From the IMG/VR virus record IMGVR_UViG_3300019360_000011, positions 1-54,593 of that record: DNA of 54,593 nt, one strand, 5' to 3'. Both the position numbers and the translations under genes were made by a program. Origin of the DNA: a virus. This document shows, in pieces, positions 1 to 54,593 of this stretch; within the stretch, counting starts at the first letter, position 1; the number at the start of each line of letters is the position of its first letter. The notes beneath the pieces were generated by a model, which searched no databases, was not told the origin of the DNA, and saw nothing but the letters and a program-made list of their open reading frames with translations.

Positions 1-123
1 CCGTTCCCGGCGAGCAGCGTGGTCACCTCGAACGCGATCTGGTCGATGGTCCCGCCCTTGAACGGGGCCACGAACGGGAAGGCGCGCAGCGTGCCCGCCG
101 ATGGAGCCCCGGTCACGAGCGCG
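1..123. repeat. Terminal overlap of circular contig (left copy)
   Basis: These 123 bases are identical to 54471-54593. The reading frame of one gene passes without interruption across the join, so the repeat is best read as the assembly overlap of a circular map (a circularly permuted or circularising phage genome) rather than a biological terminal repeat. The unique genome length is 54,470 bp. Confidence 0.95.
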
Positions 124-605
124 TCGGCCGAGTTCTCACCCGCGACGTAGAAGGACGAGATCCCGGATAGGAGGTTCGTGTGCTGAAAGCCCTGGAAGCT
201 CATCCCACGGAAGTCGTAACCGCGTGACTGCCGCTCGTTGCCGGAGCTGTCGATGCACTTCCAGCCGAGCCCGTCCTGATAGACCAGCACGTCGCCAGGC
301 TGCAAGGAGAATGCGTTGAGCGGGAACTCCGAGGCGCTCACGTCGAGCTTGATCGTGATCGTGTGGGCCACCGTGTCCGAGTTGTAGATGTTGATGAACT
401 GGATCCGGCGCTTGAGGTTCGCTCCCGGAGCGGCCAGGAGCGTCGTGGTGCCCGTGGCCGTGAGGCTGAACTGGAAGCCTCCCCAGTCTACCACAGCCAT
501 GCTGGTGTCCAGCTCGACCCACGATCCGTTGATGTAGATCGGGTTCCCTGCGGTAGAGAAGTTCTGGAACTCCAGCGACTTCGTCGTGGCGTCGAGAACG
601 AGCAT
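1..605 (-). CDS. Fibre-like virion protein, N-terminal part (gene crosses the contig ends)
   Basis: Starts at ATG 603-605 and stays open to base 1. It continues at 54470 and stops at 54098, giving 325 residues in all. Residues 1-135 resemble the protein encoded at 610-1350: both open with LDATTK and share a later block ending in GD.L.Y.DG.GW. The two therefore look like a tandem duplication. There is no enzyme motif; the composition rich in Ser, Thr, Gly and Ala is typical of phage fibre or capsid-decoration proteins. The gene lies between the MuF head gene and the head protease, so a head fibre or neck appendage is more likely than a tail fibre. The start lies 4 bases after the stop of the upstream gene. 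The function is inferred from composition and context only. Confidence 0.8.
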   Translation of the reverse strand, partial: MLVLDATTKSLEFQNFSTAGNPIYINGSWVELDTSMAVVDWGGFQFSLTATGTTTLLAAPGANLKRRIQFINIYNSDTVAHTITIKLDVSASEFPLNAFSLQPGDVLVYQDGLGWKCIDSSGNERQSRGYDFRGMSFQGFQHTNLLSGISSFYVAGENSADALVTGAPSAGTLRAFPFVAPFKGGTIDQIAFEVTTLLAGN

Positions 606-609
606 GATC

Positions 610-1350
610 TTAGATCCTCAGGGCGACGCGAGCCATGACCTTGGCAGCACTAAGACCGGTCGGAGCCGCCCACGCTCCGTCCGCCCGAAGGAAATTGCTG
701 ACCCCTCCGCCGCTCGCGGGTGCGAGACCCTTGAGAAGCGAGGTGAAGACGTCCAGTAGGGCCGTAGCCTGAGTCCCCGTCAGGTCCTCGGGGTCTCCTG
801 TCGCGGCAGTGACCCGACCCTTGAAGGTCGACGTCGCGACGTTCGCGAGCTTCGCGTTGGTCACGCCGTCGTCGAGCAGCGACAGCGTTCGATCAGCCGA
901 CAGGTCACCACCACCAGCGAGCGGTGCGGTAGTGTTGATCGTCCGAGTCCCGGGGATCCCTCCGGTCTGCTTCAGGTTTCCGGCAGAGTCAAAGACCCGC
1001 CATCCCTCACCGTCGGCGTACTGGAGCTGGTCACCCGGAGCGATCGTGAACCGAGCCAGCATGAACTCGACCGCAGAGTCGTCCAGGATCACCTGGATCT
1101 GGTGCGAGACGGAGTCGAGGTTTATGACGGTGATGAGTCCGACCTTGTTGATCTGCCCGGCCGCCGGGACCGGCACCATCTCGACCGACGTGACACCGTT
1201 CGTGTTCCCGCGCGTCCCGAGAGCGTCGATGAAGTCCTGGGTCGATACGTTGATCCGGATGTAAGACGCGTTCCAGACTGCCTCGAGCGTGGAGATCGCC
1301 TCTCCGAGCTTGACCGTGAGCTTCTTCGTGGTCGCGTCGAGTAGGATCAC
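610..1350 (-). CDS. Fibre-like virion protein with collar-type repeat
   Basis: 246 residues. I chose the GTG at 1350 because it overlaps the upstream stop as GTGA, the usual coupling in this genome; an upstream in-frame ATG would read through the neighbour. Residues 1-130 are related to the next gene (605 leftward). The C-terminal part contains a pattern common in phage fibres: DDGVTNAKLANV, TFKGRVTAATGDPEDL and FLRADGAWAAP. It is therefore probably a trimeric fibre or decoration protein of the virion. It is part of a run of three short fibre-like genes between MuF and the head protease. Its receptor or binding partner cannot be told from the sequence. Confidence 0.8.
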   Translation of the reverse strand: MILLDATTKKLTVKLGEAISTLEAVWNASYIRINVSTQDFIDALGTRGNTNGVTSVEMVPVPAAGQINKVGLITVINLDSVSHQIQVILDDSAVEFMLARFTIAPGDQLQYADGEGWRVFDSAGNLKQTGGIPGTRTINTTAPLAGGGDLSADRTLSLLDDGVTNAKLANVATSTFKGRVTAATGDPEDLTGTQATALLDVFTSLLKGLAPASGGGVSNFLRADGAWAAPTGLSAAKVMARVALRI

Positions 1351-1712
1351 GCACACCTCAGCGCTTGCTTGACCAGCATCTTCTTCATCGTGAGCCCGCC
1401 ACTCCCACCACCAGCGGCCCACTTGACGCCGAGCGTCTGTGCAGAGTCGGCCGTCAGGACGTCTCCATCCGAGCCCACCGGCAGACGTGCGGTGTCGAGC
1501 CCGTCGTGCGTGAGCAGATCACCCTTGGTCGTGAGCCCGACTCCGGTGCCTCCGGCCGTGTTGATCCACTCAAGCCCGTCGCAGTAGCGCAGCTGTCCAC
1601 CGACGAGAATCACGCGGTTCAGATACTCTGGGCCAGGCTCCGGCTCCTCTCCGAGCGCGTACGCCGGGATGGCCGCGACCCCGAGCCGGACCGGCCGCTT
1701 GAAGATCGGCAC
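1347..1712 (-). CDS. Small fibre-like virion protein
   Basis: 121 residues starting with GTG at 1712, which shares one base with the TAG stop of the MuF gene. The motif TKGDLLTHDG, the segment DTARLPVGSDG and the segment GVKWA form a well-known phage fibre or collar repeat. The C-terminus MKKMLVKQALRCA is basic. The gene overlaps the start of the next fibre gene by four bases. It probably provides an attachment point for the two larger proteins downstream; this is inferred from order and composition. Confidence 0.75.
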   Translation of the reverse strand: MPIFKRPVRLGVAAIPAYALGEEPEPGPEYLNRVILVGGQLRYCDGLEWINTAGGTGVGLTTKGDLLTHDGLDTARLPVGSDGDVLTADSAQTLGVKWAAGGGSGGLTMKKMLVKQALRCA

Positions 1713-3019
1713 TAGCCTCTGCCTCTCGGGACGAACAGATCCTCGTAGCAGTCACAGTGCGGGTGCGCGGGCGGAGCCTCGATCTCTCGTCCATCGGGCA
1801 GCTCCCAGACCCCGAAGAGCCCGATCGAGGTTCCGACCATCTCGTCGCAGATCACGGGGCAGCTGTCGCCTCGAGGATGCCACACCCTCTCGACGTTGCT
1901 CGGCAGGTCTTCCGCGCGCCAGATCTCGAGCTGCGCCAGACTCCGCGCACGCCGGAGCTCAAAGGAGACGATCGACTGGGCGCGCGCGAGCAGCAGTCGG
2001 CGCTCGTAGCGGTCGGCCCAGCCTCGGACCTGCGAGTCGGTCAGACCGTTCCTCGGCACACGAACCGAGAGCAGCCCGTTCTCCACCGTCGTGCCGCCCT
2101 GTGCTCCCCGCAGACGAGCGACAAAGTTGGCGATCGCCTCGTCCTGCGCGGTGTTCGGCTCCAGCTGCCGCGCGATCCGCCCCGCCAGGATCGACTCGCT
2201 CTGGCCGGTCACGAGGCCACCGGCGATCATCCCTCGGAACACGTCGCGCTGCGCCTCGCTGAGGTCCGCGAGCTCGAGACCGTTGCGACGCACCCAGCGC
2301 GCGGCGATCGGGTCGACCTCGACGCGAGAGGACCGACGCGCGACGCGCCACTCGCTCATGTCACGGAGGGTGACGCCTTGAGCGCCACGCGCGCAGGGAG
2401 CTACCTCTATCTTGATGCCACGATCCTCCAGGTCATCGATCTCTTCCTGCGTGACAGGGAACGTCGGACGGCCCTTGCTCTCGACACCATGCTTGCACTC
2501 CGGCAGATGGATCACCGCACGGAAGTTCACACCTGTCATCACGACACCGATGGCACCCTTCGGGATGGCGAGGTCGCCTACCTCGCCAGGACGACCACGA
2601 TGCCCGTGGTTCCCTGAGCCAGACCCGCCCAGCAGCCGCAGCCCGTCCACGATCGCGTGCTGGAGATCCGTCGAGCTCTCGAAGACGTCCAGGCCGTCGA
2701 TCACGATCGCGAGAGCGCTCGCGCGCTCGGACGTCGGGGCCACTCCTCCGAGCGAGTTGACGTCAGCGAAGACTCGATGGATGTCGTCGTCAGACGTGGC
2801 GTGGATCTCGAGACGCCCGATGTCGGTGACTAGCTTCTCCCATCGCCGCTGACGCCGGTCCTCGCGGTCTCCGCCCGGAGAGCTGCCGCCGATCTCGCCG
2901 GGCCTGCCGGCGTGCCCGAAGTTGCCGGAGCCTGGCCCACCCGCGACGCGAGGCTGCGCCGACAGGCGCGGAACGACCGCCCGGTAGCGCACCTCGGAGC
3001 GGAGAGCCCGATACCTCAT
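1712..3019 (-). CDS. MuF-like head morphogenesis (minor capsid) protein
   Basis: 435 residues, ATG at 3019, overlapping the portal stop by four bases. The C-terminal third resembles the Mu gpF domain: an arginine-rich helical region (LARAQSIVSFELRRARSLAQ), then VWHPRGDSCPVICDEM and the closing PPAHPHCDCYEDLF with His/Cys residues. MuF proteins join portal to capsid and are injected or act in head assembly. Two copies of a glycine-rich motif, GSGNFGHAGRPG near residue 30 and GSGNHGHRGRPG near residue 130, precede it; a third copy is in the head protease. The order terminase-portal-MuF supports the call. Confidence 0.88.
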   Translation of the reverse strand: MRYRALRSEVRYRAVVPRLSAQPRVAGGPGSGNFGHAGRPGEIGGSSPGGDREDRRQRRWEKLVTDIGRLEIHATSDDDIHRVFADVNSLGGVAPTSERASALAIVIDGLDVFESSTDLQHAIVDGLRLLGGSGSGNHGHRGRPGEVGDLAIPKGAIGVVMTGVNFRAVIHLPECKHGVESKGRPTFPVTQEEIDDLEDRGIKIEVAPCARGAQGVTLRDMSEWRVARRSSRVEVDPIAARWVRRNGLELADLSEAQRDVFRGMIAGGLVTGQSESILAGRIARQLEPNTAQDEAIANFVARLRGAQGGTTVENGLLSVRVPRNGLTDSQVRGWADRYERRLLLARAQSIVSFELRRARSLAQLEIWRAEDLPSNVERVWHPRGDSCPVICDEMVGTSIGLFGVWELPDGREIEAPPAHPHCDCYEDLFVPRGRG

Positions 3020-4464
3020 CCCGCGCTCTGCTCCCCTGGCGCGGTCCCGTCGGCTCCGACCTGCGTCGGGTCAGCGTCCTCCGGCAGAGGCTTCAGCCCG
3101 CGCTCCTTGCGCACGGCGTTGATGCTCGCGATCTTGTCGGCCCGCTTCTTCTCGTCCTCCACCGCCTGCTTTCCCTCGAACTCCATCAGCTGCTCGGGAG
3201 AGAGCGGCTCGAGGCGCAGCACGCGGTCTCGGATCTCGGCGGGCAGCACCACCGGACCACCGGCTGACTTGCTCAGGCCGGACCAGTCCTTCGCGATGGT
3301 GGAGCGCTCGTTCTGGGTGAGCGACTCGATCTCCGGCCACCGCACCTCGTACTCGGTCGGAGCCGGCAGCGCACCGTGCTCGATCAGGGTGTTCACGAGG
3401 GGACGCACGATCATCGGCTCGGCGTAGTCGGAGCGGCGGTCCGTGACGCGCGTGTCCCAGTTCTCGCGGTCCTGCGTGCTCGCCAGCTCGCCACGCTCGC
3501 TGCCCATCAGGATCCGCTTCGGGATCCCCGTGCTGCCGGAGACGAGCCCGAGCAGCCCGTCGAGCTGGTTCGCGAAGTTCGACACGTCGCTGCCGAGCGG
3601 CGTCACCTCCATGCCGCGCGTCAGCATGGTGCGGCGCATCTGATGGACGAACTCGTCCATCTGCTCCTTCGTCTTCTGGACGTCCGGCTCCGACATCTCG
3701 ACGTCCTTCTCGAGGTTGAACAGCAGGCCCTGGTGGACGCGCAGCCAGAAAGCCTCGCTGCCACCGCCGCTCACCTTCTCGAGGTCGTCGAGGAAGTTCC
3801 ACACCGGAGCGAGGCGCGCGTCCCCGAACACCCGATCGTCCAGCGTGTCCTCCGCGACGTGGATGAGCCGCGTCCAGTGCACGCGGACGCTGAACGCCTT
3901 CTGCTTCATCGCCCCGCTGATCGCGCGTCGCGAGAGCGTGTACATCGTCGGGAGCCCGAATCGCGCGTTCTCGGGGTCCTCCTCGTACGTCGTGATCACC
4001 GCCTCGTCCTCGCCGTAAGCCTGGAGGTAGAGGACGTCCTCCTGCGAGGACATCTGCTGAAGCTCCTCGCTCAGATTGCCTGGCGCTCCGATCAGCAGCA
4101 CCGCGTAGCGTCCGAGCCCGACGAGGACGTCCAGCCGCGAGAGCGCGGCCCACACGCCGATGCGGTCGTTCAGCGCGACCCACGCCTCCTCGAACGGCGT
4201 GCTGACCTGGGGATCCTGGTCCTCCACCAGCTCGGCTCCACCGCGCCACGTCGCCTCGGGGTACGCGCGCGCCACGCGACGCGCGATGCCGTTGCGCTCG
4301 TAGCGCGAGCGGAAGTCCGTCGGGCGCAGCACGCGCTGGTACCCGAGCGCCTCGTACAGGTCCCGCTTGCCGCCGAACGTGATGCCCGCGCGGCTCGCTA
4401 GCCCAGCACGGCTGATGATGTCGCTCAACACCCGGAGCGGGGCCATCTGGAACAGCTTCGCCAT
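3016..4464 (-). CDS. Portal protein
   Basis: 482 residues, ATG at 4464, immediately after large terminase and before MuF, the classic order. The N-terminus resembles the DUF1073/HI1409-type portal family: LYEALGYQRVLRPTDFRSRY followed by NGIARRVARAYPEATWRGG. The middle holds VGLGRYAVLLIGAP and GLLGLVSGSTGIPKRILMG. The acidic and basic C-terminal tail is predicted to be flexible. The product would form the dodecameric ring at the capsid vertex, the docking site for terminase and the tail neck. Both ends overlap neighbours by one to four bases, indicating translational coupling. Confidence 0.9.
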   Translation of the reverse strand: MAKLFQMAPLRVLSDIISRAGLASRAGITFGGKRDLYEALGYQRVLRPTDFRSRYERNGIARRVARAYPEATWRGGAELVEDQDPQVSTPFEEAWVALNDRIGVWAALSRLDVLVGLGRYAVLLIGAPGNLSEELQQMSSQEDVLYLQAYGEDEAVITTYEEDPENARFGLPTMYTLSRRAISGAMKQKAFSVRVHWTRLIHVAEDTLDDRVFGDARLAPVWNFLDDLEKVSGGGSEAFWLRVHQGLLFNLEKDVEMSEPDVQKTKEQMDEFVHQMRRTMLTRGMEVTPLGSDVSNFANQLDGLLGLVSGSTGIPKRILMGSERGELASTQDRENWDTRVTDRRSDYAEPMIVRPLVNTLIEHGALPAPTEYEVRWPEIESLTQNERSTIAKDWSGLSKSAGGPVVLPAEIRDRVLRLEPLSPEQLMEFEGKQAVEDEKKRADKIASINAVRKERGLKPLPEDADPTQVGADGTAPGEQSAG

Positions 4465-5798
4465 CAGAGTGCTCCTCCGACGATCCTCGAGCGACGCGTC
4501 TCCTCGATCGCGTACCGAAGCGCGTCGATCAGGTGGTTGCTCTCGTCGACGAGGATCGGCATCACGACGCCGCTCAGCTGGTCGACCTTATAAGAGTAGT
4601 ACGTCAGCTCGTTGATGAGGTTCTTGCAGCGCGGATGAACGATGATGTCGTAACTCTGGAGGAACGCGATGCCCTCCTCCACGCTGTTCGCTCCCTTGAT
4701 CGAGGGACGCATCCGGCGATACCCGTGGCGCTGGAGGTGGCTGATCGTCTCCGGCCGCGCGCTGTCCGCCGTGACCACCTCCCCACGCGCGACGCCGTGC
4801 CCGGGGCGACGACAGTGCGTCGGCGCCACGTCGCAGCTTCCCTCACACGTGAGCCCGTCGAAGAAGTGCGGCGTGTTCTCGATGTCGAGCCCAACGCGAT
4901 AGCGCTCGTAGTCGACGCACAGCGTCCGACTGTCCTTGAAGAAGCAACGCACCATCGTGGTCGGGTCCGTCGCGAAGCCCCAGTCCGACCCGTACAGGAA
5001 ACGCTTGCTCTCCGACACGAACTCCTCGACGCGCCAGTTCTTGAAGACGCGCGCCTCGCTGATCTTGCGGTACTCACCCTCCCACACGTGCGCCTTCTTG
5101 TCCGGGTCACGACGCTCGTCCCACGCGATCTCGTCCTTCATCTCCTGCGGGAGATACGGATTGTCGCGCCACGACGTGCGCACCGAGATCGCGGACGGGG
5201 GCGGGACATCTCCGCGGAAGAACTCGTCGATCGGGTCGGTCGGGTCGATCGGGTTCCACGAGGCCCAGATCTCGCTGCCCTCCTTACGGATCGTGGGACG
5301 CAGGAGGTCCAGGCTACGCCGAGAGAGGCTCTGCGCCTCCTCGACCCACGCGACGTCGTAGCCTTCCAGCGACTTCAGCGAGTCGGCGGTGTGGTCCTGC
5401 ATGCCCTGGAAGATGATGACTCCCCCGCTGCCGTTGACGCTCGACTGGATCGACGTGTTGAGAGTCCTGAAGCGACCGCGATAGCCCATCGCGACGATCT
5501 TGTCCTCGATGAGCCGCTTCACCGACTGCTCCAGGGAGCGCTGGATCTCGCGGACGCACACGACGCGCAGAGATGGCTGCTCGACACAGCGTCGCACGAG
5601 GTACTCCGCGAAGAAGTGACTCTTCGCCCCGCCCCGACCGCCGTACGCACCCTTATAGCGTGAGCGCGCCAGGAGCGGCTGGAACGCCGGCAGCACGCGC
5701 GTCGGCCACTCCGCCGCAGAGAGCTGGCGCTGACGAAACTCGTCGTAGCGTCGGTCGGCCACGTCGTCGAAGTCGAAGTCGAGGACGGCCGAGCTCAA
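4464..5798 (-). CDS. Terminase large subunit
   Basis: 444 residues, the usual size for PBSX/SPP1-type large terminases. The Walker A motif GGRGGAKS is at residues 53-60 and the Walker B motif DVAWVEE at 148-154. The coupling region WASWNPIDPTDPIDEFF and the nuclease-domain start YGSDWGFATDPTT (first metal-binding Asp) follow, with further acidic residues near the C-terminus (DALRYAIEE). It packages DNA into the procapsid using ATP and cuts the concatemer. An unusual Cys/His-rich insert (C-E-G-S-C then THCRRPGH) sits in the nuclease domain. It overlaps the putative small subunit by four bases. Confidence 0.95.
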   Translation of the reverse strand: MSSAVLDFDFDDVADRRYDEFRQRQLSAAEWPTRVLPAFQPLLARSRYKGAYGGRGGAKSHFFAEYLVRRCVEQPSLRVVCVREIQRSLEQSVKRLIEDKIVAMGYRGRFRTLNTSIQSSVNGSGGVIIFQGMQDHTADSLKSLEGYDVAWVEEAQSLSRRSLDLLRPTIRKEGSEIWASWNPIDPTDPIDEFFRGDVPPPSAISVRTSWRDNPYLPQEMKDEIAWDERRDPDKKAHVWEGEYRKISEARVFKNWRVEEFVSESKRFLYGSDWGFATDPTTMVRCFFKDSRTLCVDYERYRVGLDIENTPHFFDGLTCEGSCDVAPTHCRRPGHGVARGEVVTADSARPETISHLQRHGYRRMRPSIKGANSVEEGIAFLQSYDIIVHPRCKNLINELTYYSYKVDQLSGVVMPILVDESNHLIDALRYAIEETRRSRIVGGAL

Positions 5799-6298
5799 GG
5801 GGTCACCACCGTGGCCGAGACGTCTATGGGAGGTAGCGCAGACGCGCTCTGCGCGGCGACGAGACGGTTGCGCGCCAGCTCGCGGATCTTGAAGAGCTCC
5901 TCCGACTCCTCAGGAGTGAGGTACTCGATCCACGCGCTGCGTCCGTCGTCCACGCTCACGCTGGCCTTCATCCCCATCTGCGGCGTCCGATCGAGCAGCG
6001 CGATCAGCGCCCGGATCTTGGTCTCGTCGTTCCTCGGCATCCCGCGACCGCAGAGCACGCACGGGTCTTCCTCCGGAGAGTCCTTCGTGAACTCCTCGAG
6101 ACGCTCGGAGAACGCGAGAGCGTTCGCCTCCAGCCACTTCAGTGCCTCTCGTGTGGTGCTCCTCGGTCCGCCCGGGACTGCGCGTCGCGGATCGAAGCCC
6201 GGACGGAAGAGATGCGCGGGTCTCGCTGACTGGTTGCTGTCTGGAGGCACACTCGGTCCGTCCTCGCGCACTGGCGTCGTCGTCGGACCAACGTTCAT
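5795..6298 (-). CDS. Putative terminase small subunit
   Basis: 167 residues with no strong family signature. The position directly upstream of the large terminase, with a four-base overlap, suggests the DNA-recognition subunit of packaging. It has a proline-rich N-terminus, a CVLCGRG zinc-knuckle-like segment near residue 80 and helices rich in charged residues. The ATG at 6298 lacks a clear Shine-Dalgarno sequence. The frame stays open upstream to 6373 and includes plausible coding (LYIGQTFG) behind an AGGAG at about 6360, but no ATG, GTG or TTG is available there. The iteron block just upstream would fit a small-terminase binding (pac) site. Confidence 0.6.
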   Translation of the reverse strand: MNVGPTTTPVREDGPSVPPDSNQSARPAHLFRPGFDPRRAVPGGPRSTTREALKWLEANALAFSERLEEFTKDSPEEDPCVLCGRGMPRNDETKIRALIALLDRTPQMGMKASVSVDDGRSAWIEYLTPEESEELFKIRELARNRLVAAQSASALPPIDVSATVVTP

Positions 6299-6795
6299 CT
6301 CGGGGACGAATGGTACGCCGAACGTTTGCCCGATGTAAAGGAAAATATTCCGACGACTCCTAAGTCATACCCACCCTACTGGAGTTAGGACCGGCCACCC
6401 ACCTGAAAGCAGGAGTACTCGTGTGCGCCCTTTAATGAAGACGCGCGCGGGCGCGCGCGGGGGGGGACCAAACCTCGGCGGCATTGGGCGGTAAAGACTC
6501 GATAGAGGACGCCACCCATTACCGCCGAGTCGGCGGCATTGGGCGGCATTGGGGAACCTCGGCGGTATTGGGGAAACCCGAGGTTTTCTCGTTACCACCC
6601 TCATTTCATCCTCTATCGAGTCTTTACCGCCCAATGCCGCCCAATGCCGCCCAATACCGCCGAACCATACCACATCCCTAACTCACTCATACTATTAGTA
6701 TAGAACCAATACCGCCCAATGCCGCCGAGCTATCTACACGGGACCCCGCCGCGCACACCCCCATCACGGGGCGTAACCGGGGACCCTGTCGTGAG
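6299..6795. promoter_or_regulatory. Non-coding iteron and inverted-repeat block (origin or packaging-site candidate)
   Basis: About 500 bases without a convincing gene, between the end of the replication genes and the start of the terminase genes. It holds six exact copies of ATTGGGCGG or its complement (6483, 6538, 6627, 6637, 6647 and 6712), three of them spaced exactly 10 bp. Two variants ATTGGGGAA lie at 6548 and 6567. A 15-base palindrome, CCGCCGA-G-TCGGCGG, is at 6522-6536. A stem AACCTCGG/CCGAGGTT at 6555-6585 is followed by TTTTCTC. GC-rich alternating CGCG is at about 6451-6470. Iterons next to replication and terminase genes suggest an origin, a pac site, or both. Confidence 0.6.
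6477..6641. repeat. 33-bp perfect inverted repeat enclosing iterons
   Basis: The left arm 6477-6509 and right arm 6609-6641 are exact reverse complements over 33 bases, separated by 99 bases. Each arm includes an iteron and the segment TAAAGACTCGATAGAGGA. As single-stranded DNA or RNA this would form a long stem crowned by the 6522-6536 palindrome and the 6555-6585 hairpin. Confidence 0.9.
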
Positions 6796-8028
6796 TTACA
6801 GCTCTTCGGTGGGCTCCGGTCCGAGCTCTGTCTGGACCTCGACACCGGGTCTCGCCCAGATCGCGCGGGGTGGAAATCCTGTCGACATGCGCGACAGGCC
6901 GAGCGCCTTGCGGGCTCGCTCGACAAGACGCTCGCTGTGGTGCGCCTTCTTCGCAGCGTCTTTTATGTCGCTGGACCAAGCCCACCCGCTCTTCGTCTTC
7001 TCCATGAAGGACCGCAACCACTCTACTGCGTCGTTCGTCTTACCGGCGTTATTCGTAGCCACGTCATAGACCACATCGTTGATGGAGATCTCGCTCACCC
7101 CTTGCCACACGACGCGAGAGGTCCGCAATGCAAAGCCAGTCCCATTCACCTCAGTGCCCTCGATCGTGAAGAGCATCGTGGGTGAGTCATCACCGCTCAG
7201 TCCGGTGTTATTCTTCGGGACGCCGAGCAATCGTTGCTTGGGATTGTTCGGGTCACGTACGACGTACTGGACCGCACGTGATGTCGCTACGAACGCTCGG
7301 CTGCCCATCACGGTGGTCAGTGGGTCGCTGGCGTTGCTCTTGTTCACATGGATAACGCCGATGGTGGTCACGCTTGAGTCCTGGCTCAACTTCGCTATCG
7401 GCTCCAGTCCCTGGCGCACGGTCTGATCCTTGTGGCTGTCCAGCCTGCTACTCAGCCGCGACATGAGCGGATCAAGCAGCATCGCCACAGCGCGGGTCTC
7501 TTCCACCTTAGCCTGGATCTGTTTGATGTCGTCGGGTAGACTGAGGGTGAACTCGCCGATCTCCTCGACGTGCACGGTCGCCTTATAGACTAAGCCGAGA
7601 TCTGCTCCTGCTGCCATCAAGCGCGGAACCACCGTCTTAGGCCAGCTGTCCTCTGTCGCGACGATGATGACCGCGCGCGGTTCGCCGAAGAAGTGCCCGT
7701 GTAGCTGGCCTCGTGTTACGCGGGCGAGAAGCTCGTATCCGAGCGTGGACTTTCCCTCGTTCTCGCGCCCGGCGATCAGCGTCAACTCCCCGAGGGGGAT
7801 GCGTCCGATAGGCTGATCCCCAAAGTGCCGATGGAAACGTGGCGGGGGTGTCTCCTCCCAGAACCACAACGTCTGTTCGGGCCGGATCGAGTCGGCTCGG
7901 GTGAGTACCACCTTCCGCGCGGCGCTCTCCTCCTCACGCACCTGGCGTTCGGCGAGCTTATCGATGCGGCGGCTGACGATGCGCTCTTTCAGCTTCTTAG
8001 TGAGAGTAGAGTCCTCGACCTTTACCAC
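6796..8028 (-). CDS. RecA-fold AAA ATPase, probable replicative helicase (RepA/DnaB-like)
   Basis: 410 residues. The Walker A motif GRENEGKST is at residues 87-95, followed by VIIVATEDSW (near 120-130), the Walker B-like strand AVAMLLDPLMS, and VTTIGVIHVNKS (motif H4-like). This order matches AAA_25/RepA-type hexameric helicases that often follow a primase-polymerase in phages. The C-terminal 70 residues (WAWSSDIKDAAKKAHHSERLVERARKALG) look like a winged-helix tail. It overlaps the primase-polymerase gene by seven bases and is the last replication gene before the iteron block. The likely role is unwinding DNA at the phage fork; a RadA/recombination role is the alternative. Confidence 0.85.
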   Translation of the reverse strand: MVKVEDSTLTKKLKERIVSRRIDKLAERQVREEESAARKVVLTRADSIRPEQTLWFWEETPPPRFHRHFGDQPIGRIPLGELTLIAGRENEGKSTLGYELLARVTRGQLHGHFFGEPRAVIIVATEDSWPKTVVPRLMAAGADLGLVYKATVHVEEIGEFTLSLPDDIKQIQAKVEETRAVAMLLDPLMSRLSSRLDSHKDQTVRQGLEPIAKLSQDSSVTTIGVIHVNKSNASDPLTTVMGSRAFVATSRAVQYVVRDPNNPKQRLLGVPKNNTGLSGDDSPTMLFTIEGTEVNGTGFALRTSRVVWQGVSEISINDVVYDVATNNAGKTNDAVEWLRSFMEKTKSGWAWSSDIKDAAKKAHHSERLVERARKALGLSRMSTGFPPRAIWARPGVEVQTELGPEPTEEL

Positions 8029-8915
8029 TTGACACCCCGCATGAGCCTGTCCACGATGCTGTCGTCCACGAGGGTGTCGAGCACCTCGCTGTTGATCTCG
8101 CCGACGCCGAGTGCCCTCCCGATCGCCCGGCGATGGTCACGGTCGCCAGGGGCGTAGGCACAGCCGTAGCGTCCGTCGTTGCCTAAGAAGGCGTTGTCGC
8201 GGTGGCGGTCGTGTCCCTCCTCGTGGCAGCGCGGGCACTGGAACTTGGCGCCCTTGGAGCGGCGACGGTGGCCCGGCTGGCGCCGAGCGCGCTCGTGCAT
8301 CTCCGCCGGGGTGGGTCCGCCCCAGGGCTCCTCCTCGGGGTGTCCCTCGGTAGACTCTGGGATCCAGGCGGGTCGCGCCTCGGTGGTGAGGTGCTCGAGC
8401 CACGCGGGTGGTAATACGTAGGCAGGCAGCAGCGGGTCGCCGATCCAGCGGTAGTGGCCTCCGGCGGGCACCCCGCGCTTCTCGCTCCCTGGGTACGGGG
8501 ACGGCGGCAGGAGCACCTGCTGCCTCGGGCCGCGGATCACGTCGCCCACCCGCTCGTCGCCTAACGCGAGCCGAGAGCTCAGGCTCACCTCGGGACGATG
8601 GAAATAGGCGTGCGTGCCGCCGCTCGGGCTCGTGCTGGTCAGGGGGATCGGGCCGAGCAGTGAGCAGAGGGTCTCGAGCGACCCGACGACGTCGAAGTCG
8701 AGCACTACGAGGCCGCTGGTGTAGACGTCTAGCCCGACGCCTCCTCCGCGCGACAGGTGGTTCCTGACTGCTCTGGGGTCAGAGGTCGAGCACTCCTCCC
8801 AGGTCCGGCCCGAGAGCAGCCTCTTGGTCCCCGGCTCCAGGAGGACCGCCGTCCAGTGTCGGTTCCGAATCGCGTCGAGAGTGGTGGCTAGGTCGTTCTC
8901 TGCCTGTGTCTTCAT
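8022..8915 (-). CDS. Bifunctional primase-polymerase (AEP, Prim-Pol type) with C-terminal zinc finger
   Basis: 297 residues, ATG at 8915 behind GAGGACGTCTC. The N-terminal part has archaeo-eukaryotic primase hallmarks: GVGLDVYTSGLVVLDFDV (catalytic DxD), then STSPSGGTHAYFHR (SxH-type motif) and DVIRGPRQQVLLPPSPYPG. The C-terminal part contains a metal-binding cluster, FQCPRCHEEGHDRHRDN and YGCAYAPGDRDHRRA, resembling a primase zinc ribbon. It would synthesise primers and perhaps short DNA for the helicase encoded directly downstream. The adjacency and overlap with the RecA-fold helicase support a primase-helicase pair. Confidence 0.85.
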   Translation of the reverse strand: MKTQAENDLATTLDAIRNRHWTAVLLEPGTKRLLSGRTWEECSTSDPRAVRNHLSRGGGVGLDVYTSGLVVLDFDVVGSLETLCSLLGPIPLTSTSPSGGTHAYFHRPEVSLSSRLALGDERVGDVIRGPRQQVLLPPSPYPGSEKRGVPAGGHYRWIGDPLLPAYVLPPAWLEHLTTEARPAWIPESTEGHPEEEPWGGPTPAEMHERARRQPGHRRRSKGAKFQCPRCHEEGHDRHRDNAFLGNDGRYGCAYAPGDRDHRRAIGRALGVGEINSEVLDTLVDDSIVDRLMRGVKW

Positions 8916-8924
8916 GAGACGTCC

Positions 8925-9143
8925 TCAGAAGAGGCGCAGCTGCGCGGGAGGAGCCGGTGGAGGGGTGGCAGGAGGCCTCTCCCTGTAGAGGGGCCCCTGT
9001 ACGTACACCCAGTCCCACAGCACTCGTCCACAGGGACAGACGCTACGGTCCGACACGAGCTGGCCAAGCCGGTACTCGTAGGCCAGAGACGCGATGACCA
9101 GCTCTCGGCACGACGGGCACCACTGTAGGGTCGTCTTAGGCAC
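8925..9143 (-). CDS. Zinc-ribbon protein with C-terminal clamp-binding motif
   Basis: 72 residues, GTG at 9143. Two cysteine pairs, CPSC (9-12) and CPCG (36-39), form a zinc ribbon. A flexible proline-rich stretch (RPPATPPPAPPA) then leads to the extreme C-terminal pentapeptide QLRLF (68-72), which fits the bacterial beta-clamp-binding consensus QL(S/D)LF. It is the first gene of the primase-helicase group, nine bases upstream of the primase. It could tether the primase-helicase to the host sliding clamp or compete for the clamp. The clamp idea rests on the motif and its terminal, flexible placement only. Confidence 0.75.
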   Translation of the reverse strand: MPKTTLQWCPSCRELVIASLAYEYRLGQLVSDRSVCPCGRVLWDWVYVQGPLYRERPPATPPPAPPAQLRLF

Positions 9144-9365
9144 CTAACTATCTCCCGAGTGGAAAACTAAATTAAAGGTTTGGAGCCGGGCCTCGGACTC
9201 CTAGGCGCTCCGTAGGGCTCCCGGCCGGGGGCCGGTCGGGGGAAGGGCTCGGCCGTAGGGCGCCGGCTCGGCTGGGACGGAGCCGTCCCGATCGCCGCCT
9301 CGGCGGGGGAGCCGCCGCTGCCCGACTATTGGAGCGCACCGCTACTGGTCGGCTGGATGGCTGTC
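9144..9365. promoter_or_regulatory. GC-rich intergenic region with operator variant and hairpins
   Basis: This 222-base gap contains a variant of the shared dyad element at 9165-9179 and several GC-rich stems, for example GGGACGG-AGC-CCGTCCC around 9274-9290 and GCCGCC/GGCGG pairs at 9295-9335. It probably separates transcripts ending after 9366 from a new leftward transcript into the zinc-ribbon, primase and helicase genes. I see no good -35/-10 pair and no gene. Confidence 0.45.
9165..9179 (-). promoter_or_regulatory. Variant of shared dyad operator
   Basis: Read leftward this is ACCTTTAATTTAGTT, sharing 13 of 15 bases with the operator at 26679-26693 (ACCTTTAATTTAGGT). It lies 22 bases upstream of the GTG start of the zinc-ribbon/primase/helicase group. 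The right half-site is imperfect and no clear -35 box is visible. Confidence 0.5.
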
Positions 9366-10016
9366 TCATGCCGCTCCCCCCCACGCTGTCCGCATCGCGT
9401 CACGCTCTTCTCGCTGACCAGCGAGTCGATCCCAGTACTCTGGCGCTCCGAGGTACGGGGATGGTCCACGGTCGAGTCGCTCGAGGTGCCGCGTGTAGCG
9501 ACTCCTAGCGATGTTGCGTCGTGTCAGCGCGTCGGTAACGTACTGCGGTCGAGCGTCCTCTCGCGTCTTGTGGAGCTCCTCCTCGAGCCTCCAGGCAGCG
9601 AGCCGCATCGCGCAGAGGAGGGGATGACCAGGATGTGCGGCGACGTCGACGGACTCGAGCCACCTCTTGTGAGCCTCCTCGATGGGAGGGAAGGTGACCC
9701 GCCACGTGGCGCTGGTCGGAGGAGACAGAGGATGGAGATTGCTCTCGAAGCTGAACTCTCCTGGCAAGAACTGATGACGGTCAGGAATAAAGTCGAGCGG
9801 CGTCTCGACCACGATCCTCTCTGAGGAGAGCTTGACGACCTCGGTGATGAACACGAACGGGCAGTCGCAGTCCAGGCACCCCTCGCTGACGTATCCCTCC
9901 CCCGCCGTCGTGTCGTCGATCGCGTCTCGACCAGAGAGGTGTCTGGTCATCAGGTGTCGACAGGCCCCACATCGCAACAGGACGTCGTCCTCGTCAAGTA
10001 TCATCTCAGCAGCCAT
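9366..10016 (-). CDS. Hypothetical protein with N-terminal cysteine cluster
   Basis: 216 residues from ATG 10016; an ATG at 10082 would add 22 residues but overlap the upstream gene by 28 bases. RCGACRHLM and later GCLDCDCPF form a four- to five-cysteine cluster likely to bind zinc. The rest is helical and charged (AAWRLEEELHKTREDAR), with no family I recognise. It lies in a run of small zinc-binding proteins in the replication arm and is the last of them before the operator-containing gap at 9144-9365. A DNA- or protein-binding accessory role is possible, but no function can be assigned. Confidence 0.65.
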   Translation of the reverse strand: MAAEMILDEDDVLLRCGACRHLMTRHLSGRDAIDDTTAGEGYVSEGCLDCDCPFVFITEVVKLSSERIVVETPLDFIPDRHQFLPGEFSFESNLHPLSPPTSATWRVTFPPIEEAHKRWLESVDVAAHPGHPLLCAMRLAAWRLEEELHKTREDARPQYVTDALTRRNIARSRYTRHLERLDRGPSPYLGAPEYWDRLAGQREERDAMRTAWGGAA

Positions 10017-10054
10017 CGCTCTCGCGTTCCTCTCGTGGCAGGCGGGTCCAGTAG

Positions 10055-10339
10055 TCACGCGCCCTGTGCCCGGCTGGGGCATATGCGCTCATGCACGATT
10101 GGGAAATCGTCCCCGTGGGCCGCGTCGCCGTCTCGCAGGATCTCGTGGTGGTACATCCTGAAGTGGCACATCTCGTGGCGGGCGATGTAAGACTCGTCCT
10201 GCCTGCCGCAGCGAGAGACGTCGACGTTCACGATAAGGCGCGTCCGAAGCTGCCCGGCGATCGGGCGAGCGACCGCCTGAGCACACCGGTCGCTGACGAA
10301 GGAGGCTGGCTCGATCGTAGGGGTGTCCATCCCCATCAC
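10055..10339 (-). CDS. Miniature SprT-like zinc metalloprotease candidate
   Basis: 94 residues; GTG 10339 or one of the ATGs just inside it (10336, 10330) may be the start. HEMCH at residues 55-59 is an HExxH metal and catalytic motif, followed by HGDDF at 75-79. The pairing HExxH then HGxxF/W, about 15-20 residues apart, is the arrangement in SprT/Spartan-type proteases, which degrade DNA-protein crosslinks or other DNA-bound proteins. The protein is much shorter than typical SprT proteins (about 150 residues or more). A role in clearing proteins from phage or host DNA is inferred; an inactive fragment is also possible. Confidence 0.6.
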   Translation of the reverse strand: MMGMDTPTIEPASFVSDRCAQAVARPIAGQLRTRLIVNVDVSRCGRQDESYIARHEMCHFRMYHHEILRDGDAAHGDDFPIVHERICPSRAQGA

Positions 10340-10379
10340 CCTGCCCAGAAGCGCAGGGCGACAGCGAGACGGTCGAGGC

Positions 10380-10631
10380 TCAACTGATCTTCTCGATTAG
10401 AGCCGTGAGCTCGGCGATCATGAGGCGCAGCTCTTCGGGGCCTCCGATCACCCACTGGTCGCAGGAGTGCGGGAGGTAGGCGCACGGGACCGGTGTCGGT
10501 CGGCCCTCCTCGTCCATCACCGCATACGGTGCGGTAGTGTGCTCTGGGTCATGGAAACACACTTCACCGTTGTCTGCCTCGGCGCAGACGCCTGGGACGT
10601 ACAGCTTCGCGTCGTCCTTCTCGTAGCTCAT
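10380..10631 (-). CDS. Hypothetical protein
   Basis: 83 residues from ATG 10631, preceded by GGTGGAGCC. An earlier in-frame start at 10664 would overlap the upstream gene. It contains cysteines and histidines (GVCAEADNGEVCFHDPEH, PHSCDQW) in the first two thirds and an amphipathic C-terminal helix (ELRLMIAELTALIEKI) that may dimerise. I recognise no family. It is a member of the small-gene run between the nuclease and primase genes. Confidence 0.65.
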   Translation of the reverse strand: MSYEKDDAKLYVPGVCAEADNGEVCFHDPEHTTAPYAVMDEEGRPTPVPCAYLPHSCDQWVIGGPEELRLMIAELTALIEKIS

Positions 10632-10648
10632 GGCTCCACCCTTTCGTC

Positions 10649-10855
10649 TTAGACGATGAACCATCCTCCTCGGAAGTCGAGACGCCCCTCGCGGACGGCG
10701 TCCTGGATCCCCTGAGGTACCGGCTCACCCGGGCACTCCGTCGTGAGGGTCCTCTCGGCACCACCGCAGATGGCGCAGCAGAAGAGACCGCCGTCGCAGG
10801 TCGGGCAGCTGTCGAGCTGGCAGTCGACGTGTCGAACGCGGACGTGCTCTCTCAC
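10649..10855 (-). CDS. Small zinc-binding protein
   Basis: 68 residues. I chose GTG 10855 because it overlaps the upstream TGA as GTGA. SCPTCDGGLFCCAICGG carries closely spaced cysteine pairs with a further Cys at TECPGEP, consistent with a zinc finger or ribbon. The C-terminus GRLDFRGGWFIV is hydrophobic. No family is recognised. It is translationally coupled to the neighbouring zinc protein at 10852-11013. Confidence 0.65.
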   Translation of the reverse strand: MREHVRVRHVDCQLDSCPTCDGGLFCCAICGGAERTLTTECPGEPVPQGIQDAVREGRLDFRGGWFIV

Positions 10856-11013
10856 GACGTGACCTCTTTGAGTCGACCCATCTTCTGCTCGCACCTGCCT
10901 GGTCCGTGCTGGGCCCACATGTACGTGATCTTGCCGATCTCGTCGCGATAGGCGATGGGACGCCCGCAGCGCTCACAGTAGTCGATCGGCTTCTGCTTAG
11001 TGACCTTCATCAT
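10852..11013 (-). CDS. Small zinc-binding protein
   Basis: 53 residues from ATG 11013, which overlaps the preceding stop as ATGA; longer frames would cover the upstream gene. DYCERCGRPIAYRDEIG followed by GRCEQKMG provides CxxC plus a later cysteine, a zinc-knuckle pattern. The N-terminus is basic (MMKVTKQK). No family is recognised. A nucleic-acid-binding role is plausible but unproven. Confidence 0.65.
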   Translation of the reverse strand: MMKVTKQKPIDYCERCGRPIAYRDEIGKITYMWAQHGPGRCEQKMGRLKEVTS

Positions 11014-11162
11014 CTTCTCTCGTCCTCTGAACGTGGAAAACCGTAACCAAGGTTGGCCCCGGCCATGAGCGCGCACCAGAAGGCCCAGTAGGCGTGGCCC
11101 TCAGACAGGTCCAAGATGCCGAGAGCGATCCAGACCGCCAGGATCGCCTCTCTTGGTCTCAC
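11010..11162 (-). CDS. Small membrane protein
   Basis: 50 residues from GTG 11162 (GTGA overlap with the upstream stop). Residues 6-19 (AILAVWIALGILDL) and 24-42 (AYWAFWCALMAGANLGYGF) form two hydrophobic segments separated by SEGHA, so it is probably a two-pass inner-membrane protein with a charged tail. The function is unknown; superinfection exclusion or membrane tethering are guesses. It is short enough to be overlooked, but both ends are coupled to neighbours. Confidence 0.6.
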   Translation of the reverse strand: MRPREAILAVWIALGILDLSEGHAYWAFWCALMAGANLGYGFPRSEDERR

Positions 11163-11341
11163 GATACCTTCTTGATCGGGTTCTGCGCGAGAGAGCGGAG
11201 CAGCTTCAACGTGAGGTCTTGGATGTACCCCTGTGCGCTCTCGTGCGTCGGGAAGCCAGCCACGCTCATGCTGCTGTTCCCCTCGGTGTCGAAGACCACC
11301 ACGGCGAAACCGTCGCCGTCCGGCATGATGCTGAACCTCAT
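11159..11341 (-). CDS. Hypothetical protein
   Basis: 60 residues from ATG 11341 (ATGA overlap with the HNH gene stop). The first half alternates hydrophobic residues (FSIMPDGDGFAVVVFD), suggesting a small beta sheet. The second half is a helix (SAQGYIQDLTLKLLRSLAQ). I recognise no family. It sits between the HNH endonuclease and the small membrane protein. Confidence 0.6.
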   Translation of the reverse strand: MRFSIMPDGDGFAVVVFDTEGNSSMSVAGFPTHESAQGYIQDLTLKLLRSLAQNPIKKVS

Positions 11342-11682
11342 GGCTTCTCCTCTCCCTGCTGCCCACAGATACGACGCTCGAAGAGCATCTTGGCCTTCCA
11401 CTCGGCCTCGTTCAGGAGGCTCATGTTGCTCGGGACGTCACAGCCGCCACAGGCCAGCGGCACGATGTGGTCGACGTACCAGCCGCTCGGCTGGGCTTTC
11501 AGTCCGAGCCCACGTAGGAAGAGCCGCTTCCTGGACTCGCTCCTGACGAGCGTGCCGTGCACGTCACGGACGCGGCACGTCACGTCGGGAGTCGCCATCC
11601 CTGCCGGCCAGCGGCGAGCCGGCAGGTTGATGACGCGGAGCTCGAGAGCGGCTTGGAAAAGAAGCGCCGTGGCGGTCAGCAT
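11338..11682 (-). CDS. HNH endonuclease
   Basis: 114 residues, ATG at 11682. Residues 70-100 hold the HNH signature: VDHIVPLACGG (first His pair), then CDVPSNMSLLNEAEWKAK with the central Asn and trailing Lys/Glu. This resembles single-domain HNH nucleases of phages, which cut DNA with a beta-beta-alpha-metal fold. An N-terminal hydrophobic stretch (MLTATALLFQAALEL) precedes it. It lies among replication-arm accessory genes rather than by the terminase, so it may be a free-standing homing-type nuclease or a DNA-processing nuclease. Confidence 0.85.
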   Translation of the reverse strand: MLTATALLFQAALELRVINLPARRWPAGMATPDVTCRVRDVHGTLVRSESRKRLFLRGLGLKAQPSGWYVDHIVPLACGGCDVPSNMSLLNEAEWKAKMLFERRICGQQGEEKP

Positions 11683-11861
11683 ACCAGCTCCTTCTCGGGG
11701 ACGACCTTGATGCCAGTCATGTCGATCCCCTCCTCGTCGATGACGTGGTCGTAGCCAGCCTCGACCAGCTTTCGATGGATCTCATCGAAGGCAGGAGCCG
11801 AGAGCTCCAGCTCCACGACCGTGTATGTCGATCTCACGCGGGGTCGTATCGGTTGAGCCAT
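11676..11861 (-). CDS. Hypothetical protein
   Basis: 61 residues, ATG at 11861, overlapping the HNH gene by seven bases. It opens with a basic segment (MAQPIRPRVRS), then a beta strand (TYTVVELELSAP) and a helix (FDEIHRKLVEAGYDHVI), ending in IKVVPEKELVC. This alpha/beta pattern resembles other small phage proteins of unknown role. No specific family is recognised. Confidence 0.6.
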   Translation of the reverse strand: MAQPIRPRVRSTYTVVELELSAPAFDEIHRKLVEAGYDHVIDEEGIDMTGIKVVPEKELVC

Positions 11862-11862
11862 G

Positions 11863-12519
11863 TCACACCTCCGTCGCGATGCAGGCCTCTCCGCCGGCGT
11901 CGATCAGCGCCTCCAGGTCTTGGTACGGGAGATAGGCTCGACCACCGATGCCCCAGCTCGTGCCCCAGCTGTTCTGGATGAGAGCCAGGCCACGAGCGTC
12001 GTCGTAGCCGATGAGGAGGTAGGCGTGGCCGCCGACCACCCGGCCGGACCGATGGATATCGTTGCCAGCGTCCGGCTTGAGCATCCCCTCGTACCAGTCC
12101 GTCCCGAGGACCAGCGGCCCGACCAGGCCGCAGGCGTCGAGAGCGTCGTTGACGTTGAACGCCCACCGGTACGTCGCGACGACGCTGACCGACTTCTTGA
12201 GGTAGACCGCTCCGCCGCGAACGGTCGTCCCGTCGTACGCCTCGCCGGGGATCCCGTCGACCTTCTGCGCCTCGGCGTAGATCGTGCTGGGCGCGATGGC
12301 GGCACCGCGGACTCGCGGCTCACTGCGAAGGAAGTGCTTCCAGGAGAAGCCGACGCAGTGCGGCTTGGCGCCCTGGTTCAGCCGCTCCGACATCGGCAGG
12401 TACCAGGTCCGGCGCTTCGGGCGGATCGGCGCGCCGAGGAGCGCAGCGTGCGAGCGGACCAGGTAGTCGTGGTCTCTCGGGTCGGGGTTCATGATACGAC
12501 CGAAGCTCGGCTGTCTCAT
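11863..12519 (-). CDS. Papain-like (C1 family) cysteine protease
   Basis: 218 residues, ATG at 12519 after AGGGATGAGAG. The papain catalytic layout is complete: Gln49 and Cys55 in NQGAKPHCVGFSW, His165 in GGHAYLLIGYDD, and Asn183 in IQNSWGTSWG. There is no signal peptide and no long propeptide, so it should act in the cytoplasm or be packaged. C1A-type proteases are uncommon in phages; targets could be host proteins or a phage precursor. It lies in the replication arm beside small unknown genes, away from head-maturation genes. The protease class is confident; the substrate is unknown. Confidence 0.85.
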   Translation of the reverse strand: MRQPSFGRIMNPDPRDHDYLVRSHAALLGAPIRPKRRTWYLPMSERLNQGAKPHCVGFSWKHFLRSEPRVRGAAIAPSTIYAEAQKVDGIPGEAYDGTTVRGGAVYLKKSVSVVATYRWAFNVNDALDACGLVGPLVLGTDWYEGMLKPDAGNDIHRSGRVVGGHAYLLIGYDDARGLALIQNSWGTSWGIGGRAYLPYQDLEALIDAGGEACIATEV

Positions 12520-12531
12520 CTCTCATCCCTC

Positions 12532-12774
12532 CTACTGAACACTCTTGACGTTGGTGCGAGTGACGGTGTAGTTCTCTGTGTTAGCGAGGTTGATTATCGC
12601 GTTAAGGATGATCTCTACTGGGTCTTTGTCCTGAGCTATCGCGTTCAACGCGAGCCAGACCGCGATGCCGTGCAGCATGGGCGCGTCGACCGAGTAGCCG
12701 AGCTCAGAGAGCGCGGCAGTGATGGTGTGCTGCACCGTCTCGAAGCGCTTCTGCTCGGCGTCTGTGAATGGCAT
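12532..12774 (-). CDS. Hypothetical helical protein
   Basis: 80 residues, ATG at 12774. Predominantly helical: DAEQKRFETVQHTITAALSE, then MLHGIAVWLALNAIAQDKD and EIILNAIINLAN. The repeated hydrophobic faces suggest an oligomerising bundle rather than a membrane protein. It lies 12 bases upstream of the papain-like protease gene and just downstream of a strong hairpin at 12794-12825, so it may be the first gene of a processed transcript. I recognise no family. Confidence 0.6.
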   Translation of the reverse strand: MPFTDAEQKRFETVQHTITAALSELGYSVDAPMLHGIAVWLALNAIAQDKDPVEIILNAIINLANTENYTVTRTNVKSVQ

Positions 12775-12793
12775 TGAGTTCGTGCCTCCTATG

Positions 12794-12825
12794 CTGCCCT
12801 CCGGAGATGGAAAACCGGAGGGCAG
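12794..12825 (-). terminator. Perfect 11-bp hairpin between genes
   Basis: CTGCCCTCCGG at 12794-12804 and CCGGAGGGCAG at 12815-12825 pair perfectly around a 10-base loop. The hairpin lies 16 bases after the stop of the secreted protein gene (12841). No run of T follows on the leftward strand, so it may be a weak terminator or an mRNA-stabilising stem. Confidence 0.6.
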
Positions 12826-12840
12826 AGAACGAGGCGCGGT

Positions 12841-13800
12841 CTAGTTGTGGTGCTTACGAGGACACTCGCATGCTTCACTCTCGACTCGCGTGTCTCTCGA
12901 CTTCTCACGAGTCTCCTGTGTGCATGAGTTGGTCTCGTTCACGACTGTCGTGACGATGCGGGTACGTGAGCAGGACGGAGGCGGGTGGCCCCACCAGCTT
13001 GCAGTGACGTTCGTGGAGCACTCGCCCCACTCACCGTCGGTGACAATCGGTTCGCCGGAGACCCAGGTCGGCTCGGCGCACGCGCTGCGCTTCGTACAGA
13101 GGAACTGCCCTGTCTCCTCGTCGAAGACGCGTATGAAGGGCTGCTGGCTCTCGTCGAGAGGGATCGTGCGCTGATAACCCTCGATGTTGTCGCATAGGTC
13201 GCAGGCTGGGAGCTCGGAAGGAACGGTCGAGGCCCCGTCGGGGATCTCGATCGGGACGACCCGACACTCGGGAGGCGGGATCTTACGAGGAGGCTTCCGG
13301 CACCCGGCGATCTCGAGGTTGCCGACCCCGAAGAGGTACGCGGCCGGACCACCGTTGTTCTCCAGGAGCCCGTTGTCGAGTCGCAGCTCTGCCTCGACGT
13401 AACAGTGGTCGTAGCCGACGTCCACCGTGAGCGTCCCGGTGTCCTTCGGACCGAGTCGGAACGAGCCCGCCTTTCCGATGTGGGTCTGAGGGGTGGAGTT
13501 CTTGTCGAATATTGTCAGCCAGAAGTCTCTGGCGTCTCCCTGAGCGATCTCGTGGTCCCAGGGGTTCTTGGCGACGACCGTGACGCGCGTCCCCTCGACA
13601 GTGAAGGTCACAGCGTGGGTCTTGAACCAGATGCGGTCGTCGTTCGAGATGTCGGACGCGGTCAGCGTGGACGACTGAACAGCGGTGCTGCTGGGCTTGG
13701 AAATCTCTGACGGCAACGTCGGAGACTCGGAACTGCGTGCGCACGCCCAGATCGTCGCGGTCGCGATCGCCAGGACGCTTACGAACCTCTTCAGTCTCAC
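12841..13800 (-). CDS. Secreted lipoprotein-like protein with TSP1-like C-terminus
   Basis: 319 residues, GTG 13800 overlapping the upstream TGA. The N-terminus MRLKRFVSVLAIATATIWAC is a signal peptide with a lipobox-like end (Cys20), so export and lipidation are likely. A middle region is rich in beta strands. The C-terminal 90 residues are cysteine-rich, with W-x-x-C-S (GEWGECS), SCSRTRIVT and a late CECP. This pattern resembles a thrombospondin type 1 repeat, though I cannot confirm homology. The product would sit on the cell surface during infection; a role in surface exclusion or host interaction is speculation. Confidence 0.7.
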   Translation of the reverse strand: MRLKRFVSVLAIATATIWACARSSESPTLPSEISKPSSTAVQSSTLTASDISNDDRIWFKTHAVTFTVEGTRVTVVAKNPWDHEIAQGDARDFWLTIFDKNSTPQTHIGKAGSFRLGPKDTGTLTVDVGYDHCYVEAELRLDNGLLENNGGPAAYLFGVGNLEIAGCRKPPRKIPPPECRVVPIEIPDGASTVPSELPACDLCDNIEGYQRTIPLDESQQPFIRVFDEETGQFLCTKRSACAEPTWVSGEPIVTDGEWGECSTNVTASWWGHPPPSCSRTRIVTTVVNETNSCTQETREKSRDTRVESEACECPRKHHN

Positions 13801-13979
13801 TGGTTCTTCTCCATGTCTACTCCAGGCTTAGCCTCTCCCGCTAGGGCGGCATCGATGATCTTGATCAGACGTACGCAGCGACGATGGACACTCCTACGAA
13901 GAACGGCACGATCGCGAGTGCAGCGACGGTTCGTGGCGATGATGCGCTCGTGAGAGCGCAGGACGCAGAGCTTAGGCAC
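13797..13979 (-). CDS. Small basic hypothetical protein
   Basis: 60 residues from GTG 13979, overlapping the upstream stop by eight bases and the downstream start by four. This coupling is the main reason to accept it. The sequence is Arg-rich (NRRCTRDRAVLRRSVHRRC) with three cysteines and a short amphipathic helix (LIKIIDAALAG). No family is recognised. It could be a spurious open frame in a gap, so confidence is limited. Confidence 0.45.
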   Translation of the reverse strand: MPKLCVLRSHERIIATNRRCTRDRAVLRRSVHRRCVRLIKIIDAALAGEAKPGVDMEKNQ

Positions 13980-14235
13980 GTTTCCTCGCGGCGTCCTTGA
14001 AGTACAGCATCTGAGGACGAGTCTCGGTCAGCGGTCGCTTCGGCCGAGACCCGTCGATGATCCTCTGTCTGAGCTCGGCCGTGTAGCGCCGACCGAACTC
14101 GTCGAGGTCGAGAGTCGGATCACCACGGAGTGACGTCTCCTCGACGTGGCGTACATGAGCTGGGTCGACACGGAGGTCGTACCGTGCTCCCAGCATCTCG
14201 TCCACGTGTTCGAACAGCGTCCTTATCGTTCCCAT
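13972..14235 (-). CDS. Hypothetical protein
   Basis: 87 residues from ATG 14235, preceded by a strong Shine-Dalgarno sequence (AGAGGAGGTCAC). A longer upstream frame is antisense-like and was rejected. The sequence is charged and probably helical (TLFEHVDEMLGARYDLRVD, FGRRYTAELRQRIIDG), with a basic tail ending DAARKRA. I recognise no family. It follows the NlpC-like gene by 13 bases. Confidence 0.65.
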   Translation of the reverse strand: MGTIRTLFEHVDEMLGARYDLRVDPAHVRHVEETSLRGDPTLDLDEFGRRYTAELRQRIIDGSRPKRPLTETRPQMLYFKDAARKRA

Positions 14236-14248
14236 GTGACCTCCTCTG

Positions 14249-14809
14249 TTATTCCGTGAGCTGTGGGAGACCTGACCAGACACCGTCGTACTTGTCTGAC
14301 CGGAACGTACAGAAGTCGAAGATGTCGTCAGGTGACGCGGCGTACGCCGGGACACCAAAGTCGTACCCGGCGGTGCCGTAAGCCTCGGCGACGAGTCGGC
14401 TGCAGACGGCACGATGGCTAGGCCCAGCGAAGAGCCGTCGTGCGACGTTCTTGCCGGCGAATAGCTTCGTGTCCGTGAGCTGCGCGAAGAGCTGTGGGTA
14501 CCCGTATCGCTCTCCGATGCGACGGTAGGCTGCGTTCACGATCGTGGACAAGACGGTCTCGGAGATGTTCTTGGGACGAAAGGCGTAGCACATGTCTCGA
14601 GAGTGGAAATCGCTGAGAGCCCCATACCGAACCACGCTGTCTGACTCCACGATCCGCGCGAAGGCAGGGTGGCCGCCGCTGTGAACGATGATCGCGTGGT
14701 TGACGAGCGACCTCTCCTCGCCCGGTGAGGTCTGTCCCCACCGGACGAGTCGCGCGAACCGACTGTTCCCGCTCGAGAGAACGATGTCTCCCGCCTTGAG
14801 GAGCTTCAC
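14249..14809 (-). CDS. Permuted papain-fold (NlpC/P60, YiiX-like) hydrolase
   Basis: 186 residues from GTG 14809 (GTGA overlap with the upstream stop). LLKAGDIVLSSG is the typical first strand; NHAIIVHSGG supplies the catalytic His; VVRYGALSDF follows; AVCSRLVAEAYG supplies the nucleophilic Cys after the His. His before Cys is the order of circularly permuted NlpC/P60 proteins such as YiiX. These act as amidases, peptidases or acyl-ester hydrolases. It has no signal peptide and lies in the replication arm, so a classic endolysin role is doubtful; it may hydrolyse a cytoplasmic peptide or lipid bond. Confidence 0.75.
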   Translation of the reverse strand: MKLLKAGDIVLSSGNSRFARLVRWGQTSPGEERSLVNHAIIVHSGGHPAFARIVESDSVVRYGALSDFHSRDMCYAFRPKNISETVLSTIVNAAYRRIGERYGYPQLFAQLTDTKLFAGKNVARRLFAGPSHRAVCSRLVAEAYGTAGYDFGVPAYAASPDDIFDFCTFRSDKYDGVWSGLPQLTE

Positions 14810-15528
14810 ATCTCGGCGGAGGGAGTCGCCTCCGCCTCGGGATCGGTCGCGTAGTCGACTCTCTTCTCCTTCCAGGAGTCGAAGACCTGCTGAGCAAAGT
14901 CGTAGAGCGCCTTGTCCTGGACGAAGCCCGCCTGGCGGACTGACCACCCGAACCAGGTCCCTTCGTCGTTCTTGTTCTGGACCGGGGTGAGCTGGTACAC
15001 GCAGGCGAAGAGCGGCACGGGCTTCATGCGGATCAGGCTGTTCAGCCGCATCGCGGTCTTGATCCCGGTGCTCTTGAAGGAGAGAGCGATCGGCTCCCGT
15101 TCCGGGAGCTTCAAGACCACGTAATCGTAGAACTTCGTGGCTACGGGTTTCACCCGATCTCCGTCGGGACCGTCGGTCCACTGGGCTCGCGGGTCGTTGG
15201 CCGGGACGTTGGCGTCGACGATCTCACGATCCTCTCCGAACTCCACGTGACGGGGCGGGTCGGCTCTCACGATGAGGACGTCGATCGGGGTCTTCCCGTA
15301 GATCTGTCCGGTGAGGTCGTTGAACCCGTCACCGAGCTTCAGGCCGTCGATGTACAGAGGATCGGTCTCGATCATCTGCGGACTGAGGCCCTGAGCGAGG
15401 CTGAGCCGAGGAGGTCTGATGTCGTCTTTCCCGATGTGCTCGGTCCCGCGCGTGTCACCAGACGTGATGAAATCCGGCATCTCCATCATCGACGTCTCGG
15501 TCTTCTTTACCATCTCTTGCTTACCCAT
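14806..15528 (-). CDS. Conserved phage recombination/replication-module protein (ssDNA-binding candidate)
   Basis: 240 residues, ATG at 15528 after GGAAGTAACGTC. It has the look of a widespread phage family of unknown function: DIRPPRLSLAQGLSPQM, then LTGQIYGKTPIDVLIVRADP, a conserved W/F-rich core (TWFGWSVRQAGF) and an acidic C-terminal tail (DPEAEATPSAEM). An acidic tail and aromatic-rich beta core are features of single-stranded DNA-binding proteins. The gene next to it encodes a coiled-coil protein, followed by an SNF2 helicase, so a recombination or replication accessory role is plausible. The ssDNA-binding call is inference. Confidence 0.6.
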   Translation of the reverse strand: MGKQEMVKKTETSMMEMPDFITSGDTRGTEHIGKDDIRPPRLSLAQGLSPQMIETDPLYIDGLKLGDGFNDLTGQIYGKTPIDVLIVRADPPRHVEFGEDREIVDANVPANDPRAQWTDGPDGDRVKPVATKFYDYVVLKLPEREPIALSFKSTGIKTAMRLNSLIRMKPVPLFACVYQLTPVQNKNDEGTWFGWSVRQAGFVQDKALYDFAQQVFDSWKEKRVDYATDPEAEATPSAEM

Positions 15529-15532
15529 GACG

Positions 15533-16009
15533 TTACTTCCTCCAGACCGCCTTGTTCTTGAAGAAGACCTCGACGCCAGGCGGTGCGTCGTGTCCTGCCA
15601 AGAGCCGCTCCTTCACGAGCGACTGCGTGGCGCTGGGCCAGAGGTGCATCGCGTGCTCCATGCCTTCTGAGACGCACCACTGACGATAAGCTTCTTTGTC
15701 TGCGATACTCGCGTACGGCTCCGGCTGGAGAGCGACGCTCCCTCCGTCTGCCATGTCCAGCTTCCTGAGACCCTCAGCCTCGTAGCTGTCTTCCATGAGC
15801 TGGACGAGAGCCTCGAGCTCTAGGTTGATCGGAGAGAGGCTCTCCTCGATCTGTTCTTTACTGGCACGAAGCATGGTGTAACGTCGTGCCAGAGCAGCGG
15901 CGGTCTTCTCCTCGATCTCGGCCTTCTTCAGGTCGATACGCGACTGGTAATCGGTCTGCTCACGAGGGAGCCGCGCCAGAGTGTCCATCACCCGATCGTA
16001 CTTGCCCAT
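15533..16009 (-). CDS. Coiled-coil hypothetical protein
   Basis: 158 residues, ATG at 16009, one base from the helicase stop. Residues 20-75 form a probable coiled coil (RIDLKKAEIEEKTAAALARR, ASKEQIEESLSPINLELEAL). A C-terminal globular part contains WCVSEGMEHAMHLWPSAT and ends FFKNKAVWRK. Such proteins often accompany recombination genes in phages. No activity can be assigned; it may be a partner of the protein at 14806-15528, four bases downstream. Confidence 0.65.
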   Translation of the reverse strand: MGKYDRVMDTLARLPREQTDYQSRIDLKKAEIEEKTAAALARRYTMLRASKEQIEESLSPINLELEALVQLMEDSYEAEGLRKLDMADGGSVALQPEPYASIADKEAYRQWCVSEGMEHAMHLWPSATQSLVKERLLAGHDAPPGVEVFFKNKAVWRK

Positions 16010-17629
16010 TCAGCGAATCTCCTTGACCCAGTCGCCGACGATCGAGTCGACGAGCTCCCTCTTCTCACGAAGAGACTTCACGACGATGTGGTCAACGGTT
16101 CGTTGACCCGAAGGCCCCTCGGCGATGACGTCGACGTGCTGGACCGGCCGTGTTTGACCGCCCATACGAATGCGTGCCTCGCTCTGGAGCCGATCTCGCA
16201 GGAAGACGCTGTTCGAGACGTACACCGCGAGGCTCGCCGCAGAGCAGTTGATCGACATGGCTCCGGTGCTGACAGTCCCGATAAGGAAGGCTGGGCGACC
16301 CGCTGACGTCGTCTCCGGGTGCAAGAGCCTGAGCGCCTCGGTGCGCTCGACTCTGTTCTGTCCTCCGTAGAGCTTGGCGATGTCGGCTCGGATGAAGCGC
16401 GTGTTACCTAACATGGTGGTAAAGAGACGCTCCAGCTCATGCCGGAAGCGACACCAGATGACCGCCTTGAGGTCAGGCTCTTCCTCTAGACGCTCGGCGA
16501 GCCAGTCGACGACCAGATCGGTCTTCTCACGACCGAGGTCTCGAGGCTCCTCTCGATATTCGGCGATCCCAGAACCACCGCAGACCTTACACTCCACGTC
16601 GTTCATTAGCGGCGTACCGTTGCACCCAGGACACGTCTCCTCGGTCACGAGCCCGGCGAAGAACCCAGAGGTCATCTGAGCGAGCCGTATGAGGCGCACT
16701 CCGGTCTGTGCTGCGGTGAGGACCGTCTGGCTGTCGGCCCAGGTCACGAACTCGTCACGGAGCTCTCGATACTTCGCCCAGGTCTTGTCGCCGAGCGTGG
16801 CCGTGATGGTAATCGGGGGGAGGACCGGCGGGAGCTTCGCTAGGTGCTCAGGGCGACGAAGGACGTACGGAGCGATACGACGCTTGAGCTCCTCGAGGTT
16901 CCTCCAGCGTGAGACCGTGAAGTAGCGTCGTCCAGTCCTGTGGTTCTGGTGCTGCTCAAGGACTCCAAAGCGAGCACGGAAGTGGGTGATGAACGAGACA
17001 CCAAGTATCCCCGGGTCCATGATGAGACACTGGCTGAAGGCATCCTCCGGCGAGTGGTCCAGCGGCGTTCCGTTCAGCAGCCACACCCAGCTGCAGGACT
17101 GGCGTAGGAATAGGCAGGCCCGTGTCTGCTGGCTCTTAGAGCCCTTCACCGCGCTGCTCTCGTCGAGCACGAGAACTGTACGCGGCCCAGCGATCATCTT
17201 GAACTGGATCCGCGTCGGTGACCGATCGGTCTTGTCGTTGTTACGGAGATACTCGTAGTTCGTGACGAACCACTGGAGCGCATCAGGTCCTTTCGGGCCT
17301 CTGACCCAGGTACGGTCCTTCTGGTGCACCACAGTGACGTCGATGGGGACGTCGTCCCAGCTGTGCTTTCTGATCTCTCCGAACTCTGGGTCAGCCCATA
17401 CCGACTTGCCGGCTCCAGTCGTCGCTACGAGGACTCGATCGATCTCCCCACGAGCGTGAAGGACATGAGCCGCATCGATCACCTGTTTCGTCTTCCCCAT
17501 CCTCATCGAGTCGCCGAGCATGAGACAGCCGGGGAGCGTACGGCCACGCTCGGGGTTCACGCGAGACGTGAGCTCCTCGACGCCCTCGATCTGATGAGGC
17601 ATCGGCTCCGTCTTCCATGGAAAAGTCAA
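16010..17629 (-). CDS. SNF2-family DNA helicase/ATPase with zinc-finger insert
   Basis: 539 residues. The start is TTG 17629, overlapping the upstream TGA as TTGA; an internal ATG at residue 10 is an alternative. Motif I is GDSMRMGKTKQ (residues 39-49), motif II DESSAVKG (156-163), then LNGTPLDHS (motif III). The C-terminal RecA-like domain has VIWCRFRHELERL and a final motif-VI-like segment LQSEARIRMGGQTRPV. Two CxxC pairs (CPGCNG and CKVCGG, around residues 330-350) form a zinc insert between the domains. Phage SNF2 proteins remodel protein-DNA complexes or aid recombination. Confidence 0.88.
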   Translation of the reverse strand: MTFPWKTEPMPHQIEGVEELTSRVNPERGRTLPGCLMLGDSMRMGKTKQVIDAAHVLHARGEIDRVLVATTGAGKSVWADPEFGEIRKHSWDDVPIDVTVVHQKDRTWVRGPKGPDALQWFVTNYEYLRNNDKTDRSPTRIQFKMIAGPRTVLVLDESSAVKGSKSQQTRACLFLRQSCSWVWLLNGTPLDHSPEDAFSQCLIMDPGILGVSFITHFRARFGVLEQHQNHRTGRRYFTVSRWRNLEELKRRIAPYVLRRPEHLAKLPPVLPPITITATLGDKTWAKYRELRDEFVTWADSQTVLTAAQTGVRLIRLAQMTSGFFAGLVTEETCPGCNGTPLMNDVECKVCGGSGIAEYREEPRDLGREKTDLVVDWLAERLEEEPDLKAVIWCRFRHELERLFTTMLGNTRFIRADIAKLYGGQNRVERTEALRLLHPETTSAGRPAFLIGTVSTGAMSINCSAASLAVYVSNSVFLRDRLQSEARIRMGGQTRPVQHVDVIAEGPSGQRTVDHIVVKSLREKRELVDSIVGDWVKEIR

Positions 17630-17808
17630 GACGTCTTCTCCTCGTAGAGCTTCGTGAGGATCGTGCGTTGACGTTCGCTGAGCCTTGATAGGTCACGCGC
17701 TGAGAGGCTCTCGATGAAGTTCTGTTCCCAGTCGGTAAAGCGGACCCGCCCAGCCTCCATGAGGGTCATGAGCTCGCCGAGCTGGTATCGCTCTGTGTCT
17801 CCACTCAT
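17626..17808 (-). CDS. Small helical hypothetical protein
   Basis: 60 residues, ATG at 17808, coupled on both sides (overlaps of four bases). The pattern LMTLMEAGRVRFTDWEQNFI, then LSARDLSRLSERQRTILTKL, is a compact helical module seen beside phage helicases and exonucleases. It may be an adaptor of the SNF2 helicase or the exonuclease encoded on either side. No enzymatic residues are visible. Confidence 0.7.
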   Translation of the reverse strand: MSGDTERYQLGELMTLMEAGRVRFTDWEQNFIESLSARDLSRLSERQRTILTKLYEEKTS

Positions 17809-18575
17809 CGCTTCTTCCTCTTCTCCTGCTCGGTTCGTACAGCCGCCTTGACGCTCGGCGTAAAGTCGCCGCGCATGAGCCAGTCGAGGTACCCGTCATC
17901 ACACTGAGAGAGCGGCTTGCCGATGTTCTTCTGGCCGAAGTTGACTACCGGCTCTCCGTGCTTGTAGATCAGCTTAGAGTCGGGGTCGATCGCCCCGTCA
18001 GCGGGCTCCTCGAAGTATGTGCGATAGAGCTCTTCCATGCTGTCCGAGAGACCGTAGCGCTCGCGCTGTGCCTGGATCACGCGGAGCGTCATGCGTACGT
18101 CAGCCATCGCGTCGTGGGCACCCTCGTGCTTCTCGCCGAGGTAGAACTGCGCTGCCGCCGTGAGATTCCTCGGCTCGTGACGGTTGAAGATTCGGTATCC
18201 GTCCAGGATACGACCGTTTAGATACTGCTCGGGACGACCACCGACGCGTCTGAACTCACTGGCGAGCACGTCCAGGTCGAAACGCACGTTGTACCCACAG
18301 AAGTCACACCCTTTCAGTCCGCTGGCGAGCTTCGTAACGAGCATCTCGAAGGTCGGAGCGTCTGCGACCATAGCGTCGGTCACGCCATGGATCGCCGTGA
18401 CCTCAGGAGCGATGGGAATCCCCGGGTTGACCAGAGTCTGCCACTCCGTCGTGCTGCTGTTGGGGTACATCTTGACTACTGCGATCTGGACGATACGGTC
18501 AGTCTTTCGACTCGGCCCGGTGGTCTCGAGGTCCAGACCGACCAGAGGACAGTTCAGGTCAAGACCGAGATTCAT
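17805..18575 (-). CDS. DEDDh 3'-5' exonuclease with C-terminal DUF3820-like region
   Basis: 256 residues, ATG at 18575. The exonuclease motifs are clear: ExoI LDLETTG (residues 14-20), TAIHGVTDAM, ExoII GYNVRFDLDVL and ExoIII HDAMADVRMTLRV, giving a DnaQ-like DEDDh site. Residues 205-245 (FGQKNIGKPLSQCDDGYLDWL) match the pattern of the DUF3820 family, often found next to or fused with phage exonucleases. It may proofread for the phage polymerase or degrade ends in recombination. It overlaps the VRR-NUC gene by four bases, so two nucleases are co-translated. Confidence 0.88.
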   Translation of the reverse strand: MNLGLDLNCPLVGLDLETTGPSRKTDRIVQIAVVKMYPNSSTTEWQTLVNPGIPIAPEVTAIHGVTDAMVADAPTFEMLVTKLASGLKGCDFCGYNVRFDLDVLASEFRRVGGRPEQYLNGRILDGYRIFNRHEPRNLTAAAQFYLGEKHEGAHDAMADVRMTLRVIQAQRERYGLSDSMEELYRTYFEEPADGAIDPDSKLIYKHGEPVVNFGQKNIGKPLSQCDDGYLDWLMRGDFTPSVKAAVRTEQEKRKKR

Positions 18576-18931
18576 CGCCGCATCGCCTCTACGATAGCTT
18601 GGACCAGCTCGCTAAGATAGAGGAAGACGTAGTTCTCAGCAGGCTTGTCATTCTGCGACAGCATCATCCATATCTGGCCGCTGGCTCCGAACTTGATCAT
18701 CCCGGAGTAGCCGACACGCCCGAGACGGCCGATAGTGAGCGCCTGAATCCCACGAGTCTTTCCACCAAAAGCCTTGAGCTCCAGCCAGAACGTTCTGCCG
18801 TGCCAGGTGACGCTGATGTCCGGTATCCCGGCGGTCATCACGTCTTCGTGCCGAAAGACGACAGAACCCGGCATCGCCTGGCGTAGCGCCTTGGCCAGCT
18901 GAGCCTGGAGCGTCTTCTCGTTCTTCTTCAT
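18572..18931 (-). CDS. VRR-NUC domain nuclease
   Basis: 119 residues from ATG 18931, overlapping the DUF3310 gene stop as ATGA. AGIPDISVTWHGRTFWLELK carries the PD-(D/E)xK core of VRR-NUC proteins: Asp after Pro, then E-x-K. Glu near the N-terminus (KNEKTLQAQLAKAL) is the usual helix-1 acidic residue. Stand-alone phage VRR-NUC proteins act as Holliday-junction or structure-specific nucleases. It is placed with an exonuclease and an SNF2 helicase, consistent with recombination or branched-DNA resolution before packaging. Confidence 0.88.
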   Translation of the reverse strand: MKKNEKTLQAQLAKALRQAMPGSVVFRHEDVMTAGIPDISVTWHGRTFWLELKAFGGKTRGIQALTIGRLGRVGYSGMIKFGASGQIWMMLSQNDKPAENYVFLYLSELVQAIVEAMRR

Positions 18932-19215
18932 CGAGACGCGGCGAGACGGTCCATCTTCATCTGCTCGGCCGCGTCGATCACCTCGTCGAGAAGTCCGGTC
19001 TCGAGACGACGGATCTCTCGGTCGATGTACCAGCGCGCTTTCTTGAGGTCCTCCAGGACCGGAGCGTCGCTCTTCTTCCCGAGACGCCACAGATACTTGG
19101 TGGCAGAGTAGATGAAGGCGTTCTCGACCCACCCGAGCGCCTCGGCGACCTTGACGTGCTCGAACTGACTGGTCGCGCCTCCGTAGTGCAGCGGGTGGTC
19201 GACTCGTTGGGTCAT
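18928..19215 (-). CDS. DUF3310 family protein
   Basis: 95 residues from ATG 19215, overlapping the ThyA-like stop. VDHPLHYGG near the N-terminus, then AFIYSATKYLWRLGKKSDAP and EDLKKARWYIDREI, is the DUF3310 signature seen in many phages, sometimes annotated as a nucleotide kinase fragment or MazG-like. The predicted fold is helical with conserved His, Trp and Lys. It is translationally coupled to the ThyA-like gene, which favours a nucleotide-metabolism role, but the activity is not established. Confidence 0.85.
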   Translation of the reverse strand: MTQRVDHPLHYGGATSQFEHVKVAEALGWVENAFIYSATKYLWRLGKKSDAPVLEDLKKARWYIDREIRRLETGLLDEVIDAAEQMKMDRLAASR

Positions 19216-20210
19216 AGCGTGCTCCTCGTCTCTTGGAAATGATACTTGCGGCGTCGCTCTAGCCACTCGATGCTCGCACGACACCAGTCCGCCTTCTCGT
19301 GCGTCCTGAGACTGCTGACGATGTCGTCGATCGGGTCTCCCACCCGGTATCGCCGGTGAGCGTCGAGAGTTGCTCGGAACACCTCAGCACCTCTCGGCAC
19401 AGGTTGATCAGAATGCGGTCCGTAGATCGCCTCTCGACACAGGCTGTGGATGCTGAGATGGAGCTCGTCCTTCATCGGGGTAGGACGGACCAGATGTTCG
19501 TACGGGTTTGGATCGCGGAGAGACAGATCCCACAGGTTGGCGATCGTCTTGGTGTACGCATGATAGTTGACGCTCACCTGGGTATATGTGCCGACCTCAC
19601 ACCCGATGAGGCAGGCTACGTACTCCTGCATCATGGAGAAGTGTACGAGGTTGGCGCCGTAGGCACCCCAGACGATGTCGTTGCTACGGCAGAACACGAC
19701 CATGTCCAGACGACCAGCGATGTCTCGCTGGAGAGTCGCGGTGAGGTTGCACGGGACGTCTTTCCCCCACCGTGCCCGGTCCAGATCGTTCGCTGCGTCC
19801 CACATCTGCAGCACCGACCGACGGTCGTCCGGGTTATGACGGAGCCGCCAGGCGATGCGAGACAGCTGGTCCAGACCGAAGTGTGCCCGCCACCGCTTTC
19901 CGTAAGCACCGTGGAGGGTCACCCCATCGTCGCTGTACTCGCGCATCTGCTTGACGTAGCTCAGCAGCGGCGCGAGATCATCTCTGCCGGAGAGCATCCA
20001 GAGAGCCTCGTAGAGGTGGAAAAACGGATTGGCGTCCCTCTCCGGCCAGAAGATGACGCGCTCGATCGGGCAGCTGTAGACCGTCGTCACCGGCCCAGGG
20101 GCCAGAACGACCTCACCGTTGCGACTCGTGCGGTACTGCCCGCATGACCGGAGGAGGTTCACACCAGCGGCCAGGGCCTCGTGTCCGTTTCGTACGCTAA
20201 GGACCTTCAC
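19212..20210 (-). CDS. ThyA-superfamily pyrimidine methyltransferase or hydroxymethylase
   Basis: 332 residues, GTG 20210. The nucleophilic Cys154 is in DVPCN, followed by CRSNDIVWGAYGAN (175-187) and VNYHAY (215-220), matching the thymidylate synthase fold. Asn187 corresponds to the residue that selects dUMP over dCMP. The usual His after the catalytic Cys is replaced by Asn155 (PCN, not PCH), as in some hydroxymethylase members of the family. Because the neighbours are a 5-hmdU DNA kinase pair and a candidate amino acid:DNA transferase, dUMP hydroxymethylase is more likely than plain thymidylate synthase. This is inference; classic ThyA activity cannot be excluded. Confidence 0.85.
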   Translation of the reverse strand: MKVLSVRNGHEALAAGVNLLRSCGQYRTSRNGEVVLAPGPVTTVYSCPIERVIFWPERDANPFFHLYEALWMLSGRDDLAPLLSYVKQMREYSDDGVTLHGAYGKRWRAHFGLDQLSRIAWRLRHNPDDRRSVLQMWDAANDLDRARWGKDVPCNLTATLQRDIAGRLDMVVFCRSNDIVWGAYGANLVHFSMMQEYVACLIGCEVGTYTQVSVNYHAYTKTIANLWDLSLRDPNPYEHLVRPTPMKDELHLSIHSLCREAIYGPHSDQPVPRGAEVFRATLDAHRRYRVGDPIDDIVSSLRTHEKADWCRASIEWLERRRKYHFQETRSTL

Positions 20211-20602
20211 AGGTAGACCTCGCCCTGGTATCGCAGGGCCGTGACGAGCCTCTCGACATGGCTCTTGGTCTTTGAAGACATGATGATCTCGTCTCCACGG
20301 AGTAGCGTCGAGAGCGACTGAGCCCGGTTGAAACCAGCCATCTTGGCGAGCTCCTCTCTCGTGAGACGTGAGCCCAGTATCGCTGTCCTGAACGTCTCGG
20401 TCAGCTTGACACGAGGATCGATCTTTCGTCCCTGCCCACGGCGATTCCCGTGGTGCCCGTTCTTCAGCTTGAAGTGCTTGGAGAGAGCTGACTGGACGAT
20501 GAGAGACAGAGAGGCTCCACGACGATTCGCCTCTTTGTCTAGCGCGTTGCGGAGCGACCTGGTGATGAAGGCTCCAAGAAAGACGTCCCGCCGCTCGCTC
20601 AA
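20207..20602 (-). CDS. Putative DNA-binding regulator (ribbon-helix-helix plus helix-turn-helix)
   Basis: 131 residues. The start is TTG 20602, overlapping the upstream TGA. Residues 10-44 (FLGAFITRSLRNALDKEANR) resemble a ribbon-helix-helix segment. Residues 80-125 (LTREELAKMAGFNRAQSLST, then a short recognition-like helix) resemble a helix-turn-helix. The central linker is very basic (GHHGNRRGQGRKIDPR). It is the best regulator candidate for the dyad operators seen in both early arms, being located within the modification operon, but specific binding is unproven. Confidence 0.6.
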   Translation of the reverse strand: MSERRDVFLGAFITRSLRNALDKEANRRGASLSLIVQSALSKHFKLKNGHHGNRRGQGRKIDPRVKLTETFRTAILGSRLTREELAKMAGFNRAQSLSTLLRGDEIIMSSKTKSHVERLVTALRYQGEVYL

Positions 20603-21426
20603 GGGTATCTCCTCTTCAGACGGTCTCCTCTCAGTGCGCGCTCGTACTTGTCAAACTCGCAGGCCCAGTGCTCGACCTCTCGCATCTCCCAGTGCCGCCA
20701 GGCAGCTGGCCAGTAGAGCGTATCTCGACTATAGGCGAGCAGGGTCTGCATCAGGTCGAGCATCTCGGCCTGCCCGGAGGCTGAGCCGTAGTGGAAATGG
20801 TTCGGGTCATCGCGCAGCACTCTCCCGAGCCCGCGCGCGCATCCCGGGCCTGCCGCAGCCCACGTCATTCGGTCTTCGGCGTCCGCCAGAACAGGAGTCC
20901 AGCGCAGGTCAGAGACGACCTCGTAGGCCATGAAGGACCCGAAGCACTGCAAGGCCTGTAGCTCCCGCCAAGACTCCCTGAGACTGGAACCGATCTCGAG
21001 CTTCGGGATCAGACGCCGTGCCTTACCGAGGCACTGCAAGATCCCATCCAGCTTGTTCATCCCCCACGGGGAGTTGATGATGTAGGCTCCGGTCGTCAGT
21101 GGCCTGACGTCCTTGAGCCGCTTACGAACCACGTGTGTGTCCCAGGTACCAGAGACGAGAAAGTCTCTGATCAGCTGCCCGGTCTCGATCCTGTTGAACC
21201 ATCGGAACGCGACCGTGGAGAAGACCGCGGTCTCTCTCGTCAGATGAGATCTCACGTTCTCACGGAACCAGACCGTCGTCTTGTCGTCTTCTCGATGAAC
21301 GTTACAGAACCGCCAGGCAGAGAGGATGGGGTCGGTCGTCCACGGGACGTCCTCTCCCGCGAACCGTCGGAGCTTCATCCGGTATCTCTCGCGAGCGGTC
21401 GCGAAGAATCGGTCGATCAGGACCAC
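20599..21426 (-). CDS. 5-hmdU DNA kinase, helical domain protein (HMUDK_hel)
   Basis: 275 residues, GTG 21426, overlapping the kinase gene by ten bases. It shows the signature of the helical domain of phage 5-hydroxymethyl-dU DNA kinases: WTTDPILSAWRFCNVHREDD, WFRENVRS, then GSFMAYEVVSDLRWTPVLAD and TWAAAGPGCARGLGRVL, with a C-terminal EVEHWACEFDKYERA. In known hypermodifying phages this domain works with a P-loop kinase to activate 5-hmdU in DNA. Here the two parts are encoded by two overlapping genes, so a split enzyme is inferred. It is the strongest marker that this phage modifies thymine in its DNA. Confidence 0.88.
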   Translation of the reverse strand: MVLIDRFFATARERYRMKLRRFAGEDVPWTTDPILSAWRFCNVHREDDKTTVWFRENVRSHLTRETAVFSTVAFRWFNRIETGQLIRDFLVSGTWDTHVVRKRLKDVRPLTTGAYIINSPWGMNKLDGILQCLGKARRLIPKLEIGSSLRESWRELQALQCFGSFMAYEVVSDLRWTPVLADAEDRMTWAAAGPGCARGLGRVLRDDPNHFHYGSASGQAEMLDLMQTLLAYSRDTLYWPAAWRHWEMREVEHWACEFDKYERALRGDRLKRRYP

Positions 21427-21980
21427 CCGAGTGCTCCCAGAGCGCGCACCGCCGCGAGGTCACGGTCTTGAAACTTCTCGACGGCCACGTTGTTCGTACG
21501 CAGGTGCTCGGCGTTCCTCAGGGTATCGCGCGCGCGGCCGATGGTATTCTTCGGGTTGAGCGGACGTGTGTCACCACGCGCCTCACGTCGCGCACGAATC
21601 CCCTCGAGACACATCTCGATCGGCACGTCCAGGACGATGATGAGTGTTGGAAATCTGGCGGCAGCGGCTGCCGCTCGTCTCCAGTCGCTCTGGACCAGCG
21701 CGCCACCCTCGTAGATGACGTCGTACCCACGCTCGGCGGCTCCGTTCACCTGAGCATAGATGTCGTCGATCCGGTCGATCGTGTCGGCGCCACCGCAGCG
21801 TGTCTCGTAGTGCCCGACGACCCAGAGGTTCGGGCCACCGTCGGCACGGTAACACGTGTAACCGTAGGGCTGCTTGCGGCCGGGCGTCATGGCCGGATCG
21901 CGCTCGGCGTAGCGTTCCATGACCTTACGGACGATCGTGGACTTGCCTGAGCCAAAGGTACCGCGAGGGTTGACGATCAT
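21417..21980 (-). CDS. P-loop kinase, probable 5-hmdU DNA kinase catalytic subunit
   Basis: 187 residues, ATG at 21980 with GAGAGG upstream. GTFGSGKST at residues 7-15 is a P-loop. YDVIYEGGALVQSDWRR follows the Walker B position, and FPTLIIVLDVPIEMCLEGI is the strand-helix before the lid; the lid region RARREARGDTR is rich in Arg. The fold is that of nucleoside and nucleotide kinases. Its overlap with the HMUDK_hel gene strongly suggests that it is the catalytic half of a 5-hmdU DNA kinase. It is preceded by its own promoter and operator at 21995-22023. A free-nucleotide kinase is the alternative. Confidence 0.82.
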   Translation of the reverse strand: MIVNPRGTFGSGKSTIVRKVMERYAERDPAMTPGRKQPYGYTCYRADGGPNLWVVGHYETRCGGADTIDRIDDIYAQVNGAAERGYDVIYEGGALVQSDWRRAAAAAARFPTLIIVLDVPIEMCLEGIRARREARGDTRPLNPKNTIGRARDTLRNAEHLRTNNVAVEKFQDRDLAAVRALGALGWS

Positions 21981-21994
21981 TTGACGAGGCCTCT

Positions 21995-22023
21995 CTTATA
22001 CCTAATTTTAAGGTCAAAGTAAA
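21995..22023 (-). promoter_or_regulatory. Leftward sigma70-like promoter with dyad operator
   Basis: Read leftward, TTTACT (22018-22023) and TATAAG (21995-22000) are separated by 17 bases. The spacer contains ACCTTAAAATTAGGT (22000-22014), an ACCT-N7-AGGT dyad. The -35 box lies in the end of the HD hydrolase gene, and the kinase ATG is 15 bases beyond the -10. It would give the kinase, HMUDK_hel and ThyA-like genes their own regulated start. Confidence 0.7.
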
Positions 22024-22631
22024 GTGTTTTTTGGAGTGTAGATCACGCCACCACCGTTCTGCGTAGCGTCGAGCGTATCGACGAGCTGGTTGAAGCGCGC
22101 TAAGAAGAGATCCTCCGCCTCTGACCAGTCCATCTTGGCCCTCCATCCTGTCTCGGCGAAGACGCGTCCTAGAACTTCTTCCTCCTCCAACGAGACAGGA
22201 GGATACCCCGGAACGCCGAGACCTGCCGTATCGAAGGCATTGTGGTACTCGTAGCGGACCATTGTCTTGTCCCCGTGCTCGACGCCAGGGTCGAGCGCGA
22301 CAGGACACCCGAATCGGGCGTAGATCTGCCGCTGGAGGTCGTCTTCTACCCGGCGATAGAACTCCATCTCCGGGACGCTCTTCAGCCACTTCGTCATGTC
22401 GCCGACGTATGCCTCAGCCGCATCGTGGAGGAGGCCCTGGAGCGGCGGCACGCCGGGGAGAAGAGAGACCCCGACGGAGTGCTGGGCGACGCTGATCGGC
22501 CACCGGCTGTGCCCGGCGAACCGATTGCACAGCGCGAGCGCATGGGCGATGTCAGTGATGACGATGTCGTCGAGCGTCATCGCCGTCGGGTCCACCCGAC
22601 GACCCGAGTGTGTCGTGATGAACGGCTTCAC
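22014..22631 (-). CDS. HD-domain phosphohydrolase (YfbR-like nucleotidase)
   Basis: 205 residues, GTG 22631 overlapping the upstream TGA. The HD metal-binding set is present: His51 in SVAQHSVGVS, His69-Asp70 in LLHDAAEAYVGD with Glu73, and a late Asp in the helical second half. RFAGHSRWPISVAQHS is typical of YfbR/5-prime-deoxynucleotidase relatives. In modified-DNA phages such enzymes can remove normal deoxynucleotides (here dTMP or dTTP would make sense) so that the modified base is used. The substrate is inferred from context only. Confidence 0.85.
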   Translation of the reverse strand: MKPFITTHSGRRVDPTAMTLDDIVITDIAHALALCNRFAGHSRWPISVAQHSVGVSLLPGVPPLQGLLHDAAEAYVGDMTKWLKSVPEMEFYRRVEDDLQRQIYARFGCPVALDPGVEHGDKTMVRYEYHNAFDTAGLGVPGYPPVSLEEEEVLGRVFAETGWRAKMDWSEAEDLFLARFNQLVDTLDATQNGGGVIYTPKNTLL

Positions 22632-23074
22632 GGTACCTCCTCGAGAAGGAACTGCTCAAATGCCTTGTTCTTCAGGAGTTGATGGCCTCGAGCCTCTCGA
22701 GCCACGATGATGAGATCCTTCGGTGACTGACCAGTATGGTACATCAGGGCCAGGACACCGATCAGCGCGCTCCGGTTCCACCCGCTGTCACAGTGGACCA
22801 AGACCGCGTGATACGGGAGTCGACTCGCGACATCCTTAGCGATCGTCCTCACGAGGAATCGATCCATCTTGTTCCCAGAGTCGTGGAGCGGGACGTGACG
22901 ATACTCGATGCCGACAGTCCTGCAGCCTCCAGCCAGAATGGGGTCGTTGATCAGCGCCACGTTCACGACCATCTGGATCTGTCGCTCAGCGAGAGCAGCG
23001 AGTACTCGCTCCGTGTCGATGTGCCTGGTGTGCGGCCGGATGAAGAGTCGGGGATGTAGCGCGTAGAAGTTCAT
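22628..23074 (-). CDS. Dual-specificity (cysteine-dependent) phosphatase
   Basis: 148 residues, ATG at 23074. VLVHCDSGWNRSALIG contains the C-x5-R active-site loop with Cys95 and Arg101, and VPLHDSG supplies a likely general acid (Asp65). The length matches small dual-specificity phosphatases. The target may be protein phosphotyrosine, an RNA 5-prime end, or a phosphorylated nucleotide. Because it lies between a candidate amino acid:DNA transferase and a 5-hmdU kinase, trimming of phosphorylated 5-hmdU is an attractive but untested idea. It is coupled to neighbours by four-base overlaps. Confidence 0.85.
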   Translation of the reverse strand: MNFYALHPRLFIRPHTRHIDTERVLAALAERQIQMVVNVALINDPILAGGCRTVGIEYRHVPLHDSGNKMDRFLVRTIAKDVASRLPYHAVLVHCDSGWNRSALIGVLALMYHTGQSPKDLIIVAREARGHQLLKNKAFEQFLLEEVP

Positions 23075-24066
23075 GGCGTCCCTCGCTTGACAGGGTTGGA
23101 AAAGTCGGTGGTGGCTCTGTAGTCGTAGAGCCCGTCGGACCAGGTGTAACCATGAGCCGAGAGGACTCGACCCAGGTTCTTCAGCCTCTCGCTCGGATCC
23201 CAGCCCTGTATCTCTCCGAGAGCCCAGACCGGAGAGAGCAGAGGACGGACACGCATGTGATCCGTACGGCGTTCTCCCCAGTACTCGGCGACCGTTCGCT
23301 CGTAGGCGAGCTCGCTGTCGAGAGAACGCCCAGGGAACTGACGCTTCGTGCTGAAGCTGGTCTTGTACTCGCAGAGGAGGACCTCCAGCTCGAAGTAAGA
23401 CATCTCTGGGTACATCGCCTTGAGGATACCGGCCCGCTCGTTGGCAAAGTATAGAGCAGACGGAGAGTCGTCATGCACGTCGTAAGACGCGACGTCTGAG
23501 CCGAAGATCAGGTTGAGCCCAGCACGAGGACTCCATCCGCCCTTCGGTCTGATGTCTCTCACAGGTGCAGAAGCCAGCCCAAGACGATACCAGATCTCGC
23601 AGAGCTTGGTCGCCGCGTAACGCCCGACGTGAGGGAGCCGCATGGCGAAGCGCCAGAGCTCATCGAATGACATCCGGTGCATCTCTCCCGACATTGCGGC
23701 GTCAGTCGTCGGGTCAACCCCGTCACAATAGTCGAGGAAGCGATCTCCGTGCGTCGGGTCCAGCCCAACAGTCTTGCGTTCTCGTCTGAACCGGATACCA
23801 TCCCAGTGCTCCCGGACCCACGCGTGGAGCTCAGAAGGACGAGGTGGGGTTGGAAACCGTGTCCAGATGGCCTCGGCGGACGGGACGTTGTACACGCCGA
23901 CGTATAGCGCGGCGCGCCAGACCTTCTCGACGAGCGGGAGGTCTTTGCAGAGGTAGACCACCGCACGCATGTGCGGATCTGGACCACCAGTCAAGCGCTC
24001 GTAGTGACAGAACTCATTGAAGAACTTGAGATGGTTCACCACACCATCCTCGAGAATTTTCGTCAT
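23071..24066 (-). CDS. Candidate amino acid:DNA transferase (ADDT-like)
   Basis: 331 residues from ATG 24066, overlapping the polymerase stop as ATGA. It has features I associate with the amino acid:DNA transferase family of hypermodifying phages: ERLTGGPDPHMRAVVYLCKD near residues 23-42, WRAALYVGVYNVPSAEAIW, HAWVREHWDGIRFRRERK, and MRLPHVGRYAATKLCEIWYR. In those phages the enzyme attaches an amino acid to activated 5-hmdU in DNA. No PLP or radical-SAM tailoring enzyme is visible nearby. The family call is from memory of sequence pattern and should be tested by profile search. Confidence 0.65.
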   Translation of the reverse strand: MTKILEDGVVNHLKFFNEFCHYERLTGGPDPHMRAVVYLCKDLPLVEKVWRAALYVGVYNVPSAEAIWTRFPTPPRPSELHAWVREHWDGIRFRRERKTVGLDPTHGDRFLDYCDGVDPTTDAAMSGEMHRMSFDELWRFAMRLPHVGRYAATKLCEIWYRLGLASAPVRDIRPKGGWSPRAGLNLIFGSDVASYDVHDDSPSALYFANERAGILKAMYPEMSYFELEVLLCEYKTSFSTKRQFPGRSLDSELAYERTVAEYWGERRTDHMRVRPLLSPVWALGEIQGWDPSERLKNLGRVLSAHGYTWSDGLYDYRATTDFSNPVKRGTP

Positions 24067-25895
24067 GCTGCTTTCGCCTCCTGCCAATTCTCTCCGACGC
24101 CGACCGCCCAGAGGAGCGGCACGACGGTCTTCAAGACCTGTGTGTTCAAGATCTCCTCGACCATCCGTGCTGCCTCACGATCAGGCACATCCCCGTTGAC
24201 CTCATCGTGGACGAGGAAGCGAAGCTTGAACCCGGTCTTCTTCCTCGCTCGGTGCAGCATCAGAGCCTTCGTCTTCATCTCGTCGGCGGCAGAACCCTGG
24301 ACGACGCCGTTGAGCGCGGCGTAGGTCGGCATCCCCGGTGGAAATCGGCGACGACGACCGAGCTTCGTCTTCACGTAACCCCGGGACTCTGCCAGGCTCG
24401 AGGTGTACCGGAGGAGGCGCTCCGCCTCGGGGAAGGCGCGGTCGTACACCGCGATGAACCTCTTAGCCTCGCTCTCCCTCAAACCGAGCATCCGAGCGAT
24501 CTTCTTGAGCTGCGCTCCGTAGATCTTCGCGAAGTTCGTGTCTTTCGTCTTCTCCCTGGTGACGCTCGGGAAGATTGGCTTGATCATCTCGTTCATCACG
24601 ATGTTATGGAAATCCGTCCTCGGGTCACGAGCGTATGCCGCCAGGACCTTTGGAGGCTTAGCGTAGTCGGCGAAGAGACGATACTCGATCTGCTCGGCAT
24701 CGGCCGACAACCAGAGTCCCTCACCGGGGACGAAGAGCTCCCGAACGATATAGCCTTGGAGCTCCGTGTCGTTCCCTACCGACTGGAGCTGCTTCTTGCC
24801 AGCCACCTGCTGGATGTTGACGCCTTCGTCCGGGTCCGTCCCGAAGGAGCTGCTGGAGTATCGCCCGCTGCGTGTTCCGCCCTCATCGTCTATCGGCATC
24901 TGATGGAGGCTGTAACGCAGGATCCCGTTTCGGCGTAGCTCCTCCCGATACCTCACTAGAAACTTGCTTCGCAGGCTGGCCAGCGATCGGGCGCGGTTCA
25001 CGAGGTTGACGACCGGGTGGTCGACCTCGCGCATACGCGCGCGACTGAAGGAGATCTTCCCCACCTCTTCCGGGTCGTCGCTGATCGGAGGTGGCAGCTG
25101 TAGGTGCTCGAAGAGACGGATCATGTCAGGACGAGAACGCACGTTGATGTTTAGACCGGTCAGTCGATGGATCTCCCAGAGGGTTGCGACGTAGTCCTGC
25201 TCTGAGCGTGTGAGCCAGAGGTCGAGCTTCTCCTCGTTCAATGGAGCGCCGTTCCTCATCATGTCACAGGTCACGTAGACCAGCTCGTCCTCAAGCTCTC
25301 GGACTGCCTCGAGACCCTCCTGCTGCATGACCGGGCGAAACTTCGCCAAGAGCTCCACACAGAGGAGCGTGTCGCGACGTGCGTACTCAGCCACGTCTGC
25401 AGCATGGTAGTCCCGCATCCGACTCTTGTTCAACCCGACGTCGAGCTTCCCGTAACCGAGATAGTGCTTGGAGACAGCGTCGAGACTCGTCCGTGTCCGA
25501 GTGTCGTCAATCAGAGCAGCGTGGTTCCCGACGTCCATCAGTCGGCAGCCCTGTGCCTCTAGGTCGATGCCCCAGGCATAGGCCATGTTGACGTCAAAGG
25601 GGAGGTTGAACCCGATGACAGTCTTGTCACGCAGCTCCTGTCGCATCCATCGCTTGATGGAGCTCTCGTCAAGATTTCCACCAGCGTGTCCAGTCGGTAG
25701 ATACCAGCTTCGTCCATCGGCAGTGGCGACAGCGACCCCGACGGGGAGGTCTCCGCCCCACCACCGAAGACCGGTGGTCTCTAGGTCAAGATAGACCTCT
25801 GAGACTCCGGAGAGGTCCGGCGGGCTCTGAGGACGCCAGTCGCCGGGGTCGGTGGCCGGGGCGATCTCGAAGAGGCTACGCTGGGCGGGCGGCAC
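24063..25895 (-). CDS. Family A DNA polymerase with 3'-5' exonuclease domain
   Basis: 610 residues from GTG 25895. The exonuclease motif YLDLETTGLRWW is at residues 35-46. Polymerase motif A is DAEQIEYRLFADY, motif B REKTKDTNFAKIYGAQ, and motif C FLVHDEVNGDV. No 5'-3' exonuclease domain is present, as usual for phage enzymes. Residues 5-9, QRSLF, resemble a sliding-clamp-binding motif. The gene starts almost at the predicted transcription start, so its mRNA may have a very short leader. It is the presumed replicative polymerase and, if the modification pathway is right, incorporates 5-hmdUTP opposite A. Confidence 0.95.
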   Translation of the reverse strand: MPPAQRSLFEIAPATDPGDWRPQSPPDLSGVSEVYLDLETTGLRWWGGDLPVGVAVATADGRSWYLPTGHAGGNLDESSIKRWMRQELRDKTVIGFNLPFDVNMAYAWGIDLEAQGCRLMDVGNHAALIDDTRTRTSLDAVSKHYLGYGKLDVGLNKSRMRDYHAADVAEYARRDTLLCVELLAKFRPVMQQEGLEAVRELEDELVYVTCDMMRNGAPLNEEKLDLWLTRSEQDYVATLWEIHRLTGLNINVRSRPDMIRLFEHLQLPPPISDDPEEVGKISFSRARMREVDHPVVNLVNRARSLASLRSKFLVRYREELRRNGILRYSLHQMPIDDEGGTRSGRYSSSSFGTDPDEGVNIQQVAGKKQLQSVGNDTELQGYIVRELFVPGEGLWLSADAEQIEYRLFADYAKPPKVLAAYARDPRTDFHNIVMNEMIKPIFPSVTREKTKDTNFAKIYGAQLKKIARMLGLRESEAKRFIAVYDRAFPEAERLLRYTSSLAESRGYVKTKLGRRRRFPPGMPTYAALNGVVQGSAADEMKTKALMLHRARKKTGFKLRFLVHDEVNGDVPDREAARMVEEILNTQVLKTVVPLLWAVGVGENWQEAKAA

Positions 25896-25904
25896 AGGCC
25901 CTAA

Positions 25905-25933
25905 ATTAAAGGTCAGACTGATGGAAAAGTAAA
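25905..25933 (-). promoter_or_regulatory. Leftward sigma70-like promoter of the polymerase operon, overlapped by dyad element
   Basis: Read leftward, TTTACT (25928-25933) and TTTAAT (25905-25910) are spaced by 17 bases. The dyad element at 25899-25913 (ACCTTTAATTTAGG) covers the -10 box. The GTG of the polymerase gene is only nine bases beyond the -10 box, so transcription would start at or just before the start codon. Confidence 0.6.
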
Positions 25934-25944
25934 GAAAAAAGTAT

Positions 25945-25974
25945 GAGGCCCGGCGGTTAGGTCCGCCGGGCCTC
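25945..25974 (-). terminator. Rho-independent terminator (leftward)
   Basis: GAGGCCCGGCGG (25945-25956) and CCGCCGGGCCTC (25963-25974) form a perfect 12-bp stem with a six-base loop. On the leftward strand it is followed by ATACTTTTTTCTTTACTTTT. It should end the transcript of the gene at 26014-26346 and insulates that gene from the polymerase promoter directly downstream. Confidence 0.88.
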
Positions 25975-26013
25975 TATCGACGAGGGGTTTAGGAACCCCC
26001 TGCCGAGCTGCGC

Positions 26014-26346
26014 CTACTTCCGGGGAGCCGGGATCGAGCGCACGTCGAACTCGTCCGGCCGAACCGCGCCGAACCGCGCGGGCTTGCCCCAACCCGCCGC
26101 GAGCTGCTTGTTGACCAGGGAGTCGATCGCGGACTTCGCGGCGGTCAGGTCGGTGTGGGTCTGGGTCACGCCACGCTTGCCGCGCGGACGCTTGCCGTCG
26201 GAGCCCTTCGCGGGCCGGTAGAAGACGTAGCTCTCGGTCTTGCCGTTCTTGGTCTTGGCCTGAAACTTGAGCTCGCTGCCGACGCCGTCCACCAGCCGCG
26301 CGCTGTACGAGTCCGACGCCTTCTTGGCCTTCTCTTCCTTCGCCAT
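26014..26346 (-). CDS. Basic hypothetical protein, separate transcription unit
   Basis: 110 residues, ATG at 26346 with GAGGTAAGCC upstream. The composition is very basic (KRPRGKRG, IPAPRK), with strands (ESYVFYRPAKG) and one helix (AAKSAIDSLVNKQLAAGWGK). It is the first leftward gene from the divergent region and has its own strong terminator, which suggests high and separately controlled early expression. A DNA-binding or host-takeover role is possible; no family is recognised. Confidence 0.7.
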   Translation of the reverse strand: MAKEEKAKKASDSYSARLVDGVGSELKFQAKTKNGKTESYVFYRPAKGSDGKRPRGKRGVTQTHTDLTAAKSAIDSLVNKQLAAGWGKPARFGAVRPDEFDVRSIPAPRK

Positions 26347-26622
26347 TGGCTTACCTCGTCTGTCCTTAGCGGTCGACGGTCATCGCCGACCCAACACCAC
26401 TAGGCTACCTCATCTCTCGCCAGGCGCAAAGGAGTTTCTTCCGAGCTCGGAGGACGACCGAGGTCCTCCCGCCCGCGCGTGGGTCGACACGGCCGGGCGT
26501 CGTCGCGGTGGCCCAAAACCCGACTCCCAGCTCCCTCCAGGCGGAGTCGTACGGCCAGAGACGAGGGTAGTGTCTGGGCCGACTAGCGCCAGGAGCGCCT
26601 GGACGATTTGGCCGGTAAGTCG

Positions 26623-26651
26623 TTGACAGCCATGTAGATAAAAAATAACGA
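26623..26651 (+). promoter_or_regulatory. Rightward sigma70-like promoter (upstream)
   Basis: TTGACA, 17 bases, TAACGA. The -35 box is a perfect consensus; the -10 is moderate, and the spacer ends in an A-tract (ATAAAAAA). There is no operator within it, so it could be a constitutive immediate-early start ahead of the regulated promoter 47 bases downstream. Confidence 0.5.
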
Positions 26652-26669
26652 GGGGCGTCGGTTTTTCCC

Positions 26670-26698
26670 TTGCCTCCTACCTTTAATTTAGGTATGAT
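26670..26698 (+). promoter_or_regulatory. Rightward promoter with dyad operator in the spacer
   Basis: TTGCCT (26670-26675), 17 bases, TATGAT (26693-26698). The spacer contains ACCTTTAATTTAGGT (26679-26693), an ACCT-N7-AGGT dyad. About 40 bases around it, including an upstream CGTCGGTTTTT, recur at the second rightward promoter (28796-28824). It drives the first rightward gene at 26722. Confidence 0.8.
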
Positions 26699-26721
26699 GA
26701 TACCAGGAGGCAAGAGAAGAG

Positions 26722-26991
26722 ATGCACCGCTATCACGTGACGTACACGAGGCTCGACACAGGTCGAGGGATGATCCAGACCTACAAGACGCTAGTCGGAG
26801 CGACGAAGCGTGCCGCGCAGCTACACCCGGCAACCGGCGTCAAGGTCTGGGACTCGAAGGCGGAGATCGGACATCGACGCGTGACGATCTTCGGGGACTG
26901 GATCGACCCGACTCGCAGTCAAGAAGACCCCGACCACCTCCGTGAGGAAGACGTCTTTCGTGGTCTCAGTGATGAGGAGGAAGCTCAGTGA
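26722..26991 (+). CDS. Hypothetical protein, first gene of rightward arm
   Basis: 89 residues, ATG 26722, with GGAGGCAAGAGAAGAG upstream. It opens with beta strands (MHRYHVTYTRLDTGRG, MIQTYKTLVGATKRAAQLHP), then WDSKAEIGHRRVTIFGDW, and ends with an acidic tail (REEDVFRGLSDEEEAQ). I recognise no family. It lies directly behind the operator-controlled promoter, so it is expected to be made early. It overlaps the next gene by four bases. Confidence 0.75.
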   Translation: MHRYHVTYTRLDTGRGMIQTYKTLVGATKRAAQLHPATGVKVWDSKAEIGHRRVTIFGDWIDPTRSQEDPDHLREEDVFRGLSDEEEAQ

Positions 26992-27733
26992 CCGACGAGA
27001 AGATCCTCGAGAAGCTGGCCAAGATCAAGCGCCACGAGATGTCGGCGCGCAAGATCGGCTCTCTGGAAGAGGCCGAGGCATTCGCGATGATGCTACAGAA
27101 GCTCCTCACGCAGTACAAAAACTGGCGATGTCCGACGTGGACTACGCTCAGCACGAGAAACAGGAACCGATCGGCGAACACCGCGTCGAGTGGGAGGACG
27201 TGCGGGTCCGTCAGACGCGAGTCCAGTGGATCGAGCGCCTCGCTTACGTCATTGGCCGCGCACACTTCTCTCGTTTCCTGGTGTACCCGCGCTCTTCCAA
27301 CATCACGTTCATCGGGCGCGAGGCTGACGCGAAGATCGCCGGGTATCTCCTGGTCGTCCTGGTCCGGACCCTGGAACAGCTCTCTCACGACGCAGCATAT
27401 CGTGGCGGGAACAAGGGCGAGCGCGGGTACGGTTATCGCCAGGCGTTCATCGACGGCTTTGTCAAGCGACTCGCCGAGCGTTTCGAGGAAGAGCGTCGAG
27501 CGGCTCAGGCCTCGTCTTCCACCACGCTCGTTCGTCTCCAACACGCTCTGGTCAGAGTGGACGAGCACATGAAGATGTACAGCAAGAAGGCGTCGAGTCT
27601 TCAGGGCCGAGAGACGAAGAATCAAGAAGCGTACGACGACGGCCGCGCTGCCGCGAACAAGGTTCAGCTGCGTGCGAACGCTCTCGAGCACGACGGTCAG
27701 TCTGTGACCAAGGCGATTGGAGGTGGACGATGA
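26988..27733 (+). CDS. DUF2786-like protein, interrupted by a -1 frameshift
   Basis: ATG 26988 opens a DUF2786-like N-terminus (EKILEKLAKIKRHEMSARKI, then LEEAEAFAMMLQKLLTQYK). After the A5 run at 27118-27122 this frame loses coding character, and the -1 frame takes over with KLAMSDVDYAQHEKQEPIGE, continuing to the stop at 27733 with conserved-looking domains (VQWIERLAYVIGRAHFSRFL, YRQAFIDGFVKRLAERFEEE). The joined product is about 248 residues. The cause is a programmed -1 slip at CAAAAAC, a real mutation, or one A missing from the assembly. The function of the family is unknown. Confidence 0.75.
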
Positions 27734-27846
27734 GGAAGTGCACCCTGTGTGGAAAACCGGTCCGGCGGCTCAAGGTCTTCGACGACTTCTGGGCGTGGGT
27801 CCATGCCTCCCCGGCTGGGCACGTCGCTGAGGTGAAGAACGCATGA
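27730..27846 (+). CDS. Small zinc-knuckle protein
   Basis: 38 residues. ATG 27730 overlaps the upstream stop, and its TGA overlaps the next ATG. MRKCTLCGKPVRRLKVFDDF has a CxxC pair, and downstream histidines (WVHASP, GHVAEV) could complete a Cys2-His2-type site. It is shorter than the usual gene-calling cut-off, but double coupling supports it. Function unknown. Confidence 0.6.
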   Translation: MRKCTLCGKPVRRLKVFDDFWAWVHASPAGHVAEVKNA

Positions 27847-28175
27847 CCCGTAGACCCGGCCGAAAGAAGCTCCCGCGTCTAACGCGCATGCTCTCTGGTA
27901 CCATGCGCCAGACCAATGCCGACGTGAAGGCGGGTCGTCTCGACCCCGAACGGCTGGTCACCCTACGCTCGGCGATGGCAAAGGTCGAGCAGGCTCACGA
28001 GCTGCTGGCCTCCGCCTCGCGTGAGATGTCAGCCATGAACGACCCGATCGGACAGCGGCCGTCGACATACCAGGTGCTACTGGGCCGACTCATCCTGCGA
28101 GCGGGCGACGTCGGATACTGGCGTGACACGGTGGAGCGTCTGCTCGATCGAATCGACAAGAAGGAGGAGCGATGA
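27843..28175 (+). CDS. Hypothetical helical protein
   Basis: 110 residues, ATG 27843. The N-terminus is basic (MTRRPGRKKLPRLTR). The rest is helical (ERLVTLRSAMAKVEQAHELL and VLLGRLILRAGDVGYWRDTV), ending DRIDKKEER. There are no enzymatic motifs. It may bind nucleic acid through the basic N-terminus. It is coupled to both neighbours. Confidence 0.65.
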   Translation: MTRRPGRKKLPRLTRMLSGTMRQTNADVKAGRLDPERLVTLRSAMAKVEQAHELLASASREMSAMNDPIGQRPSTYQVLLGRLILRAGDVGYWRDTVERLLDRIDKKEER

Positions 28176-28597
28176 ACCGAGAGATCCGCATGGAAGACGG
28201 ATTCCAAAATCGGCTGACGCTGTGCATGGAGAAGTCCAACAGCGGATGGAAGGTCTACGCGCGTCATAGCAAGATCGGGAGAGGCGCGACGACGATGCAC
28301 CGTGAAGAGCAAGGAGCCACACGCGCTCTCGCGGCTCTTGCTCTCGCGGCTCGTGGAGCAGGGTGGGAGCTTCGGGTCGAGTGCCGACAGACCGTCAACG
28401 ACCCCGCCCGCATGACCATCGACGAGAACGGCGAGCGTGTCTTCTACGACCGACACACCGGAGCGCCGTTCAGAGACGAGAGCGCTCTCCGGCCGAGCAC
28501 CGCCAGCCCGATCGTCTGGAGCTCCCTCGTCCCCGCCGGGCGCCCGGCCGACGAGTTCGGGGCGGGGTCTCTCCCCGCCCCACTGAGCCGCCCGTGA
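28172..28597 (+). CDS. Hypothetical protein
   Basis: 141 residues, ATG 28172. The segment RLTLCMEKSNSGWKVYARHS suggests beta strands, GATRALAALALAARGAGWEL a helix, and MTIDENGERVFYDRHTGAPF a hairpin. The C-terminal 40 residues are Pro/Ser/Ala-rich and probably disordered. A GGGGCGGGG/CCCCGCCCC stem (28559-28581) is encoded in the last codons, and the operon ends here before the second operator-controlled promoter. No family is recognised. Confidence 0.6.
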   Translation: MNREIRMEDGFQNRLTLCMEKSNSGWKVYARHSKIGRGATTMHREEQGATRALAALALAARGAGWELRVECRQTVNDPARMTIDENGERVFYDRHTGAPFRDESALRPSTASPIVWSSLVPAGRPADEFGAGSLPAPLSRP

Positions 28598-28830
28598 GCG
28601 CCTCCCCAGCGATCGCTGGCGCGCCTAGTCTAGGGACGAACCGCCCGGTACCTCGGTCGGGCGCGGCGGGGAAGACCCTGGGAGTCGGGTCTAAGCTGAT
28701 GGTTACACTAGAGTTACGCGAGATGCCCGGCCGAGGTCATCGTAGGCGCAGGAGTTACGCCGATTGTAAAATCTTCGGTCGGCGTCGGTTTTTCCTTGCC
28801 TCCTACCTTTAATTTAGGTACGATGAGCTC
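28598..28830. promoter_or_regulatory. Intergenic region with palindrome and second operator-controlled promoter
   Basis: 233 bases without a gene. It contains a 14-base perfect palindrome, CCAGCGATCGCTGG (28606-28619), a G/C-rich middle, and at its right end a copy of the 40-base promoter module also present upstream of 26722. It separates two rightward early transcription units. No terminator with a T-run is seen. Confidence 0.55.
28796..28824 (+). promoter_or_regulatory. Second rightward promoter with dyad operator
   Basis: TTGCCT (28796-28801), 17 bases, TACGAT (28819-28824), with ACCTTTAATTTAGGT at 28805-28819. The -35 box, spacer and operator are identical in sequence to those at 26670-26693. 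The ATG of the first gene lies six bases after the -10 box, so this transcript too may have almost no leader. Confidence 0.75.
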
Positions 28831-29109
28831 ATGAGATGCACGCGCTGCGGTCGATCGTCAGAGAGTCAGGTCTGCGTTCTCTGTACGGCCCACATGAGCC
28901 AAGCTGCTCTCGAGAAGATCATCGAGCTGGCCGAAGCGGCCATCGCTGCGCAGGCGATGACCGGCTCGATGCGTCGCATCTGCTGCGTGTGCCGAGCCGA
29001 GTTCGGCACAACGCCGTGTATCCCGGCGATGGATGGGCAGGTAACGCACGGGCTCTGCGGCGACGCGTGCGCCGAGATGATGGTCACGAACAAGGAAGGA
29101 GTGCAGTGA
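28831..29109 (+). CDS. Zinc-finger protein
   Basis: 92 residues, ATG 28831, directly after the operator-controlled promoter, with little room for a Shine-Dalgarno sequence. MRCTRCGRSSESQVCVLC is a CxxC...CxxC zinc ribbon. A second cluster, RRICCVCRAEFGTTPCIP with LCGDAC, follows. A helix (AALEKIIELAEAAIAAQAM) joins them. It probably binds two zinc ions and may bind nucleic acid or host protein. No exact family is recognised. Confidence 0.7.
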   Translation: MRCTRCGRSSESQVCVLCTAHMSQAALEKIIELAEAAIAAQAMTGSMRRICCVCRAEFGTTPCIPAMDGQVTHGLCGDACAEMMVTNKEGVQ

Positions 29110-29318
29110 TGGCGAACACAGAGTGGGTGGCTCCGGGCCGAGGCGCGACGGTCACAGAGTTGTTGGTCAAGCTCGGGCGTTACGGCGGTGGCGAGAACGG
29201 TGGTCTCCAGACCGAGCTCGCGATCGTCCGTCCCGACGACGCGCTCGCGCCGTACGACCGAGTGCGGGCCGTCGAGGCGCTTCGCCGCGTGGGCGTCCAT
29301 GTCGAGGACGGCCGATGA
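29109..29318 (+). CDS. Hypothetical protein
   Basis: 69 residues, ATG 29109, sharing one base with the upstream TGA (TGATG). ATVTELLVKLGRYGGGENG, LAIVRPDDALAPYDRVRAVE and ALRRVGVHVEDGR suggest a small alpha/beta protein. No family is recognised. It is coupled to the SWIM-domain gene by a four-base overlap. Confidence 0.6.
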   Translation: MANTEWVAPGRGATVTELLVKLGRYGGGENGGLQTELAIVRPDDALAPYDRVRAVEALRRVGVHVEDGR

Positions 29319-29548
29319 GCACCCGCGTCCAGCGACTCAAGGTCCTGTCTCACACAGTCAACCCGTACCCTGGCGGATGGGTCGTGAAGAGCGGCACCTC
29401 TGGCGAGACGTATCTGGTCGTCCCTCTCCCTACGGGTGGTGCCAGCTGCTCGTGCCCGTACGGACAGAATCGCCCGGCTCCTCACGCCTGCTCTCACGTG
29501 GAGGCGGTCATCGGCTACGTCGAGCGGCTGAAGGAGGGAGACGCGTGA
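29315..29548 (+). CDS. SWIM zinc-finger protein
   Basis: 77 residues, ATG 29315 overlapping the upstream stop. The segment ASCSCPYGQNRPAPHACSHV gives C-x-C...C-x-H, the SWIM pattern (CxCx-n-CxH), preceded by the typical strands WVVKSGTSGETYLVVP. SWIM domains bind DNA or proteins and are found with helicases and recombination factors. As a stand-alone early protein it may target host DNA metabolism. The family call is good; the role is unknown. Confidence 0.8.
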   Translation: MSTRVQRLKVLSHTVNPYPGGWVVKSGTSGETYLVVPLPTGGASCSCPYGQNRPAPHACSHVEAVIGYVERLKEGDA

Positions 29549-29742
29549 AGAACCCCGACACGACCGTCGCGTTCCGTCCGACCCTGACCTCTGACCAGCG
29601 CTTCGCGACGATCAGCCTCTGGCTGAGCCTGGCCGAGATGTGGGAGACGCTCGGCGAGCCAGAACGGGCTGGCTACTGGCGCGAGATGGCCGAGAGAGCC
29701 GGGTGGCGCTCAGGATTCGATCTCACGAAGGAGGACGCATGA
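29545..29742 (+). CDS. Hypothetical protein
   Basis: 65 residues from GTG 29545 (GTGA overlap). VAFRPTLTSDQRFATISLWL, then SLAEMWETLGEPERAGYWRE and MAERAGWRSGFD, indicate a helical, Trp-rich small protein. No family is recognised. Confidence 0.6.
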   Translation: MKNPDTTVAFRPTLTSDQRFATISLWLSLAEMWETLGEPERAGYWREMAERAGWRSGFDLTKEDA

Positions 29743-29984
29743 CCGAACGGATGGAGGTCCTCGACCGATACGAGACACAGATAACCCATGCCCTGTACCT
29801 CCTCGCTGAGGCACGTCACACGCTCGCCAAGGCGGGTATCGAAGAGGGCGACGTGACGACCTACGAGATGACCCAGCTCGCCAGTGAGCAGATCACCAAG
29901 ATGGTCGAGGCCCTACAGGCGGAGTACCGGGTCATACACCAAGAACTGAACTCGCTCCGCAGCGAGTTCTTCACAGAGGAGTGA
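29739..29984 (+). CDS. Hypothetical coiled-coil protein
   Basis: 81 residues, ATG 29739 overlapping the upstream stop. It is almost wholly helical with heptad-like hydrophobics (MEVLDRYETQITHALYLLAE, MTQLASEQITKMVEALQAEY, IHQELNSLRSEFFTEE), suggesting a dimer. No family is recognised. Confidence 0.6.
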   Translation: MTERMEVLDRYETQITHALYLLAEARHTLAKAGIEEGDVTTYEMTQLASEQITKMVEALQAEYRVIHQELNSLRSEFFTEE

Positions 29985-30223
29985 AGATGCGCAGACCAAA
30001 GGACGGCGACGTGGTCCGAGTGAACGCGGAGATCTTGATGCAGTGGGTCGAGGGAGACCGCAGCGTCGGGATCGACGACGGGATGCTGCCGATAGCGATC
30101 TTCATCGGCGGTCGCGACTACGTGGTCGACTACGAGCCCGGATGCAAGCTGGTACTCACGGTCGCGGCCATGGAGCAGCTCCAAGGACGAGCCTACGACC
30201 AGCTCACAGAAGAGGGAGAATGA
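29981..30223 (+). CDS. Hypothetical protein
   Basis: 80 residues from GTG 29981 (GTGA overlap); ATG 29987 is the alternative start. The sequence is mostly beta (GDVVRVNAEILMQWVEGDRS, LPIAIFIGGRDYVVDYEPGC, KLVLTVAAMEQL). No family is recognised. Confidence 0.6.
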   Translation: MKMRRPKDGDVVRVNAEILMQWVEGDRSVGIDDGMLPIAIFIGGRDYVVDYEPGCKLVLTVAAMEQLQGRAYDQLTEEGE

Positions 30224-30522
30224 ACATGATCGAGCAGGCCACCGACGCGCTGTACGTAGCCAACCCCAGACGGACGCTGCGCTACGTCTCTCACAAGATC
30301 CAATTCGCGAAGAACCGCCCCGACGTCGACTTCCTGATCTGGCACGAGTACGACGACCACGGCAACCACCGGATGCGTAGCCTCTACGGCCCAGGTCCCT
30401 GGGCCAGCTACAGCGAGCCGGCAGTCCTCGTCATCAAGGAGCTCGGGAAGATCTTCGCCGCATACACCGAGTACATCGGTGAGGGTATCAACGAGGTCCG
30501 TCAACTGGAGGTAGCCAGATGA
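30220..30522 (+). CDS. Hypothetical protein
   Basis: 100 residues, ATG 30220 (or 30226). Strands (TLRYVSHKIQFAKNRPDVDF, LIWHEYDDHGNHRMRSLYGP) precede a helix (AVLVIKELGKIFAAYTEYI). The pattern of aromatic and acidic residues is distinctive but matches no family I know. Four-base overlaps couple it to both neighbours. Confidence 0.6.
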   Translation: MNMIEQATDALYVANPRRTLRYVSHKIQFAKNRPDVDFLIWHEYDDHGNHRMRSLYGPGPWASYSEPAVLVIKELGKIFAAYTEYIGEGINEVRQLEVAR

Positions 30523-30752
30523 CCACGACCCGCGTCCGGACCCTCGGCTGCGGCTGCTACTACGGCGAGCGCGTGGTGATGTGCCCGACCCACCAGCCCG
30601 ACGTCTCGGCGGCAGCTCCTCGCTTCAAGATCACGGAGGCCCGACTGATCGAGCTGTCTCGTCGACTCGTCGGTCTCATGACCGAGAAGAACCGACCGAC
30701 ACAGGCCGAGATCCTCATCAACCTCAAGGCGTTCATGGAGGAGGGGTCATGA
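30519..30752 (+). CDS. Hypothetical cysteine-containing protein
   Basis: 77 residues, ATG 30519. The N-terminus has GCGCYYGERVVMCPTHQP, a Cys/His cluster that could bind zinc. The remainder is helical (EARLIELSRRLVGLMTEKNR, AEILINLKAFMEEG). No family is recognised. Confidence 0.6.
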   Translation: MTTTRVRTLGCGCYYGERVVMCPTHQPDVSAAAPRFKITEARLIELSRRLVGLMTEKNRPTQAEILINLKAFMEEGS

Positions 30753-31003
30753 CGCGCGTCAACCTAATCAGTCGACGCGCCTACTGGCAGTCTTATGCTC
30801 TCTACTGGGTCGGCGCTATCCGCTTCTGGGCGAATCGTAGAGACGATACCATTAGTCTCAGGAGAGCAGTGCATGAGTACGCTATGAGCCTCGAGAGGAT
30901 AAAGGAGTTCACGTTCGGTGGAGACCCAGGAACTCCGATGGGCCAGAGCTCGATGACCTGGGAGGAGAGAGAGAGAGATGGCGATGACGCTCCGGGAGCA
31001 TGA
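30749..31003 (+). CDS. Hypothetical protein
   Basis: 84 residues, ATG 30749 overlapping the upstream stop. It is aromatic-rich (AYWQSYALYWVGAIRFWANR), possibly membrane-peripheral, followed by a charged helix and a flexible tail ending DGDDAPGA. It overlaps the next gene by 26 bases. No family is recognised. Confidence 0.55.
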   Translation: MTRVNLISRRAYWQSYALYWVGAIRFWANRRDDTISLRRAVHEYAMSLERIKEFTFGGDPGTPMGQSSMTWEERERDGDDAPGA

Positions 31004-31202
31004 CCCCGAGTCGACCGTCCCGCCACCACGAGACTGGGAGGTCCGCGTGGAGACGCTGGCTAGCGACCTAGCGTGGATCACGAGGCTCGCCCCGAGGATG
31101 CTGTTTCTCATCGCTGACGGCTCCCCAGACGCCGCAGCAGGCATGGCTCGGTCGATAGCCAGCCTGGGCCACGAGGTCCAGAGACTGGAGAGCCAACCGT
31201 GA
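30978..31202 (+). CDS. Hypothetical protein
   Basis: 74 residues from ATG 30978; ATG 30984 is also possible. Two helices (DWEVRVETLASDLAWITRLA and DAAAGMARSIASLGHEVQRL) surround a hydrophobic segment (PRMLFLIADGSP). No family is recognised. It is coupled to the following gene, which carries the clamp-binding-like motif. Confidence 0.55.
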   Translation: MAMTLREHDPESTVPPPRDWEVRVETLASDLAWITRLAPRMLFLIADGSPDAAAGMARSIASLGHEVQRLESQP

Positions 31203-31492
31203 GCCGACGACCACGCGACGTCAGGCAGATGGGCCTCTTCGACGAGATCCCCGCACCGATGAGCGAGCTCCCAGCACCGATGATGGAGAAGCCAAGCGAG
31301 GCTCCGCCGAGCCGTTGGCTGGACTTCTTCTGGCGCGAGCCGGCACCAGGCGGCAGTCAGATCGATGATCTGGTCTTCCAGGTCCGTCGTGATCTAGCTG
31401 CTCTGGAAGACGGTCCCGACGAGTTCCTGACCGAGCGAGTCGCGAGCTACCGCGCACTGATCCGACGTCTGATGGCCAGAGGAGAGGTCTAA
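31199..31492 (+). CDS. Small protein with N-terminal clamp-binding-like motif
   Basis: 97 residues from GTG 31199 (GTGA overlap). Residues 10-14, QMGLF, fit the QxxLF form of the bacterial beta-clamp-binding motif and lie in a flexible, Pro-rich N-terminus (DEIPAPMSELPAPMMEKP). The C-terminal half is helical (IDDLVFQVRRDLAALEDGPD, VASYRALIRRLMARGEV). Short early phage proteins with such motifs can block or recruit the host sliding clamp. The call rests on the motif alone. Confidence 0.65.
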   Translation: MSRRPRDVRQMGLFDEIPAPMSELPAPMMEKPSEAPPSRWLDFFWREPAPGGSQIDDLVFQVRRDLAALEDGPDEFLTERVASYRALIRRLMARGEV

Positions 31493-31495
31493 CCA

Positions 31496-31678
31496 ATGAG
31501 GATGAGATACGACGACCCGCTAGCGGCCGCTACCGGGATAACGGTCGGGCTCCTGACCTCGGCGGTCTGGTGGGGCGCGCTCATCCTCGGAGGGTGGCCA
31601 CGGGTGATCGCGGTCGGGACACTCGTCGTCACGCCGCTCTTCTACGGGCTGCTCCGTGTGGTCGCGAGACCGAGATGA
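31496..31678 (+). CDS. Small two-pass membrane protein
   Basis: 60 residues, ATG 31496. Hydrophobic segments at about residues 10-31 (AAATGITVGLLTSAVWWGAL) and 35-54 (RVIAVGTLVVTPLFYGLLRV) indicate two membrane spans, with Arg-rich ends. It could be an early membrane effector (exclusion) or a holin-like protein, though lysis genes are elsewhere. Function unknown. Confidence 0.65.
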   Translation: MRMRYDDPLAAATGITVGLLTSAVWWGALILGGWPRVIAVGTLVVTPLFYGLLRVVARPR

Positions 31679-31812
31679 GCGCGGCGACCAGACGTCTGTG
31701 GTCCACGCGTCGTCGATGCCCGTACTGTCGCTGCTGGATCATACAGTGCGCGACGGAAGAGGTCGAGTTCTTGAGACAGGCTCTCGCGAGACAGAAGAGG
31801 AGGCAGAGATGA
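31675..31812 (+). CDS. Small basic zinc-knuckle protein
   Basis: 45 residues, ATG 31675, coupled to both neighbours by four-base overlaps. RRRCPYCRCWIIQC supplies four closely spaced cysteines, and the C-terminus is a basic helix (FLRQALARQKRRQR). It is likely nucleic-acid binding; no family is recognised. Confidence 0.55.
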   Translation: MSAATRRLWSTRRRCPYCRCWIIQCATEEVEFLRQALARQKRRQR

Positions 31813-32021
31813 GCGAGCTGACCAGGTGCGACCACTGCTCCCTCGAGCAGATCAAGTATCGGGCCAGGATGGAGGGTCGTATCATCACTCTCCGACCTGG
31901 CGGCATCGGCACGAACGTGTTCGCACACTTCCCGGCCACCATCATCCCGCCTGACGCGACCACGGAGCACCCGAACTTCGTCGCTTCGATGATGAGCATC
32001 GGGAAGAGGTGCGGATGCTGA
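31809..32021 (+). CDS. Small zinc-binding protein
   Basis: 70 residues, ATG 31809. CDHCSLEQIKYRAR at the N-terminus and the terminal KRCGC supply CxxC and CxC. The middle is beta-rich (GRIITLRPGGIGTNVFAHFP). It overlaps the 3D-domain gene by seven bases. No family is recognised. Confidence 0.6.
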   Translation: MSELTRCDHCSLEQIKYRARMEGRIITLRPGGIGTNVFAHFPATIIPPDATTEHPNFVASMMSIGKRCGC

Positions 32022-32411
32022 GACGAGCCTTTCTCGCAGTCATCCCGTTCTACCCTCGCACGCTCCCGTTCTCTGAGCCGCCCTGGACACTGCACGTGAT
32101 CACGTTCTACTGTTCCGTGTGACTGGTGCTGTGGCGTGTGGCGCACGGAGAACGGACAGCGCGTCGAGCTCATCCGCCCGGCCACCGGGCTAACCTCGCG
32201 TGGTCGGCCACCCGTAGAGGGACATACGGTCGCCGTGGACCCCTCGATCTGGTCGTACGGGACCAAGATCGAGATCGAGGGTCTCGGGACTCGAGTCGCC
32301 GGGGACTGCGGCGGAGACGTGCGCGGATTTCATCTCGACGTGTTCGTAACGAGTCACGAGCGCGCGGCGGCTCTCGGTCGACGCGAGCGGAGAGCAAGGA
32401 GAGTCAGATGA
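32015..32411 (+). CDS. 3D-domain protein (MltA-type double-psi barrel), interrupted by a +1 frameshift
   Basis: ATG 32015 opens with a hydrophobic N-terminus and TLHVITFYC; the frame then stops at 32120-32122. Shifting by +1 near 32113-32116 continues as PCDWCCGVWRTENG into a clear 3D domain: EGHTVAVDPSIWSYGTKIEI, GLGTRVAGDCGG and GFHLDVFV, ending at 32411. The joined TFYC-PCDWCCG matches the expected start of this domain, so a one-base excess T in TGTTCC is suspected. The three conserved Asp residues are visible. Such proteins cleave peptidoglycan glycan strands or act as secreted enzymes. Confidence 0.75.
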
Positions 32412-32887
32412 GACGAATGGGGCCACCAAGAAGGATGGTAATCGTCGGAGAGGGACCGAGCCCGCGCTTCTACGAGGCTCCGACCGTACACGCGCTGTAC
32501 GGCGGGCCGGCCAGTCGTCTCGGGCTCGCGGCCGACTGGTGTCGAACAGGAGACAGTCATAAGAAGGCATATCAGGAACTCCTCCGACACGCCTGGCTGC
32601 TCAACGTCTGCCGAGGACCTTGGGTAAAGGAAGAGGCGGTGACGAGAGCCGCGTCGATCCGGGCGCAGTTTCGCGACGGCGTCTTCGTCCTCCTCGGACG
32701 CCGGGTCGCGTCGGCGTTCCGACACCCATACCCGACTTATCGGCTGGTCACCGACGGGGTCAAGGCAGCAGTCGTCGTGCCGCACCCGAGCGGCCTGAAC
32801 CGGGTATGGAATGACCCCAAGACCTGGGAGAAGACCGGCAGGACGCTGCGCGAGGCATACCAGCTCAGCCTACACGGGTGGTCTTAG
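32408..32887 (+). CDS. Uracil-DNA glycosylase superfamily-like protein
   Basis: 159 residues, ATG 32408 overlapping the 3D-domain stop. MVIVGEGPSPRFYEAP resembles motif 1 of the UDG fold, FVLLGRRVASAF the central strand, and VVPHPSGLNRVWND the His-Pro-Ser-Gly loop of the superfamily. The usual catalytic Asp/Asn of motif 1 is not obvious. It may excise an unmodified or damaged base, or may be a catalytically altered relative. In a phage that appears to modify thymine, a glycosylase aimed at another base, or at host DNA, is worth considering. Confidence 0.7.
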   Translation: MRRMGPPRRMVIVGEGPSPRFYEAPTVHALYGGPASRLGLAADWCRTGDSHKKAYQELLRHAWLLNVCRGPWVKEEAVTRAASIRAQFRDGVFVLLGRRVASAFRHPYPTYRLVTDGVKAAVVVPHPSGLNRVWNDPKTWEKTGRTLREAYQLSLHGWS

Positions 32888-32905
32888 GTCTCAAGGAGGG
32901 GAGAG

Positions 32906-33073
32906 ATGACGAAGAGTGAGAAGCTCGTCTTGCTAGTAGCAGCCGCACTCGTCTCAGCATTGAACGGTGCGGTCGCCGAGGGTGTTGGGTGGAGCCCGTT
33001 GCCAGTCGCAACGGCGACGATGGCCTACGTCTTACTCGTGATGTGGGCCTGTCAGTGGTACTGTCGAAGATGA
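32906..33073 (+). CDS. Small two-pass membrane protein, last gene of rightward arm
   Basis: 55 residues, ATG 32906 with the strong Shine-Dalgarno AAGGAGGGGAGAG. Segments VLLVAAALVSALNGAVAEG and ATATMAYVLLVMWACQWY are hydrophobic; the N-terminus is KSEK and the C-terminus CRR. It is short but has one of the best ribosome binding sites in the arm. Function unknown; a membrane effector is the natural guess. Confidence 0.65.
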   Translation: MTKSEKLVLLVAAALVSALNGAVAEGVGWSPLPVATATMAYVLLVMWACQWYCRR

Positions 33074-33103
33074 GCGCGTAGCCTCACGACTGGCTACGCG
33101 CTC
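33072..33103. terminator. Bidirectional stem at convergent gene ends
   Basis: GAGCGCGTAGCC (33072-33083) and GGCTACGCGCTC (33092-33103) form a perfect 12-bp stem with an eight-base loop, between the last rightward stop (33073) and the last leftward stop (33111). T-runs are short (GGCTCTT rightward), so it may act partly through RNA structure. Confidence 0.7.
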
Positions 33104-33110
33104 ACGGCTC

Positions 33111-33311
33111 TTACTCCCCGTTCCAGTGCTTCATCATGTTCAGCCCGGCCGCGAACATCGCCGTCAACAGCGGCACGCTCGCGACGATCAACGGACTGTC
33201 CTGGATCACCTTCTGAAACTCCGGCGAGCTCAACGCCGGGATGACGCCGGACGCCACGACGACCAGAAACGTCTTCAGAGCCTTCATGACCGTCTTCTTC
33301 GGATCGTACAT
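33111..33311 (-). CDS. Small membrane protein, holin candidate
   Basis: 66 residues, ATG at 33311 overlapping the upstream stop. Two hydrophobic segments (ALKTFLVVVASGVIPALSSP and LIVASVPLLTAMFAAGLNMM) are separated by a short polar loop (EFQKVIQDSP), with charged ends. This is the topology of class II holins. The lysozyme is about 1.8 kb upstream in the same transcript. It is the last gene of the late arm. Confidence 0.65.
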   Translation of the reverse strand: MYDPKKTVMKALKTFLVVVASGVIPALSSPEFQKVIQDSPLIVASVPLLTAMFAAGLNMMKHWNGE

Positions 33312-33598
33312 CAGTCTCCTCCGTTCTCGTCTTTGAAGTCGTAACCGGGGATGTCTGCGATCTCGATCTTCAACTCCCGCGCGACGATCCGAACGGTCGC
33401 GTAGAGCGTCATCGCGTAGTTGTTGAGATAGTGGAAACGTTTGTTCATCCGTCTGACACCGACGCTCAAGTCCTTCACGTCTTTCTCGAGCTCGTGAATC
33501 GCCCGCAGCGTCTGTCCGACCGACTTCATGTGGAGCAACAGCGCTCCACCTGCCGTCAGGACGACCGCGACAACCGCGTCGAGATGCTCAGCGGGCAT
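33311..33598 (-). CDS. Membrane-anchored coiled-coil protein (lysis-region)
   Basis: 95 residues, ATG at 33598. An N-terminal hydrophobic segment (AVVAVVLTAGGALLLHM) is followed by an amphipathic helix (VGQTLRAIHELEKDVKDLSV) and a charged C-terminus. One membrane span plus coiled coil is like i-spanins or class III holins. It overlaps the next gene by 11 bases. The specific role is not decided by sequence. Confidence 0.6.
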   Translation of the reverse strand: MPAEHLDAVVAVVLTAGGALLLHMKSVGQTLRAIHELEKDVKDLSVGVRRMNKRFHYLNNYAMTLYATVRIVARELKIEIADIPGYDFKDENGGD

Positions 33599-33917
33599 CG
33601 GGAGCCGCTGCCTGAGGCTCTTCAGGCACAGCGAAGTCGCCGTGCTGGTACTTCCACCGCCGATCGGTCAGCTGCGCCCAGTTTCGCAGCATGCGGTTCT
33701 CTTCCTTCAGCTCCTCGATGTCCTTCTCCATCGCCTTCACCGTGGCCTTCATCGAGGAGACGTCTGACACGAACGTCATCACCTGCGGTCCGAACGTCGC
33801 GAGAGCCGTCGCCAGAGCCGTCGCGCTGATACCGGTCGCGACGACCGCTTTCCTGCGGCTCCCGTTACCACCCGGCGGGATTGTCTCCTCTCCCGGACCG
33901 AGGTTGAGGTAGCTCAT
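33588..33917 (-). CDS. Membrane-associated coiled-coil protein (lysis-region)
   Basis: 109 residues, ATG at 33917. A moderately hydrophobic stretch (AVVATGISATALATALATFG) follows a Gly/Pro-rich start. Residues 50-80 form a coiled coil (MKATVKAMEKDIEELKEENR) and the tail is Ala/Pro-rich. It could be a spanin- or holin-like accessory factor. Together with the two genes downstream it forms a trio of short membrane proteins at the end of the late arm. Confidence 0.55.
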   Translation of the reverse strand: MSYLNLGPGEETIPPGGNGSRRKAVVATGISATALATALATFGPQVMTFVSDVSSMKATVKAMEKDIEELKEENRMLRNWAQLTDRRWKYQHGDFAVPEEPQAAAPDAR

Positions 33918-34660
33918 CAGTTCTTCCCCCAGCTCACTCCCGACATGGCCCTGACGATGTTCACACGCTGGCCAGTCTGATTTGCCTCGAGGCCCCCGAT
34001 GAAGTCGATCATGAGCGTGACCCCGAAGTCTCCGACGCCGAACAGTCGGATCATACCGCTCGCCTGGACGGCCATCGTCCAGCCGTACCCGAGCCGCTCG
34101 TCTGGACCGACACCGACCTTGAAGCGTCCGCCGCTCGCCCCTCGGTCCAAGAAGTAGACCCCGAAAGACGCCCAGAGCGGTGCGCTGGTCGCCGGACGCA
34201 TCGCTACCTCGGGGAAACGAGAGGCAAATCCACCCTCCACGAACGTCGAGGCAGCGAGCCTCGGGATAGGCTTGTAACGAACGAGGAACGCGACCTCGGC
34301 AGCGTTGAAGGTCGACACGTCATTCAGCCGTAGCTCACTGTCTGGGAGCGCGGTGAGGTCGGCGACCACATGCGCGTGTAGGGCACGCTTGTGCCCGGCG
34401 AGCTGCCAGTCGACGAAGATACGAGCGAACGGCTCGACGACCGTCTTCTGCTGCCCGAGGACGGTCATCCCGCCAGCCACCACCGCGACGTCCGGCGGTG
34501 GCATCGGCTCGTCGACCGGCTCCGGAGCAACAGGCGGGATGACGTCGTGATGCACGAGTGGCTCGGCAGCCGTCGGCTCTTCCTGGGGAAAAGCTGAGAT
34601 CCCCAGGAAGAGCACGATCAACAGGAGCACGAATCCGACTCGAGTCTTCATGCTTCCCAT
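33917..34660 (-). CDS. Secreted protein, possible outer-membrane beta-barrel
   Basis: 247 residues, ATG at 34660 (SD GAGGAGGGAGTC) or 34651. RVGFVLLLIVLFLGISAFP is a signal peptide. A Pro-rich linker (VAPEPVDEPMPPPDVAVVAG) follows. Residues 70-240 alternate hydrophobic and polar residues (AEVAFLVRYKPIPRLAASTF, GVGDFGVTLMIDFIGGLEAN), consistent with a small barrel. Phage-encoded exported proteins in lysis regions may alter the surface to prevent re-infection. Homology was not established. Confidence 0.6.
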   Translation of the reverse strand: MGSMKTRVGFVLLLIVLFLGISAFPQEEPTAAEPLVHHDVIPPVAPEPVDEPMPPPDVAVVAGGMTVLGQQKTVVEPFARIFVDWQLAGHKRALHAHVVADLTALPDSELRLNDVSTFNAAEVAFLVRYKPIPRLAASTFVEGGFASRFPEVAMRPATSAPLWASFGVYFLDRGASGGRFKVGVGPDERLGYGWTMAVQASGMIRLFGVGDFGVTLMIDFIGGLEANQTGQRVNIVRAMSGVSWGKN

Positions 34661-34670
34661 GACTCCCTCC

Positions 34671-35141
34671 TCACTGACAGGTGACGTTCGCGGACCCTGT
34701 CACGAAGAGACCGGAAGAGACGTCTTTGACCGAGACCGCCAGCACGCAGTTCCCGGCCGCTTTGCACTCGAGGTTCGGCCCGTTGTAACTCCCGGTGTCA
34801 CCACGGAGAGCGCAGATCGAAGAAGGAGACGCCGACCACTGGATCGGCGACGACTCGTTACAGGTGTCCGGCCGGGTCGGCTTCGGCGTGGCGTCGAGGT
34901 CAGCGAAGACGCTGGTCGAGACCGCCAGCGACGATGGGGCCAGGACGTTCACGCTGCTGATGGCCGCGCACGCACCGGTCGGTGCCGGAGACGCCGTCGC
35001 GCCTCCCTGGATGTTGTTGTTCGTGTTCGTGTTCGAGATGTTGATGTCGCCCGGCTTGGTCGGCGTGTCGTTCTGGCACGCCACGAACCCGAGCGAGAAC
35101 ACGAGAGCGAGAGCGAGACGAACGAGCGAAGTGATCTTCAT
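34671..35141 (-). CDS. Lipoprotein with Ig-like C-terminal domain
   Basis: 156 residues, ATG at 35141 overlapping the lysozyme stop. The signal peptide SLVRLALALVFSLGFVAC ends at a lipobox-like FVAC (Cys22). An Asn/Thr-rich linker (SNTNTNNNI) follows. The remaining strands (VNVLAPSSLAVSTSVFADLD, IQWSASPSSICALR) and cysteine pairs suggest an Ig-like or BIG2-type fold. It could be an outer-membrane lipoprotein acting in lysis (o-spanin-like) or in superinfection exclusion. Confidence 0.65.
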   Translation of the reverse strand: MKITSLVRLALALVFSLGFVACQNDTPTKPGDINISNTNTNNNIQGGATASPAPTGACAAISSVNVLAPSSLAVSTSVFADLDATPKPTRPDTCNESSPIQWSASPSSICALRGDTGSYNGPNLECKAAGNCVLAVSVKDVSSGLFVTGSANVTCQ

Positions 35142-35602
35142 ACGACCTCCTTACCAGTTTCGATTATCTGTGCGTGTCGCTCCCAGCGCTTCGTCGTCTG
35201 GGAGTACGCTTTTGACGACCTGATCCCTGCGGCAGCGGCAGGCCAGTCGGCCAGCTGCATCGCAGCGAGGGTGCTCTTGAACGTGAAGAGGCCTCCGACA
35301 CCGAGCTGAAACGCCATGCTGATCACGACATTGAGTCGCGGGGTGTCGAGGCTGAGGAGCCACGCCCCACGTGCGCGGATGCCCTCCTTCTTGAGGAGGA
35401 TGTCGTCCTCGAGCAGACGAAGGACCTCCTCGTCGGTGAGTGGAAATGTGGAGATGTAGCTGGGGAGTCGACCACCCTTCCTACGGTCGATCAGGTGTCC
35501 GACTCCGATCGTCCAGAAGCCGAGCGAGTCGACGTACGGAAAGTTCCGCCAGCCTTCGTCGTCGATGAGCTTCTTCGCCAGTGGGTCATTCTTGCTTAGC
35601 AT
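35138..35602 (-). CDS. Endolysin, T4-type lysozyme (GH24)
   Basis: 154 residues, ATG at 35602 with CGAGGAGCTGAG upstream. DDEGWRNFPYVDSLGFWTIG carries the catalytic Glu (DEG), the Asp (YVD) and the Thr (WTIG) of GH24 lysozymes, followed by VGH. The later segment VISMAFQLGVGGLFTFKSTL is the conserved core, and RSSKAYSQTTKRWERHAQII closes the domain. There is no signal peptide, so release needs a holin. It cleaves the glycan backbone of peptidoglycan at lysis. Confidence 0.93.
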   Translation of the reverse strand: MLSKNDPLAKKLIDDEGWRNFPYVDSLGFWTIGVGHLIDRRKGGRLPSYISTFPLTDEEVLRLLEDDILLKKEGIRARGAWLLSLDTPRLNVVISMAFQLGVGGLFTFKSTLAAMQLADWPAAAAGIRSSKAYSQTTKRWERHAQIIETGKEVV

Positions 35603-35603
35603 C

Positions 35604-35936
35604 TCAGCTCCTCGCTTCCAGCAGGTGAGACGGGAATTCCGCGCCGAGAAACTCGCACGCGCGACGAACGTTCTTGAACACCTCGGGCTTCCACGACGTG
35701 TTCGCCAGACAGTCGAGCGCGTGAATCTGTTCGGCCTCGGTGATCTCGACCTCGCACTCTCGGATCAGCACCCGAGCGCCGAGAGGCTGTGCCTTCGAGA
35801 TCTTCGCTAGCTTCACGAAGAGCAGGTGATGTGCCAGCGTCTGTGGAGCTGACAGGCGCAGTCGATGCTTGGACAGCCCCATCCAGATGAACTGGAAAGC
35901 CTCGTACGCCCGATCATCGTCGAAGGTCAGTCTCAT
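35604..35936 (-). CDS. Hypothetical protein
   Basis: 110 residues from ATG 35936 (ATGA overlap with the fibre-like gene). It is helical (YEAFQFIWMGLSKHRLRLSA, EAEQIHALDCLANT, FKNVRRACEFLGAEFPSHLL) with a central strand. There is no recognised family. It is probably a late protein made with the fibre-like proteins or lysozyme. Confidence 0.6.
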   Translation of the reverse strand: MRLTFDDDRAYEAFQFIWMGLSKHRLRLSAPQTLAHHLLFVKLAKISKAQPLGARVLIRECEVEITEAEQIHALDCLANTSWKPEVFKNVRRACEFLGAEFPSHLLEARS

Positions 35937-36544
35937 GCCGCCGTCCCGAACTCGATGGAGTAGTAGAGCTGAGTGAGGTTCGTCCCGGCCGCGCTGTCCT
36001 GGAGCGTGGTCTTCAGAGCGACCGTCCCAGAGAGTGTCGCGTTTACCGGAGCACCGGTGTCCCAGACGGTCCCCAGACGCGGGACAGTCCCGGGAGTCGC
36101 AGTGTTCAAGCCGAGTGTCACCGCGCCGTGGATCGTCCGAGCCGACTGCGTCGCGGCTCCTGTCCTGACGATATTCGCCTCGCCCTGCCAGATGCCGCTC
36201 GCGACGGTGAACGTCGTCGTGAGGATAGACGCACCGTTCCAGTAGAGACGGAACGTTCTCGTCGAGGCCCCGGCCGCTGTCTTCCCCCACCAGCGGAGCT
36301 TGAGCTGCATGCCGTTCGTCGCGAGCGTCCCAGCGGGCAACGTGTAGGTCGACGCGTCGGTCTCGGCTGTCCCCGAGCCAGTCCTCGCTGTGGCGTCCAT
36401 GTGGAGCATCGTGAGCAAGAGACCGGCGTCTGAGATGCGTGTCTTCAGAACGTTCAGCGCGTCACGCAGCTGCTCGTTCATCTGGTCTGCAGTCACGGTC
36501 TCCCCGGGATTCCAAGTTCTGGGTCCGCCACTCGGCCAAGGCAT
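35933..36544 (-). CDS. Fibre-like virion protein
   Basis: 203 residues, ATG at 36544. PRTWNPGETVTADQMNEQLR is the attachment-type N-terminal motif also seen in the proteins at 37103 and 37954 (W..G..VTA..MN..LRD). The C-terminal 140 residues are Ser/Thr/Gly/Ala-rich beta strands with an aromatic pattern typical of tail-fibre or receptor-binding tips (LRWWGKTAAGASTRTFRLYW). It may be the receptor-binding or distal fibre. It is coupled to the next gene. Confidence 0.72.
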   Translation of the reverse strand: MPWPSGGPRTWNPGETVTADQMNEQLRDALNVLKTRISDAGLLLTMLHMDATARTGSGTAETDASTYTLPAGTLATNGMQLKLRWWGKTAAGASTRTFRLYWNGASILTTTFTVASGIWQGEANIVRTGAATQSARTIHGAVTLGLNTATPGTVPRLGTVWDTGAPVNATLSGTVALKTTLQDSAAGTNLTQLYYSIEFGTAA

Positions 36545-36548
36545 TCCT

Positions 36549-37106
36549 CTACCCCTCTCTCATCACAGACCCAACCTCAACGTGAATCCCGTGTCCTTTG
36601 ATAATCCTCTTCGGCGTCGGGAGACCCGCAGCTCGACAGGCGTAGCCTAGATCGAGATGATACGAGTACAGCACCAGACGCGACGTGATCGACATCAGAA
36701 CCTGGCACATCCAGGCCCTGTTCATCGGAGACAGACGCTCGATCCGCTCCGGCGCGGTCAAGACTGCGTCGAACGCCATCCACTCCGGGTTCCCCCAGTT
36801 GATCTCCTCGATGGCGATGTTGTAGAACCACACGTCCGGATGTCGGTCCGCCCCGCGCATGATCTTCCCGCGATCACGGTCGACTCCGAGGACGCGCATG
36901 ATTCTCGGGCGTGCCAAGACCCGCCGGAGCAGAGCTCCATCCGCGCACCCGAGCTCTAAGACTCGACCGGTCGTCTGGCCGAGCCCGAGCGCTACGAGCT
37001 GGTGCGCGGCGTTCATAGCATCCGGACTCACGAACCCGTTGTCCACGTGCGAAGGCGGATCAGGCAGCGCCGTGACACCCTCGGTCACCCAGATCTCTTC
37101 GGTCAT
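36549..37106 (-). CDS. SAM-dependent class I methyltransferase
   Basis: 185 residues, ATG at 37106 overlapping the upstream stop. VLELGCADGALLRRVLARP is motif I of class I methyltransferases, followed by the acidic strand RVLGVDRD and FYNIAIEEIN. There is no DNA-methyltransferase catalytic motif. Its place among fibre genes, together with the sugar cassette elsewhere in the late arm, suggests a sugar or protein side-chain methyltransferase that finishes virion decoration. The substrate is inferred. Confidence 0.8.
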   Translation of the reverse strand: MTEEIWVTEGVTALPDPPSHVDNGFVSPDAMNAAHQLVALGLGQTTGRVLELGCADGALLRRVLARPRIMRVLGVDRDRGKIMRGADRHPDVWFYNIAIEEINWGNPEWMAFDAVLTAPERIERLSPMNRAWMCQVLMSITSRLVLYSYHLDLGYACRAAGLPTPKRIIKGHGIHVEVGSVMREG

Positions 37107-37747
37107 GAGACCACTCTCTCGGCGTCAGCCTCATCGATGTAGTGGATGTCAGGGTTCTCTGACGATAACCCCACGTCAGAGATCTCGATCCAGATGGATC
37201 CGGGCAGCCCTGGAGACCCAGCGGCTACCAGCGTCCCGGTAAGAGCGACTTCGATGTAGAACCCTCGGGAGATATATCTTAGTGTCGTTCCTTCCACCCA
37301 CATCGATCCGATGAGAGACCCAACTGGCGCTGCACCCATCGACGTTCCGATGTATGTGCGAAACGTCATTATTGGTCCGCCGAAAGTCCTGAGCCACCAG
37401 ACCTGGATGCCGCTGGTCACAGGAGAAGGATTTGGCATCTGGATGACGCCGTGTCTCTCGCTGCCAGGATACACGATGCCGTTGTCTCTTGCTCCCACAC
37501 GAACTCGAGCGTTCCCACCGCTAAAGTCGTTCTTCATGTTCCAAGCATTGGACGTATTGAAGTCGTTGATCCCCGTGATCGTCGAGGCATCAAGACTCGC
37601 GAAGTACGTCGAGGTCAAGGCGTGGATCTTCCCAGCGTCGTTCCTAGAGAACTTGATCACCTCCATGTTGTCGCGGATCTGCTGGTTCAGATCCGTCTCG
37701 TCATAGATGACGCTGGCGACCCACGTGATCGGAGTGGTCCAGGCCAT
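37103..37747 (-). CDS. Fibre-like virion protein
   Basis: 214 residues, ATG at 37747. MAWTTPITWVASVIYDETDL and LNQQIRDNMEVI form the same N-terminal module as in the gene at 37954. KIHALTSTYFASLDASTITG is nearly shared (KIQAINSTYFASLDGSALTG). The C-terminus diverges into a beta-rich domain (WWLRTFGGPIMTFRTYIGTS). It is likely one of several proteins assembling on the tail tip, built from a shared base and different tips. Confidence 0.75.
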   Translation of the reverse strand: MAWTTPITWVASVIYDETDLNQQIRDNMEVIKFSRNDAGKIHALTSTYFASLDASTITGINDFNTSNAWNMKNDFSGGNARVRVGARDNGIVYPGSERHGVIQMPNPSPVTSGIQVWWLRTFGGPIMTFRTYIGTSMGAAPVGSLIGSMWVEGTTLRYISRGFYIEVALTGTLVAAGSPGLPGSIWIEISDVGLSSENPDIHYIDEADAERVVS

Positions 37748-37957
37748 CTACTCAAACTCCATGCACTGAGTCAGCAGGTGAGGCTGCTGCACGGCGCAGC
37801 GACCGGCATGGTGAACCACCAGATCGCTGTCTCCGACGAACAGGACAGTCGACTGCCCAGGAAATACCGGCTCGTGTCGACAGTCACACGGTCTCCGGAG
37901 CTCCAAGACGCCCAGCATATCTGGGATACCTCCCCACGTCCCTGCGCCATCTCTCAT
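37748..37957 (-). CDS. Small hypothetical protein in fibre region
   Basis: 69 residues from ATG 37957 (ATGA overlap); stop TAG directly abuts the next ATG. LRRPCDCRHEPVF with VVHHAGRCAVQQPH gives a Cys/His pattern that could bind metal. It resembles no fibre or enzyme I know. It may be an assembly factor for the fibres on either side. Confidence 0.55.
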   Translation of the reverse strand: MRDGAGTWGGIPDMLGVLELRRPCDCRHEPVFPGQSTVLFVGDSDLVVHHAGRCAVQQPHLLTQCMEFE

Positions 37958-38232
37958 GTCGCCCACTTATTCGCGCCGACAGGAAGCCGAATCGCCCCAG
38001 CTGAGAAGTCGTTCTTCTCTGTCCAAGTGTTAACGGTATCGGGCCGCGGAATTCCTGTCAACGCCGAGCCATCTAGCGAAGCGAAGTACGTCGAGTTGAT
38101 GGCCTGGATCTTTCCGGTCGCCGTGACGATGGCGAACGCCAGGACGTTCATGTTGTCCCGGATCTGCGCGTTGAAGTCCACCGCCTTCACCAGCTGGTCG
38201 GCAGTCCATGTGACCGGCGTTGTCCAAGCCAT
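37954..38232 (-). CDS. Short fibre-base protein
   Basis: 92 residues, ATG at 38232, sharing a base with the tail-protein stop. MAWTTPVTWTADQLVKAVDF and FNAQIRDNMNVL correspond to the N-terminal module of the larger fibre at 37103, and YFASLDGSALTG is conserved. It lacks the C-terminal domain, so it may be a truncated paralogue or the conserved base of a former two-part fibre whose tip has been separated. Confidence 0.7.
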   Translation of the reverse strand: MAWTTPVTWTADQLVKAVDFNAQIRDNMNVLAFAIVTATGKIQAINSTYFASLDGSALTGIPRPDTVNTWTEKNDFSAGAIRLPVGANKWAT

Positions 38233-40538
38233 TATGCGAGCCTCGTGTCTTCGTCCATGATAGAAGTTCCGAGCAGCCAGAAACGATTGAAGAGTCCGTA
38301 AGCGAGCTTCGTAGTCTCTCCCAGCTGGGACTGAGTCGGGCTGTTGAGAATCCAGTACTGGCTCAGGTCAGCCGGCACTACCGTCCACTCGCACATCAGC
38401 ACGCCTTCAGGATCGACACTCTGTCTGATCCCGTTGATGAAGAAGTCTCCGTCGATCCCGGTGACCGAGTCTTGGATGGTAATCCGGTCTGAAGGCTCGC
38501 GCAGGATCGCCTGGCGCATGAAGAAGTCGGAGCCTGATGCGATGAATCCGATCTTCGTCGGGACCGTGAACTGCGTCTTGTTCTGCTCGAGCAAGAAGAA
38601 CGCTGCGTTCTGAGCCACACGAGCATCCGACTGGTACGGCATGTTGAAGTTCAGGACATGCTCGCCGACCTCGTCTTGGCTATCTGTGTCCTCAGCCTCG
38701 GCCACTACCTCAGCCTCATCGTAGATCCCGAGCCCACGGATCTGGAAGTATGTGAGGTACCCGTCTGACGGACCGTTGTTCGTCACGATCACGTCCGCGG
38801 TGTTCCCGCCAAAGGTGATGCTGACCGAGATCTGGCTCGTCAGGTTGACGCCGGTCCCGTCCTGTAACGAGTTGAACAGGAAGTCTGTGACCGCCTCCGG
38901 CACGACCTGAGCGACCGAACCGATCCGTGCCTGTCGTTGATTCGGGTCCTTGTACGGGCACTGGATCGGATACGCGGTGCTCTTCGGGATCAGCGGGATC
39001 TCCTCGAGCGTGAAGATCGTCGTCCCGACGGTTCCTGCTCCAGTCGGCGTGTACGGCAGCGTGATCCCATACTTCACAGACAGATACGACTCGACGTTCT
39101 TTCTCTGCGCCTCCGTGAGGACCACGTTGTAGACGATGATCTCGGCGATGTCTCCCTGCCAGTTGGCACCAGCGGTGTTCCCGACTCTCGCCGTCTGAGT
39201 CAACGCAGTCGTGTTGCCAGACGGCGTGCTCACCAGGGAGATGTCCCGAGTGTCCGACAGTCCTGCGTAGATGCTCCCAGCCGAGTGCATCGCTGTCTGG
39301 ATGTAAGGAACAACCACTGACCCCAACGCGTCTACCTGGTCAGAAGACCCGTCGTTGTTCACCGTCCTCGCGAGTGTGCTGCCAGACGCCATCACGGCGA
39401 CCTGCGGAGTCGCGTTGTTACCGCCGAACGTGGCCAGAGTACCGGCCGCGATGCTCTTCGAGCAGACGACGAAGATGGTAAAGGCGTTGTTAGCCAGATA
39501 GTTGACGAGGTCAAGGCTCCCGTTGAGCTGGTCGTTCGCTCCGTCAAACCGGAGCACCGGCTGCCCGCCCATGATGCCGGTCCGGAAGAGGGGACGCGCT
39601 CCGCCTGCCGCTGTGAACGTGCCCGACCCGAGCGTCGGAGTCCAGGTGCCGACCGGGAGTCCATCCCCGATGCCCGTGATCGCGTCCGCCTCCAGCCAGA
39701 GCGTTATCCCCGCCACGTCGGAGGGGATGAACGGCCCAGCCGCCTGGTCCACGCGTCTCGGGTGGACCTTCACCTGGACACGGTTGATCACGTCGAGCCG
39801 CTGACGATCGGCGGCCAGCGCGTTGACGCTGTCGAAGGTCGCAACCGAGACGAGGTTCGTACCTCGCGCTCTTCGATCCTCGAAGACAAGCGTCCCGCCC
39901 TGTACTGCGTCTCCTTTCACGTAGATGAAGCCGAGCTCGCTGTTCGCCAGCTTCTGAAACTCGGACAGCACCGACACGCCAAAGTCGCGAGCCTGGTCGA
40001 GAGCAAACGCATACGACTCCATGCCAAAGCCGATCTGTGTCGCCGCGGGCTGCTTCACGACGTTCGCGACGATCGTCGCGAAGAGCTGGTCACTCCTCTG
40101 GTTCAACTGGACGGCGAGACCCCGTAACGTGGCGGTCATCGCCTCGTCCATCCAGTCCACGCAGCTAACAAAGACACGACGGTCTCGAAGGATCCCAGGC
40201 AGCGGCTTGATTGAGTCGATCACACCGCGCCACTTGAAGTACGGCGCCATGTCGGCGTACTCGAGCCGCAGGCGGACAGACGTCCCGAGTCCAAAACCCG
40301 CGCGGACATTCGAGTGCCCTGGCGAGTAGTATCCGAGCAGTCCGGCACTGTTGTACTCCGAGTTGTCCAGGGCAAAGGTCAGCGTCCCGACCCCGGCGAC
40401 TCGATCTCTCGGCGTGTGCCCATCGATCCCATAGCGGTAGTCGATCGAGATCGGCTGGACGACGTCCTCGAGAACGGTCCACCCATTCCCAGGGCCGCTC
40501 AGCTCGGCCTCGACGTAGATGGAAAAGAAGTCGGACAC
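38232..40538 (-). CDS. Tail-tip/baseplate protein with inserted LamG-like lectin domain
   Basis: 768 residues, GTG at 40538. Residues 1-260 and 500-750 look like a tail-tip hub (VEAELSGPGNGWTVLEDVVQ; EYNSAGLLGYYSPG; DITIQ-type strands near the end). Between about residues 275 and 500 lies a LamG/concanavalin-like domain: ITLWLEADAITGIGDG, PVLRFDGANDQLNG, FTIFVVCSK, and WQGDIAEIIVYNVVLTEAQR. An inserted lectin fold in the tail hub suggests carbohydrate binding on the host surface. It lies directly after the tape measure gene in gene order. Confidence 0.78.
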   Translation of the reverse strand: MSDFFSIYVEAELSGPGNGWTVLEDVVQPISIDYRYGIDGHTPRDRVAGVGTLTFALDNSEYNSAGLLGYYSPGHSNVRAGFGLGTSVRLRLEYADMAPYFKWRGVIDSIKPLPGILRDRRVFVSCVDWMDEAMTATLRGLAVQLNQRSDQLFATIVANVVKQPAATQIGFGMESYAFALDQARDFGVSVLSEFQKLANSELGFIYVKGDAVQGGTLVFEDRRARGTNLVSVATFDSVNALAADRQRLDVINRVQVKVHPRRVDQAAGPFIPSDVAGITLWLEADAITGIGDGLPVGTWTPTLGSGTFTAAGGARPLFRTGIMGGQPVLRFDGANDQLNGSLDLVNYLANNAFTIFVVCSKSIAAGTLATFGGNNATPQVAVMASGSTLARTVNNDGSSDQVDALGSVVVPYIQTAMHSAGSIYAGLSDTRDISLVSTPSGNTTALTQTARVGNTAGANWQGDIAEIIVYNVVLTEAQRKNVESYLSVKYGITLPYTPTGAGTVGTTIFTLEEIPLIPKSTAYPIQCPYKDPNQRQARIGSVAQVVPEAVTDFLFNSLQDGTGVNLTSQISVSITFGGNTADVIVTNNGPSDGYLTYFQIRGLGIYDEAEVVAEAEDTDSQDEVGEHVLNFNMPYQSDARVAQNAAFFLLEQNKTQFTVPTKIGFIASGSDFFMRQAILREPSDRITIQDSVTGIDGDFFINGIRQSVDPEGVLMCEWTVVPADLSQYWILNSPTQSQLGETTKLAYGLFNRFWLLGTSIMDEDTRLA

Positions 40539-43379
40539 TCAGCCGCTCATCGACAACGCTTCACGCATGGCGCGAGACATCATCCCGGGGAGGTTCAGCA
40601 TGAGCCCTTCCATCTGACCAGCACTAGAGTCACGGATCGCTCCGATCTGCGCCTCTGTAAAGACACCCTCCCTCCCGTGCAGCGTCGCGAGCGTGCCGCT
40701 ACCGAAGTCTCGGATACCACCCGAGCCGTGCTGGAAGCTGTCTCCATGGTCTCCCGGCCCACCACTGGGGGGCGTCGTCGTCGGTGCACCACCGCCTCCG
40801 GTGTTCACATTCACGTTGACGTTGACCTTAGCATTGTTGAACTCGTCGATCATCTTCTGAACGGCGTTTGGAACAGTTCCTCCGAACAGCTTGACCAGTT
40901 CGCCGGTCGCTGCTAGCATCGCTTCTTGGACCTCGACGAGCCGCTTCATCGGGTCTTCAAGACTAACAAACAGGCCGGCCGCTTCAGCGTCATCGACCAG
41001 CTTCTGCGTATGAGCGTCAAGCTCGACCCCGCTGTTTTCTGCGGCCATCTTCAGGTTAAAAAGATCCTGTGCAGTCAACGCGAGCGCTTGTCCGTAAGGC
41101 ACCCCAGCATCGAGCATCGTCTGGATTGCATTGTTCATGTCCATCGACATTCGAGTGGCGATGTCTTGCGTGAACAACCCAAACGAGGCCAGTGCTTGAG
41201 CAGTCTGTCCGATCCCGGTGACAAAATTCAACAGCTGCTCGTTAGCCGCAGCGAAGTTCGCGAGCTGAAGCAACGGCTCAGCCACAGTCGGGTCATCAAC
41301 CCGGCTCGGATCCAATGAAAGAGCGTCAAGAGCCGGTTTCATGGCAGCCAGCGCATCAACCGTCGACATGCCTGAGGCACGAAGCGCCTCAAACATCCCA
41401 GCAACGTAGATCCCTGCGTTCTGGATGCTAGTGAATTCGCTACTCAGCTCCATCAACGGCTGACCAAATTCATCCTCGATCTGGTTCCCAGCCTTGTCCA
41501 AGACTGGCTTCAGCATCGCGCCGAGCATCTTATTGATGCCCTCTGTCCCGACGTTGGCAAGCTCCTTCCGAGCGTCTTTCCAGTCATCAAACATGTCAGA
41601 GAACGACTTGACAGCTTCGTCCTGCTTCTTCTTGAGCTCAGCAGCCTTCTTCTTACTGTCACCAAAGAGCCCACCGAAGATCCCGACGATGCCGCCAATT
41701 GCGGCTCCGATCGCGGTTCCGTCAGGTCCAAAGAGAGAACCCACCGAAGCACCGGTCATGACGCCACCAGCAGCTCCCTGGACCGCAGCCCCTGCCGTGC
41801 CGCCGATCATCCCGCCGATCTGGCCGGCTGCTCCAGCGATAGCGCCAATCTTTCCGAGCGTTCCCATCTTCTCCCAGTCGCGGAACGACTCGGTAATGTT
41901 GCCAACAACGTCCAAGACGTCTCCAAAACCACCGCCGAGAACATCAGCAAGGAGTGCGATCCCTTGAAGACCAGTTGACCACCGTTCGGTCTCCATCCGC
42001 AGACGTTCCGCTTTCTGTGCCGCTGTCTCCACATACGGGACAACGCTCTTCGCCCCGTCTTTAGCCCCGGCCCAGGCGATCTTCATGTTCCAGACAGCAT
42101 TGGCCATGTCATCGGCAGAGACCTTAACCGTCCCAAACTCGTCTGAGAAACTGCCAACAGCCTTGAGAGCAGCGTCAAACATCCCCGGGAGCTGTTCTTT
42201 CATCTGAGACTCGAGGATGTTTGTTCCAAGCGCACGAGACGCAGCTTCTTCGATCTTGGAAAAAGCCTCTTCTGCTTGTCGTCTAATCTCAACGTACTGA
42301 AGAGCTATCCGCTTCTGCTGCTCTTCAAACTTCTTCGCAGCTGCCTCTGCTTCTGCCCACTCCTTCTTATGTTCCTTCGCTGCGATCTCTGAGTCTCGTC
42401 GAAACTTCTCAAACGGGTCGAAATCGCCAACGTCGGGCTCTGGGAACCCCTTTCCGAGGCCAAACGGGTCACCCTTGTAGTTCATGAAGTCTTCCATCTT
42501 GAGCTTCTCGAGAGTACGAGCGAGGTTCGAGAAGAACCCAAGAGAACTCATGTCGATCCCCGTGGCGAAGAGGTCCCAGAATTTTGAGAAGGCTCCTTGA
42601 TTCTCTTTGATGAAACCGGCCACCCGGCCGATAGCCTCGGCGATGTTGTTTATCGAGCTCGTAAAGGCGGGACTCTGAGCGACTGTCGCTGAGATCTGGT
42701 TATGAAACCCGTCCCACGCGATCCCGATACGATCTACAGAGTCGTCGAGCTCAGACAACGCCTTTACAGCGTTGTCCGATAACACCGCCCCAAGATTTTG
42801 CGCTCGCCCTGAAGCGCCATCTAGAGCCTCAATCAACGGAAGAAGATTCTTGGCCCCACCCCGCCCAAAGATGTCTGTCAACGCGGCGACGCGTTCGGTG
42901 TGGCTTCCGAGCTCCGTGATCTTATCGATCACCAGCTGAAACGCTGCTTCTTGACTGTCCATCGACGCGAGGAGTGCTGCGTCTAGTCCCCACTTCTGGA
43001 GAGCTTTAGAATTGGTCTCCAGGGCCTTCTCAAACTTCACGATCGCCGACTCGATCGCTCCAATGCCAACGCCCGACTCTTCTGCCGCGACCTTCAAAAC
43101 CTGGAGCTGTGTAACCGAGAAACTGGTCCGAGAGGCCATGTTCTCGATATGCTCTGCCGCTTTCGCACTCTCAGACACCATGGCAGCAAATCCTTGAACG
43201 GCATCAAGAGCAGCGCTACCAAGTTCGAGGAGACCTCCAGATCCCCCGGCGGCCATGCTCCCCATCGAGGTAAGCTGCGACCCGAGGTTCTCTGACTCCT
43301 GTGCGACCTGCTGGAGGACCTTTGATGCGTTGTCCTCAGCCTCAATCGTTCCTCGGATCGTCCCGGCGTCTACAGCCAT
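40539..43379 (-). CDS. Tail tape measure protein
   Basis: 946 residues, ATG at 43379. It has long helical segments, a Gly/Ala-rich hydrophobic region (about residues 530-580; GAAVQGAAGGVMTGASVGSL), and a Lys/Glu-rich stretch. The C-terminus has GSGGIRDFGSGTLATLHGRE and GVFTEAQ, typical of tape measures. At about 0.15 nm per residue the tail would be about 140 nm. It follows the tail chaperone pair and precedes the tail-tip protein, the usual siphovirus order. Confidence 0.93.
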   Translation of the reverse strand: MAVDAGTIRGTIEAEDNASKVLQQVAQESENLGSQLTSMGSMAAGGSGGLLELGSAALDAVQGFAAMVSESAKAAEHIENMASRTSFSVTQLQVLKVAAEESGVGIGAIESAIVKFEKALETNSKALQKWGLDAALLASMDSQEAAFQLVIDKITELGSHTERVAALTDIFGRGGAKNLLPLIEALDGASGRAQNLGAVLSDNAVKALSELDDSVDRIGIAWDGFHNQISATVAQSPAFTSSINNIAEAIGRVAGFIKENQGAFSKFWDLFATGIDMSSLGFFSNLARTLEKLKMEDFMNYKGDPFGLGKGFPEPDVGDFDPFEKFRRDSEIAAKEHKKEWAEAEAAAKKFEEQQKRIALQYVEIRRQAEEAFSKIEEAASRALGTNILESQMKEQLPGMFDAALKAVGSFSDEFGTVKVSADDMANAVWNMKIAWAGAKDGAKSVVPYVETAAQKAERLRMETERWSTGLQGIALLADVLGGGFGDVLDVVGNITESFRDWEKMGTLGKIGAIAGAAGQIGGMIGGTAGAAVQGAAGGVMTGASVGSLFGPDGTAIGAAIGGIVGIFGGLFGDSKKKAAELKKKQDEAVKSFSDMFDDWKDARKELANVGTEGINKMLGAMLKPVLDKAGNQIEDEFGQPLMELSSEFTSIQNAGIYVAGMFEALRASGMSTVDALAAMKPALDALSLDPSRVDDPTVAEPLLQLANFAAANEQLLNFVTGIGQTAQALASFGLFTQDIATRMSMDMNNAIQTMLDAGVPYGQALALTAQDLFNLKMAAENSGVELDAHTQKLVDDAEAAGLFVSLEDPMKRLVEVQEAMLAATGELVKLFGGTVPNAVQKMIDEFNNAKVNVNVNVNTGGGGAPTTTPPSGGPGDHGDSFQHGSGGIRDFGSGTLATLHGREGVFTEAQIGAIRDSSAGQMEGLMLNLPGMMSRAMREALSMSG

Positions 43380-43382
43380 GTC

Positions 43383-43767
43383 CTACCTCTTCTTCCGCTG
43401 ACCGCGAGTGTCAGTGGATGAAAAAGATGCGGCCAAGCTCTTTCCGAGCGCCTTCATCTGCTGCCACGTCTTCCCAGGAGCACGTCCGACCTTCGTCGAG
43501 TCACCGAACTGGAGCAAGAAGTCCGACAGCTTGAACGGAGTGCGACGCTTCTTCCGGTCACGGTGGATATTCGCGAGAGCCGCGACGATCTGCGCGGATC
43601 GGATGTCGGCTCTCTCCTCGTCGAAAGGCTCCAGCTCAGAGAAGGCCTCCCACTCGAGGAACTGTCTCCACGTGATCTGCCCCAGCATCGCATCAACATT
43701 CACCCAGCCTAGCTTGGCAGCTAACCGATAGGCGAGACGGCGGGCGTCGCCTCGCTTGATGCGCTTT
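43383..43767 (-). CDS. Tail assembly chaperone, -1 frameshift part (gpGT-like)
   Basis: Annotated to include its upstream extension; the part from 43703 (an in-frame GTG) down could be a separate 106-residue protein, but the frame is open upstream and reads RRLAYRLAAKLGWVNVDAML before FLEWEAFSELEPFDEERADI, the pattern of lambda-type GT products. It is entered from the first chaperone frame by a -1 slip near GCAAAAAGC (43763-43771). The GT fusion binds the tape measure protein and recruits tube subunits. Confidence 0.75.
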
Positions 43768-44125
43768 TTGCATCGCTGACTTCGTCCTTCCCGAGACCGT
43801 TGAGCCGAAGCGCAGCCTTCTGGAGACGGAAGATCGTCTTGAGGCTCTTCTTCCTCAGCTCCGGGATGTCCTCCTCGAGCAGCATAGGGGTTCCGTCCTC
43901 GTTCACCGCGGACATCATGAGGATCCGGATCGCGGCGTTGTCGTCTCCCTTCTTCACTCCCTCGGAGAACTTGATCGCCTCAGCCGCCGTCAGCGTCCGA
44001 AGACGAACGACCCCGCCCCACTCCGGCACTTCCACGTCTTCGGTCTGCTGGTCGACGACCGAGAGAATCGCGTTCCGCGTGAGCAGCGCTCTCTTGGTCG
44101 GGCTCATCTCTTTCTTCTGTGCCAT
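43721..44125 (-). CDS. Tail assembly chaperone (gpG-like)
   Basis: 134 residues, ATG at 44125. It has VEVPEWGGVVRLRTLTAAEA near the N-terminus, IKFSEGVKKGDDNAAIRILM in the centre, and an unstructured C-terminus (SDAKSASSEATPAVSPIG). Its position between tail tube and tape measure, and the frameshift into the downstream frame, identify it. The slippery region GCAAAAAGC (43763-43771) allows Lys-tRNA to slip -1 from AAA to AAA. Confidence 0.82.
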   Translation of the reverse strand: MAQKKEMSPTKRALLTRNAILSVVDQQTEDVEVPEWGGVVRLRTLTAAEAIKFSEGVKKGDDNAAIRILMMSAVNEDGTPMLLEEDIPELRKKSLKTIFRLQKAALRLNGLGKDEVSDAKSASSEATPAVSPIG

Positions 44126-44180
44126 TTGCTTACCCTCCTTGCTTGATGCTTGCAGTTGCGTGGGTACAAAACGAACCGAG

Positions 44181-44636
44181 TTACGGGGCCTCTTCGAAGA
44201 CGTGTCCGCCGGTGGGCCGGATCGTGACGTCCGCCGAGAGCCGATCGTCGACCGGAGCGTCGGGCTCGAAGTTGATCACGAAGCCGGAGAAGATCCACGT
44301 GCTGCCGTCCGGATAGGTGATCCGGTAGATGTCACGGCTGCCGTCGTACCACTTCTTCTGGAGACCGGTGTCACCGTCGTGCGAAGCATCCGTCGGCACG
44401 AAGTTCAGATTCATCTGAAGCTCGCCATGCCGCCGGATACCGACGATGTACCGATCGTCTTGCTGGTTGTGCGTCGTCGTCTCGATCGGATTGCGCATGA
44501 GACCGGGCGGTGTGAGATCCCCGAGCTCTGCGATGTCCACGAACGTGACGGATCCGCCCTGCGGTGCGGCATCCGGCCAGTTCGGGTCCGGGGAGACGGC
44601 GACGACCGTTCCCTGGGCCGAGATTCCGAAGGTCAT
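44181..44636 (-). CDS. Major tail (tube) protein
   Basis: 151 residues, ATG at 44636. SVTFVDIAELGDLTPPGLMR, then HGELQMNLNFVPTDASHDGD and YRITYPDGSTWIFSGFVINF, ending with a strand pair (RLSADVTIRPTGG), match the beta-sandwich tail-tube family. It polymerises into the hollow tail. Gene order (terminator, tube, chaperones, tape measure) agrees. Confidence 0.88.
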   Translation of the reverse strand: MTFGISAQGTVVAVSPDPNWPDAAPQGGSVTFVDIAELGDLTPPGLMRNPIETTTHNQQDDRYIVGIRRHGELQMNLNFVPTDASHDGDTGLQKKWYDGSRDIYRITYPDGSTWIFSGFVINFEPDAPVDDRLSADVTIRPTGGHVFEEAP

Positions 44637-44670
44637 GTCTTCATTCCTCCTTCTTTCCTCCTCACCGTCG

Positions 44671-45084
44671 TTATGGGACGACCTCTACGTTTCTGATCGA
44701 GAGCAGAGCCGTGTACGCCGCGTACGACATCGCTCTCCCGACCGCGCTATCGAGGGCACGAACCGCGATCTGGGCTGCTGGACGTCCGTACTTCGCTTGG
44801 AAAACCGGTGGATTGTGAACGCGCAGAGGCGCGGCACCTCCTGTCTCGATGACCGAGAGATAAGGACCGGGCCCATCGGGGATCACAGCCTGCGCCGTCG
44901 CGAAGATGTTCACGGCACGAGTGCCAACCCCAGCGTTCTCGAGGATCTTCACCAGCTCCTCGATGAACGTCCCGGAGACCTGCTTCATCGCGATGACGTT
45001 GAAGACAGTCTCTGACCGTCCAGCCTGATCCAGACCATTGTCGAACGGTTCCTGGATCGCGCCGATCTCGAGGTACCAGACCAT
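44671..45084 (-). CDS. Tail terminator-like/minor capsid protein
   Basis: 137 residues from ATG 45084; the start is less certain because the Shine-Dalgarno is weak, and an internal ATG (MKQVSG) at residue 33 is possible. VIPDGPGPYLSVIETGG and later YGRPAAQIAVRALDSAVGRA are typical of DUF3168-like tail-terminator proteins, which cap the tube and join it to the head. Order (HK97 gp10-like, terminator, tube) supports this. Confidence 0.75.
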   Translation of the reverse strand: MVWYLEIGAIQEPFDNGLDQAGRSETVFNVIAMKQVSGTFIEELVKILENAGVGTRAVNIFATAQAVIPDGPGPYLSVIETGGAAPLRVHNPPVFQAKYGRPAAQIAVRALDSAVGRAMSYAAYTALLSIRNVEVVP

Positions 45085-45085
45085 G

Positions 45086-45511
45086 TCAGATGCGCTCCCA
45101 GTTCAACGTCTGCGCCCAGGTCCCGGCGAGGAGTGACGCCTCCTCTAGGAGAGGCCTCTCCAGATACTTCGGGCCGGTGCCTGCCTTCTTGAAGCGGACC
45201 GGATTCCCGGAAGCCTCCGCGATCTTCCAGCTCCGAGGACTCGAGGCCGAGAGATGCTCATGGATGGCGACAGCGTACGGGATCCCGGCTCCTCCGAAGA
45301 CCACCCGCTGCGCGTATCCCTTCTCTGACTTCTCGATCCGACCGCTGTCATGCAGGGTGCCCATGTCGTACGGGACGAGCTGCTGTGCCTTCTGCAGGAC
45401 TCGCTCACACGACTCTTCGACCGCATCGGGAATCTTCGCCTGTAGGCGGTCTCTGAACGCACGGATTCCTCCGGTCAGAGTGTCGTTCGTACGGATGTAG
45501 AACTTGATCAC
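45086..45511 (-). CDS. HK97 gp10-like head-tail joining protein
   Basis: 141 residues, GTG at 45511, overlapping the first glycosyltransferase by four bases. VLQKAQQLVPYDMGTLHDSG is the defining HK97 gp10 motif, with PYAVAIHEHL and KYLERPLLEEA downstream. The product is a tail-completion or neck protein. The sugar cassette is located directly upstream in the same transcript, interrupting the usual neck gene block. Confidence 0.88.
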   Translation of the reverse strand: MIKFYIRTNDTLTGGIRAFRDRLQAKIPDAVEESCERVLQKAQQLVPYDMGTLHDSGRIEKSEKGYAQRVVFGGAGIPYAVAIHEHLSASSPRSWKIAEASGNPVRFKKAGTGPKYLERPLLEEASLLAGTWAQTLNWERI

Positions 45512-46701
45512 GCGGTGACAACCTCCGGTGAGACTCCCAGCTTCTTAGGAGTGAGCACGCTCTTCACGACGTCAGCGAACCGTTCACCGATGTTCTTCCA
45601 GCGGTATCGCTCCTGGAGAACGAGCTCGAGCCCCGCCCCGGCCAGACGCTCACGCTCAGCCTTGTCGGAGTACAGGTGATTCAACGCTGCGACCGTCATC
45701 CCACGATCGGGGACGCCACCGATGACGTTGATGTCGTTCGGCGTGCACGAGACGCTCGAGCACTCGACGAGCCACGCAGCAGTCGCCGCCCACTCCCCGA
45801 GAGCCGACCAGTCCGGGACGATCTGCGGAACCCCGCACGCCATCCCCTCCATATGCGTCAGGCCCCAGCCTTCTCCCTGCGTCGTCGAGAGCATGACGTC
45901 GAACGCGCTGTACATCTCGGCGAGAGCGCGTTCTTCGACTCCAAGACCCATCTCCGGAGAAGAGATGATGAGCCGATTGGAAATCTTGAGGTACCGGCCA
46001 AGCTGCTCGAGGTCGTACCCAGCGTCACCAGTCGGACCGACGTGGAGGAAGAGATATGCATCCCGGACGTCGTGAGTCCGGACCCACTCCGCGAAGTAGA
46101 CCAGCGCAAGGTCCAAGCGCTTCCTCGGCTGGTTCCGACCGACGACACCGACGATGAACGCGTCTCTCAACGCGCCGAGCCGCAGTCGATCACGGACCTC
46201 TGATCGTCGATACGGCTTGTACACGTCGAGGTCGACGCCGAGCGGGATCACGTTCGCCTCTCCGGTGAACCCACCCTGCCGAGCTTGAAAGAGCCCGAAG
46301 TCCGTCCAGAAGACTGCGTTCGCGAGACCGTTCAGGCCAGCGCCTCGACAGTTGAGCCCGTCCACGGCCACCGACGCGACCGCAGGCGTGTTCCCGATCC
46401 TCTTCACGTACTCTGGGATGTTCCACGGATCGTTCGTCACGCACACGACGTCGGGTCTCAGCCGCTCGACGAGCTCTTTCGTCCGCTTCAACCCAAAGGC
46501 GTCACCGCCAGCATACCCGTAGCACGGGTACACCGGCACCTTCAACTTGTGCGGGTCTCCGAGGTAGTTCAGCGCGAGAACGTGCACGTCCCATCCCGCT
46601 GCGACGAGCCCGTCGACATAGGCGTGATTCAACCTCGCGAAGCCAGACGAGACGACTGCATCCCCGATCAACAGTACACGATGTTTGCCAGTGGTGTTCA
46701 C
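45508..46701 (-). CDS. Glycosyltransferase, GT-B fold (GT4-like)
   Basis: 397 residues, GTG 46701. HRVLLIGDAVVSSGFARLNH gives the N-terminal domain. GVVGRNQPRKRLDLALVYFA marks the second Rossmann domain with its donor-binding Arg/Lys, and STTQGEGWGLTHMEGMACGV contains the E-x7-E motif of GT4 enzymes. It transfers a sugar from a nucleotide donor. It is the last gene of the five-gene cassette and overlaps the gp10-like gene and its neighbour by four bases each. Confidence 0.9.
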   Translation of the reverse strand: MNTTGKHRVLLIGDAVVSSGFARLNHAYVDGLVAAGWDVHVLALNYLGDPHKLKVPVYPCYGYAGGDAFGLKRTKELVERLRPDVVCVTNDPWNIPEYVKRIGNTPAVASVAVDGLNCRGAGLNGLANAVFWTDFGLFQARQGGFTGEANVIPLGVDLDVYKPYRRSEVRDRLRLGALRDAFIVGVVGRNQPRKRLDLALVYFAEWVRTHDVRDAYLFLHVGPTGDAGYDLEQLGRYLKISNRLIISSPEMGLGVEERALAEMYSAFDVMLSTTQGEGWGLTHMEGMACGVPQIVPDWSALGEWAATAAWLVECSSVSCTPNDINVIGGVPDRGMTVAALNHLYSDKAERERLAGAGLELVLQERYRWKNIGERFADVVKSVLTPKKLGVSPEVVTA

Positions 46702-47555
46702 GACAAGATCTCCTTCCAGAATCCTTCTGCGATCGTCTTCCAGTCAAATCGACGAAGAACGATCTCTCGCTCCGCCTCGGTGACTGCGTACCACGGGCCA
46801 CTCAAGATCGGCAAGAGCTGCTCCACGAGAGCTGATCCAGAGCACTCTTCGACGAAGACCGCGTGTCCTGCGTACCACTGCTTCATGTCAGAGCGGCTGA
46901 ACACGATCGGACGAGCTCCACACGCGAGTCCCTCCAAGACCGGGAGCTCAAAGCCTTCGACGTAACGCAGCCCAGAGACCCATCGCGCTCGTCCATACTC
47001 CTTAGCCAGAGATGCATCAGAGATCCCGAGCGCCGCGCGCCATCGCGGTGATGGACGCCACTTTGCTCCCGCAACAGCCGCTGGACCGAGATGAAAGACC
47101 TTCATGCGGAGATGATCAGCCGCTAGAGCGACCTCTTCGATCGCCTCAGCACCAGGACCGGTCAAGAACCCACTCGTCACGACCCCGTCACGGTCAGCAC
47201 CGTTTCCCTTGAAGACGTCTCCGTCAACCCCGAGCGGAGCGTGGTAGAAACGGCCGTGGACCGGGAGGTCTCCGTAGTAGCTCCAGACTAGACGAGCTCC
47301 CTGCCAGAAGCTCTGCCAGTCTTGGACTTCTCGCGCTGGGTTCGTCTTCCAGCAGTACTGGATCACCGCGTAGCTCTTCGTGCGCACCAGAGAGCGCGGG
47401 TACCCACCGATCACGTGGCAGATCTGCAGATCAGCGTCACCCGGATCATTCGCGATCGTGACAGTCGGAGGCGCGTAGCGCCTCAACGCGTCGCCAACCC
47501 GACGCATCGCTCGACTCACCGATGCACCAGGGAGCGGATCAACGTAGGCTCTCAC
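46698..47555 (-). CDS. Glycosyltransferase, GT-B-like
   Basis: 285 residues, GTG 47555. YVEGFELPVLEGLACGARPI is the E-x7-E-type donor-binding motif of GT-B enzymes (the E..P.LE.LACG pattern), and FLTGPGAEAIEEVALAADHL precedes the C-terminal Rossmann fold. The length is short for two full domains, so the N-terminal domain may be reduced. It is co-expressed with another GT-B and a GT-A-like enzyme. Confidence 0.83.
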   Translation of the reverse strand: MRAYVDPLPGASVSRAMRRVGDALRRYAPPTVTIANDPGDADLQICHVIGGYPRSLVRTKSYAVIQYCWKTNPAREVQDWQSFWQGARLVWSYYGDLPVHGRFYHAPLGVDGDVFKGNGADRDGVVTSGFLTGPGAEAIEEVALAADHLRMKVFHLGPAAVAGAKWRPSPRWRAALGISDASLAKEYGRARWVSGLRYVEGFELPVLEGLACGARPIVFSRSDMKQWYAGHAVFVEECSGSALVEQLLPILSGPWYAVTEAEREIVLRRFDWKTIAEGFWKEILS

Positions 47556-48250
47556 GCTGGGTGCCTCACCGCGAGCTGTGTCGCGACCGCGATGTTAAAC
47601 CCGACCATCCTGGCGTGTCGACACCAGCCGACCAGAGCCTCGTCTCGGCAGCCGCGCACCCGCTGGATGACCTCCCACCGCATCGCTAGACAGCTCCCGA
47701 CGCTGTCGAGCTCGAGATACGGGAGCCCGTTGATCGCGTGACAAAACGGTGGAAATGGTCCGAAGCGTCCTCCCTTGTATCGGAACGCCCAGACGTCGTA
47801 GAAATTCGCCCCGGCGAAGATCATCGGAGCGATGATGTCGATCCCATGCCGTCGCTCGGCCGCGATGTCGACCAGCGCACCGATAGTCATCGGGTCCCAG
47901 ATCAGGTCGCTCTCGACGTGTACGATCACGTCGTACTCCGGTCCGTCGGCGATCGCTCGAAAAGCGGTGTCGAGAACCTCTGACATCACCGCGAGTCTGA
48001 TCGGGTGCTCGACTGAACCGAGCTGCGGCTTCCCGGTGTTGGCGGTGACCAGCCGTGTCAGCGTTCCGAACTCGCGCGACATCTTGATGATCCTGTGCGG
48101 CGTGTCGTCACGTGAGTCGCCCTCAGTCGCCTGAGCATGGATCAGGTGGCCCGAACCGACATGCCTCTGCAGCATGCTGATCTGCGAGAACCACCTTCGA
48201 ATCTGTTGATCACCGGTGTCTCGGAAAGCAGAGGAGATGAGAATCTTCAC
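47552..48250 (-). CDS. GT-A-like glycosyltransferase
   Basis: 232 residues, GTG 48250. ILISSAFRDTGDQQIRRWFS is the N-terminal strand and helix. VIVHVESDLIWDPMTIGALV contains a DxD-like metal site (ESDL). FPPFCHAINGLPYLELDSVG and LAMRWEVIQRVRG match acceptor-side elements of GT-A families. The enzyme probably adds or extends the first sugar. The exact family is uncertain. Confidence 0.78.
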   Translation of the reverse strand: MKILISSAFRDTGDQQIRRWFSQISMLQRHVGSGHLIHAQATEGDSRDDTPHRIIKMSREFGTLTRLVTANTGKPQLGSVEHPIRLAVMSEVLDTAFRAIADGPEYDVIVHVESDLIWDPMTIGALVDIAAERRHGIDIIAPMIFAGANFYDVWAFRYKGGRFGPFPPFCHAINGLPYLELDSVGSCLAMRWEVIQRVRGCRDEALVGWCRHARMVGFNIAVATQLAVRHPA

Positions 48251-48732
48251 GAGACCTCACCGATCTTCCTGGCCGGGACACCGGCCCAGATCTCACGAGC
48301 GGGGACATCCTTCGTCACGACGGCACCAGCTCCGATCCGAGCACGCTCTCCGACATGGACCCCAGGCATCACGATCGCCCCGGCGAACAGGATCGCGTTC
48401 TTACGGATAACGACTCTCTTCTTCTCGACCAGCTGCTGGTCTTGAGGCGCAGAAGCGCTACAGCTCTCTCCCTCAGGCTTGTTTGAGCCGCTGATGATCT
48501 TCGCCCCGCTCGCCATCGCTGCCCCATCCTCAATGATGGTCTCTCCTCCTCCGATGTTCACGTGACAGAAGCTGGCGATGTGGACGTTTCGCCCGATCGT
48601 GACCCCTTCGCCGCCCTCGATCTTCACGAAGGAGTCGACACGCGATCCGTCTCCGACCTTGACGACAGACGGACGAGTCACGACGATCGGCTGGTACCAA
48701 TCCACCTGCTCTCCCAGCTCGCCGATGATCAC
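48247..48732 (-). CDS. Left-handed beta-helix acyltransferase (sugar O/N-acetyltransferase)
   Basis: 161 residues, GTG 48732. Hexapeptide repeats (GDGSRVDSFVKIEG, IGRNVHIASFCHVNIG, RKNAILFAGAIVMPGVHVGE, RARIGAGAVVTKDVPAREIW) build a left-handed beta helix, ending in AGVPARKIG. His53 in the first repeats is a plausible catalytic base. It most likely acetylates the amino sugar made by the aminotransferase encoded just upstream, as in bacterial N-acetylated sugar pathways. Confidence 0.88.
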   Translation of the reverse strand: MIIGELGEQVDWYQPIVVTRPSVVKVGDGSRVDSFVKIEGGEGVTIGRNVHIASFCHVNIGGGETIIEDGAAMASGAKIISGSNKPEGESCSASAPQDQQLVEKKRVVIRKNAILFAGAIVMPGVHVGERARIGAGAVVTKDVPAREIWAGVPARKIGEVS

Positions 48733-49775
48733 GCCGCGACCTCCGTGAGCACGCTACTGAGCAGCGCGCAGACGCTCTCAACGTCCTTCGTGCCAATCTC
48801 GGCATGGAGCGGCAGGAGCAGTCCGTCTCGCGCGAGCTCCTCTGCGACGGGCATCCGCTCCCCGCCGCGATAGATCGGCTGCGTGTTCAACGCCGGGAAG
48901 ACCGGACGCGTCTCGATCTCGCCCTGACTGAAGAGAGCGTCAGCGACTCTCTGGCGGTCTGAGACCAAGATCGGCATCACCCATTCGACAGCATAAGCGC
49001 TCCGCCACTGGCTGCGTACGTCGAGGAGTCGAGAGTCATACTCAAACCGAACAGCTCGTCGAACGCGTAGCATGTCGTGCAGGCGCTCCAGCTGCGCGAG
49101 CCCGATAGCTGCCTGGAGATCGGTCATCCGATAGTTGAAGCCGAGCACGTCGTGAACGTATCGGCGTGCCGACTGACCCTGACCACGCAGCTTCTTCACG
49201 CGGTCGATCACCGACTCGTCATTCGAGAGTACGGCACCACCCTCTCCGCACGTGATGATCTTGTTTCCGTAGAACGACAAGACGGTCGCGTCCCCGTACA
49301 TCGGGACTCCGTGTGCCTCACACGCGTCTTGCAGCACCCAGGCCCGACTTGGAAATGCCTGACGTCGCCCTGCGGCCTGCGTCCCGTAGAGGTCGACCAG
49401 TATGACCCCAGCCGCGCGGTGCTGCTCAGCAGCCTCTAACGCAGCCTCCACCGGCAGCGTCCACGTCTTCGGATCGACGTCCACGAAGATCGGCGTCGCT
49501 CCACAGTACCTCACCGCGTTGGCCGTCGCGATGTACGAGCACGCAGGAACGATCACTCTCTGCCCAGGCTTCAGCCCGAGCGCGAGCAGTGCGAGGTGCA
49601 GCGCAGCGGTTCCTGAGGCCACCGTCACGGCCGCATAACCGAGCTGCTCGTTGCCGAGTCGCTTCTCAAACCTCTCGACGAACTCTCCCATCGACAGACG
49701 GGTGCTCCGAAGAACCTCAAGGAGATAACGCTTCTCGTTCCCTCGAAAGGACGGCTGTGCGATGTTAATCCTCAC
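48729..49775 (-). CDS. DegT/DnrJ/EryC1/StrS aminotransferase (PLP)
   Basis: 348 residues, GTG 49775 overlapping the head-tail joining gene. VASGTAALHLALLALGLKPG, VILVDLYGTQAAG, and SFYGNKIITCGEGGAVLSND (with the PLP-binding Lys in GNK) are the sugar-aminotransferase signature; GFNYRMTDLQAAIGLAQLER follows. It transfers an amino group to a nucleotide-4-keto or 3-keto sugar. The dehydratase that makes the keto sugar is not in the phage, so the substrate must come from the host. Confidence 0.92.
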   Translation of the reverse strand: MRINIAQPSFRGNEKRYLLEVLRSTRLSMGEFVERFEKRLGNEQLGYAAVTVASGTAALHLALLALGLKPGQRVIVPACSYIATANAVRYCGATPIFVDVDPKTWTLPVEAALEAAEQHRAAGVILVDLYGTQAAGRRQAFPSRAWVLQDACEAHGVPMYGDATVLSFYGNKIITCGEGGAVLSNDESVIDRVKKLRGQGQSARRYVHDVLGFNYRMTDLQAAIGLAQLERLHDMLRVRRAVRFEYDSRLLDVRSQWRSAYAVEWVMPILVSDRQRVADALFSQGEIETRPVFPALNTQPIYRGGERMPVAEELARDGLLLPLHAEIGTKDVESVCALLSSVLTEVAA

Positions 49776-50110
49776 GCGAAGTTTACCTGCTCGTGGTGCG
49801 CCCCATTCTCGTCCTGAAACTGCTCGACACTGATCACCGGAGGAAGCGGTGGCTTAAAGCGAACCGGAAGCGTGATCCGATGGTAGATCGTCGCTCCCGG
49901 CGTCCCAGCCAGAATGACCCGCAACGAAGAGACCCGCTCTTTTCCGGTCGAATCACGAACGACACGATTTCCGATCATGCAGTGTGCCCGAACGACGACC
50001 GTCGCTCCATAGGCCGTCGGATTACCCCTCATGTCAAAGCCTGTGGGAGCTTCCAGCGAGACGGTGTCAGAGAACAGGTCAATGAGCGCCGACACAATCT
50101 GCGCAGGCAC
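49772..50110 (-). CDS. Head-tail joining (head-closure) protein
   Basis: 112 residues, GTG 50110, just after the upstream stop. IDLFSDTVSLEAPTGFDMRG, ATVVVRAHCMIGNRVVRDST and a later strand pair (RVILAGTPGATIYHRITLPV) match small neck proteins of the SPP1 gp16/head-tail joining type. It is placed between the connector (50112) and the sugar cassette. The fold is inferred from pattern and order. Confidence 0.72.
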   Translation of the reverse strand: MPAQIVSALIDLFSDTVSLEAPTGFDMRGNPTAYGATVVVRAHCMIGNRVVRDSTGKERVSSLRVILAGTPGATIYHRITLPVRFKPPLPPVISVEQFQDENGAHHEQVNFA

Positions 50111-50111
50111 G

Positions 50112-50486
50112 TCAGAGCATCCTCAGCACATGGCTGTTCCCGCCAGCCTTCAGCAGCAACGCACAGCCACGTTCCTGCAAAGACTTCATGTACGCACGAT
50201 ACGCAGAGTCAGCCGAATCGTTGCTACCGTAGTCAATGCTCAGGTTCCCGACTGTCTTCGAGGTCACGGTCCCCGAGCCTCCGTCTTTATTCAAGATCAC
50301 GCCCGCGGCCATCGCGGCCGCGAGGTACTTGGTCCAGTTGCCGCTCCCGTTGATGCTTACCTGTTCGGCGATCAGTGCGTCGATCTCCTCGTCTTGAAGC
50401 ACAGCCGACGCAACGACACGGTCGCCCGACAGGAACCGGACCCAGTCCCTGTCGGTAGGAAGCGTCGGATCGTACGTGGCTGACAC
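50112..50486 (-). CDS. Head-tail connector (adaptor) protein
   Basis: 124 residues, ATG at 50486. RDWVRFLSGDRVVASAVLQD, EEIDALIAEQVSIN and NWTKYLAAAMAAGVILNKDG form the helical pattern of gp6/gp15-like connector proteins, with a C-terminal helical segment. It comes directly after the capsid gene in gene order. It is likely a dodecameric ring under the portal. Confidence 0.72.
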   Translation of the reverse strand: MSATYDPTLPTDRDWVRFLSGDRVVASAVLQDEEIDALIAEQVSINGSGNWTKYLAAAMAAGVILNKDGGSGTVTSKTVGNLSIDYGSNDSADSAYRAYMKSLQERGCALLLKAGGNSHVLRML

Positions 50487-50497
50487 GTCTTACCTCC

Positions 50498-51532
50498 TTA
50501 CGGAACCGCGATGATCTCGACCACGCCGCTGCGACCGTCCGAGTCGGACCGGATCAGCGGGACATGGATCGAGAACGCCTTGAACTCGACACGGAACCCG
50601 CCCTGGATGTCCCACTGCACCGTCTGCAGCGGCTCACCCTCGACGAGCACGACCACGTCGGGCGTCGCCTGGACGACGATCACGCTGCCGCTCGGCAGCT
50701 GATCGGCGACGCGGATGCCGGCGACACGGTCGACCTCGAGGACCCGCTGCCGGATCGTCTTGTCGCTGTTCGCCTTGAAGTCCGACTCCAGCTTGGTGGA
50801 CGCGTCGCTCGGGACGTAGATCCAGTACGGGCCGGAGTTCATCCGATCCGCCTCGAGCGCCGTGATCGCGGCCAGAACGTCCGCGAGGATGTTCTCCCCC
50901 GTCACGGCCGGGACGTTCCACGGGTTCGTGACGAAGTTCGTGATGTTGCGGTCCGGGTGCGTGGTGTAGCCGTAGATCGGGAGCGATCCGAACATCGGCC
51001 CACCCTGGAACAGCATCTTCTCGACCTGCTCGGCCACGAGTCGGCCCGCCGTCCGGACCTGCGTGGTGTCGAGCGACTCGCCCCGCTCACGGGACGCCAT
51101 GAGCGTGCGCAGGTTGATGCCGAAGTCCTTGTGGGTGATCGGCAGAGGCAGCGAGTTCAAGTCAAACTCCTGCCGATCGTCTTCGGTCCGCGACATGCCG
51201 TCCAGAGACGTCTGGGCGGGCTCCATGTCGGTGATCTTCTCGTACTGGAAGACCGTCTTGCCCATCCCGTTGGCGACGGGCCTCGTGAGCCCGGCGGCCA
51301 TCAGATCCGCGACACCCCGCAGTCGGATCGTCCCCTCCTGCACGAGCGCCTCGTCGAAGTGGATCCACTCGTCCTTGCGGAGAGTGTCCGCGGTGCGCAG
51401 CTCCTTCGGCGTCATCGGGCGTCCCTCTTGCATCGCGCGCAAGAGACGCTCGCCGGCCCACCTGCCGGAGCTCCCGTTCCAGAACTTCGCCCCGCCATCG
51501 ACGTTCGCGGGTGCGTTCCTCGTTCTCGCCAT
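50498..51532 (-). CDS. Major capsid protein
   Basis: 344 residues from ATG 51532, preceded by AAGGAAGGAGAAACGAAG; an in-frame ATG at 51562 is less well placed. SLPLPITHKDFGINLRTLMA, LDTTQVRTAGRLVAEQVEKM and PIYGYTTHPDRN resemble capsid proteins of the encapsulin-like HK97 fold. It lies after the decoration protein in gene order. It forms the shell; the upstream scaffold-protease gene would direct its assembly. Confidence 0.9.
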   Translation of the reverse strand: MARTRNAPANVDGGAKFWNGSSGRWAGERLLRAMQEGRPMTPKELRTADTLRKDEWIHFDEALVQEGTIRLRGVADLMAAGLTRPVANGMGKTVFQYEKITDMEPAQTSLDGMSRTEDDRQEFDLNSLPLPITHKDFGINLRTLMASRERGESLDTTQVRTAGRLVAEQVEKMLFQGGPMFGSLPIYGYTTHPDRNITNFVTNPWNVPAVTGENILADVLAAITALEADRMNSGPYWIYVPSDASTKLESDFKANSDKTIRQRVLEVDRVAGIRVADQLPSGSVIVVQATPDVVVLVEGEPLQTVQWDIQGGFRVEFKAFSIHVPLIRSDSDGRSGVVEIIAVP

Positions 51533-51569
51533 CTTCGTTTCTCCTTCCTTACGGTGGCCCATGGGCCGG

Positions 51570-51989
51570 TTAGACGATCTCGACGCGGATGCGAGCGTCG
51601 GCCGAAGCGTTCACCGCCTCGAGAGCCCGCGCCATGCGGACCGTCGCGGTGACGCCCGTCGCGGTGAGCAGACCCGTGGTGTTGCTGGTCAGATACGCAC
51701 CCTTCGCGACGTTCTGGCCGGAAGCGAGCCACGCGTAGACCCGCTGACCGGGGTGAAACGCACCGACCTTGACCTTGTCTCCGACCGCGTACGCCACGTC
51801 GATGTCGTTCCCGAGCTCGTCGCGCTCCAGCGCGAAGTTCGGGGCGACGTTCGCCGCGTCGTCCGTGTTCCTCTGGACGCCGGTCGACGTGAGCTCGAGA
51901 AGATGCCCGGGCGTGATGGCCGCGAGCGCCGACTCCTCCTCGTTCACGACGGGCGGCAAGCCCAGCAGTCCGATCGTTCTCCTCGCCAT
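51570..51989 (-). CDS. Capsid decoration protein
   Basis: 139 residues, ATG at 51989. It is a small beta-rich protein (GHLLELTSTGVQRNTDDAAN, AYAVGDKVKVGAFHPGQRVY, VAKGAYLTSNTTGLLTATGV, TVRMARALEAVNASADARIR), like the DUF2190-type capsid decoration proteins. It lies between protease/scaffold and major capsid genes, the usual place for such proteins. Confidence 0.82.
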   Translation of the reverse strand: MARRTIGLLGLPPVVNEEESALAAITPGHLLELTSTGVQRNTDDAANVAPNFALERDELGNDIDVAYAVGDKVKVGAFHPGQRVYAWLASGQNVAKGAYLTSNTTGLLTATGVTATVRMARALEAVNASADARIRVEIV

Positions 51990-52032
51990 CTCTTGATCTC
52001 CTTCCTTGATCTCTTGGAAAAACGCCTGTGAA

Positions 52033-54084
52033 CTACGACGCCTTCTCGATCCCTCGAGCGATCCGGATGGACCTCGACAGCGAGGGAGCGGCCGGGATCT
52101 CCTCCTCGGTGACGGACGACGCCGCGCGCGGGACGCCCGCGCCCGAGTAGTACTTCTTCGGAACGGACGCGGTGATCAGCTTGGTGATCTTCTCGAGGGA
52201 CTCGAGCGGCATGGCCTTGAGATCCGCCTCGCTGTACGCCTCCTGCTTGACGCCCGCGCACGCGGCGACCAGCTCCGCGTGACGAGCCGTATCCCTGGCC
52301 TTCTCGCGATCCAGGACGAGCTTCACGTCCGGGAACATCGACAGGAACTTCTGCCGCTGCTCTTCGGGGGTCGGCTCCGGGACCGGCTCCGGCTCCGTCG
52401 CCAGCGCCGTGAGACGCTCCTCGGACAGCTGCTCCAGGATCGGAGCGTCCGCCGCCGCGAAGCGGGACTTCTTCTGGGCCAGAATCTTCTGGACCAGCTC
52501 CTTCTTCGTCATGTCGTTCTCCTTCCCTGCGGGCGTTCCTTCCGTCTTGCCGCCACACCCGCAGTTGCCTGCGGCGGCACGCTCCTTCTTCCCTTCCACC
52601 ATCGCACGGGCCTCTTCCTCCGTGTCGTGGCACATCTCCTTCCCGTCGGCCGTCTTGTGGCAGTAGCGGCTACCCTTCTCGTACACGGCGCTCTTCTCAC
52701 CCTTCTTCTTGAAGGGCGGAGCCGCACCCGGGAAGGCCGCTGCGTTGACCGGCTCGAACCGGGTGATCTGCTGGACCTCCTCGCCACCCTCGACGTCGAG
52801 CTCCACGCCACCGGCATCCGTCATCCGGTAGTCGCAGCGGTGCAGCATCAACGCGCCCTCCGGAGCCGAAGCGTAGATCACCTTGTGCTCCTCGGGATAG
52901 TACGAGTCGACCCCGATGAAGCCCGGGACGGTGGCCATCAGCGCCTGGTGCAGTGCCGTGCGCAGCTCATCGGCCGTCTGGCCATAGTCCTCGAGGACCT
53001 TCGGGTCACTCGGGACGAAGCTCTCGAGGAGAGCCTTGAACTTCTCGAGGATCGTCATCGACTGTCCCTCCAGATTCTTGAAACCTTTCTGTGCGAGAGA
53101 GGACGTGCTCTCTTGATACGGCGTGCGCTGACCGGTGTCGATCGTGTAGATCAAATCGCGACCAGGCGTCTTCTCGATCTTCGTGATGCGCCCCGATCGG
53201 ACCTGGCTGTCTCCTGATGGCTTCCACTGGATGCGAGATCCGCGCTGCAACTTTAGCGCGCCGTCGTATCGCATATCGTAGGAAGCACCACCGTCTCTGG
53301 AGAAGTCACCCTTCTCGTCATCCCCCCCGCCTGTTCCTGGCGCGCTCCCACCGATCTGTCCCGGACGTCCAGCGTGACCGAAGTTCCCGCTTCCCTTCCC
53401 ACCCGCCGCGCGCAGTGCCCCGCAGCCCATCTCGATGCTGCACGCTCCGACCACTCCCTCCTCGAGGAAGGCGAGGTGGTCGGGGACGATGTCCTGCCAG
53501 ACCGCCTCGTAGCGCAGCCCGCCGTCCGCGCCGGGCTTCTGGTCTAGCGTCACGAACACTCCGACGCTGACCTCGGTCTGCTCCCCACGCTGGAGCGCGT
53601 CGAGAATCGACCCCGCCCCTGCGGAACGAGCGCGCTCGGGGTCGACATACGCGTCCATCTTCAGCTTTCCGCCGTCCACGCGCGCGTTGAAGATCGTCCC
53701 GATCCTGTGCTCCTCGAGCACGGTCGGCTCGTTTGCGCTGATCTGTCGGCCGTCTCGAGACGGGTGCCCGAACATGATCGGACGACCGTTCCAACCCTGT
53801 GGAGCCTGCTCGAGATCCTCGAGTCGGACCAGCTCCGGCTGGAGGGAGTTGTGCGCGTGGATCACTCCCGGCACGAGCGCGATCACCGGGACCACGATGT
53901 GCTCTCGCCCCTCGAAGATCGCGGTCCGCAGCAGGCCGCTCTGCAGGGCATGGAGCTCGCGGTGCTTGCTGGCCTCGATCGCTGCGAGCTGCCTCTTTGC
54001 GTCGGCCTCCGTCGCGTGACAGGCGATGCGCCGCTGGCCGCTCTTGTCGAAGACGCAGTAGCGTGAACCGACCTTCTTGATCAT
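52033..54084 (-). CDS. Head maturation protease fused with scaffold-like C-terminus
   Basis: 683 residues from ATG 54084 (SD GGAGAGAGGCAG); a longer frame from 54162 would overlap the fibre gene. The N-terminal 250 residues are a DUF2213-type phage protease: RLEDLEQAPQGWNGRPIMFG, GTIFNARVDGGKLKMDAYVD, EVSVGVF and HLAFLEEGVVGACSIEMGCG. A glycine-rich motif (GSGNFGHAGRPG) follows near residue 260. The C-terminal half is helical and charged, suiting a scaffold. GSRYC repeats at about residues 6 and 480. It would cleave and release scaffold during capsid maturation. Confidence 0.85.
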   Translation of the reverse strand: MIKKVGSRYCVFDKSGQRRIACHATEADAKRQLAAIEASKHRELHALQSGLLRTAIFEGREHIVVPVIALVPGVIHAHNSLQPELVRLEDLEQAPQGWNGRPIMFGHPSRDGRQISANEPTVLEEHRIGTIFNARVDGGKLKMDAYVDPERARSAGAGSILDALQRGEQTEVSVGVFVTLDQKPGADGGLRYEAVWQDIVPDHLAFLEEGVVGACSIEMGCGALRAAGGKGSGNFGHAGRPGQIGGSAPGTGGGDDEKGDFSRDGGASYDMRYDGALKLQRGSRIQWKPSGDSQVRSGRITKIEKTPGRDLIYTIDTGQRTPYQESTSSLAQKGFKNLEGQSMTILEKFKALLESFVPSDPKVLEDYGQTADELRTALHQALMATVPGFIGVDSYYPEEHKVIYASAPEGALMLHRCDYRMTDAGGVELDVEGGEEVQQITRFEPVNAAAFPGAAPPFKKKGEKSAVYEKGSRYCHKTADGKEMCHDTEEEARAMVEGKKERAAAGNCGCGGKTEGTPAGKENDMTKKELVQKILAQKKSRFAAADAPILEQLSEERLTALATEPEPVPEPTPEEQRQKFLSMFPDVKLVLDREKARDTARHAELVAACAGVKQEAYSEADLKAMPLESLEKITKLITASVPKKYYSGAGVPRAASSVTEEEIPAAPSLSRSIRIARGIEKAS

Positions 54085-54097
54085 GTCTGCCTCTCTC

Positions 54098-54593
54098 CTA
54101 TGTGAGACGATAGCCCAGGGCCGGGATCGGTACGGCGGTGATCGCCGCACCTCCCGATCCAAACGGTGAAGGAAGCGCGGCGAACGCGAAGGCGCGGGAG
54201 ATCCCCACCTGTGGGGCGGCTCCGAAGGTAGAAGGGACCCCGTGGATCGGCCACATGCCAGACAGCGGCAGGCACCGGAGCGTGGCCGCAGCGTCGGAGA
54301 GGTAGACGAGCCAGTAGAGCTGTCCAGGCGTGAGCGCCTGGGACAGCGCGAACGTCTTCACACCCGTCGTGCCGGTGCTGATGCTCCCCGAGTCCGAGAG
54401 CAGCGTAAACGGGTAGATGTCTCCGTCGTTGCCGGTGCTGGAACCACGATTGTTGTACAGGCCGATGCGACCGTTCCCGGCGAGCAGCGTGGTCACCTCG
54501 AACGCGATCTGGTCGATGGTCCCGCCCTTGAACGGGGCCACGAACGGGAAGGCGCGCAGCGTGCCCGCCGATGGAGCCCCGGTCACGAGCGCG
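54098..54593 (-). CDS. Fibre-like virion protein, C-terminal part (same gene as 1..605)
   Basis: This is the continuation of the gene beginning at 605; bases 54471-54593 duplicate 1-123. The C-terminal half contains Gly/Ser/Thr-rich stretches such as NNRGSSTGNDGD and ends in LGYRLT. It has no recognised catalytic motif. The stop lies 13 bases before the start of the head protease gene at 54084, so the two are probably co-transcribed. An internal GTG at 54586 would give a shorter frame but is not needed once the circle is closed. Confidence 0.8.
   Translation of the reverse strand, partial: ALVTGAPSAGTLRAFPFVAPFKGGTIDQIAFEVTTLLAGNGRIGLYNNRGSSTGNDGDIYPFTLLSDSGSISTGTTGVKTFALSQALTPGQLYWLVYLSDAAATLRCLPLSGMWPIHGVPSTFGAAPQVGISRAFAFAALPSPFGSGGAAITAVPIPALGYRLT
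54471..54593. repeat. Terminal overlap of circular contig (right copy)
   Basis: Exact copy of bases 1-123. Joining the two copies restores one 325-residue reading frame that otherwise appears broken at both contig ends. Confidence 0.95.

Follow-up and report, generated by a model that had tools for sequence, protein, structure and literature searches.

A probable replication origin with facing iteron groups downstream of a RepA-like helicase gene in an unclassified phage

We analysed a complete stretch of viral DNA of 54,593 bases (hereafter the window) and identified an iteron array which, judged from the sequence, is probably the replication origin of the phage. Combining the layout of this site with a comparison of about 110 independent relatives, we consider it likely that the array represents a bidirectional theta origin whose facing iteron groups are bound by the C-terminal domain of the helicase encoded at 6796-8028. 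A direct terminal repeat of 123 bp, present at 1-123 and at 54471-54593, indicates that the record is very likely the complete genome, assembled as a circle, of an unclassified phage.

Gene context and anatomy of the array

Read leftward, the gene order is DNA polymerase, Prim-Pol, RepA-like helicase, the gene-free region 6299-6795, a small-terminase-type gene, and the large terminase subunit (TerL) and portal genes. The array is located directly 3′ of the AAA_25 helicase gene, starting approximately 67 bp past its stop codon, and 5′ of the small-terminase-type gene (terS), which follows 179 bp downstream. The genes and candidate signals around it are:

24063-25895, leftward: DNA polymerase gene
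8022-8915, minus strand: Prim-Pol primase/polymerase gene (PF09250, 2.1e-14), overlapping the start of the helicase gene
6796-8028, minus strand: RepA-like hexameric helicase gene, the proposed initiator/helicase (Pfam AAA_25, 7.9e-19; RecA fold)
6853-7083, minus strand: C-terminal winged-helix-like domain of the helicase (residues 316-392), the proposed iteron reader (from the structural model and phrog_10342)
6442-6459, minus strand: GC-rich hairpin, a possible terminator of the replication operon (pattern match only)
6310-6339, minus strand: promoter-like site TTTACA-18-TACCAT before the terminase operon (pattern match only)
5795-6298, minus strand: small-terminase-type protein (in L009 and L010, the closest terminase relatives, its homologues immediately precede TerL)
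4464-5798, minus strand: terminase large subunit (phrog_3717, 4.1e-52)

The same two relatives, L009 and L010, bear on other genes of the window. A short ORF at 11676-11861 has relatives (~50 % identity) that are situated between terL and portal in L009 and L010, indicating that it has moved between genome places. ORFs 1712-3019 and 52033-54162 both match identical stretches of L009, L010 and L090 over short, nearly identical segments (25-35 residues, 60-80 %), which points to a shared repeated peptide segment.

The array consists of two facing iteron groups, its left half being mostly forward and its right half all reverse. The GGCGGYATTGGG unit is present in eight exact copies, four on the plus strand followed by four on the minus strand, and in two copies with one mismatch, all within 6477-6726; the window beyond the intergenic region has no exact copy and only one copy with a single mismatch. 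The elements of the array are as follows:

6474-6729, no strand: whole iteron array, putative replication origin
6477-6488, plus strand: iteron GGCGGCATTGGG, exact
6477-6509, plus strand: left arm of a 33-bp perfect inverted repeat
6515-6526, minus strand: iteron GGCGGTAATGGG, one mismatch
6532-6553, plus strand: two exact iterons at 10-bp spacing (6532-6543 and 6542-6553)
6561-6572, plus strand: iteron GGCGGTATTGGG, exact
6573-6626, no strand: lower-GC centre between the iteron groups, GC 0.44 (genome 0.63)
6609-6641, minus strand: right arm of the 33-bp perfect inverted repeat
6630-6661, minus strand: three exact iterons at 10-bp spacing (6630-6641, 6640-6651 and 6650-6661)
6664-6712, no strand: candidate unwinding element, GC 0.37
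6705-6726, minus strand: two iterons at 10-bp spacing (6705-6716 with one mismatch, 6715-6726 exact)

The details given in the original prediction were all confirmed. The six exact iterons in both orientations are the ATTGGGCGG words at 6483+, 6538+, 6627-, 6637-, 6647- and 6712-, which are found nowhere else in the window and compare with 0.23 expected and a maximum of two in 100 dinucleotide shuffles. The three iterons at 10-bp spacing (6630/6640/6650) are joined by further pairs at 6532/6542 and 6705/6715, and the inverted repeat is indeed perfect over 33 bp, with 99 nt between its arms. The internal 15-base palindrome (CCGCCGAGTCGGCGG at 6522-6536), the CG-rich run (~6441-6466) and the gene-free 500 bp beside the small terminase were likewise present, no convincing gene being found in 6299-6795. 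Only the extent required adjustment: the site proposed at 6477-6720 is correctly placed and the array runs slightly beyond it. The folding of 6465-6740 as single-stranded DNA is far better than that of its shuffles (z -8.6), the array region has no match in Rfam, and a search of IMG/VR for the exact double-iteron pattern identified no other contig carrying it. Ten copies of a short repeat in 250 bp of non-coding sequence, low-melting DNA within it (only one locus in the genome is less stable than the 50 bp from 6662) and adjoining replication genes for an AAA_25 helicase and a Prim-Pol are features of iteron origins.

Association of arrays with the helicase gene

AAA_25 helicases gathered from named phages and plasmids and, by a three-row alignment search, from IMG/VR formed 37 sequence clusters, in which we scored inverted repeats (score at least 16) within a zone of 350 bp around the helicase gene end. 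Such repeats occurred near the gene end in 13 of the 37 clusters versus 1 elsewhere, although the zone makes up 11 % of the sequence. The strongest inverted repeat of a locus was near the gene end in 16 of 25 cases (2.7 expected, p=3e-10; 2e-9 without the window) and, when the test was repeated with the same thresholds on 75 new clusters from bacterial genomes, in 39 of 60 (6.6 expected, p=2e-23), p-values that are best taken as a very strong association because the clusters were built by a k-mer rule only and their loci are related to varying degrees. Direct repeats peaked at a lag of 9 in both sets, with 209 matches against a background of 26 in the first (400-bp window; five of the loci summed have a helicase of another family) and 394 against 77 in the second (500-bp window). 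Intergenic zones are richer in repeats than genes, which would somewhat inflate the figures of both repeat tests and does not explain the 9-bp pitch.

The repeats themselves differ from locus to locus. In L118 the stop codon is immediately followed by (GGACAGATT)n in either orientation, L111 has ACTGAACCA/ACTGAACTG facing AGTTGGTTC, the Microbacterium phage Fransoyer (L143/L144) has TGTCACACC TGTCACTCC TGTCATTCT facing AAGAGTGAC AAGAGTGAC, and the Corynebacterium glutamicum plasmid pCG2 contains an array with ACATACAT/ATGTATGT words at 2376-2641. The cluster K mycobacteriophages and L112, L117, L119 and L140 are without an array, so that its position at the helicase gene end is a common rule and not a universal one. 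Spacing at one helical turn, from which cooperative protein binding on one face of the DNA had been suggested, fits the 10-bp pitch of the window; with a pitch of 9 bp in most relatives, it is not what is conserved. In many relatives, L147, L165, L092 and L178 among them, the iterons extend into the helicase coding sequence upstream of its stop codon. Repeats spaced by 9 bp, the length of three codons, preserve the reading frame there, whereas the array of the window, which has the 10-bp pitch, is fully intergenic.

Loci were also collected by terminase (80 loci) and by small terminase and helicase. Those with a primase-helicase gene before terS have repeats of unrelated sequence with the same build in the same place, including, in L064, GATCAGGCG repeats with a pitch of 9 bp that are separated by an AT-rich spacer from facing CTGATCGGC repeats, arms of ~32-41 bp with ~90-100 bp between them in L017 and L104-L106, and a ~100-bp imperfect inverted repeat in L090 and L091 that differs between these two nearly identical contigs. 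L030 has repeats at 10-bp pitch. The layout extends to primase-helicase genes of another family (phrog_29234/10537), as in L017, L064, L090 and L104. A strong upstream inverted repeat was absent from most other TerL loci; the sequences of L009 and L010 stop within terS or shortly before it, leaving their array region uncovered, and single-query IMG/VR searches with the helicase, terS and DNA polymerase of the window found no relative. L024 and L037 share a conserved 21-bp inverted repeat of the GCGAGTATCAGACTGCCGCC type before the small terminase, ~570-475 bp upstream of the terL match, which is not of the iteron kind.

These loci bear on the alternative that the array is a pac or cos site at which packaging is initiated by the small terminase of 5795-6298. 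Its position 179 bp upstream of that gene would suit such a role, in SPP1 the pac site, at the small terminase gene, contains direct repeats (PMC4737164), and an array is found beside terS in L017, L064, L090, L104 and L108 as well. The array does not, however, go with the terS neighbourhood, recurrent as this is in several viral lineages: similarly built arrays come after the helicase gene on pCG2, on a Streptomyces plasmid, in elements of bacterial genomes and, ~40 kb from the terminase, in Fransoyer, and it is their presence on plasmids free of packaging genes, together with the distance in Fransoyer, which indicates that they follow the helicase and not the terminase. Furthermore, loci with a common layout have terS-type genes of different families, and the small terminase of SF6 reportedly binds pac repeats without sequence preference. 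We regard a packaging site as improbable. Of the two functions originally proposed, replication origin and pac or cos site, the former is thus retained, backed by the two comparative sets and the skew flip described below, while the helicase replaces the small-terminase-like protein of 5795-6298 as the more likely binder.

An equally improbable reading is that of a regulatory region, in which a phage regulator would use the repeats as operators to control the promoter of the late (terminase) operon. The array does sit where the leftward replication genes give way to the leftward late genes, and a TATACT stretch adjoins the right-hand iterons on the minus strand, but the possible terminator and the only promoter-like match stand between the array and terS. 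In relatives, moreover, the array follows the helicase whatever gene comes next and often overlaps the helicase 3′ end.

Strand asymmetry at the array

We compared G with C at fourfold degenerate third positions of leftward genes only, holding the direction of transcription constant. The best single change point is at 7.49 kb (log-likelihood ratio 30.5 versus at most 10 in 300 permutations), with a 2-log-unit support interval of 6086-7945 that includes the array. Skew is positive in 30 of 32 leftward genes on the terminase side and in 3 of the 22 on the far side of the array (p=3e-8), two sides which also differ in functional class, late genes being to the left and replication genes to the right. 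Passing rightward on the plus strand the sign changes from negative to positive, as for an origin, and the far-side change could be placed anywhere in 27-33 kb. The GC-skew switch, put forward originally as a check on the site, was therefore observed with the expected sign; AT skew did not flip at the array, and in Fransoyer the change point of leftward genes falls at 39-41 kb and not at its array (~47.2 kb). Given the confounding of side with gene class, the unflipped AT skew and the Fransoyer mismatch, we take the flip as moderate support for an origin at the array.

Plasmid iteron arrays can also serve copy-control, incompatibility or partition roles, and two different repeat sets coexist in the single locus L198, but for the window a site of this kind, near and not identical with the origin, is the least probable reading of all, as the skew flip and low-melting DNA coincide at the array and partition would be of little benefit to a lytic-type phage that encodes its own polymerase. 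The two sets of L198, of AAGGGAGCA type and GTGACAGC type, are nested between -52 and +208 around the helicase gene end.

The helicase and comparison with known origins

A helicase model built from 23 sequences reached a mean pLDDT of 85.8, the single-sequence model (33.5) being useless. Its modelled core is a RecA fold matching the RSF1010 RepA, DnaB and T7 gp4 helicases (VIA Z about 20), PDB matches that cover the RecA domain. Residues 316-392 are modelled with their helices and strands arranged as in a winged helix (helix-strand-helix-helix-strand-strand). This C-terminal segment matches phrog_10342 'DNA binding protein' (2.2e-5) and the same segment of the Fransoyer homologue has a weak match to winged-helix families; Pfam yielded no HTH family common to the 23 members. 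Together these results are suggestive and not proof; the helicase probably reads the iterons through its own C-terminal winged-helix-like domain.

As the array is a likely bidirectional origin, we propose that the helicase, a RecA-fold hexamer of the RSF1010 RepA/DnaB kind, would bind both facing iteron groups, probably as two oppositely oriented assemblies. The low-melting DNA beside the iterons may then open, one helicase ring would be placed on each strand, the neighbouring Prim-Pol would prime and the phage DNA polymerase would extend in both directions.

The origins of P4, the SaPIs, SCCmec Cch2 and pRN1 are published parallels which the window appears to resemble in layout, the origin lying at the 3′ end of the helicase gene, and from which it differs in helicase fold: theirs are of SF3/D5 type, whereas that of the window is a RecA-fold AAA_25 protein nearest to DnaB, RepA and T7 gp4. 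In SaPI Rep and SCCmec Cch2 the iterons are directly downstream of the helicase gene, as here, and are read by the helicase C-terminal domain, with two hexamers proposed for SaPI Rep and three 5-nt iterons in 23 bp at the Cch2 site (PMC7581432). On our reading, the Cch2 spacing would fit a 9-bp pitch. Those helicases are of DUF927 or D5/Primase_C type, and the array of the window is larger and bipartite. In pRN1 a ~100-bp inverted repeat (stem-loop) 3′ of a prim/pol-helicase-winged-helix gene was demonstrated to be the origin, and a similar stem-loop origin was proposed for phage BIP-1 (PMC4234260). The inverted repeat 3′ of the helicase gene is shared with the window; pRN1, however, has an SF3 helicase fused to prim/pol and no iterons, whereas in the window the helicase is RecA-fold, the Prim-Pol is a separate gene and the iterons are clear. 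In P4, recognition of the origin repeats, unwinding and priming are all carried out by the alpha protein, which has a winged-helix domain (PMC4234260); its primase is Toprim-type and fused, unlike the separate AEP-type Prim-Pol of the window. RSF1010 oriV (RepA/RepB′/RepC; PMC4234260) is similar in combining a RepA-fold helicase, to which the modelled helicase of the window aligns with a VIA Z of 20.3 and an rmsd of 2.3 over 196 residues, with a separate primase and iterons. There a separate RepC binds the iterons, whereas in the window the part that would read the repeats is apparently fused to the helicase as its winged-helix-like domain.

We see an even chance that these loci constitute a widespread origin class without a name, defined by a RecA-fold RepA-like helicase with its own winged-helix reader and by opposed iterons, spaced at ~9 bp, where that helicase gene ends, and distributed over phages, plasmids and integrated elements, mainly of Actinomycetota. 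No earlier description of AAA_25-linked iteron origins was found in the open-access literature searched. If such a class exists and the helicase itself reads the repeats, RecA-fold (DnaB-like) helicases would be able to initiate and self-load without a separate initiator or loader. Few origins of environmental phages are known, and a simple rule, opposed repeats of 8-10-bp pitch where an AAA_25 primase-helicase gene ends, yielded candidate origins at once for phages, for plasmids and for genomic elements, among them cultured phages such as Fransoyer and pCG2 of C. glutamicum.

Follow-up and report, generated by a model that had tools for sequence, protein, structure and literature searches.

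The question raised by this locus is which small molecule its phage attaches to thymine in DNA. A tightly overlapped operon on the minus strand (19212-24066) lies immediately downstream of polA in IMG/VR record IMGVR_UViG_3300019360_000011. The whole stretch of 54,593 nucleotides, which we call the window, is a complete phage genome, as indicated by an exact 123-bp terminal repeat. A first-pass annotation read the operon as one for thymidine hypermodification, and this reading is borne out by searches against protein families, by comparing profiles and by an AlphaFold model. It is highly probable that the operon serves to produce and install hypermodified thymine. Our full scheme is about evenly balanced between right and wrong: the base would arise through 5-hmdU, the nucleophile would likely be a cyclitol or other polyol, a DSP phosphatase would dephosphorylate it, and the adduct would be left untailored. 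Enzyme families, gene coupling, clade membership and gene absences were established by comparison of sequences and folds.

The operon and its neighbours

24063-25895, minus strand: DNA polymerase I-type gene (polA), first of the coupled group (phrog_17, E = 5.6e-87), overlapping the ADDT gene by 4 bp
23071-24066, minus strand: ADDT-family 5-PmdU DNA transferase of a divergent clade (PF18724, hhalign, AF2 fold)
22628-23074, minus strand: DSP/PTP-fold phosphatase with active site HCDSGWNRS (PF00782, E = 7.5e-10)
22014-22631, minus strand: HD-domain dNMP 5'-phosphohydrolase (phrog_318, dNMP phosphatase, E = 8.9e-42)
21417-21980, minus strand: P-loop 5-hmdU DNA kinase, catalytic protein, with Walker A motif GTFGSGKST (PF13671, E = 1.2e-8)
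20599-21426, minus strand: HMUDK_hel, helical partner of the 5-hmdU DNA kinase (PF18723, E = 2.4e-42)
20207-20602, minus strand: small protein of 131 aa with homologues (weak HTH_31 match, 0.078)
19212-20210, minus strand: predicted ThyA-fold dUMP hydroxymethylase with catalytic motif VPCN (PF00303, E = 3.2e-20; phrog_5131, E = 4e-103)
18928-19215, minus strand: DUF3310 protein (PF11753, E = 5.2e-8)
17805-18575, minus strand: DEDDh exonuclease of the replication group, outside the modification pathway (PF00929, E = 2.8e-24)

All named reading frames are open on the minus strand at these coordinates. The operon runs from the ADDT-family transferase through the DSP phosphatase, HD nucleotidase, P-loop kinase, HMUDK_hel and 131-aa protein to the dUMP hydroxymethylase (TS), and most of its junctions are 4-bp overlaps of the ATGA type. 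The earlier claim of five coupled genes was right about the coupling but too low in number, as the coupled group extends from polA through ADDT, DSP, HD, kinase, hel, the 131-aa gene and TS to DUF3310. The neighbouring DEDDh gene had been recognized correctly; the gene at 18572-18931, by contrast, had been called VRR-NUC, yet it has no match to PF08774 at E <= 1 and resembles only PHROG endonuclease/helicase families, at about 1e-9. The N-terminus of the 131-aa protein looks ribbon-helix-helix-like by eye and its C-terminus is weakly HTH-like; the protein is found together with hel and TS in L007, L008 and L014.

Core enzymes and a divergent transferase

The ThyA fold and PCN motif of the putative hydroxymethylase were both confirmed, and its best PDB match is a CMP 5-hydroxymethylase (4e-20). 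PCN had been viewed as unusual, but it is standard in the hydroxymethylases of M6, PaMx11, Pam3 and CN1; it is a group-wide motif and does not mark a new enzyme. Both components of a 5-hmdU DNA kinase are present. The kinase is homologous to PaMx11 gp49 (5.8e-38; 39% identity) and M6 gp54 (6.8e-8), and the helical protein, for which the Pfam HMUDK_hel comparison gave the expected match, is 46% identical to PaMx11 gp50, its profile giving no useful match against solved-structure sequences. The separation of kinase and hel into two adjacent genes, also regarded as unusual, is again the standard arrangement (M6 gp54+gp55, PaMx11 gp49+gp50, Pam3 49+50, CN1 13+14), which removes the split as a novelty. 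The label "terminase small subunit" attached to this gene by phrog_800 and in the GenBank entries of M6, PaMx11 and CN1 was set aside, the gene being the DNA kinase.

The transferase, which had been assigned to ADDT from sequence pattern, passes the Pfam profile cut-off (PF18724, 28.9 bits against 26.2). By hhalign it matches the M6-type enzymes (97%, E 1e-10) and, more closely, the actinophage aGPT-PPlase2 (99.6%, E 6e-24). Its AF2 model (pLDDT 92.6) has the PaMx11 5-PmdU glycinyltransferase (gp46, PUGT, 8z2n) as top PDB match (prob 1.00, TM 0.57), followed by HhH DNA glycosylases. No direct tblastn match was present among 50,697 phage records, a scan of genome contigs with the window protein gave no relative, and the ADDT profile had no useful match among solved-structure sequences. 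Its closest clade consists of IMG/VR contigs L008, L015/L024 and L023 (support 100/100).

Known enzymes of this kind attach amino acids, glutamate in SP10 and glycine in PaMx11. The window enzyme might likewise attach a free amino acid, with the adduct as the final base and the phosphatase serving only to clear unreacted 5-phosphomethyl-dU or some nucleotide. Its fold and Pfam family match those of a characterised glycine transferase, and untailored adducts are known from SP10. The enzyme nevertheless belongs to another clade, with a conserved C-terminal module (R274...LGE-x-x-GW) and a GR(Y/W) motif, neither of which occurs in the M6-type glycine transferases. A DSP homologue is missing among the M6, PaMx11, Pam3 and CN1 pathway proteins but is near-constant in the window's clade, whose gene neighbours indicate cyclitol chemistry. 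Attachment of an amino acid is thus possible but rather doubtful.

Clade neighbours and a proposed nucleophile

The clade was surveyed in 30 contigs, which do not represent 30 independent events because several are near-identical. DSP lies beside ADDT in 27 of them, the two are fused in one phage (L040), and in the window the genes overlap by 4 bp. The earlier description of a phosphatase and an HD hydrolase as interleaved in the operon is correct as to both genes, but the phosphatase is not merely interleaved, being the clade's most constant partner. Its Cys95 and Arg101 are invariant in 21 homologues. The AF2 model (pLDDT 96.7) matches DUSPs in Foldseek (E 1e-9), a search that gives the fold but does not reveal the substrate.

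Ino1, the myo-inositol-3-phosphate synthase, is found beside ADDT in 13/30 contigs, mostly directly upstream and overlapping the ADDT start. These contigs (L027, L028, L040, L042, L047, L049, L050, L053-L055, L058, L063 and L064) have the order Ino1-ADDT-DSP-kinase(-TS-HD-polA), and the L028 gene is a genuine Ino1 (454 bits to the M. tuberculosis enzyme, E 4e-135). When Ino1 alone was the query, 13 viral contigs were found, 12 with ADDT beside Ino1 and the thirteenth ending at Ino1; a second Ino1 query recovered the same contigs. Seven other clade contigs, including the window's nearest relatives, have a BtrN-like radical-SAM gene beside ADDT, and the two accessory genes never occur together in one contig. 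This SPASM radical-SAM protein occupies the Ino1 position in L048/L051/L052, and in L008/L015/L023 it adjoins either ADDT or the accompanying DSP. Its best solved relative is BtrN, 2-deoxy-scyllo-inosamine dehydrogenase (E 2e-18), but the match covers mainly the C-terminal part and SPASM domains are common, which counts against a cyclitol reading. Scanning with the L015 protein brought up no contigs beyond those already in the set. L032 has a Gfo/Idh/MocA dehydrogenase gene after ADDT.

The presence of Ino1 or a BtrN-like gene beside ADDT suggests that the clade may install a cyclitol or polyol and not an amino acid. We tentatively propose that the group added to 5-phosphomethyl-dU by this clade is a cyclitol, either myo-inositol or one of BtrN type that has been oxidised or aminated. 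It would arrive in phosphorylated form and lose its phosphate to DSP, and the result would be DNA decorated with inositol. The co-location of Ino1 could also reflect another use of inositol phosphate. For the window phage, a cyclitol or polyol nucleophile comes a little short of an even chance; given the clade's links to Ino1, BtrN-like radical SAM and DSP, it is at least as likely as an amino acid.

The window itself, although its ADDT gene is coupled to DSP as in the rest of the clade, has neither accessory gene. Ino1 is absent from the genome, and family searches of the complete genome found no radical SAM or GNAT. Tailoring enzymes are common but not universal in 5-hmdU-derived pathways, SP10 being without one. 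Genome-wide, no radical SAM, PLP decarboxylase, FAD lyase or acetyltransferase candidate and no PLP/FAD tailoring gene of the M6/PaMx11 type was found; tblastn of the genome with the M6, PaMx11 and Pam3 tailoring proteins and the L008/L015 SPASM protein gave a best E of 0.016, a chance match. Loss of the radical-SAM gene might have been followed by decay of the pathway, leaving mainly 5-hmdU, with DSP reversing 5-phosphomethyl-dU and no hypermodified base made. The window does group inside a clade in which the three other members have that gene. Yet none of the genes for ADDT, kinase, hel and DSP is disrupted, their conserved residues and overlapping junctions being in place, and L006 and L026 keep the core without either accessory gene in their contig sequence, so that degeneration appears improbable.

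The lack of a PLP or radical-SAM tailoring enzyme, as first described, holds for the operon; elsewhere in the genome there is one DegT-family PLP aminotransferase gene (48729-49775). It lies in a cassette (45508-49775) with a hexapeptide acyltransferase and three glycosyltransferase-like genes, which might supply an amino-sugar ending on the DNA. The DegT protein, however, is most similar to perosamine synthetase, and the cassette, 20 kb distant from the operon, has head-tail connector genes on one side and tail genes on the other; glycosylation of the virion or of lipopolysaccharide is a simpler account. The DegT enzyme was therefore set aside as a tailoring enzyme, and an amino-sugar ending is very improbable.

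For the cyclitol or polyol pathway, we infer the order of steps, the nucleophile and the phosphatase substrate as follows. The ThyA-fold enzyme would convert dUMP to 5-hmdUMP and the HD enzyme would remove competing dTMP, and 5-hmdU would be incorporated into DNA. The kinase and its helical partner would phosphorylate some 5-hmdU in the duplex to 5-phosphomethyl-dU, whose phosphate the ADDT-family enzyme would replace with a small-molecule nucleophile. The nucleophile in this clade would most likely be a cyclitol or another polyol bearing a phosphate (in the Ino1-bearing relatives, inositol phosphate), and DSP would most likely strip that phosphate before or after attachment. With no Ino1, and with the BtrN-like gene of its nearest relatives either lost or never acquired, the window phage would depend on a metabolite made by the host, and its product is probably the untailored adduct.

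Relation to known systems

What is new is a divergent ADDT clade coupled to a DSP phosphatase, with Ino1 or a BtrN-like radical-SAM gene alongside in relatives. To our knowledge, the thymidine hypermodifications of this kind described so far derive from amino acids. If the clade installs inositol or another cyclitol, phage DNA chemistry would reach sugar alcohols by this route, the inositol-phosphate synthase adjoining replication genes in some phages would be accounted for, and the phosphatase would be identified as a new core component. Bases of this sort make DNA resistant to restriction enzymes, and novel ones can serve as chemical handles. The window operon is a minimal form of the clade, without accessory synthesis or tailoring genes, and thus offers a simple system for the nucleophile search. 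The 2022 paper of Lee et al. is reportedly central on these pathways. No link between inositol and hypermodified DNA was found in the literature searched, although an earlier mention in Lee et al. (2018), Lee et al. (2022) or Wen et al. (2024) is possible.

The pathway of Pseudomonas phage PaMx11 (gp46 PUGT, gp47 FAD, gp48 GNAT, gp49/50 kinase and hel, gp51 dUMP hydroxymethylase, gp52 HD) has the same core enzymes and the ADDT fold. The window transferase, however, is of the other clade, with no phmmer match, and its operon adds DSP and is without the FAD lyase and acetyltransferase. Pseudomonas phage M6 (5-NedU, gp51-gp59) shares the core enzymes, the split kinase/hel, the PCN hydroxymethylase and the adjoining polA, but has tailoring enzymes (radical-SAM gp53, PLP gp52) and a glycine-type ADDT, and is without DSP. 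The nearest annotated ADDT relatives, the aGPT-PPlase2 proteins of actinophages (Gordonia CaiB gp3, Rhodococcus Tonitrus gp6), have the LGE-x-x-GW motif in common with the window enzyme; their operons include oxidoreductase/TET-JBP-like and ParB-like genes at the start of the genome, and no DSP or Ino1 is annotated in them. The Ino1-bearing IMG/VR contigs have the same ADDT clade, DSP and kinase as the window and, in most, the hydroxymethylase, differing in Ino1 itself. Closest are L008, L015/L024 and L023, which match the window in gene set but additionally have the BtrN-like SPASM radical-SAM gene; L015/L023 also have a glycosyltransferase-like gene.

Genome and core enzymes

Because the window, a single IMG/VR virus record, has an exact 123-bp direct repeat at its two ends (1-123 and 54471-54593), we treat the genome as complete, with a length of 54,470 bp once circularly closed. 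The coupled genes span 25895 to 17805 of the minus strand, in the order polA, ADDT (5-PmdU DNA transferase family), DSP phosphatase, HD, kinase, hel (HMUDK_hel), a 131-aa protein, dUMP hydroxymethylase, DUF3310, a PHROG-endonuclease-like gene and a DEDDh exonuclease; all ORFs are open and stop at TGA, and most junctions are ATGA-type overlaps of 4 bp. In pathways of this kind, dUMP is converted to 5-hmdUMP, incorporated and phosphorylated in DNA, and the phosphate is then displaced by a nucleophile.

The helical protein, for which the first-pass annotation had proposed a profile comparison, is unambiguously HMUDK_hel (2.4e-42). The ThyA-fold protein is a member of the phage family phrog_5131 (4e-103) and has close relatives among the enzymes of phages M6, PaMx11, Pam3 and CN1. 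Two supposed peculiarities of the operon, the split kinase and helical genes and PCN in place of PCH, proved ordinary: the genes are separate neighbours in all four of these phages, and PCN is their norm. In the four phages, too, the modification genes lie close to polA and include an HD nucleotidase. On all these grounds the operon belongs to a known 5-hmdU-based kind. The 5-hmdU DNA kinase is named 'terminase small subunit' in PHROGs (phrog_800) and in the GenBank records of M6 gp54, PaMx11 gp49 and CN1 gp13.

On three other contigs (L009, L013 and L014; 56, 63 and 67 kb), HMUDK_hel occurs with TET-associated glycosyltransferases (TAGT), and no P-loop kinase or ADDT was found on the contig; judged from such gene content, the role of hel may be to help recognise 5-hmdU more generally, glycosylation included. 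A small protein adjoining hel (L014:9476-9955) weakly matches uracil-DNA glycosylase (PF03167, E 0.003).

Elsewhere in the window lies a five-gene cassette:

45508-49775 (-), DegT/hexapeptide/glycosyltransferase cassette flanked by head-tail connector and tail genes

It encodes a perosamine synthetase-like DegT aminotransferase (E 5e-64 to PDB 3bn1), a hexapeptide acyltransferase and three glycosyltransferase-like proteins, possibly for virion glycosylation.

The transferase and its phosphatase partner

Assignment of 23071-24066 to ADDT, drawn earlier from sequence pattern, is supported by a modest Pfam score above the cut-off (28.9 against 26.2 bits), related sequences, profile-profile comparison and structure prediction. 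By tblastn, no ADDT relatives were found in 50,697 phage records; related IMG/VR sequences link the protein to actinophage aGPT-PPlase2 proteins. Compared profile to profile, it matches those proteins at 99.6% (E 6e-24) and M6-type transferases at 97% (E 1e-10). The top solved matches of its AlphaFold model (pLDDT 92.6) are three chains of PaMx11 gp46, a 5-PmdU glycinyltransferase (probability 1.00, TM 0.52-0.57), with mostly HhH DNA glycosylases ranked next; as the fold-match E-values are only 4e-3 to 6e-3, the weight rests on rank and probability. In place of the GPW of M6-type enzymes, the window's ADDT has GR(Y/W), and its conserved C-terminal R274...LGE-x-x-GW region is missing from those enzymes. 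By these sequence features, it belongs to a clade separate from the M6-type enzymes.

The DSP-fold phosphatase has an intact Cx5R site, with Cys95 and Arg101 invariant among 21 homologues. It adjoins ADDT in 27 of the 30 contigs of the clade, and in L040:7992-9503 the two are fused, one ORF encoding both ADDT and a DSP phosphatase domain (CHAGRNRSG). No DSP homologue was found among the M6, PaMx11, Pam3 and CN1 pathway proteins.

Neighbours of the transferase in related contigs

IMG/VR was scanned with the ADDT, hel and Ino1 (myo-inositol-3-phosphate synthase) proteins, and neighbouring genes were classed by profiles. Ino1 is present on 13 of the 30 contigs, as a rule as the next gene upstream of ADDT and running into its start. 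Two of the 13 contigs (L063, L064) entered through the Ino1 query, leaving 11 of 28 from searches that did not use it, and with near-copies among them (L015/L024, L048/L051/L052 and L049/L050) the contigs do not count as independent cases. The Ino1 of L028 aligns end to end with that of M. tuberculosis (454 bits). Searching in reverse, with Ino1 as the query, yielded 13 contigs: 12 have an ADDT homologue beside Ino1, and one starts within Ino1. Four of the 12 (L067, L068, L069, L070) carry a second, distant ADDT lineage; in L067, L068 and L070, Ino1 is followed by a small HAD-like protein and a P-loop kinase-like gene, with no DSP seen. Ino1 genes also occur in Stenotrophomonas Menderavirus phages (e.g. 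NC_048802.1 28981-30231), inside a queuosine-type cluster, and in the replication region of Caulobacter phage Cr30, with no annotated ADDT nearby in either.

Seven other contigs of the clade carry a radical-SAM/SPASM gene; in three of them the cluster motif is CX11CX2C, which is unusual (GCSMRFGSGSGGLCHFCG in L008; L048 has CX3CX2C):

L008:1018-1995, radical-SAM/SPASM protein
L015:4913-5902, radical-SAM/SPASM protein
L023:11405-12403, radical-SAM/SPASM protein

The best solved relative is the aminocyclitol dehydrogenase BtrN, a likeness read in view of how common SPASM domains are. The gene occurs together with Ino1 on none of the 30 contigs, and in L048/L051/L052 it occupies the exact Ino1 position of their sister sequences. 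In L032, a Gfo/Idh/MocA dehydrogenase follows ADDT. By their sequence assignments, these three mutually unrelated neighbours have a cyclitol theme in common. Contigs L011/L012 appear to hold another tailoring combination: two kinases in tandem, a PLP protein that is weakly PALP-like, a methyltransferase-like protein and an ADDT that matches PF18724 strongly (1.8e-19).

Proposed nucleophile

We infer that in the ADDT clade of the window a cyclitol or polyol would serve as nucleophile, probably in phosphorylated form, and that DSP would remove the phosphate, a putative substrate that the fold alone does not specify. The window's ADDT and that of L008 are sisters (support 100/99) within a clade of four (100/100). 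All three members besides the window carry the SPASM gene, which by parsimony was lost in the window's lineage. Ino1 was not found on the contigs of this clade, some of which are fragments. The earlier remark that the operon has no PLP or radical-SAM tailoring enzyme extends to the whole genome, where family search and tblastn found no tailoring gene. With neither the SPASM gene nor Ino1, a phage that kept transferase and phosphatase would take its nucleophile from the host. We give about a third of our credence to attachment of an amino acid, since amino acids are what the characterised family members use and no cyclitol gene is encoded in the window itself. Hypermodified uracil of a polyol type has a precedent in SP-15, whose dihydroxypentyluracil, bearing glucose and phosphoglucuronate (PMC5977210), is made by a different route.
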